Source: a virus. Taken from it: 31,436 nucleotides of DNA. This document shows, one piece after another, positions 1 to 31,436 of this stretch. Under the pieces are notes generated by a model. The model saw only the letters and a program-made list of their open reading frames with translations, was not told the origin of the DNA and searched no databases. The stretch lies in the IMG/VR virus record IMGVR_UViG_3300030107_000472, positions 1-31,436 of that record; one strand, written 5' to 3'. Made by a program: the position numbers and the translations under genes. How positions within the stretch are numbered: position 1 is the first letter of the stretch; every line of letters begins with the position of its first letter.

Positions 1-239
1 TTTCTTGTATAAGAGTCCCGTCGAACAGAAGTATTAATACTATCAATGTCTTTACCATGTACTTTTGTACCCCACTTCAAGGTGTTCTTCAACCCAGGTG
101 CAGACAGTTGTAAGTCAACACCATATGGCCTCCATGCTTTCTTTACGAGGTTTAATTCAAGCAATAGATTAGACCACTGTTTTGTAGTGATACCTTTTGC
201 TTTTATAGTTATTATTTTTTCTTTCATAATTTTTTTCAT
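1..239 (-). CDS. Conserved phage protein of unknown function, 3' end cut by window edge
   Basis: An open minus-strand frame begins at ATG 239 (second in-frame ATG at 227) and runs without a stop to the left edge, so the C-terminus is missing. The visible ~79 residues are basic and hydrophilic (start MKKIMKEKIITIKAKG, later KKAWRPYGVDLQLSAPG and KWGTKVHGKDIDS). They show no membrane segment and no motif I can name. No good Shine-Dalgarno site precedes either ATG. The gene is the first one downstream of a consensus promoter at 419-447 and a ~170-nt leader with inverted repeats, so it has its own transcription signal. I do not recognise the family. Codon pattern and promoter make it a credible gene rather than the shadow of the plus-strand frame here. 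Confidence 0.7.
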   Translation of the reverse strand, partial: MKKIMKEKIITIKAKGITTKQWSNLLLELNLVKKAWRPYGVDLQLSAPGLKNTLKWGTKVHGKDIDSINTSVRRDSYTR

Positions 240-412
240 GCCACGTTAGAGTAACCTAGCTTTCGATACACCCTAACGTGCCTAGATCATTTCTCTTAGC
301 CTTAGCTAGCCGGCGTTCTATTGCAACCGATTGAGTACGGCGTATGGTAGAACCCTCCCGAGACCACAAAAATTAAGAACCACTTAACTTGTTTTTTCTC
401 TAGGTGATTTAG
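240..412 (-). promoter_or_regulatory. Structured 5' leader (possible cis-regulatory RNA)
   Basis: This is the untranslated leader expected from the promoter at 419-447. In minus-strand order it holds a weak AU hairpin (373-377 pairs with 383-387, followed by a U run at 368-372), complementary hexamers at 348-353 and 315-320, and a perfect 8-bp inverted repeat, 242-249 with 273-280, closing a 23-nt loop just before ATG 239. The segment 399-404 can also pair with 281-286, and a one-base-shifted segment (400-405) can pair with 254-259 inside that loop, so alternative folds or a pseudoknot are possible. No open frame was seen in it. It did not match a tRNA or a riboswitch class I could recognise by eye. 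Confidence 0.45.
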
Positions 413-418
413 CTTTTA

Positions 419-447
419 TATATAGGATATCAAAGGATATTTGTCAA
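419..447 (-). promoter_or_regulatory. Consensus sigma70-type promoter reading left
   Basis: On the minus strand there is a perfect -35 box TTGACA (447 to 442), a 17-nt spacer, and a TATATA -10 box (424 to 419). Transcription should start near 412. The -35 box begins directly after the TAG stop (448-450) of the 41-aa gene, so the promoter fills the only real gap in the left gene block. It should drive the partial gene at the left edge through the structured leader. That it is used by host RNA polymerase is inferred from the consensus match. Confidence 0.75.
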
Positions 448-573
448 CTACTTTCTTCGATATTTTCCCATTCTTTTTTCTGATTTATTTGGGCTTTTTT
501 TGTGTCTACCCGGTCTTTTTCTAGGCTTTGCACGGGGGGCTGTAGATATACCAAACTTAGCTTTCTTTGCCAT
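448..573 (-). CDS. Tiny highly basic protein (41 aa)
   Basis: ATG 573 to TAG 448-450. The product begins MAKKAKFGISTAPRAKPRKR and continues with Lys/Arg/Ser-rich sequence ending in GKYRRK, with almost no acidic residues. Its start overlaps the last codons of the Zn-ribbon gene at 557-790 in another frame, suggesting translational coupling; there is no strong Shine-Dalgarno site. Very similar basic peptides (KPRKRPG.HKK..NKSEKR style) are, from memory, common in marine phage genomes, but none has a known role. The charge suggests nucleic acid binding, which is only an inference. The sequence has protein-like composition over its full length and stops exactly before a promoter, which supports a real gene. 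Confidence 0.65.
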   Translation of the reverse strand: MAKKAKFGISTAPRAKPRKRPGRHKKSPNKSEKRMGKYRRK

Positions 574-790
574 AACCAAAATATTCGTCAACCTTAGATT
601 GTAAAGTTGTTTTTGTTACATGTGGTATGTATGAAATCTTACCATTAATGTGTTGTTGTAAATCATCACCACAAGACATACACCTATAGAAGTCTCTTGT
701 GATACCAACCAACATTGTTGTTTGTTCACAACTAGGACACACTCCATTAACTATCTCTGTGTGGAATTTTACGAAAAGTTTTTCTGTCAT
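557..790 (-). CDS. Small zinc-ribbon protein (77 aa)
   Basis: The protein has two CxxC knuckles, C18-P-S-C21 and C37-M-S-C40, spaced as in a single Zn ribbon, so it very probably binds one zinc ion. It is soluble, with no signal peptide. An AAGAAGG Shine-Dalgarno-like site sits just before ATG 790. It overlaps the 47-aa gene upstream (747-890) and the 41-aa gene downstream (448-573) in other frames, forming a chain of tiny coupled genes. Small Zn ribbons in phages are often regulators or accessory nucleic-acid-binding proteins, but nothing here fixes the role. Cys spacing makes the zinc claim strong and the function open. Confidence 0.75.
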   Translation of the reverse strand: MTEKLFVKFHTEIVNGVCPSCEQTTMLVGITRDFYRCMSCGDDLQQHINGKISYIPHVTKTTLQSKVDEYFGYGKES

Positions 791-890
791 AAGCCTTCTT
801 AGACTTTACCACACGTTGATGGTAGCGTCTATCCCTTAATTCTTTTGCGACATTATTCGAGGATAATTTTTGTAATACTTTTTTCGCCAA
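747..890 (-). CDS. Tiny basic protein (47 aa), TTG start
   Basis: An open frame starts at TTG 890 (MAKKVLQKLSSNNVAKELRD, later RRYHQRVVKSKKAYDRK) and ends at TAA 747-749. A GAG Shine-Dalgarno-like triplet lies 7 nt before the TTG. The frame fills the apparent gap between 790 and 853 and overlaps both neighbours (853-1062 by 38 nt, 557-790 by 44 nt). The NNVAKELRDRRYHQRVV stretch resembles tiny conserved peptides I recall from marine phages, which argues against chance. No ATG is available in frame, so the start codon is the weakest part of this call. It could bind RNA or DNA given its charge, but no function is known. Confidence 0.55.
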   Translation of the reverse strand: MAKKVLQKLSSNNVAKELRDRRYHQRVVKSKKAYDRKTFRKIPHRDS

Positions 891-1062
891 GGTATATCTC
901 GGTTTCTACCTTAGACTTAAGGCATTTATATGTTATTGACTCACTATACTGACGTTCTGCTACACGTTTAGCCCGGAGACATGCAGCCATATTATCTTGT
1001 ATACGGTGTTCTTTAATCTCTCCGTTCCAAAACATCAAAAGGGCTACCGCAGTTTCTATCAT
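853..1062 (-). CDS. Small conserved marine-phage protein (69 aa)
   Basis: The product starts MIETAVALLMFWNGEIKEHR and has a short hydrophobic N-terminus followed by a mixed-charge helix with Arg/Glu-rich sequence (AACLRAKRVAERQYSESI). I recall close look-alikes, with the FxNGEIKEHRIQ and RLAERQYSESxTYxC patterns, in uncultured marine phages; all are of unknown function. ATG 1062 overlaps the TGA stop of the upstream membrane protein gene (ATGA), so the two are translationally coupled. Two cysteines (C28 and C47) are present, but not in a metal-binding spacing. Whether the N-terminus inserts in the membrane is unclear, because the hydrophobic run is only about ten residues. Confidence 0.75.
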   Translation of the reverse strand: MIETAVALLMFWNGEIKEHRIQDNMAACLRAKRVAERQYSESITYKCLKSKVETEIYLGEKSITKIILE

Positions 1063-1472
1063 TTTCCGTTACCATTTTTATAATGCATATCTCTTGCTCC
1101 ATCTTTTAGCTCTTCAATATCTTGTAAAACTTTTTCCATTTGTTTTGTTAAAAATTCTATATTTACTTTGTTTAATGCCATAGATTCTATGTGTTTTTCT
1201 AGTTTGTCTGTGGTCTTATATAAATCTTCGATCATCATGTATTGCTCAGAATCTGCGGGTAGTGCACCAAGTTGTCCACGTGGCCATTTTATTCTAAACT
1301 CTGTATTTTCTTCTAAATCCTTTGACATTAATTCTACTTTAGTTTTTGTAGCGTTGAGAGATTCGTGTAGACCAAAATAAGCCCAGGTCCCGATTGCGAC
1401 TAGCGCTATCAAAGACACTACGGTCTTCATAGGCATCTGTACTTTTGCTTCGTCTGATATTTTAAGTGCCAT
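1059..1472 (-). CDS. Single-pass membrane protein with coiled-coil tail (137 aa)
   Basis: Residues ~15-35 form one membrane helix (KTVVSLIALVAIGTWAYFGL), followed by a long charged helical region rich in Lys/Glu heptads (~40-60 and ~80-128). The middle holds a distinctive conserved-looking segment, FRIKWPRGQLGALPADSEQY, which I recall from many marine phage homologues. A GGAG site 5 nt before ATG 1472 supports the start. It sits in a run of membrane or exported small proteins (1059-2380), so a role in lysis or envelope modification is plausible, and the layout of one helix plus coiled coil resembles inner-membrane spanins. No direct evidence fixes that function. Confidence 0.8.
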   Translation of the reverse strand: MALKISDEAKVQMPMKTVVSLIALVAIGTWAYFGLHESLNATKTKVELMSKDLEENTEFRIKWPRGQLGALPADSEQYMMIEDLYKTTDKLEKHIESMALNKVNIEFLTKQMEKVLQDIEELKDGARDMHYKNGNGK

Positions 1473-1474
1473 AA

Positions 1475-1987
1475 TTACTCCGGTTTTGGCAGTATATACC
1501 CTTCTGGTGGTATTTTCAATGTGCTATTATCATTGTCTAAGGTCTTAGATTCTGGATTAGCTTTGATATAATCTTCTTTTAAATCATCCCAAAGACTGCC
1601 TGTAGGCATAGTTTCTGTTTCATCTACTTGTGGTATGACACCCCTACATTTAGATACTAACAATGAAAAGTTTTCATTAAGTGCGAGACTTGGATTTCTA
1701 TTTACTTTGTTACACATTTTCATCAACTCAAGTTGTTGTTTGATAGCTGCATTTTCTTTTGATGTTTTACAGTCTGTGCCTAAATATTTTCTAAATGTAA
1801 GTCTTAATTCTTGGCTGTTGCTTTCATTCCAACTGCTATCATAGTTGTCATAATCATACTGTCTACCAGAAACAGATACATCTACCTCACCACACCTAGT
1901 ATTACCGTCGTTAAGATATTCGTTTCTTGCCTCTGCTGCAAACGTGCTTAATACAAACAAAAATAGAAAACTAATAATTAATTTCAC
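1475..1987 (-). CDS. Exported protein with signal peptide and four cysteines (170 aa)
   Basis: I prefer the GTG start at 1987: an AAGGA site lies 8 nt upstream and the product then begins directly with a signal peptide (KLIISFLFLFVLSTFAAEA). A longer ATG start at 2008 is possible, with a poorer site. Cleavage after AEA would release an acidic, hydrophilic periplasmic or secreted protein of ~150 aa with four cysteines (near residues 32, 73, 92 and 114), which could form two disulfides. There is no lipobox cysteine. It overlaps the membrane/coiled-coil gene upstream by 17 nt, an arrangement reminiscent of spanin pairs. I do not recognise the family; the C-terminal part is Pro/Asn/Asp-rich. Confidence 0.75.
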   Translation of the reverse strand: MKLIISFLFLFVLSTFAAEARNEYLNDGNTRCGEVDVSVSGRQYDYDNYDSSWNESNSQELRLTFRKYLGTDCKTSKENAAIKQQLELMKMCNKVNRNPSLALNENFSLLVSKCRGVIPQVDETETMPTGSLWDDLKEDYIKANPESKTLDNDNSTLKIPPEGYILPKPE

Positions 1988-2306
1988 GATTAAGGTCCTT
2001 GATATCATATTCCATCTGCCTCACCTTATCTGCCAAGACCTCGTATAAGTTCTCAGCCATTTCCCAAGTACCTTCAGCTCTTTCTAATTTTGCTATGATA
2101 GTATTTACGTTATCAGTTAATACTTTCATATCTCTACGAATGTTCTCTACATCCATAGTTTTAATCTCTTGTATCTCTGCTTGATTAGCATTGATAGTGT
2201 CAGTTAAGTTTACAATATACTTAACACCAGTAAATGTTCCAACTAGCACTGACGCTACCACCGGTACCATTACAATATTTTTTTTTAACAAGTCTACTAT
2301 GTTCAT
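1971..2306 (-). CDS. Single-pass membrane protein with coiled coil (111 aa)
   Basis: ATG 2306 overlaps the TGA stop of the 25-aa peptide gene (ATGA), which makes it a better start than the in-frame TTG at 2315. The product has one membrane helix at about residues 11-32 (IVMVPVVASVLVGTFTGVKY) and then an almost continuous amphipathic helix with heptads to the C-terminus. This N-terminal-anchor plus coiled-coil shape fits holin-like or inner-membrane-spanin-like proteins. The next gene, encoding an exported protein, overlaps its 3' end. The true lysis cassette (endolysin) is ~9 kb away, so a lysis role is only a hypothesis. Confidence 0.75.
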   Translation of the reverse strand: MNIVDLLKKNIVMVPVVASVLVGTFTGVKYIVNLTDTINANQAEIQEIKTMDVENIRRDMKVLTDNVNTIIAKLERAEGTWEMAENLYEVLADKVRQMEYDIKDLNREINY

Positions 2307-2380
2307 TTTTGCCAACTAAAAAGCCAATCAGTATACCACTTCCATGCCTTTTTAATTTTTTCCTTAATTTTTTTAATCAT
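2303..2380 (-). CDS. 25-aa cationic amphipathic peptide
   Basis: ATG 2380 follows a GGAGG site 8 nt upstream and overlaps the TAA stop of the 216-aa gene in another frame; its own TGA (2303-2305) overlaps the ATG of the next gene. The peptide begins MIKKIKEKIKKAWKW and ends in a Trp-rich segment (YTDWLFSWQK), so it has a Lys-rich helix followed by an aromatic membrane-interface patch. The precise coupling on both sides supports translation. The shape resembles small membrane-active or holin-like peptides, but that is inference. It is too short for any homology judgement by eye. Confidence 0.55.
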   Translation of the reverse strand: MIKKIKEKIKKAWKWYTDWLFSWQK

Positions 2381-3023
2381 TTTTCTTTTCCTCCATTTCG
2401 TAAAAGAAATTGTCAGTGTCTTCTGTTCGCCACTGTTGTGTATCTTCCACGTTCCAATAGTTAGTTTGAACCTTCCAATCAGGTGTTTCATCTTTTACAG
2501 TAAAAGATGGTATGTCCCATATTAATCTGTTGTTAGGTTGTGCTGCGTAGTTGCCATCATTTAATGCAAGTACGTGTGCGCACTTATGTTCGTGCGGGAT
2601 CTCAGAATGATCAGTATCTAGTATATTAGGCTCTGGATGTGCAAAGTCAACAGTAAATAAATAACGACCCCAATGCCATTTTTTATCTTTACCAATATAT
2701 TTACCTGATTGTGATTCTAAGATATCCCAATTAGTAACAGCAGGATAGTAACTAAAAGAATTCCAAAGCTGAAGCTCATCAAGTCTACGTTTAGGAACAT
2801 CCTCAACTTTAAATCCACGTTGTATAAATGCTGTAATAGGTAGTCTATAAAAGACTGCACCATTTTCCATAATCGCATGAAACAATAACGCACGACCCGT
2901 GATGCAAGTGACACCAAATATGATACAATCTTCGACTTCCCCATGATGTTTTTTAAGATCGTAAAGATACTCTCTCCTTATCTGTGCATACTCTACAGGA
3001 ATGTTTGCATTTAAATAAGCCAT
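2373..3023 (-). CDS. Conserved marine-phage protein of unknown function (216 aa)
   Basis: The protein is soluble, aromatic-rich (many Trp, Tyr and His) and without signal peptide. Recognisable stretches are MAYLNANIPVEY, the segment CIIFGVTCITGRALLFHAIM, and FYRLPITAFI. Similar proteins (an ANIP N-terminus and a GRALxFHAMxxNGAxFxRLPIxAF core) recur in uncultured marine phages, always as hypothetical. It lies directly downstream of the DNA polymerase (9-nt gap) with a GAGG site before ATG 3023, so it is likely made with the replication proteins. Several His residues cluster in the centre (HPEP, HSEIPHEHKCAH near 130-150) and could bind a metal. No enzymatic motif was recognised. Confidence 0.8.
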   Translation of the reverse strand: MAYLNANIPVEYAQIRREYLYDLKKHHGEVEDCIIFGVTCITGRALLFHAIMENGAVFYRLPITAFIQRGFKVEDVPKRRLDELQLWNSFSYYPAVTNWDILESQSGKYIGKDKKWHWGRYLFTVDFAHPEPNILDTDHSEIPHEHKCAHVLALNDGNYAAQPNNRLIWDIPSFTVKDETPDWKVQTNYWNVEDTQQWRTEDTDNFFYEMEEKKND

Positions 3024-3032
3024 ACTCTAACC

Positions 3033-4880
3033 TCATTTTATTGTACCCCAATTTGGTCCTGATTCATAGTCCACTTTGTTTGGTACCTCTAATTCTACAG
3101 CAGACTCCATAATATTTTTTATCTTATCTGCATTGTTATCTACAGATATATCAAGTTCATCATGCACTTGTATATGTGGTGTGATGCCTTCTCTGTGTAA
3201 CTGTATCATGGCTTTCTTTGTCATGTCAGCTGCACTACCTTGTATCAATCTATTCAATGCCTTGTATGTAAAAGCTCGTTTAATTCCTGGTCCGTGTTCC
3301 TGGAGCGCTGCATCATGAGACAAGGGCTTGTGTATACCAAACTGGTTTGGTTCCCATAAATGAAACCTACACAATCTACCAAGAAGAGTTCTAACTTGTC
3401 CTCGCATTTGTGCACGTTGCATTACATTGTCCATCAATTGTTTTACAAACGGTACACGTGAGTGATACTGTTTAAATAACATCTCAGCTTTTTCTTTTGA
3501 TACACCTAGTTCTGCTTGTAGTTTATTTTTACCCATACCATAAAACAGACCAAGGTTTATTGTCTTGGCCTGTTCTCTTGGTATCTCTGCCATCTCAGCG
3601 ACGATCTGGTGAAAGTCTGCATTACCATCTTGGTATGCATCCAATACCTCGTCCACTCCATAGAGATTCTGTAACGCTGCATAATGCACAACTAAACGTG
3701 GTTCTTGTTGTGAATAATCAAATACACCCCACTTACAACCATCTTCTGGTATAAACAATGACCTGATCAGTGGTCCAAGTTCCTTGTTACGTGCAGGTAT
3801 TTGTTGTAGGTTCGGGTTACTGTAACTAAATCTACCAGTTACTGTGCCACCTCTATCTGATCTAAGTTGGTTTATTTCAGCATGTATTCGTCCTTTATGT
3901 TCGTGTTTTAATATGGTATCAATAAATGTTGTGTGAGCTTTATTTATTTCTCTAGCTCTAGCAATTAATTTAACCATTGGGTTACGATGGTTTTGTAAAA
4001 AGTTTTTAGTAAAAGATGGAGAATTTGTTTTTTCAGTTCGGTCAAAAGGTAGGCCAAGTTTTTGAAAGACTTGCGCAATGGAACGTGCAGCCCATATTTG
4101 AGTATCTACTCCTGTCGCTTTTTTTACTTTGTGTAAGCATTCTTTTTCTTCTTTTAGTAATTTGTCTTTTAGCTGATGAGCTGCTTCAACGTTTACTCGC
4201 ACTCCTAAAAATCGCATATCTACGAGGCAAGGAAAAAGTTCAGTCTCTAGTTTAAATATAGACTCTATGTCTTGGTGGTTTATTTCTTTTCTCATCTCTT
4301 GCCATAGATCTAACGTAAGTTCAGCATCTCTTTCAGCATACTCACCCACATACATAGCAGGTAGTTTATACATCTCAGATTTAGCATCTATACCCCAAAT
4401 ATTAGCTGTTTCGGCCAATAGAGCCTCATTTTTGCCTTTTCCTAGGTAATCCCGACCCATAGAGCCTAAATCGTAACGAAAGCGATTCTCGTCCACGAGA
4501 GAGCCAGCAATCATGGTATCTACGATCAAACCATTAATTTTAAGTCCTGCAGCACGTATAAAACACACGTCATACATGGCGTTATGAAATATCTTTACAG
4601 AGTCATATTTTAGAATGGTTCTAAACCAGTCCAAAACTTTTTTCTTATCTAGGTTACCCCCGCCTTCGTGTGATATTGGATAGTAGCCTGACCAACCTTC
4701 TACAGCTACGGCTATACCAACTATCTCACCTTTACCAGTAATAGAGCCAGATCCCATAGTTTTAAGTTCAGAATCTTTTGTTTCTAAATCTATCGCTATC
4801 TCATCGTATTTTGATAGATCAGGAAAAGAATCTGGTGGCACCCATTCAGTCTGTGGACTGAACATAGGTTTCTGTATCAT
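3033..4880 (-). CDS. polA: Family A DNA polymerase with 3'-5' exonuclease
   Basis: This is the phage replicative polymerase. The N-terminal exonuclease domain shows ExoI D31-x-E33, ExoII (HNAMYD, D104) and ExoIII (Y181...D185), so proofreading should be active. The polymerase domain has motif A (D388-Y-S-Q-Q-E393), the O-helix motif B (R435-x3-K439-x3-L443-G-x2-Y447-G) and motif C (H573-D-E575). Position 443 corresponds to E. coli Pol I Phe762 and is Leu here, a variant discussed for viral PolA in relation to fidelity, speed and lifestyle. At 615 aa it lacks the 5'-3' exonuclease domain, as in T7-like polymerases. ATG 4880 overlaps the DUF3310 stop (ATGA), placing it at the end of the primase-helicase-DUF3310-polymerase run. 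Confidence 0.97.
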   Translation of the reverse strand: MIQKPMFSPQTEWVPPDSFPDLSKYDEIAIDLETKDSELKTMGSGSITGKGEIVGIAVAVEGWSGYYPISHEGGGNLDKKKVLDWFRTILKYDSVKIFHNAMYDVCFIRAAGLKINGLIVDTMIAGSLVDENRFRYDLGSMGRDYLGKGKNEALLAETANIWGIDAKSEMYKLPAMYVGEYAERDAELTLDLWQEMRKEINHQDIESIFKLETELFPCLVDMRFLGVRVNVEAAHQLKDKLLKEEKECLHKVKKATGVDTQIWAARSIAQVFQKLGLPFDRTEKTNSPSFTKNFLQNHRNPMVKLIARAREINKAHTTFIDTILKHEHKGRIHAEINQLRSDRGGTVTGRFSYSNPNLQQIPARNKELGPLIRSLFIPEDGCKWGVFDYSQQEPRLVVHYAALQNLYGVDEVLDAYQDGNADFHQIVAEMAEIPREQAKTINLGLFYGMGKNKLQAELGVSKEKAEMLFKQYHSRVPFVKQLMDNVMQRAQMRGQVRTLLGRLCRFHLWEPNQFGIHKPLSHDAALQEHGPGIKRAFTYKALNRLIQGSAADMTKKAMIQLHREGITPHIQVHDELDISVDNNADKIKNIMESAVELEVPNKVDYESGPNWGTIK

Positions 4881-5110
4881 TTTGTATCCTTCATCTTTTT
4901 AATTTCTAGTTCACAATAGTGAATTATTTTTTCTAGATCTTTTATACCATCTTTCATCTTATATCTGCATGCGTATTTCACAACGCATCCTTGGAAGAAT
5001 GTTAATTCATTCTTTGATATAAATTCAAATGGTTGCACTTTAAAATTTTTATAGTGCTTTGGTCCTCTTTCTTGTGGGAATATTTTATCCCAATCGTCTG
5101 GATGTGTCAT
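4877..5110 (-). CDS. DUF3310 family protein (possible nucleotide kinase-like)
   Basis: The 77-aa product carries the DUF3310 pattern: H19-Y20 with K21, an EFI segment at ~29-31, then G41-x-VVKYACRY (~41-50) and the DL...I..Y.E helix (~58-69). This family includes a domain in phage T7 gp1.7, a nucleotide kinase without a classical P-loop, so a role in nucleotide metabolism beside the polymerase is reasonable but unproven for a stand-alone domain. It is coupled by ATGA overlaps to the helicase upstream and the polymerase downstream. Start at ATG 5110. Family assignment rests on motif memory. Confidence 0.85.
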   Translation of the reverse strand: MTHPDDWDKIFPQERGPKHYKNFKVQPFEFISKNELTFFQGCVVKYACRYKMKDGIKDLEKIIHYCELEIKKMKDTK

Positions 5111-6594
5111 AGTTTATAACCTTTATATTCTTGTTTTGGTGATATGATATGTAGATGTTCCTTGGTTCGTGTTGCACCAACATAGAACAATCTATTCTCA
5201 TCGTCGGCATTCCTTTCATATGCCTTCATTGTGTTCTCACTTAAATCTGTTAACAACACAACGTTCTGTGATTCACCACCCTTTGCACCGTGTATGGTTG
5301 ACAAAGTTATTCGTGGTGGTTCGTTTAGTTTTTCTCCGTTCTTTCTCATCTTTCTTAAATAATTTACATCTCGACTTGGTGCATCATCAAATGCCTCAAA
5401 CCAAGGTGTATCTACTTTTAATCCATAGTCTTTCTTTAATGTGTCAATATTATAAGATCCGTCTTTCAACATACCTTTTAATTTATTTTTATCTGTATTA
5501 TCTTTCATGTAGCTATAGATTCGTTCTACTTCTTTGTATGCTAGTGGTTGACCTTTACGTAAGTTCTCCCAGTCCTGCGCTGCATAGTGTAATTCTTTTT
5601 CTTTAGTTCTTTTAAATTTATTTACATAGTATCTACCATCTCTATATAAACTTTCTTCTAAATCGTTTAACATGTATTTAGTTCTAGCTAACACTAACCA
5701 TTCACCGTTAGACATATCTATTTGTTCAAACTCATCGTATCTAGACAAAGACCCTTCATGCACCTTTGGTTTCCATGTCTTATCAATTCTGTTTCTAATT
5801 TTATTTATAATACCCATAGCAACATTGTGGACCTTTGCCGGTATTCTATGTGACTGTGTAAGTGGCATCATCAAACCTTTTTGTGCAATAAAAGAATCTA
5901 CATCTGCACCTGCCCACCTAAATATAGCTTGGTCATCATCACCCGCAATAAAAGAATCTTCTGTCTTACTCCATATAGTCTTAGCCATATCCCACTGCAT
6001 TAGTGATAGATCCTGTGCTTCATCTATAAACACAACATCAAAGTTTGGTGATTTATCTGATTTTATAAATTTTAAAATCATGTCATTAAAATCTATTAAA
6101 TTATATTCTTTTTTGTATCGTTCTATTTCGTTTGCAATAATACGTAGTTTATCTCTTTCAAGGTCACTGTTGTGTTCTGCTAAATCAAACTGTTGTTCTG
6201 CTGTAATGTTTCTAAGTTTTGCTAAATTAATTATTCTTAAATACTCACTATCAGATGTAAAAATACCACCATGGTCATCTTCAAACTTAGCATAGTTTAC
6301 AGGAAAACCTAGTTTTTTACCAAGATCAACGTAGTGTCTACGTTGCATCACATCTTCTTTTTTAATACCTAGCTTTCTAAAAGCTAGTGAGTGTAGTGTT
6401 CTAAAATATGGTAGGTCGTCTTCTGTAAGATTAAATTTTTTTATAGCTCTGTCTCTTGCTTCGTATGCAGCTTTCTGTGTGAAAGCAAAGTATCCAACTT
6501 TATCAGGATCTGTTTGTTTTAAATAGTCATCCACTTTATTTAACAAAGTTGTGGTCTTGCCCGTGCCTGGTGGTCCTAATACAATTGTTTTCAT
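5107..6594 (-). CDS. UvrD/PcrA-like superfamily 1 DNA helicase
   Basis: All core SF1A motifs are visible: Walker A GPPGTGKT (7-14), motif Ia FTQKAA (~38-43), Walker B/motif II DEAQD (191-195), motif III GDDDQAIFRWAGA (218-230), a motif IV-region SHRIP, motif V STIHGAKGGE (~430-440) and motif VI LFYVGATRTK near the C-terminus. It should unwind DNA 3'-5' using ATP, probably for replication or recombination. At 495 aa it is shorter than host UvrD (~720 aa), indicating reduced accessory subdomains. ATG 6594 overlaps the primase stop by one base (TAATG). No ring-type replicative helicase was seen in this window, so this enzyme may have a central replication role. Confidence 0.95.
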   Translation of the reverse strand: MKTIVLGPPGTGKTTTLLNKVDDYLKQTDPDKVGYFAFTQKAAYEARDRAIKKFNLTEDDLPYFRTLHSLAFRKLGIKKEDVMQRRHYVDLGKKLGFPVNYAKFEDDHGGIFTSDSEYLRIINLAKLRNITAEQQFDLAEHNSDLERDKLRIIANEIERYKKEYNLIDFNDMILKFIKSDKSPNFDVVFIDEAQDLSLMQWDMAKTIWSKTEDSFIAGDDDQAIFRWAGADVDSFIAQKGLMMPLTQSHRIPAKVHNVAMGIINKIRNRIDKTWKPKVHEGSLSRYDEFEQIDMSNGEWLVLARTKYMLNDLEESLYRDGRYYVNKFKRTKEKELHYAAQDWENLRKGQPLAYKEVERIYSYMKDNTDKNKLKGMLKDGSYNIDTLKKDYGLKVDTPWFEAFDDAPSRDVNYLRKMRKNGEKLNEPPRITLSTIHGAKGGESQNVVLLTDLSENTMKAYERNADDENRLFYVGATRTKEHLHIISPKQEYKGYKL

Positions 6595-8096
6595 TAATAC
6601 GGATCCTCTTCTTTTAATTGTTTTTGTTTATATTCATCTTGTTTCTTGTCAAACTCTTTTACAACAAATACAGATAGTTTCTCTTTTCCTAATCTTTTGT
6701 CCTCACATCCACATTTTTCTTTCAACATTTGTCCAGTCCTTTGATAGCCTACATCCCATCTACGTCTAATTAAAAATTGATGGTAGAACCTATCAAATAC
6801 AAAGTGATGACTGCCATCTGAAGTCCACACACCACCTTTTTTTAAATCATTTTTATCTGTAGATACCTGTCTGTTTAGACAAAACTCTTCTAAATGATTT
6901 TGTAACTGATCTTCTGTACGCATACCTTGTGCAGGTTCTGTAACCTCTGCATTGTTTAATAATAAATTTGTTATCAACACCCAATCTTTTTCTTTTAGTG
7001 TTGGTGGTCTAAATCTTAATTGTTTCATACATGCCTCTTGAAATAAACTTTGTTGTCTTAAGTATTTTACATTTTCTAAGTATAATCTTTCTCCGTCTAC
7101 GTTAAGGTAGTAGTAAGGGTCCTCCAAGTCTATTACCTGGAGGTCGGTTAGCCCAGGAAACATTATGTCCTGGCCTATGCCATACTTTCTAGTTCGACAT
7201 AAAGTTTTATCACACATACTACACATAGGTTGATCATTACATTTATATCCCCATTCTTTTTTATCATGTTGGTTTACAATTATCTGCACTTCTGTATCTG
7301 ACAATGGTTTCTCCATTGCAGTTGCATTAAATAATATTACTTTTGATTTCCACTCACTTGGCCATTTTTGTTTTGCATACACACCATAATGAAACAAGGC
7401 ATTGTTCCTACCACCCTCACCAATTTTATTCATGGCTAATACCTCTATACAAGGTGGTCCATCATCATATTCTGACTCAGGTCTTACAACCACTATACTT
7501 TCTACATCTAAAACTTTGTTTTTTTCATAAAGTTCATAAAAATCTTTTAGTGTAGCAACTCCACCCTGTTTATCAAAGGCATATCTTGTTGTATCGTCAC
7601 CAGAAAAGTATGGTAAATTTAAAAAATTTCCTGTATCATCTTTCGATTTTAATTCTGTTTGTTTTGGAAAAACTTCTGATCCACCATAACCCAACACAGC
7701 TTTTATTTCTGTAAGTTTATCTTGCATAGATTTTGCTGACACATAATCTGATGTAAATAAAAATACGTGTGCGCCACCAGATTTAGATCTAAATACTATT
7801 AGTGGTAATTTTAATTTATTTATTTTTTGAATTAATTGTTTGTGGTCAAATCCTGCATAAGAGTCTATATCTATACAACCCCATTTACATTTATTATCAT
7901 CATTTATAGGTATAACACCTAAACTTTCTGTGCCTTGTAAATGTTTTAACCATAACTCGTCTGTGATCGGTTCTCTTTTTACAAAAGACTTACCTTTTAT
8001 TTTGTTACCATCACCGTTTGATTCGCCAACTTTTGTGACACCATGAGCACGATCTAGTCCTTCAAATATGCTTTTAAATACTCTTATATTTTCCAT
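6594..8096 (-). CDS. Archaeo-eukaryotic-type (AEP) DNA primase
   Basis: The N-terminal domain shows AEP primase catalytic signatures: D76-x-D78 (CIDIDS), the S-K-S-G-G-A-H motif ending at H110, a downstream basic/aromatic segment (EVFPKQ, 141-146) and NFLNLPYF (157-164). It resembles the AEP branch found in TOTE-type and phage primases. A helical PriCT-like region follows (GGRNNALFHYGVYAK, ~228-242), then four cysteines (C286, C292, C295, C300) that could hold zinc or an Fe-S cluster. The C-terminal ~150 residues are charged and unassigned. There is no fused helicase. The ATG at 8096 lies 7 nt downstream of a hairpin terminator and has no Shine-Dalgarno site, so expression may be restrained. 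Confidence 0.88.
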   Translation of the reverse strand: MENIRVFKSIFEGLDRAHGVTKVGESNGDGNKIKGKSFVKREPITDELWLKHLQGTESLGVIPINDDNKCKWGCIDIDSYAGFDHKQLIQKINKLKLPLIVFRSKSGGAHVFLFTSDYVSAKSMQDKLTEIKAVLGYGGSEVFPKQTELKSKDDTGNFLNLPYFSGDDTTRYAFDKQGGVATLKDFYELYEKNKVLDVESIVVVRPESEYDDGPPCIEVLAMNKIGEGGRNNALFHYGVYAKQKWPSEWKSKVILFNATAMEKPLSDTEVQIIVNQHDKKEWGYKCNDQPMCSMCDKTLCRTRKYGIGQDIMFPGLTDLQVIDLEDPYYYLNVDGERLYLENVKYLRQQSLFQEACMKQLRFRPPTLKEKDWVLITNLLLNNAEVTEPAQGMRTEDQLQNHLEEFCLNRQVSTDKNDLKKGGVWTSDGSHHFVFDRFYHQFLIRRRWDVGYQRTGQMLKEKCGCEDKRLGKEKLSVFVVKEFDKKQDEYKQKQLKEEDPY

Positions 8097-8102
8097 AATA
8101 AA

Positions 8103-8137
8103 AACTGGGCGTCTCCACTCTCGCTTTGACGCCCAGT
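8103..8137 (-). terminator. Intrinsic terminator/attenuator between SSB and primase genes
   Basis: A perfect 10-bp inverted repeat (8104-8113 with 8128-8137, arm ACTGGGCGTC) closes a 14-nt loop. On the minus strand it is followed by TTTTTATT and then directly by the primase ATG at 8096. The stem is GC-rich in an AT-rich genome, matching a Rho-independent terminator. It lies inside the replication operon, so partial termination would give much more SSB-like mRNA than primase/polymerase mRNA. The hairpin also occupies the place where a primase ribosome binding site would normally be. Confidence 0.8.
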
Positions 8138-8150
8138 ACCTAGGATATGT

Positions 8151-8903
8151 TTAGTATGGTTGTGCTTGTGAATTGGTTTCAGCTTCACCATGCTTCGCCT
8201 GTACCTCACCTTTACCTACACGCTCTGCAAAGCCTTTTGCTATATCATAGACCGCTCTGTCTTCAATAGGTCCGACTTTACTTACGTCCCATCCAAACCA
8301 TGATCCTTTGTCATTAGACATCGGCACGGTTTTTAGACTGTAAATGTGGCTGTATGTTGGCGGAGTGAAGAGTCCATTCTTACCCTGCATTTTGATACCC
8401 ATCATCATTGAGTTCCATTTTCTACTCACTTTTAATTGAGTAGCTTTCATAGAAATCAAAGCTGTTTGGGGACTACTACCCATTAGAATCACAAAGTGAT
8501 CCGCAGTGTTTTCAAGATAGTTACCGTTTGGTAGTCTATCTTTATAGTCTTTCCCCCTAGTGGTTTGACTAATTATATCACTGTCTGCCTCGTGGATAGC
8601 AACAGGTGCACCAGTGCTGGTACCTCTGTCTTGCCATTCAATGTATTTTCTTTTGTAAAAGACTGGCAATACATTGATTTGATCATACAGTTCGTTAGAA
8701 ACTGTATTGATTATTTTGCCGGGTTCTGCGCCCTCGACATATTTACCATCACGCTTATTAACTTCAGGTGATAGTTGTCCCAAAACTTTTAGGAAAGGTA
8801 ACGCAAGATCTTCTTGCGTCATGTTTTGAGAACCTTTGTCTGCATCAGCTTCAAATATATTGACTGCCAATGCTCCTTCTTTTTTACTTGCTACTTGGTT
8901 CAT
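8151..8903 (-). CDS. Putative single-stranded DNA-binding protein
   Basis: The 250-aa product matches, in my recollection, the phage ssDNA-binding-type protein of marine podoviruses: a flexible N-terminus, an LALPFLKVLGQLSPEVNK segment (~33-50), a VLPVFYKRKYIEW strand region and a C-terminal FGWDVSKVGPI strand. It carries no enzyme motif. The C-terminus is polar (AETNSQAQPY), not the strongly acidic tail of T7 gp2.5, so partner-protein recruitment may differ. An AGGAG site 9 nt before ATG 8903 lies inside the end of the upstream gene. Position at the head of the replication operon, before an attenuator-like hairpin, fits a protein needed in high copy. The assignment is by family memory and context. 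Confidence 0.65.
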   Translation of the reverse strand: MNQVASKKEGALAVNIFEADADKGSQNMTQEDLALPFLKVLGQLSPEVNKRDGKYVEGAEPGKIINTVSNELYDQINVLPVFYKRKYIEWQDRGTSTGAPVAIHEADSDIISQTTRGKDYKDRLPNGNYLENTADHFVILMGSSPQTALISMKATQLKVSRKWNSMMMGIKMQGKNGLFTPPTYSHIYSLKTVPMSNDKGSWFGWDVSKVGPIEDRAVYDIAKGFAERVGKGEVQAKHGEAETNSQAQPY

Positions 8904-8905
8904 GT

Positions 8906-9538
8906 TTATTTACTCCTCTTTATAGTAGTTTTATTTTCGGTAAAGACACCGAAAATTTCCGTTGGCATTTCTTTGCCTGATTCTAAACGCTCACGGACTA
9001 GCGCTTTCAGAGTCATGGGTTCTACCTTCATCTTTTGTGTCGGTTGGAACCCACTACTCTTCGCAAGTTCGGCATAATCAGCCGCCTTGTTATCTTCGTT
9101 GCGACCAAAGGATACGGATATCTCGTTTTTGATTATATCCCCTAGTCCATTCTCACGAAGCCAGTTAAATGCCATCTCTTTGTTTGCCTCACTTATGTGA
9201 GCTTTGTAAGAGGTGGACACTTTTAATTTTGTATTATCTTTTAATGTTAGTTCTGAAAAACCCATCTCAGTCATCATGGTTGGTATTACCTCACCTGATA
9301 TATGGTCTCTTTTATTTTTCATCATTTTAAGATCAGCTTCTATATCTGCAATGCGATCATTACATAATTCTAATCTTTCAACCTGATCGGCTAGTGACTG
9401 AATGTTATCAGTCTTCTTCATCAAGTCCTGTTGATCTGCCTCAAAGTTTATTCCTGTTGTAGTTCCTGCTACTCCTGAAAACGATTCATTAGTTCCAGTT
9501 TTATCTGCAGTAAAAACTATTTTTTGTTTAATTGACAT
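8906..9538 (-). CDS. Coiled-coil protein of the replication operon, unknown function (210 aa)
   Basis: The start at ATG 9538 is chosen because a strong AAGGAG site lies 6-7 nt upstream; the frame is open to 9571 but without a better signal. The product has a disordered N-terminus, a coiled coil at ~45-95 (LADQVERLELCNDRIADIEA), then a compact region with strands (LTLKDNTKLKVST) and a helical C-terminus ending in a basic tail. It overlaps the upstream gene by 11 nt and is followed 2 nt later by the SSB-like gene, whose ribosome site it contains. Similar proteins accompany SSB genes in marine phages. A recombination or SSB-partner role is guesswork. Confidence 0.75.
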   Translation of the reverse strand: MSIKQKIVFTADKTGTNESFSGVAGTTTGINFEADQQDLMKKTDNIQSLADQVERLELCNDRIADIEADLKMMKNKRDHISGEVIPTMMTEMGFSELTLKDNTKLKVSTSYKAHISEANKEMAFNWLRENGLGDIIKNEISVSFGRNEDNKAADYAELAKSSGFQPTQKMKVEPMTLKALVRERLESGKEMPTEIFGVFTENKTTIKRSK

Positions 9539-9887
9539 CAATTTCTCCTTTCTCATATAGATTGATTTCAATAGGATAATATTTTCTTTCTTGTTTATCC
9601 CATTTTAGTAAATTAAATTTACCATTGGTTATGTCAGAAACAATCGAACACGCTACACCTATAATAGCTGGATCACCAGTCAATAACAAATAGTCATCCG
9701 GCTTATACTCCCTAAGACCTTGTCTTAATTTGTAAACTAGAGGACCTGGAGAGAAAATGATTTGGCTAAACTCTGGTAAAAGAAATTTAAATTTACCATA
9801 GTGCGAAGCACCCATGATATTAATCTTGGGGTTACCTGCTTTCGTCCCAGCTATCTCCTGTATAACGTAAACTATTCTTTCTGACAT
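9528..9887 (-). CDS. Conserved marine-phage protein of unknown function (119 aa)
   Basis: Starting at ATG 9887 (a TTG at 9896 is possible), the protein begins MSERIVYVIQEIAGTKAG and contains INIMGASHYGKFKFLLPE, FSPGPLVYKLRQGL and DDYLLLTGDPAIIGVACSIV. I recall this pattern (VYVxQEIAGTxxGxPKxNIMGA...YNPDDFLLLTGDPAxIG) from many marine phages, always hypothetical. It is the first gene of the replication operon. The predicted minus promoter places the transcription start at about 9888, so the mRNA may be leaderless or nearly so. The DDYLLLTGDP stretch looks like a ligand-binding loop, but no family could be named. Confidence 0.8.
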   Translation of the reverse strand: MSERIVYVIQEIAGTKAGNPKINIMGASHYGKFKFLLPEFSQIIFSPGPLVYKLRQGLREYKPDDYLLLTGDPAIIGVACSIVSDITNGKFNLLKWDKQERKYYPIEINLYEKGEIDVN

Positions 9888-9889
9888 AC

Positions 9890-9922
9890 TTGACAATATA
9901 GCAATCCTATATTATATGTCAA
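9890..9922. promoter_or_regulatory. Interlocked divergent promoters in a palindromic region
   Basis: On the plus strand, TTGACA (9890-9895), a 17-nt spacer and TATATG (9913-9918) point to the SNF2 helicase gene. On the minus strand, TTGACA (9922 to 9917), a 16-nt spacer and TATATT (9900 to 9895) point to the replication operon. The two -35 boxes form inverted copies (CTTGACA/TGTCAAG), and each -35 abuts or overlaps the opposite -10, so the promoters occupy the same DNA and cannot be used at once. This is the only strand divergence in the window. The box matches are read directly; activity is inferred. Confidence 0.65.
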
Positions 9923-9942
9923 GGTAGAAAGTATAAAAATTT

Positions 9943-11373
9943 ATGAATTATAAATTTAAATTAAAACCATATAAGCATCAGTTAACTGCTTTGGAAAAGT
10001 CTTGGAATAAAGAGACTTACGCATATTTTATGGAGATGGGTACAGGTAAAACAAAAGTATTAATAGATAATATGTCTATGCTTTACGACAAAGGTAAAAT
10101 AGACAGTGCCTTAATTATTGCACCAAAAGGTGTTGTTAAAACCTGGTATGAACAAGAGCTGCCAACACATCTACCTGATCACATAGAAAATGTGACAGTA
10201 TTATGGCAATCAAATATTAATAAAAAACAACAAGAAAAACTAGAAAGTTTGTTTGAAATAGAGACTGCTCTGCATATTTTAATTATGAATGTAGAAGCTT
10301 TGTCCACAGAAAAAGGTGTTAAGTTTGCACAAAAATTTATGAATTCTCATAAAACATTAATGGCCATAGATGAATCTACAACTATTAAAACACCAACAGC
10401 TAAACGAACAAAAAATATTATAGATTTAGGTGAGATGGCTAAGTATAGACGTATTATGACAGGGTCTCCTGTTACCAAAAATCCATTAGATTTATTTACA
10501 CAATGTTATTTTTTAGATCCATACTTATTGGACTTTGCATCATACTATGCTTTTAGAAATAGGTATGCAATTATGAAAACAATGAACGTTAGAGGTAGGT
10601 CTATACAAATAGTTCACAAATTTCAAAATCTTAACGAGCTATCAGACCTTGTTAAAAAATTTTCATACAGAGTATTGAAAGAAGATTGTTTAGATTTACC
10701 ACCAAAAAATTTTATTAAAAGACATATAACTCTTACACCAGATCAATTTAAAGTTTATCAACAAATGAAAAAAGAGGCTATATCAACTTTAAATGGTAAA
10801 GTGTCGTCTACAATGACAGTGCTTACACAACTAATGAGATTACATCAAATAACCTGTGGACATTTTACTGCGGATGATGGCACTACTCAATTATTACCAA
10901 ACAATAGAATTACAGAATTAATGAACATATTAGAAGAGACAGAAGGCAAAGCAATTATATGGGCTAATTATCAAAGAGATATCACTCAAATAATAGAACA
11001 CATTACAAAACAATATGGTCAAGGGTCCGTGGTTGATTATTATGGATTAACACCACAAGATGAAAGACAAGATAATATTCGTAAGTTTCAAAACGGCGAT
11101 GAGTGTAGGTTTTTGGTAGGTACACCACAAACAGGTGGGTATGGTATTACACTTACAAAAGCAAATACAGTTATTTATTATTCTAATGGTTATGATTTAG
11201 AAAAAAGATTACAATCAGAAGATAGAGCACACCGTATTGGTCAAAAGAAAAATGTAACTTACATAGATATTATATGTGAAGACACAGTTGATGAAAAAAT
11301 TGTAAAAGCTTTACGAGATAAAATTAACATAGCATCTGAAGTATTAGGTGAAGAATTAAAAGCTTGGATCTAA
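9943..11373 (+). CDS. SNF2-family DNA translocase/helicase
   Basis: The 476-aa product has a full SF2 core of the SNF2 type: a Q-like N-terminus (LKPYKHQLTAL), Walker A M32-G-T-G-K36-T, motif Ia IAPKGVVKTW, motif II D143-E-S-T (in place of DEAH), motif III M172-T-G-S, and the C-terminal RecA domain with motif V TGGYGITLTKA and motif VI Q424-SEDRAHRIGQ434. It should use ATP to move along double-stranded DNA or remodel DNA-protein complexes; such genes are common in marine phages beside replication genes. It is the only plus-strand gene. Its stop overlaps the endolysin stop by 4 nt (convergent). No clear Shine-Dalgarno site precedes ATG 9943. Confidence 0.93.
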   Translation: MNYKFKLKPYKHQLTALEKSWNKETYAYFMEMGTGKTKVLIDNMSMLYDKGKIDSALIIAPKGVVKTWYEQELPTHLPDHIENVTVLWQSNINKKQQEKLESLFEIETALHILIMNVEALSTEKGVKFAQKFMNSHKTLMAIDESTTIKTPTAKRTKNIIDLGEMAKYRRIMTGSPVTKNPLDLFTQCYFLDPYLLDFASYYAFRNRYAIMKTMNVRGRSIQIVHKFQNLNELSDLVKKFSYRVLKEDCLDLPPKNFIKRHITLTPDQFKVYQQMKKEAISTLNGKVSSTMTVLTQLMRLHQITCGHFTADDGTTQLLPNNRITELMNILEETEGKAIIWANYQRDITQIIEHITKQYGQGSVVDYYGLTPQDERQDNIRKFQNGDECRFLVGTPQTGGYGITLTKANTVIYYSNGYDLEKRLQSEDRAHRIGQKKNVTYIDIICEDTVDEKIVKALRDKINIASEVLGEELKAWI

Positions 11374-11846
11374 ACTAAATTTCTAGCGGTTCCAATCACA
11401 GGTTTATATTTTGTTTTACCTTCTGATTTATATGCATGCATGTATTGTGCACGTCTACCTTCAGGTATCCAACTACAGTGAATCCACCCGCTGTTAGGTT
11501 CACCAGGAGTGTAGAACTCAAGGATAAGTTGATCTGGTTCGAGGTTCTTATAAATCCAATCTGCTAATTCTGCGTTATCAACACCAGGACATTCGAAGTC
11601 TGCGGCCTCAGCTTTGGCGTGCTGTGAATTTGCAGAGCTGCCTATTGCAAGACATAAATCTACACTACGAAATCCGCTGGTAATCTTAACCCTGCCAAAA
11701 TGGTCACGTACCGGCTGGAGAATATTTTCACATAGTGCTTTTAATTTTTCTACTTGTTCAGCGTTAGGGTTATTATTAATGTCTCTACGTATTGCAGTGT
11801 CGCTTTTGGTAAGCTCTGAAAGAGTGAAATTCCGTGTAAGATTCAT
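11370..11846 (-). CDS. Endolysin, peptidase M15-type murein peptidase
   Basis: The 158-aa product begins with the NFTLSELTKSDTA segment typical of phage M15_3 peptidases and carries the zinc site: H76 in SQHAKAEAADFE with D83, and H123 in GWIHCSW. The SGFRS motif (57-61) precedes the first ligand. It should cleave peptide bonds in peptidoglycan (D-Ala type carboxypeptidase/endopeptidase) and release progeny. There is no signal peptide, so it needs the membrane protein encoded just upstream (11848-12024; TAATATG junction). It ends the rightmost minus-strand gene run and overlaps the SNF2 gene tail to tail. Confidence 0.93.
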   Translation of the reverse strand: MNLTRNFTLSELTKSDTAIRRDINNNPNAEQVEKLKALCENILQPVRDHFGRVKITSGFRSVDLCLAIGSSANSQHAKAEAADFECPGVDNAELADWIYKNLEPDQLILEFYTPGEPNSGWIHCSWIPEGRRAQYMHAYKSEGKTKYKPVIGTARNLV

Positions 11847-11847
11847 A

Positions 11848-12024
11848 TTATTTCATGTAATTCATAAGTAAAGCTAGGATCATAGAACCCATGCCAGCTA
11901 CGATCATGTATTCTATTCTTCTAATACGTTCTTTCATTTCTTTTATTTGTTCGAACGTTTGCTTTTGCATTATTCTGCAAAGCTTTTCGTGTGCCTCTAT
12001 TTTTTGTAAAGCAGACCTTTTCAT
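11848..12024 (-). CDS. Small coiled-coil/membrane protein, holin- or XhlA-like (58 aa)
   Basis: ATG 12024 overlaps the stop of the large virion gene (TAATG) and has a GGAG site 6 nt upstream. Residues 1-38 form a charged helix with heptads (MKRSALQKIEAHEKLCR, QIKEMKERIRRIEY), followed by one membrane helix at ~40-56 (MIVAGMGSMILALLMNY). This layout, an N-terminal coiled coil plus a C-terminal membrane anchor in under 90 residues, matches XhlA-type haemolysin/holin-associated proteins. It is immediately followed by the endolysin, making a two-gene lysis cassette. Assignment is from topology and context, not from a catalytic motif. Confidence 0.8.
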   Translation of the reverse strand: MKRSALQKIEAHEKLCRIMQKQTFEQIKEMKERIRRIEYMIVAGMGSMILALLMNYMK

Positions 12025-15000
12025 TATGTTCTCCCCGCAATAACTTTTTCTTCAGGAGATAGTAATGCTTCCTCTGTTCGTGTCAAGTTAGTAATAGGGT
12101 TTTTTTGTTGCGTTACTGGAGGTATATTTGGCATTGGTGAAACAGGCATAGACGCTGTCGGTAGTGTAAATGTTGCACCTCTTTCTACCTCTAAATTAAC
12201 ATTAGGAAAAATATCATCTAAAGTTAATTTACTTAATCTTCTAATTATTCTATTTATTTCTCTAAGAGTAGTTCTATCAACTGGATTGTCATAATTGTTC
12301 TCTTCTGCGTTTCTTAAAAACGCCTCTATCTGACCTCTAGCTAAACCAAATGGTTTAAATTTATTTTTTTTAATCAAACCATAGTCTGCATCTAAACCTC
12401 TTCTATCAAATATAGTTGCAATTTCTTTATCAGAAAAACCTAAATCCTCCATAGCTTGAATATCTTTTTTCATGTCTTTCATAGCTTCAAAGAAAGTTGA
12501 ATTTCCTTTTATAATACCATCTATAATTTCTTGTGGTTTTCTATTTCCCTCTGGTCTTGGTATGAAAGCCCTACTTTTTCTTAATCTTCCATTATAGTCT
12601 GTTATTTTATAGTTCATAGATTTTGGTATATCCATTTTTATATTTCTAAAACCAAAAAATCCTGCTGCCTCACCTGCAAAACTTAAATCTCTTCCTGTAT
12701 CAGGATCTTCACCATATATAGCTGCTTGTCCTAATCTTTTTAATTGTTGAAAAGATAATGGTGCAAGTGCGTCAGCTAAATGTTTTAATCCACCAAACAT
12801 TTTGTTTCCTTCAAAATCTTCAGGGTTCCAAAGTTGTTTTCCTTCTTTAGTTCTACCGGCTCTTATAAATAAGTCAGATATAGCTTGTGTCCATATGGAC
12901 TCACTAATAAAAGGTTCCACAATTCTTCCAACACCTTTTCCAACACCATCCACTAAACCCTTCATTAATGGTTCTTCATCGAGACCTTCAACATTTGCAA
13001 TTACAGATTGCACAGGATTAATTACAGTATCGTAGGCAAAACCATGACTAAAATCTGTGTAGTATAAATTACCTTCTTTGTCTTTATTAGGCACAATTGT
13101 AGATTCTCTTGACCACTCTGGTAAAAATCTTCTCATACCGGATAGTTCATCTCTTGTAATACCATATAAACCTCTAAAACCCTCTACAACTGTTGGTGGT
13201 ATAATACTTACTGCTGTTCCAAAACCTATTAATCTTCTTGCACCAATACTTCTCAACGCTGGATCCTTTAATTCTCTAATACCTTGTTGAGTTATATTCA
13301 TGGATGTTCTAATTATTTCTGCAGGAAACGATACAAAGTTACCAAGAGGAGATCTACGCAAACCTTTTACAAAATCTGATACATACGCATAGTTTGGAAC
13401 TGTGTTTCTAACAATACTAGCTGCTCTTTTTGCAAGTTCTAAATCAGGAATAGCTCCTTTATACGCATTTTTTAAATTATCAAACTCTGCAAGATAATTA
13501 TATATCTTATAAAAATCATCCTCTGCAACGTATAAGTCTTGTGCTCCTCTAAAAACTTTATTCATTCTTCTACCTAATTTTCCAAAAACTCTATTAATAA
13601 CATCGCCTCCTTTTGATATATCTTTTAATAGTCCTTGCACGTCTTGAAAGGTAGAGCTAGAATTTACAACACCTTCATCTAATAAAAATTGATAAAAAGC
13701 CTGATCCTCTGGTAAATTTCTATACAATAATTGTGGTTGTATTGTATTAAAAGATTTTTTAAAATTTTGTAAAACAAAGGCAGGATTTTTAAATAAATTA
13801 CCAGTGCCTAAACTAAACGCAACGGCACTTGTAAAGTTACGCATGTGTGTAAATGGCCCTAAAACTGTTTTTGCAACTTGAGCAACTCCTTTTGGCATTG
13901 CTATGAGATATCTGTATATACCCTCTTTCATTAAATTATCAAAAGGCATAGACTCTGCAAACTTAATCGCTTCCTCAAACTCTGATGATGTAAATTTACC
14001 ATTCATTGGATTTGTATATATTTCTTCTCCTAGTGGTGATTTAATTTGCATGCCTCTTCTTCCCATTGTATACCCAGGTCTATTTGGTAAATTTAATTGT
14101 GCTTTAGTTGGACTATCAAAAACAATCTTACCGCTTTGAACTATTGTATTATAAAATTTATCTCTAGCTGTAACAGTTGCCATAGCTTGCATATTGTTAA
14201 CTATGGTTCGTCTTGCATCTTTTATTTCACCAAATAATTCTCTAAATGCTTTTAAATCTTGTTGTCCTGTAATTAAATCTCTTTTATCAAATTTATTTGT
14301 AGATATGGCTTTTGCTATATTTACTTCTTGAACAACACCATCATACAAAGCACTTTTACTTTCAAATTTAAACACCGGTGCTTTTGTTACTGGGTCCATT
14401 TTTACATTTTGAAGAACCCTATCAACATCTAATAAAGCATCTGTTTTTCCATAATTTTTAACTTTATTTGCTTTAGCATAATTTTGAAATATCTGTGCAA
14501 CAGCTTGTCTTTTTTCATCTGTTGGAACATAGTTTGTTGATTTAAATAATTTATTATTTTCAAATATTTTATAGTCATTAGATAATGTAGATTTTAATCT
14601 TTGACTAAAAAAATCTGTTAATTCATTTTTATTTTGTGTAGTAAGATTACCACCTTGTAGTAAATCTGTTTGCATTCTATTAAAAGCTTTTTTAGAATTT
14701 ATTAAACTACTGACTAGTTCATCTTGTTGTTTTTTACCAACTTTAATATTATTAAGAGATTTTCTAAAATCCTGTATTTTATTTTTTTTAAAACCTGTAA
14801 ATCTAAACTCGTTATTTATAATTTTATCATCTGCTGTTTTTAATAAGTCATCCATCTGTGTTAGTATAGCGTCTTTATTTTTTATTCTCTCTGCTGCGGG
14901 CATAGATTTATCAAATATAGTTTTAAAAGATTCATCTATGTCTTTCACTAAATCTTTTGCAACTATTGCTGCAGCTCCTTCTTGTCCTTCAACTCTCATT

Positions 15001-15821
15001 CCTGCTTCAAATAACTCTTGAGACTTTTTACTTCTAGGTCTAAATGGTGCTGCTATATATTTATCAACAAGTCTTTCAAATCTAGAATTACTATATGCTA
15101 ATTCTTTACCTTTTTTACCCACAATACCTGCTACCTTACCTGCACCATACGCAAAAGGAGCTATTGCAACACCCTCTATTAAAAATTTTCCTCTATTTTG
15201 TAACCTACGTAACGCCTCGTCTTCGGTATCATTTTTTTGATCTCTGTCTAAATCTGTACCTATATTAAAAGAGTCACCAAAAGTTCCTATATCTTCTACA
15301 TCATATATTAGTGAGGCCCCTACCGCACCACCTGTTGTAGTTGCAGCGAATCTACCAACACCTGCAGCTTTATTTAATTTAGCTGCTTGTTCTTTTGCTT
15401 TTTGTAAATTTTTACCCGTCTTACCTACTAATGATACTCTTTTACCTTTTTGTATAGCATTGATTGTTTTTGTTGCTATCTGTCCTGCTATTTTTGCACC
15501 TCTTGCAGCTGGTATACCAACTTGAACTAACGCCTCTGTTATTCTTCCAGCAGCTGTGTCTCTAGCTCTATCTTCTAGACCAGATAATACATCGCCCACA
15601 ACACTGTCATCTATAAATTTTTCTAAGTTAGCGACTGCACTATCACTTATAGGTACATCTTCACCTCTTGCAGCATCATATACTTCTGCTGCAACCGATG
15701 CTAAACCCACTGGTATTTTAATTAATCCAGAACCAATACCTGCTGCTATAGATACTGCTAAATTAGTTTCGTTATCTTTTTCTTCTTTATAAAGTTTATT
15801 TGGATCGAATGGAGATACCAT
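12024..15821 (-). CDS. Large virion protein, probable internal/ejection protein (1265 aa)
   Basis: This is the longest gene here. The N-terminus is short and polar, then hydrophobic/amphipathic (LAVSIAAGIGSGLIKIPVGL, ~21-40). Ala/Gly-rich segments follow near 150-190 and 210-235, then a long Lys/Asn/Phe-rich helical middle, a hydrophobic stretch near ~640-700, and a Pro-rich C-terminus (PTASMPVSPMPNIPP) ending in LTRTEEALLSPEEKVIAG. I recall this end, a P-rich linker then LTxTExALLSxEEK, in marine phage virion proteins. Size, amphipathic segments and position between other structural genes and lysis suit a T7 gp16-like internal protein that enters the cell with DNA. No lytic transglycosylase motif was found. 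AGGAG 5 nt before ATG 15821. Confidence 0.7.
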   Translation of the reverse strand: MVSPFDPNKLYKEEKDNETNLAVSIAAGIGSGLIKIPVGLASVAAEVYDAARGEDVPISDSAVANLEKFIDDSVVGDVLSGLEDRARDTAAGRITEALVQVGIPAARGAKIAGQIATKTINAIQKGKRVSLVGKTGKNLQKAKEQAAKLNKAAGVGRFAATTTGGAVGASLIYDVEDIGTFGDSFNIGTDLDRDQKNDTEDEALRRLQNRGKFLIEGVAIAPFAYGAGKVAGIVGKKGKELAYSNSRFERLVDKYIAAPFRPRSKKSQELFEAGMRVEGQEGAAAIVAKDLVKDIDESFKTIFDKSMPAAERIKNKDAILTQMDDLLKTADDKIINNEFRFTGFKKNKIQDFRKSLNNIKVGKKQQDELVSSLINSKKAFNRMQTDLLQGGNLTTQNKNELTDFFSQRLKSTLSNDYKIFENNKLFKSTNYVPTDEKRQAVAQIFQNYAKANKVKNYGKTDALLDVDRVLQNVKMDPVTKAPVFKFESKSALYDGVVQEVNIAKAISTNKFDKRDLITGQQDLKAFRELFGEIKDARRTIVNNMQAMATVTARDKFYNTIVQSGKIVFDSPTKAQLNLPNRPGYTMGRRGMQIKSPLGEEIYTNPMNGKFTSSEFEEAIKFAESMPFDNLMKEGIYRYLIAMPKGVAQVAKTVLGPFTHMRNFTSAVAFSLGTGNLFKNPAFVLQNFKKSFNTIQPQLLYRNLPEDQAFYQFLLDEGVVNSSSTFQDVQGLLKDISKGGDVINRVFGKLGRRMNKVFRGAQDLYVAEDDFYKIYNYLAEFDNLKNAYKGAIPDLELAKRAASIVRNTVPNYAYVSDFVKGLRRSPLGNFVSFPAEIIRTSMNITQQGIRELKDPALRSIGARRLIGFGTAVSIIPPTVVEGFRGLYGITRDELSGMRRFLPEWSRESTIVPNKDKEGNLYYTDFSHGFAYDTVINPVQSVIANVEGLDEEPLMKGLVDGVGKGVGRIVEPFISESIWTQAISDLFIRAGRTKEGKQLWNPEDFEGNKMFGGLKHLADALAPLSFQQLKRLGQAAIYGEDPDTGRDLSFAGEAAGFFGFRNIKMDIPKSMNYKITDYNGRLRKSRAFIPRPEGNRKPQEIIDGIIKGNSTFFEAMKDMKKDIQAMEDLGFSDKEIATIFDRRGLDADYGLIKKNKFKPFGLARGQIEAFLRNAEENNYDNPVDRTTLREINRIIRRLSKLTLDDIFPNVNLEVERGATFTLPTASMPVSPMPNIPPVTQQKNPITNLTRTEEALLSPEEKVIAGRT

Positions 15822-15829
15822 TTGTACTC

Positions 15830-16657
15830 CTATCTTTTAACATCTACTGGTGTAAATGGTTGTTCTGCCTCTGGTCCGTTAAATATAAAAAATTTATCTT
15901 GTTCACCTGAGTAATAAACTTTACCAGGTTCATAATCTTTTCTTTTTTCCTCTATAATTATAAGAGGTGCAGCTGCAAAATCTATTTCAGGATTATTTTC
16001 TTCTAAAGTTTTATAATCTTGCACTACTGTTACTTGATTTTTAACTATAGGTGCATCACGAATTGGGTCCATTCCAGGTTGTCTTAAAGCAATATCAACA
16101 AGGTTATCTATAGTTTCTTGTCTTTTTTCACCTGGTCTATCAGCGACACCAAACTCTTTTGTTTGTAATAATCTTCTAATACCTTCATTAACACTGCTAT
16201 ATAATCCAGCATCATATCCTTCTTCAGCCTGTTTCATAATTGCAGATCTAGAATCTTCATCTAGATTTTTTAACATTTGTAATTCTACATTTCGTTCAAA
16301 CTCTCTTTTAGATTGTGCTTCTGCAAATTTAGCAGCTTGAAACTGTGAAAATGGTTCTTTTGCTGACTCTGCAGCTGTTGCAAATATATTGCCTCTTGGT
16401 GTTGCAGATGCAAGATTTAAACCAAACTGTGTTAAAAAACCTGGTAGTGTTCCCATGCCAAGTCCTACTCCTTGTGGATTTAAAAATCCAGCTGCTGGTT
16501 TAGGTTTTTCTGCTACTGGTGCCATTGGTCTTTGAATAAATCTTCTTGCATCAGCGCCTCCACCATTTTGGTAATTTTGTCTATCAAGTCCTGACGTAAT
16601 ACCAGTTCCTGTAGAACCACCCATTCTAAACATTGGTCTTTTTAATATTCTATTCAT
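15830..16657 (-). CDS. Putative virion protein with KRPMFRMGG N-terminus (275 aa)
   Basis: The protein starts MNRILKRPMFRMGGSTGTGI; the KRPMFRMGG motif is one I recall at the start of structural proteins in marine phages. A Gly/Pro-rich linker (~30-70) is followed by a helical, Gln/Glu-rich region (FSQFQAAKFAEAQSKREFER) and a beta-rich C-terminus (KVYYSGEQDKFFIFNGPEAE). It lies between the Gln/Ala-rich virion protein and the large internal protein, with a TAATG junction to the former, so a core/ejection role is likely. No enzymatic motif is present. The function is inferred from position. Confidence 0.65.
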   Translation of the reverse strand: MNRILKRPMFRMGGSTGTGITSGLDRQNYQNGGGADARRFIQRPMAPVAEKPKPAAGFLNPQGVGLGMGTLPGFLTQFGLNLASATPRGNIFATAAESAKEPFSQFQAAKFAEAQSKREFERNVELQMLKNLDEDSRSAIMKQAEEGYDAGLYSSVNEGIRRLLQTKEFGVADRPGEKRQETIDNLVDIALRQPGMDPIRDAPIVKNQVTVVQDYKTLEENNPEIDFAAAPLIIIEEKRKDYEPGKVYYSGEQDKFFIFNGPEAEQPFTPVDVKR

Positions 16658-17640
16658 TATCTAGATCCTAAGTAAAGGCCTCCTAATGTAGTTGCAATAC
16701 CAAGAGCGGACTGTAGTGGTGTTGGATTAGGTACGAACTCCTGCCTTGTTCCGCCTGGATATCCACCCATTAATCCTGTTACTTGTGCAGCGTATCTATC
16801 TAATTGTTGTTGTGGTGCAAATGCTGCTTGTCTTGATGCTTCTGTTTGTGCATCAAGTTGTGCTTGGTTCAATGATCTGTCGATTGCGCCCAATGTTCCA
16901 AGTTGTCCTATATCTGCTCTTTGTAAAGAAGGAACTAGTGATGCTAGTCCTGTTTGAAATTGTCCTAAATTTGCTTGAGCTGAACTTAAACCAAATCTAT
17001 TTGCAATGTCTTGCTGTCTAGCAGCTGCTGCTTGACCAAAACCTTGTTGCAATAAACCTGCTTGTAGTAACGCTCTTTCTCTTGCTGCCCCCGTGCCCAA
17101 CTCAGCGAGTTGCACCCCCGCTCGACCACTGCCGAGCACACCCAAAGCTGCTTGTTGATCTCGTACCTTTTGTTCTTGAATTTGTTGGTTACGATCAAAT
17201 TCTGCTAGTGTAGTGTCAATAACTTGTTGTTGAAATGGGGACATAAATTGTCCAACATCTTGTTGAAAAGCTGTTGCTCCGGTTCCGATTCCACCTAGTG
17301 TAGTTCCAGCTGCACCAACTTGTTGTTGTGCTGCCGTTACAAATGGTGCAAAAGAACCTAATCCTGCTTGTGCTAATGTTCTTGCGTCTTGTTCTCTTTG
17401 ACTTAGTCCTGCAACTTGTGGTGCAAGTCCTGCTAAACTTTGTTGTCTTGTTGTAAATGCTCTGGCTGCATCTTGTCTTGCTTTAAAACCTTCTGCTGTT
17501 TCACCTGGTTGTTGTGAAATACCTGCAATACCTGTTGCAACTGTAGGAATACCAGATTGTGCCGTGATCTGTGTTGCAAGATCTTTACCTAGTGTTTCTA
17601 CAAATGGTGCGGGTAATGTTCTTTGTTCTGTAACAGCCAT
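16657..17640 (-). CDS. Ala/Gln-rich internal virion-like protein (327 aa)
   Basis: The sequence is dominated by Ala, Gln and Gly, with long helices such as RQQSLAGLAPQVAGLSQREQ, FQQQVIDTTLAEFDRNQQIQ and ERALLQAGLLQQGFGQAAA. The conserved-looking turn LGVLGSGRAGVQLAELG (~167-183) is encoded by an unusually GC-rich, palindromic patch (17089-17150). The C-terminus is hydrophobic (LQSALGIATTLGGLYLGSR) and could touch a membrane. The composition and place in the structural run recall T7 gp14-type inner core proteins that form a channel during DNA ejection, but there is no sequence proof. It is joined to both neighbours by one-base stop/start overlaps. Confidence 0.65.
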   Translation of the reverse strand: MAVTEQRTLPAPFVETLGKDLATQITAQSGIPTVATGIAGISQQPGETAEGFKARQDAARAFTTRQQSLAGLAPQVAGLSQREQDARTLAQAGLGSFAPFVTAAQQQVGAAGTTLGGIGTGATAFQQDVGQFMSPFQQQVIDTTLAEFDRNQQIQEQKVRDQQAALGVLGSGRAGVQLAELGTGAARERALLQAGLLQQGFGQAAAARQQDIANRFGLSSAQANLGQFQTGLASLVPSLQRADIGQLGTLGAIDRSLNQAQLDAQTEASRQAAFAPQQQLDRYAAQVTGLMGGYPGGTRQEFVPNPTPLQSALGIATTLGGLYLGSR

Positions 17641-19427
17641 TATAATACTTCCTCTAATCTTTGTGATGTTTGAAACATACTTCTTGCGCCTTGTTTGCCT
17701 TGCGATTCTTCAGATACGTCACCTCCGGCCTCGAGGTTCTTCATCATGTTATACATAACTTCTGCGCCTTTGTCTACATTTCCATCGCCAGCGTTTCTAA
17801 CAGCATCTGCTGTAAATACAAACTCATTCTTAGATAATCTAGCAGGTACATCATCTGCTTTCTCCATACGTCCTATAGGCACAAAACCACCCTCAGCTCT
17901 TAAATCCATCTCTTGTCCACCCATATCTAATAGTGGCATAGTCTTTTTAGCCACTGGTTCTTTAGAACCCTCAGCAAAAGCAAATCTACTACCAGCAATG
18001 CCAGGAGCTTGAAAAGCAAAAGGGTTTCTTCTAATAGCTTCTAAATTTATATTAGGTCCAACACCAGTTGATGATAGACCCTCTCCTTGTTCCTCTTCTT
18101 CTTGAAATAGTAATGGTGCTGCTGATAATGCTCCACCTAGCGCTAACATACCACCACCTGTCAGACCACTTCCTAGTGTTCCTTTTTTAAATAAAAAATT
18201 CATAAGAGGGGATTTTGCACCAAAACCACCACCTAATTTTAAAGCTAAAGCTCCTAATCCTATTTTACCAATAGGACTTTTAACTATTTTTTTAACAGCT
18301 CTTTTTGCTTTTTTAACTAACTTACCTAAAAAATATTGTTGTCTACCTGCAGCATCCATAATGCCTCCACCTATCATACCGCCATCTGCTACTTTGTAAA
18401 AATTCCTAACTTCTTCTAATGTAGCTGGATCTTTAGGATTATTGAATGGAGCAATATTTTGTAATATTTCTTCATCTGAAAGACCCATTATATTTCTTAA
18501 ATTTTTTTGAGGACCAGATAACATTTTTTGTTGTTGTTTAGTTAATCCAGCCATTAAATTTCCTATATCACCAAGTTGATCTTCTTCAATTAATTGTTTT
18601 TGTTCTGGTGTTAAACTCATGTCACTTTCATTTATTCTTGGTATTAAACTCATGTCATCATCAATTGTTATTTTTGGTGTTGTTTTACTTTGTAATTGAT
18701 CTAAATAACTTCTTGCAAAAGGTAAATTAGGATCTACTTGATCTAATAAAGTAGTATCATCTTCATCGGTGGTTACACCTTTAGGACTTCTCATCTTATC
18801 AAAAAAATCTGCTAAAGTTTTTGATGATTTAAATTTATTAAAAGTTCCTGGAACAGACATAATTCCTCTAGCTGCAAGACCAATAAAAGGATTAACAAAT
18901 CCTAATATAGTAGCTAAAGGATTAAAACCAAATCTACCAGGTCTCCTCATATCAATTACATTTCTTCGCTCCCTAATGCCTAGATCTCTAGCTTGTTTTC
19001 TTTCTGCTGCTTGAAATATTTCTTTTTGGTTTCTTACTCTGTTTTCAAAAGCAGATTTAGTTTCTGTTGGTCCTCTACCAGAAAATCCTCTTCCTTCCAT
19101 AGCCCCACCACTAGCTTCTGTATCTCCACCAGCTGCTCCAGCTCCACCAATATCACCAAAACTATCTAGTGACATAATTCCTGATGGACCCATATTAGGA
19201 CCTTTATCTAATGATCCATGTATGTCTTTTTTAAGTATTAAATCTTTTTCTGCTTTTGTAATATATGCAAGTTCTGTTGGCGGTGCATCAGGACTAGATT
19301 GCCATTTTCTAGGTGCAACAACTTGTGGTTGTTTACCAAGGTAGTTATCAACACCACCCTGTACAACGGGATCTTTACTGCCTTTTTTTAACATCTGTCT
19401 TGCTTGTTGTGCTCTAGTTATTGCCAT
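17640..19427 (-). CDS. Large virion-type protein with KNEFVFTADAVRNAG C-terminal module (595 aa)
   Basis: The N-terminus is basic (MAITRAQQARQMLKKGSKDP). A Gly-rich part with hydrophobic patches (RFGFNPLATILGFVNPFIGL, ~175-195; KKAKRAVKKIVKSPIGKIGL then GGGMLALGGALSAAPLL, ~375-445) suggests membrane interaction. The C-terminus holds EGGFVPIGRMEKADDVPARL followed by SKNEFVFTADAVRNAG and KGAEVMYNMMKNLEAGG, a module I recall in many marine phage proteins from very different phages. Its job is unknown; repeated association with virion genes suggests packaging or ejection. The ATG at 19427 lacks a strong ribosome site. Confidence 0.65.
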   Translation of the reverse strand: MAITRAQQARQMLKKGSKDPVVQGGVDNYLGKQPQVVAPRKWQSSPDAPPTELAYITKAEKDLILKKDIHGSLDKGPNMGPSGIMSLDSFGDIGGAGAAGGDTEASGGAMEGRGFSGRGPTETKSAFENRVRNQKEIFQAAERKQARDLGIRERRNVIDMRRPGRFGFNPLATILGFVNPFIGLAARGIMSVPGTFNKFKSSKTLADFFDKMRSPKGVTTDEDDTTLLDQVDPNLPFARSYLDQLQSKTTPKITIDDDMSLIPRINESDMSLTPEQKQLIEEDQLGDIGNLMAGLTKQQQKMLSGPQKNLRNIMGLSDEEILQNIAPFNNPKDPATLEEVRNFYKVADGGMIGGGIMDAAGRQQYFLGKLVKKAKRAVKKIVKSPIGKIGLGALALKLGGGFGAKSPLMNFLFKKGTLGSGLTGGGMLALGGALSAAPLLFQEEEEQGEGLSSTGVGPNINLEAIRRNPFAFQAPGIAGSRFAFAEGSKEPVAKKTMPLLDMGGQEMDLRAEGGFVPIGRMEKADDVPARLSKNEFVFTADAVRNAGDGNVDKGAEVMYNMMKNLEAGGDVSEESQGKQGARSMFQTSQRLEEVL

Positions 19428-19436
19428 CGTACCATT

Positions 19437-19607
19437 CTATTTTGTTTTACTAAATAAATCAAGACTAGGCATTATGACAGTTACGTCTCTTCTAATGTCT
19501 TCAGGGGGTATATTTTTAGCTTTCCACTCAGAGTCATTTTTATACTCCTCGCCTGTCTTTTTATTTGTTATTTTTTCTATTATCTTTTCTGGTTTAAATT
19601 CTTGCAT
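19437..19607 (-). CDS. Small conserved hypothetical protein (56 aa)
   Basis: ATG 19607 overlaps the stop of the upstream gene (TAATG) and the frame ends at TAG 19437-19439. The product is charged and soluble (MQEFKPEKIIEKITNKKTGE, then SEWKAKNIPPEDIRRDVTVI and MPSLDLFSKTK). The last part, I-R-R-D-V-T-V-I-M-P-S-L-D-L-F, looks conserved and strand-like. The frame fills the otherwise unexplained 180-nt gap between two structural genes. No function is known. Coupling and protein-like composition support it. Confidence 0.7.
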   Translation of the reverse strand: MQEFKPEKIIEKITNKKTGEEYKNDSEWKAKNIPPEDIRRDVTVIMPSLDLFSKTK

Positions 19608-19945
19608 TATGTTACCTCTCTTGGCTGTATTTCTAATATAGAAGCCACAACGTGCAGCTCATTCGCGTCGCTAGCCTGTACTTTTAAAACCTCACTCTCC
19701 TCTACCACAAGAGGGTGAGTTAATAGTTCTGTTGTTGTATTTGTTGCTATAGTCTTTGATTTAAAAAGAGTAAATATATTAGAAGAAGCATCCACTAAAG
19801 TTACGTCTATATTACAACCAGATCCCGAATCATTAGCCACTAATAAAGATTTAACTAAAGATGTTTTTGCTGTAGGCACAGTGTATAGAGTTGTTAGATC
19901 AGTTGTAGTTAAATCTACTTTTTTATTTATAAAATTATTAGCCAT
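19607..19945 (-). CDS. Beta-rich putative virion protein (112 aa)
   Basis: The product is Thr/Val/Ser-rich with alternating strands (LTTTDLTTLYTVPTAKTSLV, SLLVANDSGSGCNIDVTLVD, ESEVLKVQASDANELHVVAS). It resembles small beta-sandwich structural proteins seen beside tail genes of marine phages, and has the same strand order as the 122-aa protein at 27259-27627. Start and stop overlap neighbours by one base (TAATG on both sides). No enzyme motif. A decoration, tail-attachment or fibre-adaptor role is likely from context, not proven. Confidence 0.65.
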   Translation of the reverse strand: MANNFINKKVDLTTTDLTTLYTVPTAKTSLVKSLLVANDSGSGCNIDVTLVDASSNIFTLFKSKTIATNTTTELLTHPLVVEESEVLKVQASDANELHVVASILEIQPREVT

Positions 19946-20109
19946 TAGTTTATGAAAAAATTAAAAGCTTCTAATTCTTCTTTTAATTCTTGTTGATAAG
20001 TTGTGTTTAGTTTTTGAATTACACCATCTAAATCTCTAGCTTGAGCCTCTGCTACAGTGTAGTCATATTCTTGTGCAGGTCTAGTTATAATCTGTGTAAT
20101 TTTTGCCAT
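19945..20109 (-). CDS. Small conserved helical protein (54 aa)
   Basis: ATG 20109 overlaps the stop of the tail tubular-like gene (TAATG), and the TAA at 19945-19947 overlaps the next ATG. The product begins MAKITQIITRPAQEYDYTVA and continues as a Gln/Glu-rich helix (ARDLDGVIQKLNTTYQQELK) ending EAFNFFIN. I recall near-identical small proteins at this position, next to the tail tubular-like gene, in uncultured marine phages. It has no signal peptide or membrane helix. A chaperone or tail assembly role would fit, but this is unsupported beyond synteny. Confidence 0.75.
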   Translation of the reverse strand: MAKITQIITRPAQEYDYTVAEAQARDLDGVIQKLNTTYQQELKEELEAFNFFIN

Positions 20110-22295
20110 TATCTTCTTCCATCGGGTTGTGTGTCTAATTTAAAGGTTCCTAACTTCCAACTTTGTTCAGCAGCCACATTTTCTATTTTTAAAGATATGG
20201 CTCTAGCTCTAGCTCTTGTATCTACCTTAGTCGTAGATGATGTGACATCAAAAGGGCCAAGAGGTGATCCTGTTTGACTGCTATTAGAATAATTTTTTAA
20301 TTGCAATGTAACTCTAGTGCTTCCTGTTTGTGATATAAAATCTGGTATAAATCTTCTTATCTTCATTATAAACTCACCATCTCCCCTAAACGTTGCAACA
20401 CCTGTTTGTTGACCTTGCGCGGTTCTTTGTGCTGTGATATCAAAATCTCCTGATTCAATGTTTGATGTTACGGCAGTTATAGTACCATTCTTATTTTGAT
20501 CAGTTCCAATCTCATGCTCATAGTACGCAGTTCGACCTTCAGTATTACCAACAACATCAAAAGATGTATCAGTTGAAGCATCATATTCTGTTGCGTGAGG
20601 TGTTCCAAAAACAGCGGAATCTCTCCACATAGTTCTTGCAAGTGATCCTACAGTCCATACTGGTCTTTGTGGTGACGAATCAAAATAATTATAAGTAACT
20701 TGTTTATTAATTACATCTGATGTAGCGGACGGGTAAAACCATATAACTTCACCAAAAAGATTATTTAAACCAGCGGATACCATTTGATTTCCTGATGCTA
20801 AATTTATGTCATCATAAACATGATCTTCTACCAAACACGGTAATGATTCTAATCTACCACCATATCTAAAGAAACCATTCTCTGACATCCAGTATGCAGC
20901 ACCATCAACTTCTACACATGCATTTTGTCCAACTAGTCCACAGTTAGTTCCAACCTGTGCAAACGCAAAAGTAAAAGGAGATCCGACAAAACGTTGTGTA
21001 AATAATGCCGTATCTGTCCAAACGTAAATCGCATCTCTACCTCTAATAGCTCCTCTGATCTGTGATCCGTCAGCTAGTCTTTGTGTACCGGCTGTATTAG
21101 TTGCTGTAGGTGTATAAGTGTTTATATCCTCTTGATCAGAAAATCTTATAAACATATCATCTTGTGTGCCAGTGTCACCTATAGTTGTTTCTGTTCCAAA
21201 GAATACTAAGTGACGATCTGGTGTAGACACTAACATGTGTCTTGATGCTGTAGGTGCTCCTGTGATAATCGAGGCTCTTGTTTCTGTTGCATTACCTAAA
21301 CTAGAGTCCCAAGAAAAAACAGCACTATCGTGTATCAAACAAATAGCTTTATCACCAAAATTATCTATAGACCACATACCTGGGTCTAAAGCTAAACCCT
21401 CCTGTGTTTGTTCATTCCACGCACCATAGTCTGTACCATTAGTAACAGTAACTCCATCACTGTGAGATGCAGCTGTAGTCCCTCTAGCACCTCGAGTTAC
21501 ACCCGTTAAAGTATTACCACTTATACCTGTGTATTGTATCATTTCTGTTCCAATTAAAACAAAACTAGTCCCCGTAGATGGAAACTGCACTGCGCTTGTT
21601 AAAACTATGGTTGTTGTGCTAGCATCTATTGCACCATTTAAAGTAGTTGTTACAGCTCCTGTATCTTCACCTCCATAAGAACCTAGACCCCAGCCATAAC
21701 CTTTTTCTTGAACAGCTGTGCCTACAGGATAGTAATGTTGCACTCTAATACCACCTGATGTTGTTGCACCAGATCCTGATTCATTTGATGGCATTGTAAT
21801 TGTTAAAGTTGTAGATGTTGGAATGGAAGTTACCATAAATTTTTTATCATCAAAATCAGATGCTCCAAAATTAGAATCAGTTATTGTAGTGAAATTATCT
21901 AATAATATAATATCGTTTTTATTAATGTTATGTGCAGTGCTAAACGTAATTGTAACAGACGCTGATCCGTTAGTTGTGCTAAATGCATTTGTAAGCGTTG
22001 TTGTAGTTTTAATTGGGTGTATATCATAAAAGACATCTCCAGAAAATGCGTATAGTATTCTATTAGTTCCAACTATAGCGTATCTTCTACCTGCGCTATT
22101 TACAAAATGATGTAATCCTCTAGCAGCTCCTGTCAATTCATTAGAATTTAATTGCCCTAATTGATTCCAACCCCCTATTTTTTCAGGAATACCATATCTA
22201 AACCTCACGTTATCACAGTTTATCCACTGACCTTCTGCTCCTGTGGGTGTAATCTGTTTGTTTATACCTGGTTGGAAACCTATCTTTTGTAACAT
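20109..22295 (-). CDS. Tail tubular/nozzle-like structural protein (728 aa)
   Basis: The N-terminus (MLQKIGFQPGINKQITPTGA, EGQWINCDNVRFRYGIPEKI, GGW) is the typical opening of podovirus tail nozzle or DNA-stabilisation proteins, where repeated W..G/P blades form a beta-propeller. Later blades carry W-containing turns (YGAWNEQTQEGLALDPGMWS, AIYVWTDTALFTQ, GAAYWMSENGFFRYGG, RPVWTVGSLARTMWRDS). An inserted Thr/Ser-rich region at ~95-280 looks like Ig-like strands. The length is close to T7 gp12-type proteins (~790 aa). It should form the tail tube tip for DNA ejection. ATG 22295 has a GGGG site 4 nt upstream. It lies next to the oxygenase cassette. Confidence 0.75.
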   Translation of the reverse strand: MLQKIGFQPGINKQITPTGAEGQWINCDNVRFRYGIPEKIGGWNQLGQLNSNELTGAARGLHHFVNSAGRRYAIVGTNRILYAFSGDVFYDIHPIKTTTTLTNAFSTTNGSASVTITFSTAHNINKNDIILLDNFTTITDSNFGASDFDDKKFMVTSIPTSTTLTITMPSNESGSGATTSGGIRVQHYYPVGTAVQEKGYGWGLGSYGGEDTGAVTTTLNGAIDASTTTIVLTSAVQFPSTGTSFVLIGTEMIQYTGISGNTLTGVTRGARGTTAASHSDGVTVTNGTDYGAWNEQTQEGLALDPGMWSIDNFGDKAICLIHDSAVFSWDSSLGNATETRASIITGAPTASRHMLVSTPDRHLVFFGTETTIGDTGTQDDMFIRFSDQEDINTYTPTATNTAGTQRLADGSQIRGAIRGRDAIYVWTDTALFTQRFVGSPFTFAFAQVGTNCGLVGQNACVEVDGAAYWMSENGFFRYGGRLESLPCLVEDHVYDDINLASGNQMVSAGLNNLFGEVIWFYPSATSDVINKQVTYNYFDSSPQRPVWTVGSLARTMWRDSAVFGTPHATEYDASTDTSFDVVGNTEGRTAYYEHEIGTDQNKNGTITAVTSNIESGDFDITAQRTAQGQQTGVATFRGDGEFIMKIRRFIPDFISQTGSTRVTLQLKNYSNSSQTGSPLGPFDVTSSTTKVDTRARARAISLKIENVAAEQSWKLGTFKLDTQPDGRR

Positions 22296-22331
22296 AATAC
22301 CCCATTATACCTGAGTTTTTTAAAAAATATA

Positions 22332-23603
22332 TTACTTTTTCCAGTCTATTATTAAATGAATTCTATCAATTTGTCCATTATTGATTACAGAATGAATTTT
22401 TTCAGTGTTCTTAATTTCCCAAAGTAGACCCTCTTTTAAATTTTTTGACTCACCTCCTACGGTAAATACAACATCCTCATTGGTTATAATTGGTAGGTGG
22501 TATCTAAGTGTTTCTTTTAAAGATTTACCATGATCCTGATGTGGTTTTATTTGACATTTTGAAAGTAGTTTAACTAGTATGGCTCTTACAATATGTCCAC
22601 TACCATGTTTAGCCAAAAGCTCTGATTCTATACTGCCCAAAATTTTAACAAATACACCATGGTGAGTTCCCTTATCTAATATCTCCTTATCAAAATCTTC
22701 ATTATATATAATAGGTATTGTTTGAGTTTCTGAGTGTACATCAAATGTGTCTTGTTTAAAGGTATATTTTTTCCAATCTTTTTCCATAAAAAATTTAACG
22801 TAATTTTTTATGTTTTCAAAATTACTTATCTTATTAATAAAATTAAAATTTTCTGTTTTTTCCCAGACTTGATCTAAATATTTATACTCTTCATAAGTAT
22901 CTCTCGGTATTATTTTATCATAATTAAAATTAATTTTTTTTATTTCACCTAATCTAATTTTATGTAAAGGAGCACCAACATGTTTATCGTCATATTCAAT
23001 TCCATTTAAATTTAACTGAGTTAGTTTATCTATGTCTAATTTAAAACTTTTTTGTCCACAAAACTCACTAATCTTATCTACTATTTCTTGTGGTTTTATA
23101 ACTAAGTCATCGTATTCTATTATTAATTTATCTATATCAGGATCTTGTAAAACAGTTCCCACAGATTGATAATCAAACCTTATCATTTGATTTGGATGCA
23201 TTACATGTTCCATGTCTTTATATGGACCTCCCATCTTATAAAAAGAACCTAATATTTCTTTAAAAGATCTTTTTAATAAAATAAATTTTATCTTTTGTGG
23301 TTTTATATATTTTTTTATTAATTCAAGATTTCCAAGTGTTCCCCATGGAGCTCTGTCTATTATAACATCTTCTTTCCAGTGTGAATAATATCTTTCTACT
23401 ATGTTATCTAAAATATTATCTATAGATATATTGTCTGGAAAATTTTTATGAAAACTACCTTTTTTAATATTATCTAAATTAAATAATATGTTAACTAAAT
23501 TGCTGTGGCCTGTTAGGGCTATATTCGGATGTTGCATAAACATTGATCCGAGAAGAGTATTACCAGATCTAGGTAGTCCCCCTAAAAAAATTAATTCTTT
23601 CAT
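22332..23603 (-). CDS. Sulfotransferase fused to aspartyl/asparaginyl beta-hydroxylase-like domain
   Basis: Residues 1-~250 look like a PAPS-dependent sulfotransferase: 5'-phosphosulfate loop GGLPRSGNT (8-16) and the 3'-phosphate site K111-R112-S113 with S120 (ILLKRSFKEILGS). Residues ~300-423 resemble the Asp/Arg_Hydrox 2-oxoglutarate oxygenase family: iron ligands H355-Q-D357 and H404, the conserved RYHLPI (367-372), TNEDVVF, and R414 ten residues after the distal His for 2-oxoglutarate binding. Both active sites look complete, so the protein could sulfate and hydroxylate. The substrate is unknown; tail proteins or host surface are candidates. ATG 23603 overlaps the previous stop (ATGA). 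The one-chain combination is unusual to me. Confidence 0.8.
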   Translation of the reverse strand: MKELIFLGGLPRSGNTLLGSMFMQHPNIALTGHSNLVNILFNLDNIKKGSFHKNFPDNISIDNILDNIVERYYSHWKEDVIIDRAPWGTLGNLELIKKYIKPQKIKFILLKRSFKEILGSFYKMGGPYKDMEHVMHPNQMIRFDYQSVGTVLQDPDIDKLIIEYDDLVIKPQEIVDKISEFCGQKSFKLDIDKLTQLNLNGIEYDDKHVGAPLHKIRLGEIKKINFNYDKIIPRDTYEEYKYLDQVWEKTENFNFINKISNFENIKNYVKFFMEKDWKKYTFKQDTFDVHSETQTIPIIYNEDFDKEILDKGTHHGVFVKILGSIESELLAKHGSGHIVRAILVKLLSKCQIKPHQDHGKSLKETLRYHLPIITNEDVVFTVGGESKNLKEGLLWEIKNTEKIHSVINNGQIDRIHLIIDWKK

Positions 23604-24160
23604 ATTAACAGTCTTCTCATTTCAGGTATGGGGTACTTTAAATTTTCATGATGTAAACTATAAATAAAAGATATTAACGTTAGTCTATCATCATCAGAAC
23701 CATCTGTATATTTTTGTGCAGCATGCAACTGTGATGCATCAAACAATAATAATCTGTTATACATAGATTCAATTATAATTGATTCTTTATAATCAGATCT
23801 TACTCCCTCCATTCTACAAATAGAAGTACCACATTTTTTATGATCACTTAAATATATAATAGCTGTAATTAAATTTGGGTCTGTATGTTTATTACCAACA
23901 TCTCTATCTTCTTTGTTTACTTTTTGAAAAAATTGAGTTGCTTTAAAAGTTATATTTTTAAAATCCATTGGATATAAAATTGATATTATTTTTGTAATAG
24001 AAGTATTAAACAAATCATAATTTATTTTATTTAATGATTCTGTTCTGACTCCAGGCCAGTTGTTGTTAGGATCTTTTTGGTAATTTAATTTTTTTGAATA
24101 TTCTACAATTTTATCTGGATCATCAAAAAAATTATCAACTATCGTTGTTGGATAAATCAT
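23600..24160 (-). CDS. 2-oxoglutarate/Fe(II) oxygenase-like protein, DUF6445-type (186 aa)
   Basis: The double-stranded beta-helix core shows an H92-x-D94 pair (KHTDPN), a strand TAIIYLSD, the distal H146 (LLFDASQLHAAQKY) and R159 (DDDRLTL) 13 residues later, the right order for iron and 2-oxoglutarate binding. The N-terminus (YPTTIVDNFFDDPDKIVEYS) matches the opening I know from DUF6445-like oxygenases. It should hydroxylate a protein or small molecule using oxygen; the substrate is not evident. ATGA overlaps join it to genes on both sides. The frame is very rich in A/T. Confidence 0.8.
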   Translation of the reverse strand: MIYPTTIVDNFFDDPDKIVEYSKKLNYQKDPNNNWPGVRTESLNKINYDLFNTSITKIISILYPMDFKNITFKATQFFQKVNKEDRDVGNKHTDPNLITAIIYLSDHKKCGTSICRMEGVRSDYKESIIIESMYNRLLLFDASQLHAAQKYTDGSDDDRLTLISFIYSLHHENLKYPIPEMRRLLI

Positions 24161-24807
24161 TGATTATAATAATTAGGTAAACCTAAAAAAGGTCTTTTAT
24201 CAAATTTATATTCTTCTCCAGAAGTTTTTATATTATTGTAATGTAGAAATACTTGACCACAAACCTCTCCTTCAAAAGTTTCTCTCCAATGTTCTAACAC
24301 ACACCCTGAATAAATTAACATATCTCCAGGTTCTAAATTTATTTTTATCCCTGGATTGTTACTGCTAGGTGTACAACCATCTACCCCTGAAATTCCTACA
24401 TTTTTATTTGGCTCTAAAAATATCGGCCAAGAATCTCCGCCTAAATTTAAAGTTGTAGATATCTCACAGCTCTCTCTATCTTTGTGTCTTTTTAATTCAT
24501 CTCCTTTTTTATAAAGTCTAGCATACGAATAAGTAGGAACTAAATCTAATTCAGTTTCTTTTTTTAATACTGGTAACATTTCTTCTAGTAAAACTTCCAT
24601 CGCTATGTCTGAATAATGTGAGTAGGTTTTAGGAACTTGAGGGTCATTAAACATGCCCCAGTCTTCTCTAAAAGGCGATATATATGAATTATCAAATAAA
24701 TATCTTGCTACCTTTCTTTTTAAAAGAAAGTATTTAAAAATAAAATCTGATTTTTCTTTTGAGATAGCGGATTTAACCACAGTATATTTTTTATCTTTAA
24801 AACTCAT
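24157..24807 (-). CDS. Prolyl 4-hydroxylase-like 2OG/Fe(II) oxygenase
   Basis: The conserved core reads SYARLYKKGDELKRHKDRE (H115-x-D117 counted from ATG 24828), ISTTLNLGGDSWPIFLE, LEPGDMLIYSGCVLEHWRE (distal H180) and GQVFLHYN. This is the phage 2OG family common in marine myo- and podoviruses. The usual Lys/Arg that binds the 2-oxoglutarate carboxylate, ~10-12 residues after the distal His, appears as Gln192, which I recall as normal for this family (HWRE...QVFLHYN). ATG 24807 is preferred because it trims overlap with the upstream gene and starts the domain cleanly; ATG 24828 is possible. The stop overlaps the next ATG (ATGA). Confidence 0.85.
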   Translation of the reverse strand: MSFKDKKYTVVKSAISKEKSDFIFKYFLLKRKVARYLFDNSYISPFREDWGMFNDPQVPKTYSHYSDIAMEVLLEEMLPVLKKETELDLVPTYSYARLYKKGDELKRHKDRESCEISTTLNLGGDSWPIFLEPNKNVGISGVDGCTPSSNNPGIKINLEPGDMLIYSGCVLEHWRETFEGEVCGQVFLHYNNIKTSGEEYKFDKRPFLGLPNYYNQ

Positions 24808-25276
24808 ATGATTCTTTTTTTCTTCCATTAAAAGCTAACGTAATTCTTGGTTCATCTGTATCACATTTTTTTACAGAATGTAAGTATTTTGAATCGAAAA
24901 CAACTATTTTACCAACTTGTGGTTTTATAATTTTATTAAAGTCTTTAAAAAAAGTTCCTGGTCCATAATTCGTTAAATACAAAATACCACTTGTATCGAC
25001 AAAGCGGTTAGTTAAAATAGAATCAAAATGATTGTGTTCCTCAACGTAATCATTTTTATTTAATATATTACCCCAAGCCTCGTATAAAACATATTGATTT
25101 AATAAATCTAAAACAGGTTTAAAATTTTTACTCTTTTTTACAAAGTGTTTCCAATAAGTTTTTTCTCCTCTAACATTACTCTTATAAGAGTATGATTCAT
25201 CTATGTTATCTTTAATTTCTTGTATTAAAGAATTTATGTAATTCTGATCTTTTATCCAATATTCTTTTAATAACAT
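24797..25276 (-). CDS. Putative 2OG/Fe(II) oxygenase (159 aa)
   Basis: The core has EEHNHFDS, in which H90-x-D92 (numbered from the upstream in-frame GTG at 25297) is the likely iron pair. A strand SGILYLTNYGPGTFF follows, then PQVGKIVVFDSKYLHSVKKC with distal H140, and EPRITLAFN with R151. The pattern fits the PF13759-like phage oxygenases. The ATG at 25276 is taken as start because it lies one base after the upstream TAA; the GTG at 25297 would overlap that gene. The protein is short, as usual for this family, and lacks other domains. Reaction: probable hydroxylation with 2-oxoglutarate; substrate unknown. Confidence 0.8.
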   Translation of the reverse strand: MLLKEYWIKDQNYINSLIQEIKDNIDESYSYKSNVRGEKTYWKHFVKKSKNFKPVLDLLNQYVLYEAWGNILNKNDYVEEHNHFDSILTNRFVDTSGILYLTNYGPGTFFKDFNKIIKPQVGKIVVFDSKYLHSVKKCDTDEPRITLAFNGRKKESYEF

Positions 25277-25277
25277 T

Positions 25278-25916
25278 TTATACGTAAGGCTTTCCACAAC
25301 ACCAAATAACTAAACTATACCTTGTTCCTTTAGTTACAGGAGAAACTTGATGCCAATTAAAAGAAGGAAAGACTATAACTGATCCTTTATTTTTAGCCTC
25401 TTTAGCTGTTAAAATATTATTTTTAATATCTGGATTACTTAAATCAAACATTAGATTACCACCTTCGTACTCATCTCCTTCTGTTAAATTTACCGTGACA
25501 GATAGCTTTCTTATTTTACCGTTTAAATTTTGATTTTTTTTATCTGTGTATATTTTATCCCATGAGTCTTGGTGCCAACCATAATATTGATTTAATTTAT
25601 ATTTTGTAAACTGACAACTCTCTGCCCAATCCCATTGAAAATTCCAACCTGAATTTACGTTTGCAGTTCTTATATAAGGAAAGATTTCATCATAAACCCA
25701 CTGGTCATTTATCCATGCTATGTTTGAATCTCTCTTTCTTTTTAAATCTTTCTTTTCTTCTTCTGTTAAATTTTTATATTCTTTTTTATCTGAACCTTCT
25801 ATGCCTCCTGTTAAAGCTATCTGTTCTTGTTTAAGATTTCCAAGTTTTATAATATCATCACAGACTTTTTCTGGTATTGCTCTATCAAAATACCAATAAT
25901 AATGTTCATAGTGCAT
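25278..25916 (-). CDS. PKHD/prolyl hydroxylase-type 2OG/Fe(II) oxygenase (212 aa)
   Basis: The catalytic features are complete: YGWHQDSWD (H115-x-D117), RKLSVTVNL, EGGNLMFDL, GSVIVFPSFNWHQVSPV (distal H189), and GTRYSLVIWCCG with R199 ten residues after the His. The pattern matches PKHD-type hydroxylases of marine phages, which may act on peptidyl prolines or small molecules. The N-terminal ~90 residues are charged and helical (TEEEKKDLKRKRDSNIAWIN), probably a substrate-facing part. It is the first gene of the five-domain oxygenase cassette, with only a weak AGAAAG ribosome site before ATG 25916. Confidence 0.9.
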   Translation of the reverse strand: MHYEHYYWYFDRAIPEKVCDDIIKLGNLKQEQIALTGGIEGSDKKEYKNLTEEEKKDLKRKRDSNIAWINDQWVYDEIFPYIRTANVNSGWNFQWDWAESCQFTKYKLNQYYGWHQDSWDKIYTDKKNQNLNGKIRKLSVTVNLTEGDEYEGGNLMFDLSNPDIKNNILTAKEAKNKGSVIVFPSFNWHQVSPVTKGTRYSLVIWCCGKPYV

Positions 25917-25938
25917 TTTTTCTTTCTAGTTGTATTTT

Positions 25939-26349
25939 TTAAATACCTCTCATGTTTTTCCACGTATTTTCTTCTTGACTCCATCTCCAAGGACCTGGTT
26001 CACTTGGTACATCAACAGGTGGTTTCCATCTCCAATTTGTTTCATCCCACACCCAATTATCATGTTGTTTTGGTGGTATAAATTTATCAATTGATGAATC
26101 ATAAGTATATCCTGATCCAGCATATACTTGTCTAAAATTATTATTATAAGATGTTTGTTTCCAGTAAGTATCAGGGTAAGTTCCACCTAATTCTTCTTTT
26201 ATTAAAGGATCTTCAGGGGTATTGTTAGCAACCCAAGTTTCAGCTTCAGCAGATAGGTCTCCACCATTAGCATCAACATCTGAATTGTTGATTACAACAA
26301 CTCTTAAAACTGTATTGTCATCTGATTTAATTTCTGCAAAGTGTGCCAT
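25939..26349 (-). CDS. Tail-associated Trp-rich protein of marine phages (136 aa)
   Basis: The protein starts MAHFAEIKSDDNTVLRVVVI, has a YAGSGYTYDSSIDKFIPP centre and a Trp-rich C-terminus (DNWVWDETNWRWKPP, WRWSQEENTW). The MAHFAxI...VxRVIVI opening and the GxGYTYD...FxxPK...W.W.E pattern are, to my knowledge, widespread in marine myoviruses and podoviruses near tail-fibre genes. The role is unknown; beta-strands with aromatic patches suit a fibre tip or carbohydrate contact. An AGGAG site 9 nt upstream supports ATG 26349. It lies between the adhesin and the oxygenase cassette. Confidence 0.75.
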   Translation of the reverse strand: MAHFAEIKSDDNTVLRVVVINNSDVDANGGDLSAEAETWVANNTPEDPLIKEELGGTYPDTYWKQTSYNNNFRQVYAGSGYTYDSSIDKFIPPKQHDNWVWDETNWRWKPPVDVPSEPGPWRWSQEENTWKNMRGI

Positions 26350-26361
26350 AATTTAATTCTC

Positions 26362-27246
26362 CTACGTTGGCCATGTCCCTTCTTTTTCATATTTTACAAC
26401 ATCAGCCATTGACCAAACTCCTGAAGCTCCTGCTGCTTGTGCAGTTTCTTTAACTACAACAATTCCTGATCCACCTGCTCCTCCAGAATTTCCTGATGGA
26501 ATTGTGCAATTAGCTCCTCCTCCACCTTGTCCAGTATTAGCACTTCCCGCAGATCCGCCTCCACCTGCTGGATATTTTCCAGATATTCCACCAGTTGAAT
26601 AAGTTGTATTTGATGGGGATGCAGTTGGACTATTTACGTCTGAAGCAGTTCCTGTTCCTCCATTATTTGGATAAGCAGGTCCGTCTCCGCCTACAGCGCC
26701 AGCTCCTCCGCCACCGCCTCCAGCATAATGTGGAGCTCCGCCAGTAGTTCCACCTTGATTTCCTTCTGGTGGAGAATAACCTCCAGCGTTTCCTGTTCCC
26801 GAATTTTTTGGTGGGTTTCCTGGGTTTGATCCTCCATCTAGATTTCCTCTTCCACCTCCTGAACCTCCGTTCATGTCCGTTCCACCTGATTCTGCTCCTC
26901 CACCTTTACCACCAGCTGTTGAAGATATAGGTGTATCTGAGGCAAATGTAGAATTATTTCCTTTAGAAGCAGCACTACCTCCGGCACCGACCGTTACAGA
27001 AACTGATGATGCAGGGATTGGGTGATTTGTTAAAACTCGAAACCCGCCGGCTCCACCGCCCCCGCCGCCAGCCTCATTTGGCCCCGTCGGTCCGCCTCCA
27101 CCGCCTCCTGCTACTAATAAAACCGTAGCTGATTTTTGGTTTGATTGAGCTGTGAATGTGCCATTCGAAGTGAACGCAGTTAAATTTTCTGACGTTGCTG
27201 TTGAAGGTTCTATTACTGGTCCTATAATTCCGCCGTTAGATGGCAT
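26362..27246 (-). CDS. Glycine-rich tail adhesin-like protein (294 aa)
   Basis: After an N-terminal adaptor (MPSNGGIIGPVIEP, ~1-40) comes VLLVAGGGGGG, the standard opening of phage glycine-rich domains, then ~200 residues with Gly runs separated by short variable loops (GGGGGGAGG, GGKGGGAESGG, AGGGGGGAGAVGG, GGGGANCT). Such sequences can fold as packed polyglycine II helices, as in the gp38-type adhesin of phage S16, with variable loops binding the host receptor. The C-terminus (GASGVWSMADVVKYEKEGTW) is a compact cap. The Gly codons make this stretch locally GC-rich. AGGAGG 5 nt before ATG 27246. Receptor binding is inferred. Confidence 0.8.
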   Translation of the reverse strand: MPSNGGIIGPVIEPSTATSENLTAFTSNGTFTAQSNQKSATVLLVAGGGGGGPTGPNEAGGGGGGAGGFRVLTNHPIPASSVSVTVGAGGSAASKGNNSTFASDTPISSTAGGKGGGAESGGTDMNGGSGGGRGNLDGGSNPGNPPKNSGTGNAGGYSPPEGNQGGTTGGAPHYAGGGGGGAGAVGGDGPAYPNNGGTGTASDVNSPTASPSNTTYSTGGISGKYPAGGGGSAGSANTGQGGGGANCTIPSGNSGGAGGSGIVVVKETAQAAGASGVWSMADVVKYEKEGTWPT

Positions 27247-27258
27247 CTATACCTCCTA

Positions 27259-27627
27259 TTAATCTGATAATTCTTCGTAATTGATAGTGATAGTTGCGTC
27301 TGAGTTTGCGCTAGCACCAGCCTCAATGTTGTCTCCTTCTTCTAAATAAATACCTGTATTTTTATCTATAACGACTAGAGTTGCATCTGCAGGTAAGGAA
27401 ATAGTGCTTGCGATAGCGATAGGTGAACCACCACTTTTAGTTATAAAAACTGAAACATCTACGGCTGATGAGCCATCAATGTTTGCGATAATAATATTGT
27501 TAACTTTAAAAACTTTATCTGACGAACTTGCATTTGCAAGAATCTCAGTTGTTAATGTTGTATTTAATGTTGCTTGAACAGATTTAGCTGTAATCGTTGA
27601 TACATTTACTAGATTTGGTGCTGCCAT
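27259..27627 (-). CDS. Conserved beta-structured virion protein (122 aa)
   Basis: The product reads MAAPNLVNVSTITAKSVQAT, KVFKVNNIIIANIDGSSAVD and LPADATLVVIDKNTGIYLEE, a pattern I recognise from cyanophages and pelagiphages as a small structural protein near fibre genes. The strand order suggests a beta-sandwich, and EEGDNIEAGASAN is the usual late turn. It has no catalytic residues. A strong AGGAG site precedes ATG 27627 in the leader shared by several genes here. Probable role: tail or head accessory subunit; unproven. Confidence 0.75.
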   Translation of the reverse strand: MAAPNLVNVSTITAKSVQATLNTTLTTEILANASSSDKVFKVNNIIIANIDGSSAVDVSVFITKSGGSPIAIASTISLPADATLVVIDKNTGIYLEEGDNIEAGASANSDATITINYEELSD

Positions 27628-27648
27628 AATTTATTCTCCTGTGTTCTT

Positions 27649-28389
27649 TTAACCGAAAACTAATGCCATTGCAATAGCTTTTCCTGTTGTTGCTAATCCG
27701 CTACCATTTGCTTGGACTTGACCTGTCCCTTTTGGCACTAAATTAATGTTTATATTACTATCTCCTCCTGAAGCCGTAAATGATGGTGCATTTCCAGTAG
27801 CTGCGTTAGCGTAAGTTAATTCATTAACTGCTGAACTTGTTGCTGTTAATAAAAATAACTCATTGCCATTTGTATCTAAAATTGAAGTTCCAATTTTAGG
27901 AGAAGTCAGTGTTTTATTTGTAAGTGTTTGTGTTCCTGTTAAAGTTACGTCCCCAGCAGGTAATGTATCAATATCAGGATTAGTTCCGTCATTTGCAGTT
28001 GCAAATACTAGGGCATCACCTTTATTATCTGCTGCAAAAGTAAATGAGTCTCCTGAACCACTTGCATATTTAAATTGAACTGTATGTGATCCAGATGTTG
28101 AATTTCTTAAAAAGTAAAAAGTTTGAACATCTAAAGGTATTGTTACAATTTGATTACCTGAAATTGTACCTGTAAACTCAATCATTCTATGTGCAAGTTC
28201 TGCACCAGTTGACCCATCAGAAACTGCTAATGCGGTTGTTTGAGCTCCACCTGCTATTGATTTAGCAATGTACCCACCAGATATTTGTTCAATAATTTGT
28301 AAATTAGTATTAGTTTTTGTACCCCATGTACCGGCGTTTTCACCAGTTGCTTGAAGTTCGACTCCTAGTCCTGTAAATGTTGATGCCAT
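27649..28389 (-). CDS. Tail fibre-like protein (246 aa)
   Basis: The N-terminus has the sequence ELQATGENAGTWGTKTNTNL, typical of marine phage fibre proteins that attach through a conserved N-terminal domain. The central part is beta-rich (TGTISGNQIVTIPL, TFYFLRNSTSGSHTVQFKYA), and GTQTLTNKTLTSPKI (~155-170) is the repeat element common in marine phage fibres. The C-terminal segment (NINLVPKGTGQVQANG) also matches fibre proteins I know. It should trimerise and take part in host contact. AGGAG before ATG 28389. Confidence in fibre class is good; receptor unknown. Confidence 0.8.
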   Translation of the reverse strand: MASTFTGLGVELQATGENAGTWGTKTNTNLQIIEQISGGYIAKSIAGGAQTTALAVSDGSTGAELAHRMIEFTGTISGNQIVTIPLDVQTFYFLRNSTSGSHTVQFKYASGSGDSFTFAADNKGDALVFATANDGTNPDIDTLPAGDVTLTGTQTLTNKTLTSPKIGTSILDTNGNELFLLTATSSAVNELTYANAATGNAPSFTASGGDSNININLVPKGTGQVQANGSGLATTGKAIAMALVFG

Positions 28390-28399
28390 AAATTATCTC

Positions 28400-29626
28400 C
28401 TATGCAGCGTCACTATAACTTGTATTTGATCCAGTTGCAACATCTGTATACGAAGAATTTGACCCTGTGTCAACCGCTTGATATGCTTGAATTCCAAAGC
28501 CTGTAGCTGTGCCAAAACCTGCTACAGAGGATGTCATTGATTGACCTGTTAATCCCATTACATCAGCAGGAGTAATAGCTCCAACACTACCAGTTGCTGA
28601 TACCCCTGTTAATCCCATTACATCAGCAGGAGTAATAGCTCCAACACTAGATGTTGCAGAAACTCCTGTTAAATCTACGACAGGACTTCCCGTTGTAACG
28701 AGTGATCCAACGCTAGAGGTTGCTGCTTGACCTGTTAATCCCATTACATCAGCAGGAGATATTGATCCAACGCTAGATGTCATTGATTGACCTGTTAATC
28801 CCATTACATCAGCGGGAGAAATAGATCCAACGCTAGAGGTTGCAGAGATACCTGTTAATGATAATGCTACATCACCAATTATGGTAGGAGATCCAACACT
28901 AGAGGTTGCTGCTTGACCTGTAAGTCCCATAACATCAGCAGGTGTAATTGATCCAACACTAGATGTTATAGATTGACCATCAAGTAAAATTGTTCCTTGA
29001 ATACCCCACGCATTATCATTCCAAGCTTGTCTGCCCCAACCTGAATTTATTTCTGAACTTATGGTAACAGAACCTATAGAAAAACTTGCAGATACTCCTG
29101 ATAAGGTTACATCTAAACTACTTTCTCCCCAGTTTTCATCACCCCAACTATCAGAACCCCAACCTTTTTCAGGAAAGGCATCCACTGTTCCTACAGAAGA
29201 TGTAACTGAAACACCTGTTAAAGAAATTAAATTTACACCTGATTGCCAGGAATTAGATCCCCATGTATTTTGCCCCCAATCACTGTCCCCTATATAACTA
29301 CTGCCACCCATTCCAGAGTGACTGCTACAATAATAAAAAAGAATAGATGGTGCATCAGATGCAACTGTTATTTGAGTGTATGCTCCAGAATTTCCTGGGG
29401 TTCCGTTTGTTACTACGCCAGTTGTATATTCACTGCCGCCTCCGTGTGTTCCATTTTCTGTTGTAGATAATCTTAGTGGGTGATTTTCATTAGAACTATC
29501 GGATTGATCAAATTGATAAACTCCACCTCTTGATAAGAAAACACTATCTTGTCGTACACCATTAATGAAGTATTTATTACCATCGTCAGTGCTTACGACC
29601 GTGACTGTGAATGTCGTAATAGACAT
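28400..29626 (-). CDS. Cupredoxin-like N-terminal domain with tandem repeats, tail protein (408 aa)
   Basis: Residues ~1-110 resemble a cupredoxin fold seen in marine phage proteins: NHPLRL (H49), YTTGVVTNGTPGNSGAY, and FYYCSSHSGMGG with C100, H103 and M106, arranged as type 1 copper ligands but with tight C-x2-H-x2-M spacing. Three W-G-x3-W-x4-W segments (WGQNTWGSNSW, WGSDSWGDENW, WGRQAWNDNAW) follow between the first repeats. Ten L-T-G-x-S-x-T-S-S-V-G-like units then run to the C-terminus, five preceded by PADVMG in ~20-residue copies. It is likely a virion surface or fibre-associated protein. The start and ribosome site lie in a perfect hairpin (29624-29644), suggesting coupling to the upstream gene. 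Confidence 0.75.
   Translation of the reverse strand: MSITTFTVTVVSTDDGNKYFINGVRQDSVFLSRGGVYQFDQSDSSNENHPLRLSTTENGTHGGGSEYTTGVVTNGTPGNSGAYTQITVASDAPSILFYYCSSHSGMGGSSYIGDSDWGQNTWGSNSWQSGVNLISLTGVSVTSSVGTVDAFPEKGWGSDSWGDENWGESSLDVTLSGVSASFSIGSVTISSEINSGWGRQAWNDNAWGIQGTILLDGQSITSSVGSITPADVMGLTGQAATSSVGSPTIIGDVALSLTGISATSSVGSISPADVMGLTGQSMTSSVGSISPADVMGLTGQAATSSVGSLVTTGSPVVDLTGVSATSSVGAITPADVMGLTGVSATGSVGAITPADVMGLTGQSMTSSVAGFGTATGFGIQAYQAVDTGSNSSYTDVATGSNTSYSDAA
28519..28990 (-). repeat. Tandem 60-nt coding repeats within the cupredoxin-like gene
   Basis: The near-identical segment CCTGTTAATCCCATTACATC (plus-strand spelling) recurs with 60-nt spacing, for example beginning near 28545, 28605, 28735 and 28795, followed by AGCAGG-A-GTAATAGCTCCAA-like sequence. 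Each unit encodes about 20 residues around PADVMGLTG. Degenerate copies interrupt the series (for example SPTIIGDVALSLTG and SLVTTGSPVVDLTG). Identity at DNA level, not only protein level, points to recent duplication or ongoing recombination. Confidence 0.85.
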
Positions 29627-29644
29627 AAGGAGTTCCTCCTTATG
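29624..29644 (-). promoter_or_regulatory. Hairpin enclosing ribosome site and start codon
   Basis: A perfect 9-bp inverted repeat (29624-29632 with 29636-29644, arm CATAAGGAG on the minus strand) has a 3-nt loop. The Shine-Dalgarno AAGGAGG and the ATG at 29626 both lie in it, and so does the TAA of the upstream gene (29640-29642). When folded, the mRNA would hide the start of the cupredoxin-like gene until a ribosome finishing the upstream gene opens it. Confidence 0.7.
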
Positions 29645-30077
29645 CTATTCTTATAATAGCGTTAGATGCGTCAGCTGTTGGAAATTGAATTGTAAAAGTT
29701 CCACTTGTTACAGTTTTATCACCACCAAAAGCTATTACTGCAACAGCTTTATCTGACTGCGTGTCGTTATAAATTAAAGCACCATTAGCAGTAAAAGTTG
29801 CAGAGGTAAAACTAACGTCTGCAAAATCACAAACTGCAGTATCTGAATCTAGAGTTGGAGTCACACTTGTTAAAGTGGCACCGCCTGCACTGTATGCAGA
29901 TCCTGATGTATTTGAAATTTCGTTTGATGTTGAATAAGCAGTTGTTGATTTATTTAAAGTCGCTGAACTTGTAAACAAAGCTATTTTAAAAGTATTACCA
30001 CTTGATGCAGTAAGATTGTGTGTGCCAACTAATATTTCTTGTTTGAAACTATTACAAATTGCCGATGTTATTGCCAT
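29640..30077 (-). CDS. Conserved beta-rich structural protein (145 aa)
   Basis: The product begins MAITSAICNSFKQEILVGTH and contains FKIALFTSSATLNKSTTAYS, GATLTSVTPTLDSDTAVCDF and FTIQFPTADASNAIIRIA. I recall this family from many marine phages as a small structural protein near tail-fibre genes, and the ATG is preceded by the shared AGGAGAATAAATT leader. Ser/Thr/Ala richness suits a beta-sandwich exposed on the virion. Its stop codon forms part of the hairpin that covers the next gene's start. No enzyme motif. Confidence 0.75.
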   Translation of the reverse strand: MAITSAICNSFKQEILVGTHNLTASSGNTFKIALFTSSATLNKSTTAYSTSNEISNTSGSAYSAGGATLTSVTPTLDSDTAVCDFADVSFTSATFTANGALIYNDTQSDKAVAVIAFGGDKTVTSGTFTIQFPTADASNAIIRIA

Positions 30078-30088
30078 AATTTATTCTC

Positions 30089-30793
30089 CTACGGGTTTGC
30101 TGAGGTTACCGGTATTCGAACAGTGCCATCTGTGTAGTCATCTCTTCGTCTTCTACCGACTTGCTCGTTAGCAAACTTCTGTACCTCTTGTTTATACTTA
30201 TTTTCATATAGTGTCAACATGTCTATCGGACCTTTTAAAAATCCATATGCCTCTGATAGACAGCAATATAACAGCCCATTTGGAAAATTAAGACTAATAT
30301 AATTGGTATCATTATTTTCTAATAATGCAGGAGCTGCATTGTAATGAACCCTAAATTTATATGTTGTGTCAGGAACTGGAGCAAATATCATTCTTCCAGA
30401 TGAAGTATCTGATTCCCCTGTAGCACCACCAAACATAGCATAGTATTTTGGTTGTCCTCTTTTAGCTGATTCTGTTGAAGATATATATTCTTGAAGATAC
30501 GTGACATCTTTCTTTTCTAACCAAACATTAGCACCAGTGGTAGTAGATGTTGAATCATAAACCTGTATGCCTCTAATAAAAACTGCTCCTGCAGGAGCGT
30601 TAATTGTTTCTTGACCCGCAACTAAATTACCTATTTGTTGTTTTCTATCAGCATCAATAGGCACATCTCTAAATATTCTATATTGTGCATTTAAAATAAT
30701 ATTTTCTAAAACAGAATCTGATAAAACGTTAGAATCTGTTTCGGTATAACTTCTTATTTGAGTTTTTAATCCTGATGCACTTAATCCAGCCAT
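30089..30793 (-). CDS. Putative head-tail connector/adaptor protein (234 aa)
   Basis: ATG 30793 (TAATG with the upstream stop) gives MAGLSASGLKTQIRSYTETD, then a helical region (LSDSVLENIILNAQYRIFRD) and VPIDADRKQQIGNLVAGQE, RGIQVYDST, PKYYAMFGGATGESD, FPNGLLYCCLSEAYGFLKGP and a basic C-terminus (EQVGRRRRDDYTDG). This is a family common in marine phages. The all-helical start plus strand region, and its place upstream of tail genes, resemble gp4/gp11-type gatekeeper proteins of podoviruses. The exact ring position is not certain. The frame is open to 30823, but that start lacks support. Confidence 0.7.
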   Translation of the reverse strand: MAGLSASGLKTQIRSYTETDSNVLSDSVLENIILNAQYRIFRDVPIDADRKQQIGNLVAGQETINAPAGAVFIRGIQVYDSTSTTTGANVWLEKKDVTYLQEYISSTESAKRGQPKYYAMFGGATGESDTSSGRMIFAPVPDTTYKFRVHYNAAPALLENNDTNYISLNFPNGLLYCCLSEAYGFLKGPIDMLTLYENKYKQEVQKFANEQVGRRRRDDYTDGTVRIPVTSANP

Positions 30794-31002
30794 TATGCTA
30801 CTATCTCCTGACAACGAGGACAAGATTTTCTAAATCTTAAATGTCCTGAACAATGTTTTAATTTTCCATCTTCCTCTACATACACAGGAGTTTCTGGTTC
30901 TGCTGGATGTAAATATAACTCTTCGTGTGGATCTACTTCATCACATTTACAAGCTTTAATATTAAATAGTTTACAAATAAAATTTTTTAATTTTTTTATC
31001 AT
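30793..31002 (-). CDS. Small Cys/His-rich protein, probably zinc-binding (69 aa)
   Basis: The protein has a basic, slightly hydrophobic start (MIKKLKNFICKLFNIK), then C18-K-C20, an acidic linker (DEVDPHEELYLHPAEPETP) and H50-C51-SGH54 with C61-P-R-C64 (KSCPRCQ). The Cys and His residues could bind zinc as a small knuckle. ATG 31002 overlaps the previous stop (ATGA), and its own stop overlaps the next ATG (TAATG), with a GGAG site for the adaptor gene in its last codons. Function unknown; placed between two structural genes, it may be an assembly factor. Confidence 0.7.
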   Translation of the reverse strand: MIKKLKNFICKLFNIKACKCDEVDPHEELYLHPAEPETPVYVEEDGKLKHCSGHLRFRKSCPRCQEIVA

Positions 31003-31436
31003 GGTGTTATGGTAACTGGTCCTGCGGACACAGTTGGTCCTCCTCCTTCCTCTGTTACACTTGGAGTTGCCCCTAAACTAAAAGTGTATTTGTCTGTTGT
31101 TGTAACAGTTATACCAAATCCTGAAGAATTTTCATAGGTAGAAAAAGGCACTCCACCAGGACTTCCTTGTACATTTCTAAATCTTACAGTATTTCCATTT
31201 GATCTTCCGTGATTTATTTCTGTAACAGTAACTGTTCCAGATGAAGCTGTCGTAGAAAAAGGATTATTCCCTAACATAGCAGCAACAGCTGGTTCTGTTC
31301 TACCCGGTCTTACATGTCTTAAAGATATAGAATCACCGTTCATCGGTTTTGGTTCTAATTGAGGTTGTTTAGGTTCAAACTCAGATACATGCACAAACGC
31401 ACCATTCCATTCTCTAACCATTTCTTTATATGGAAA
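30999..31436 (-). CDS. Structural protein, 5' end beyond the right edge
   Basis: The frame is open from the right edge; residues before the first in-window Met (31421) read FPYKE without a stop, so the gene probably continues to the right. The segment MVREWNGAFVHVSEFEPKQP resembles a Trp-Asn-Gly half zinc-ribbon region found in marine phage proteins (REWxGxxV...E..PQ), the first half of which would be off the edge. The second half is beta-rich (GTVTVTEINHGRSNGNTVRF, FGITVTTTDKYTFSLGA) with an Ig-like look. It is probably a head or connector accessory protein. The partial state limits the call. Confidence 0.7.
   Translation of the reverse strand, partial: FPYKEMVREWNGAFVHVSEFEPKQPQLEPKPMNGDSISLRHVRPGRTEPAVAAMLGNNPFSTTASSGTVTVTEINHGRSNGNTVRFRNVQGSPGGVPFSTYENSSGFGITVTTTDKYTFSLGATPSVTEEGGGPTVSAGPVTITP

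Follow-up and report, generated by a model that had tools for sequence, protein, structure and literature searches.

Few unexplained genes are commoner in ocean phages than stacked 2OG oxygenases, which were earlier read as serving nitrogen or iron metabolism. Oxygenase stacks beside tail genes are already known in HTVC023P-type pelagiphages, for which eight nonorthologous oxygenases are described (Wittmers 2022, PMC9599517), and in cyanophages, for which up to 24 such genes per phage are reported. The initial annotation of the locus treated here took a stacked set to be more unusual than it is; clusters as such are known, from the cyanophages and, together with 'ferrochelatases', from the pelagiphages. 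The sulfotransferase fusion is new.

The window is the whole of a virus contig of 31,436 bases (IMG/VR record IMGVR_UViG_3300030107_000472). Phage records searched at the nucleotide level contain no relatives of the window; via the stabilization gene K, its closest cultured relatives are HTVC023P-type pelagiphages, and the identity of K to HTVC023P, HTVC027P, and 023Pt_psg01 is 44–47%. The host of this marine phage is probably the very abundant SAR11 bacteria. On the minus strand, the Gly-rich G and the Trp-rich F are followed by five enzyme ORFs at 22332–25916 (Table 1), overlapping or nearly so, and the series ends at K. The cassette comprises four free-standing 2OG/Fe(II)-type oxygenases (B, C, D, and E) and a sulfotransferase–AspH fusion (A). 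Four oxygenases and a fused sulfotransferase/Asp-hydroxylase in one coupled run had been proposed from the sequence, and the ORFs, the Pfam and PHROG matches, and the fold of C agree with this. The flanking gene previously called tail tubular-like is instead K, a gp10-like protein matching phrog_3287 and 'phage stabilization protein' records. Homologues place the probable start of C at MSFK (24807) and that of D at MLLKEYW (25276); the residue numbers of C (H115/D117/H180) count from a longer ORF running to 24828, and those of D (H90/D92/H140/R151) from a GTG-started ORF running to 25297.

Table 1. Cassette genes and neighbouring features of the tail module, in window coordinates.
Feature	Coordinates	Strand	Assignment	Residues or remarks
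A	22332..23603	-	Sulfotransferase (~residues 1-230) + AspH-type 2OG oxygenase (~250-423)	
B	23600..24160	-	DUF6445 / 2OG-FeII_Oxy_3-like oxygenase	H92/D94/H146/R159
C	24157..24807	-	Prolyl-hydroxylase-fold oxygenase (modelled), database label 'ferrochelatase' (phrog_2954)	
D	24797..25276	-	2OG-FeII_Oxy_5 / TIGR02466-like oxygenase	H90/D92/H140/R151
E	25278..25916	-	PKHD/YbiX-like 2OG-FeII_Oxy_3 oxygenase	H115/D117/H189/R199
F	25939..26349	-	Small Trp-rich protein (phrog_7759)	In many phages, regularly found beside Gly-rich tail proteins
G	26362..27246	-	Gly-rich (Gly_rich_2) adhesin-type protein	Rich in Pro in phages with cassettes; candidate substrate
K	20109..22295	-	gp10-like stabilization/virion structural protein (phrog_3287)	Fixed right border of slot
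I	27649..28389	-	Tail-module protein (phrog_31104)	Fixed left border of slot

The GC content of the cassette is 24–30%, against 35–49% in most flanking genes, so that the AT-rich block noticed initially does exist relative to most flanks. However, the third-position GC is 0.13–0.18 in the cassette and 0.12–0.20 in the flanks; because the two are the same, the AT-richness does not indicate foreign codon usage. It is amino-acid driven, and a foreign origin deduced from AT content is ruled out. All cassette genes are under purifying selection (dN/dS 0.04–0.19). Elsewhere in the window, a 1265-aa ORF (12024–15821) with no Pfam or PHROG match adjoins likely ejection and tail genes, an SNF2-type helicase gene (9943–11373) is situated on the plus strand, in contrast to the minus-strand location of the other annotated large genes, and a primase (6594–8096) is akin to the AEP primase of TOTE conflict systems (PF22548, 2.5e-15).

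All five oxygenase domains contain the HxD...H iron triad, with the residues at exactly the positions given in the initial annotation. In Pfam, A matches Asp_Arg_Hydrox (3e-13) and Sulfotransfer_3 (6.5e-9), D matches 2OG-FeII_Oxy_5 (1.4e-11), E matches 2OG-FeII_Oxy_3 (9e-15), and B matches DUF6445 (4.5e-10) and, weakly, 2OG-FeII_Oxy_3. The iron residues are invariant in the alignments of A and C, the latter with 34 sequences. An Arg situated 10–13 residues past the distal His, as expected for 2OG binding, exists in A, B, D, and E and is absent in C. The double-stranded beta-helix fold is indicated by PDB matches in C, and by Pfam profiles only in A, B, D, and E (weakly in B); the modelled AspH domain of A is of low confidence. 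The oxygenase domain of A (H355/D357/H404/R414) matches the Asp/Asn beta-hydroxylase family significantly (PF05118, 50.3 bits against a curated cutoff of 22.6), with the conserved His, Asp, His, and Arg, but differs by its fusion to a sulfotransferase and by keeping the Asp of the HxD motif. Human AspH lacks this Asp. Separately, the label 'DNA endonuclease V' of phrog_274 conflicts with its matches to clear 2OG oxygenases (D, 24797–25297, and L155:1757–2308), and the 'DNA endonuclease' products that S-CAM8 and 023Pt_psg01 have within their oxygenase runs are likewise probably mislabelled.

C matches phrog_2954 'ferrochelatase' at 7.5e-49, and this family, so named in databases, has matches in 156 phage records; its ORF (24157–24828) has no Pfam match. 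The AlphaFold2 model, generated from the 34-sequence alignment of viral-contig loci, has a pLDDT of 90.5. In the PDB, the model matches first a Pseudomonas prolyl-4-hydroxylase and the Dictyostelium prolyl hydroxylase, and human PHD2 is also among the matches; no ferrochelatase appears in the PDB profile search or among the 50 fold matches listed. According to the model, C is a prolyl-hydroxylase-type oxygenase fold with an HxD...H site, which bears out the iron site initially read from the sequence for this gene. A ferrochelatase function of C is ruled out by the fold and the PDB profile search. H115, D117, and H180 are invariant across the 34 sequences, but the usual 2OG-binding Arg is missing, so 2OG as the co-substrate of C is only putative. 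The 'ferrochelatase' label underlies the published iron/heme partner argument (Wittmers 2022, PMC9599517), and this argument falls because C has the oxygenase fold and the HxD...H site.

The sulfotransferase domain of A is closest to the tyrosylprotein sulfotransferases TPST1/TPST2, which rank first by sequence (E 7e-6) and constitute the top 13 structural matches (E from 3e-7), at ~15–21% identity in the latter. The R12-G14-T16 loop corresponds to the 5'-phosphosulfate and R112/S120 to the 3'-phosphate-binding part of the PAPS site, R112 and S120 being kept in 48 of 49 relatives. The position of the TPST catalytic Glu aligns with H33 in A and is H, N, T, E, or L among relatives; since this Glu is unconserved, the domain is classed as TPST-like and not as a proven member, and tyrosine sulfation is putative.

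The fusion also exists in further phage groups, with identity down to ~33%, and other phages contain the sulfotransferase and AspH as separate neighbouring genes. On cellular contigs, a 607-aa AspH–sulfotransferase fusion from a Proteobacteria MAG (L126) holds the same two domains in reverse order, and the two genes are adjacent in Mucilaginibacter (L130, L131). These fused or adjacent arrangements support a functional coupling, although the count of pairings is biased because the loci were collected with the fusion itself as the query. An obligatory pairing is weakened, since both domains also occur apart: AspH is often found without a sulfotransferase in phages (L158–L198), and sulfotransferases in loci from other queries either have a different oxygenase as partner or stand without one. 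For the Woeseiaceae/Colwellia-type AspH proteins (L103, L106, L113), a putative N-terminal sulfotransferase domain gives sub-threshold Pfam matches only.

Across relatives gathered with the stabilization protein, not an oxygenase, as the query, the slot bounded by the tail gene and the stabilization gene forms a hotspot for enzyme genes. Oxygenases are held by 28 of 32 complete I–K intervals, commonly four and up to nine, and the 32 intervals display 31 different gene orders, with E and C both present in 27 as a near-constant core. Halogenases occur in six and carbamoyltransferases in three intervals (nine together). Among the 145 genes lying between F and K, 127 encode an oxygenase, a halogenase, or a carbamoyltransferase, and other loci have sulfotransferases in this slot, in some cases accompanied by an APS-kinase-like gene; the slot does not look like a general cargo hotspot. 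The co-occurrence anticipated by the initial annotation is found in related genomes: six IMG/VR loci have all five domains in an identical order, and many more have partial sets.

Furthermore, the adhesin and the enzymes are swapped between otherwise near-identical phages. In L008, genes N, O, and K are 98–100% identical to those of the window, but G, F, E, D, C, and A are only 64–80% identical and B is missing; adhesin-type genes and enzymes have diverged jointly, the pattern that exchange as a unit would produce. L003 is the reverse case, with 97–99% identity from F to A and 77% in K. Two other features deserve mention. In the same slot, L147:7501–8019 and its relatives (U147), a small family, contain the HxD motif apparently without the distal iron-binding His, and are possibly a degenerate oxygenase-like partner. 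Flavin-dependent tryptophan halogenases are situated inside oxygenase cassettes (L150:1718–3265, L144:1411–2592); the L150 cassette also holds the Trp-rich F, so that F as a halogenase substrate is worth considering.

F homologues adjoin Gly-rich tail genes in many phages. Among the slots with F, 21 hold oxygenases and none lacks them; among those without F, seven hold oxygenases and four lack them (Fisher p 0.009). In some phages, a compact unit is formed by the Gly-rich gene, an ~84-aa gene, one oxygenase, and F; in two loci, a sulfotransferase and an APS-kinase-like gene replace the oxygenase between the Gly-rich gene and F. F as an obligatory substrate is weakened: 37 of 80 F loci, some of them on short contigs, have no oxygenase within 4 kb, so that F needs no such enzyme, and its composition hardly differs, with no difference in proline between cassette and other phages. 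Gly-rich adhesins beside cassettes, however, are three times richer in proline, which constitutes 6.8% of the Gly-rich region beside cassettes, 3.0% beside one oxygenase, and 2.2% without, in a comparison across different phage lineages. AT-rich genomes would predict less, not more, proline. Within cassette phages, adhesin proline shows no further rise with enzyme number, and the enrichment is suggestive only as a sign of the substrate.

HTVC023P-type pelagiphages may have, in their tail module, an exchangeable island of enzymes that decorate tail adhesins chemically, and the five genes would be one of its versions; this is a tentative reading to which we give somewhat less than an even chance. 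From the observed genes, folds, active-site residues, purifying selection, synteny, and exchange, we infer the following substrates, products, reaction order, benefit, and division of work among the five enzymes. Expressed late, the enzymes would decorate the adjacent tail adhesins: the Pro-/Gly-rich G in the first place, and the Trp-rich F perhaps as well. Side-chain hydroxylation, most likely of proline, would fall to C, E, B, and D, and the AspH domain of A would also hydroxylate; the TPST-like domain of A would transfer sulfate from PAPS to a hydroxyl group, either of tyrosine or newly made. Swapping of enzymes would alter the chemistry of the receptor-binding surface. The modification of virion proteins suggested initially fits the TPST-like domain, the constant adhesin-gene neighbourhood, the joint exchange, and the adhesin proline, while its substrates and products stay conditional. 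A literature search on phage tail-fibre hydroxylation found nothing relevant.

The sulfate donor bears on this reading. The APS-kinase-like gene, with kinases among its relatives, is located beside or near a sulfotransferase in every viral locus in which it was found. SAR11 is without assimilatory sulfate reduction, but HTCC1062 has AprBA, able to make APS from sulfite; cysC and cysQ are listed in several strains in Table 3 of the same paper, whereas its text gives cysDNCHIJ as absent (PMC5069961). PAPS supply in a SAR11 host is plausible but unproven. In L189:9369–10220, a P-loop APS-kinase-like domain is fused to an NMNAT-like nucleotidyltransferase near two sulfotransferases, possibly for donor synthesis; in L150, L153, L155, and L315, neighbouring genes encode them separately. 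The nucleotidyltransferase gene (CTP) was considered as an ATP sulfurylase, and its nearest relatives are NMN adenylyltransferases. A broader proposal, which we regard as possible but doubtful, is that in marine phages a swapped combinatorial island hydroxylates and then sulfates, halogenates, or carbamoylates the phage's own Gly/Pro-rich tail adhesins, with PAPS from SAR11 AprBA/CysC or the phage APS-kinase-like enzyme, generating chemical receptor-binding diversity above sequence diversity.

Instead of adhesins, the enzymes could modify the host surface (envelope glycans or surface proteins), for example against superinfection, with the tail operon providing late expression only. Glycans could be the target of the carbamoyltransferases and glycosyltransferases that relatives have in this region, and the Nod-factor sulfotransferase NoeE is a weak NCBIfam match for the fusion; yet the sulfotransferase is closest to protein-tyrosine sulfotransferases, the enzymes and the adhesin are exchanged together, and the slot stays beside adhesin genes in unrelated phages, so that this reading is unlikely. 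That the island serves the biosynthesis of a small molecule or a short peptide is improbable: the mix of halogenase, carbamoyltransferase, sulfotransferase, and oxygenase resembles natural-product tailoring, but no scaffold-making enzyme (NRPS, PKS, or lanthipeptide-type) is recognised in the slot, and those 127 F-to-K genes are tailoring enzymes only. Less probable again is auxiliary metabolism, put forward by Sullivan 2010 and discussed for pelagiphages by Wittmers 2022 (PMC9599517), in which the oxygenases draw down or sense 2-oxoglutarate and, with the 'ferrochelatase', alter host nitrogen or iron/heme metabolism. The 'ferrochelatase' has the oxygenase fold, and one enzyme would be enough for the draw-down, whereas up to nine different oxygenases in 31 orders point to different substrates. 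Hypermodification of phage DNA is highly improbable, for although such genes exist in HTVC023P-type phages (Wittmers 2022, PMC9599517), none of the five matches Tet/JBP-type DNA oxygenase families in Pfam and the cassette sits in the tail module.

The adhesin-linked slot, the exchange, the TPST-like fusion, and the false 'ferrochelatase' label thus point to protein modification, with concrete proteins named. If adhesin decoration is true, phages of the ocean's most abundant bacteria chemically alter their attachment proteins, which would bear on host recognition.

Compared with known systems, the cassette resembles that of the HTVC023P-type pelagiphages, in which the C and E homologues are close together as in the window; that description treats C as a ferrochelatase and mentions no sulfotransferase (Wittmers 2022, PMC9599517), whereas C here has the modelled oxygenase fold. 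In the cultured P-RSM4, S-CAM8, and HTVC008M, E and C are situated in the T4-like tail region near an F homologue, together with more oxygenases, and in P-RSM4 and S-CAM8 the cluster also contains a carbamoyltransferase, but the stretches seen contain no sulfotransferase–AspH fusion. Sulfotransferase genes are present in the phages S-SKS1 and S-SRM01. TPST1/TPST2, the best matches of the sulfotransferase domain, differ from A in that A is fused to an oxygenase. What the present locus adds to these systems is the sulfotransferase–AspH fusion, the revised identification of C, the view across the whole slot, and the connection with the adhesin.

Follow-up and report, generated by a model that had tools for sequence, protein, structure and literature searches.

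A phage gene joining a sulfotransferase-type half to an aspartyl-hydroxylase-type oxygenase half: a probable bifunctional tailoring enzyme of the tail module

The window analyzed here, i.e., the whole stretch of DNA under study, is an entire IMG/VR virus record of 31436 bases, on which replication genes, an endolysin, and tail genes were recognized with PHROGs. Its structural protein is nearest to those of phage 023Pt_psg01 and of the pelagiphages HTVC027P and HTVC023P (45-47% identity), and 2OG-oxygenase genes occur at the corresponding place in the records of these three phages. A sequence-only reading had described a single 423-aa frame at 22332-23603; the frame is real, but it lies on the minus strand, the plus strand over this interval being full of stops. 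The gene overlaps its upstream neighbor by 4 nt, stands 36 nt before the next gene, and ends a series of five genes that overlap or abut, three others of which are 2OG-oxygenase-like by Pfam or PHROG (Table 1). The run is flanked by genes for a Gly-rich tail-fibre-like protein and a MAHFA-type protein at one edge and by the stabilization-protein gene at the other. The 'ferrochelatase' label of one member of the run looks wrong, as this protein has no Pfam match and its sequence is 2OG-oxygenase-like by eye. No annotated phage record covered 80% of the 423-aa protein.

Table 1. Coordinates of the fused gene, its two halves, and neighboring genes in the window, and of the kinase/nucleotidyltransferase pair in other virus loci.
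Feature	Position	Strand	Basis
Fused sulfotransferase-oxygenase gene	22332..23603	(-)	423 aa, ATG start
Sulfotransferase half, ~residues 1-247	22862..23603	(-)	Pfam, VIA fold, profile match 1-246
2OG-Fe(II) oxygenase half, ~residues 249-423	22335..22859	(-)	Pfam, VIA fold, profile match 249-423
Virion structural / gp10-like stabilization protein, 728 aa, other island edge	20109..22295	(-)	PHROG
DUF6445 / 2OG-oxygenase-like, 186 aa	23600..24160	(-)	Pfam/PHROG
PHROG 2954 ('ferrochelatase' label, doubtful), 223 aa	24157..24828	(-)	PHROG
2OG-FeII_Oxy_5, 166 aa	24797..25297	(-)	Pfam/PHROG
2OG-FeII_Oxy_3, 212 aa	25278..25916	(-)	Pfam/PHROG
MAHFA-type small protein (PHROG 7759), island edge	25939..26349	(-)	PHROG
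Gly-rich tail-fibre-like protein, candidate substrate	26362..27246	(-)	PHROG 2295, 863 tail
APS-kinase-like + HxGH nucleotidyltransferase genes	L032:4667-5916, L035:3092-4335, L037:3740-4989, L071:9369-10220		

The motifs named in the sequence-only reading are all present, i.e., GGLPRSGNT (residues 8-16), LKRS...S (R112, S120), H355-x-D357, H404, R414, RYHLPI, and DRIHLI, and Sulfotransfer_3 and Asp_Arg_Hydrox were both found above their cut-offs in the single chain, as had been anticipated. An AlphaFold2 model built with nine relatives consists of two domains (pLDDT 75.6, pTM 0.75), which in VIA-align comparisons resemble the TPST and the AspH/proline-hydroxylase folds, respectively. Pfam, fold, and relatives together bear out a genuine fusion, in which a PAPS-type sulfotransferase is joined to a 2OG oxygenase of the AspH/proline-hydroxylase type.

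In the N-terminal half, Sulfotransfer_3 (PF13469) matched residues 5-184 (E 6.5e-9, 36.8 bits versus a cut-off of 27), and PF00685 was also above its cut-off (23.7 versus 22). Residues 1-248 superpose on human TPST1 (5wrj) with a VIA Z of 15.0 and an rmsd of 3.7 over 229 aligned residues, and the modeled half matches the TPST1/2-PAP complexes in fold. The 5'-phosphosulfate loop of sulfotransferases carries an Arg/Lys, and their 3'-phosphate site reads R-x7-S; here, the 5'-PSB-type loop is formed by residues 8-16 and the 3'-PB-type site by R112...S120. H33 aligns with the catalytic Glu of TPST, which we take to be the Glu after the loop (E99 of TPST2). This half thus has a TPST-like fold, but its catalytic residue is not that of a TPST.

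The C-terminal half matched Asp_Arg_Hydrox (PF05118) at residues 277-422 (E 3e-13, 50.3 bits versus a cut-off of 22.6). Residues ~250-423 superpose on 7v4m (VIA Z 14.8, rmsd 3.0, 145 residues aligned), and the half also fits AspH 8re7 (VIA Z 13.8) and proline 3-hydroxylase 1e5r (Z 13.6). We take H355, D357, and H404 to be the iron site and R414 the 2OG-binding Arg. Among solved structures, L-proline cis-4-hydroxylase (E 6.4e-10) and the 7v4f beta-hydroxylase (E 7.5e-5) come nearest in sequence, and relatives gave weak matches to LpxO and to a nonproteinogenic-amino-acid hydroxylase. Since protein, amino-acid, and lipid hydroxylases all belong in or near the Asp_Arg_Hydrox family, the substrate class could be any of these three. 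Another virus protein of 382 aa (L081:2980-4128) carries Asp_Arg_Hydrox and 2OG-FeII_Oxy_3 in tandem.

Fused relatives ranging from 98-100% down to ~40% identity with the window's protein were found in many metagenomes, and in 20 further IMG/VR contigs (L002-L014 and L019-L025, with L014 open at its 5' end, which is a contig end) no stop separates the two domains. An artificial join, through assembly or a misread stop, might be suspected as the window itself is known from a single record, but this uninterrupted frame in the other contigs leads us to reject it with near certainty. The eight site residues, R12, H33, R112, and S120 in the sulfotransferase half and H355, D357, H404, and R414 in the oxygenase half, are identical in 10/10 aligned fused members. 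Nei-Gojobori estimates for nine pairs gave dN of 0.02-0.25 and dS of 0.12-1.27 in both halves, with pairwise dN/dS of ~0.07-0.30; by these sequence comparisons, purifying selection acts on both halves. When genomes were first scanned with the fused profile, no relative turned up.

The gene neighborhood by itself provides no link to sulfation. Although 2OG genes were found near the sulfotransferase in 66/80 sulfotransferase-anchored loci, islands of such genes are also common in tail regions without any sulfotransferase (56/80 anchor loci, and 26/26 of those with a visible island edge), and thus their presence beside sulfotransferases is no special sign. Besides, the loci anchored on a sulfotransferase were ranked by how closely they resembled a profile whose lead sequence has an adjoining oxygenase, and they are related to one another, so that the gene-neighbor enrichment tests are weak and their Fisher values too favorable.

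The same pair also occurs as separate genes. On 18/18 distinct virus contigs (19 loci, one repeated) the sulfotransferase precedes the oxygenase on the same strand, with gaps of -28 to 3065 bases. In bacteria, an oxygenase gene followed at <10 bases by a sulfotransferase-like gene was seen in L271, L273, and L279 (the last by eye), and separate sulfotransferase-like copies lie within ~3 kb of the oxygenase match in G003, G007, G044, and G102. On the other hand, no Asp_Arg_Hydrox-type oxygenase was present in the sequence examined of 68 of the 80 sulfotransferase-anchored loci, whose contigs are often short, and ~40 virus oxygenase loci (L040-L080 except L071) had no sulfotransferase in the sequence examined. 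One virus oxygenase locus (L015, PQ492659.1, Limnohabitans phage DC33) is filed under Inoviridae, a label that looks doubtful since the record is 39 kb long and, judged by eye, carries a terminase-like gene beside the oxygenase.

Phylogenetic analysis indicated that the two halves have different histories. The oxygenase halves of the window's clade form one lineage (support 100/99, and 100/100 in a smaller set), whereas a single clade for its sulfotransferase halves was rejected (AU p 0.0065, and 0.0004 with a second virus group added), as was, in the smaller set, one clade uniting subgroups A1 and A2 (AU p 0.0012). A single origin of all fusions is therefore unsupported for the sulfotransferase half. 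The sulfotransferase half of subgroup A2 (L011, L012, L024) is 64-65% identical to the stand-alone sulfotransferase L112, whereas for the oxygenase half of A2 the nearest relatives are those of subgroup A1 (54-59% identity). With two lineages of sulfotransferase halves and one of oxygenase halves, either the partner was swapped or the fusion happened twice.

The second virus group consists of six distinct contigs (L026, L027, L030, L033, L034, and L071, with L027 open at its 5' end), in which a very different, remote sulfotransferase half is joined to the same oxygenase family. The data do not tell the oxygenase halves of this group apart from those of the window's clade (p 0.19, 0.66), and the independence of the second group is consequently read from the sulfotransferase tree only, where its branch is long; joining the oxygenase halves of the window's clade with those of bacterial fusions gave a borderline p of 0.049. 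The loop in this group reads PNNSGSS or PNNCGSS, without the usual Arg/Lys of the 5'-phosphosulfate loop, and the sulfotransferase half may therefore be inactive there. The half carrying this altered loop (L026:7794-9053, L071:7491-8807) is nevertheless conserved. Another sulfotransferase gene lies upstream of the fusion in 5/6 members, i.e., the five with upstream sequence.

Fusions were also found in gammaproteobacterial MAGs, where the oxygenase is part of a long protein in 21/26 oxygenase-scan loci (two open at the 5' end). Their N-terminal halves matched Sulfotransfer_1 in 11/11 proteins scanned (best E 4.5e-5), and the PDB sequence matches of this half included SULT4A1 (E 9e-5). Alignment of this half with the phage half by hhalign found nothing, and the fold matches listed for the bacterial fusion model were taken up by the oxygenase half, so that the sulfotransferase identity of the bacterial half is drawn from the Pfam and PDB sequence matches. 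The fused bacterial form is rare, as the matches spanning both halves were the seed genomes only in two genome samples (1/59 and 1/185). A second, stand-alone oxygenase gene often adjoins in L253, L258, L265, and other gammaproteobacterial MAG loci, and in L264:7129-8585 the bacterial fusion is apparently split into a sulfotransferase-like part (7129-7758) and an oxygenase (8040-8585).

An APS-kinase-like gene was found near the sulfotransferase in 15/80 sulfotransferase-anchored loci, which were not neutrally chosen, and in 14 of them together with an HxGH nucleotidyltransferase; neither gene was seen in 79 loci without a sulfotransferase. APS_kinase was above its Pfam cut-off in 3/4 proteins scanned. 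The gene order in L032, L035, L037, and L038 is sulfotransferase, kinase, oxygenase, nucleotidyltransferase, and in L071 the kinase and nucleotidyltransferase are joined in a 283-aa protein, which scores 29.0 bits for APS_kinase against a cut-off of 21.1. By sequence, the pair fits a possible phage PAPS supply. It may instead serve NAD salvage, considering that NMN adenylyltransferases are the nearest relatives of the nucleotidyltransferase, which matched ATP-sulfurylase below the cut-off (E 0.0054). No member of the window's clade was found with the pair. The oxygenase/sulfotransferase island of the phage contig L032 also contains a tryptophan halogenase (L032:1718-3265, Pfam E 1.6e-103).

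Considering that the two enzymes are repeatedly found together, with different sulfotransferase halves and also as neighboring genes, their functional coupling is supported, and since joinings of this kind recur in other viruses as well as in marine bacteria, both steps probably cooperate on one target. As the best explanation, we propose that the fused protein is a bifunctional enzyme of a marine short-tailed phage, with a TPST/Sulfotransfer_3-fold half and an Asp_Arg_Hydrox half, and that it serves as a tailoring enzyme whose halves both act on one, likely virion-surface, substrate; we lean moderately towards this explanation as a whole. The N-terminal half would be an active PAPS-dependent sulfotransferase and the C-terminal half an active 2-oxoglutarate/Fe(II) hydroxylase, as predicted from the sequence and the model, and both would serve the same substrate. 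The hydroxylase would add a hydroxyl to a side chain, and the sulfotransferase would sulfate either this new hydroxyl or one close by. The gene position leads us to guess that a virion surface (tail-tip) protein from the same module is the most likely substrate, and its modification would change how the phage binds its receptor or would mask the virion. The sequence-only reading had suggested that both reactions act in order on one substrate; hydroxylation followed by sulfation of one target is plausible. A more specific relay on a tail-tip protein, in which a new hydroxyl on a side chain that is otherwise inert (Pro, Asp, or Asn) would receive a sulfate cap that tunes receptor binding, with some phages having their own PAPS-making pair, is a tentative and rather doubtful extension; our search found no publication on a hydroxylate-then-sulfate protein modification of the relay type.

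Alternatively, the substrate could be a host-surface glycan, lipid, or small metabolite, modified for host control or for excluding other phages. The nearest solved relatives of the oxygenase half and the weak LpxO and amino-acid-hydroxylase matches point in this direction, as do the genes around the second-group fusion, which by eye we take to be sugar-nucleotide and carbamoyl-transfer genes. However, the window's gene lies within the tail module and the structural neighbors AspH and TPST act on proteins, which makes a host substrate possible but somewhat unlikely. Both halves might also be active on different positions or molecules, the fusion only ensuring that they are expressed together and packed as one within a tail-modification module. 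Such a loose partnership would agree with the swapping of one half in evolution, with the frequent separation of sulfotransferase and oxygenase, and with the other 2OG enzymes that usually accompany sulfotransferases; still, at least three types of sulfotransferase are paired with the same oxygenase family despite the many other 2OG families in the islands, and we consider this unlikely. That one half is catalytically dead and acts as a substrate-binding scaffold for the other is suggested by the second virus group, with its altered loop and the second complete sulfotransferase gene adjoining the fusion, and by His33 in place of the TPST catalytic Glu, whose role is presumed here, but the intact site residues of the window's clade and the purifying selection on both halves make it improbable.

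In phage genomes, 2OG oxygenases and sulfotransferases are generally recorded as auxiliary genes without a clear role, and PMC10580990 describes what phage sulfotransferases do as still unclear. The recurrent fusion in tail modules ties both enzymes together and offers a single gene for testing virion-protein modification; it also suggests that marine phages carry out sulfation chemistry, possibly with a phage-borne PAPS supply. The sequence-only reading had further been aware of no described enzyme of this architecture. In the parts of the literature searched, we indeed found no description of a sulfotransferase-Asp_Arg_Hydrox fusion, but the architecture is not unique to the window, as it occurs in other viruses and in gammaproteobacterial MAGs. 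Both halves belong to known families, and their combination is a new architecture within what was searched, in viruses and bacteria.

The sulfotransferase half shares with TPST1 and TPST2 (5wrj, 3ap1) the fold over ~229 residues, the PRSG loop, and the R...S 3'-phosphate site, but it is only 15-17% identical to them, has His33 instead of Glu, and is fused to an oxygenase. It is ~25-27% identical over residues 1-249 to the sulfotransferases of S-SKS1 and S-SRM01, which stand alone, as do those of the OM43 phages (PMC10580990), with no fused oxygenase in those records. With AspH, L-proline cis-4-hydroxylase, and 7v4m/7v4f, the oxygenase half shares the Pfam family PF05118, the HxD...H...R site, and the fold; it sits behind a sulfotransferase, whereas AspH follows a TPR and the others stand alone. 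The MAG proteins of Luminiphilus, Woeseiaceae, Halieaceae, and Colwellia have the same domain order and oxygenase family (hhalign E 1e-36, oxygenase half), but differ in their Sulfotransfer_1-like half, with an HKTGGQS loop and RNPWDWYVSWY, and some of them carry a C-terminal TPR or SEC-C.
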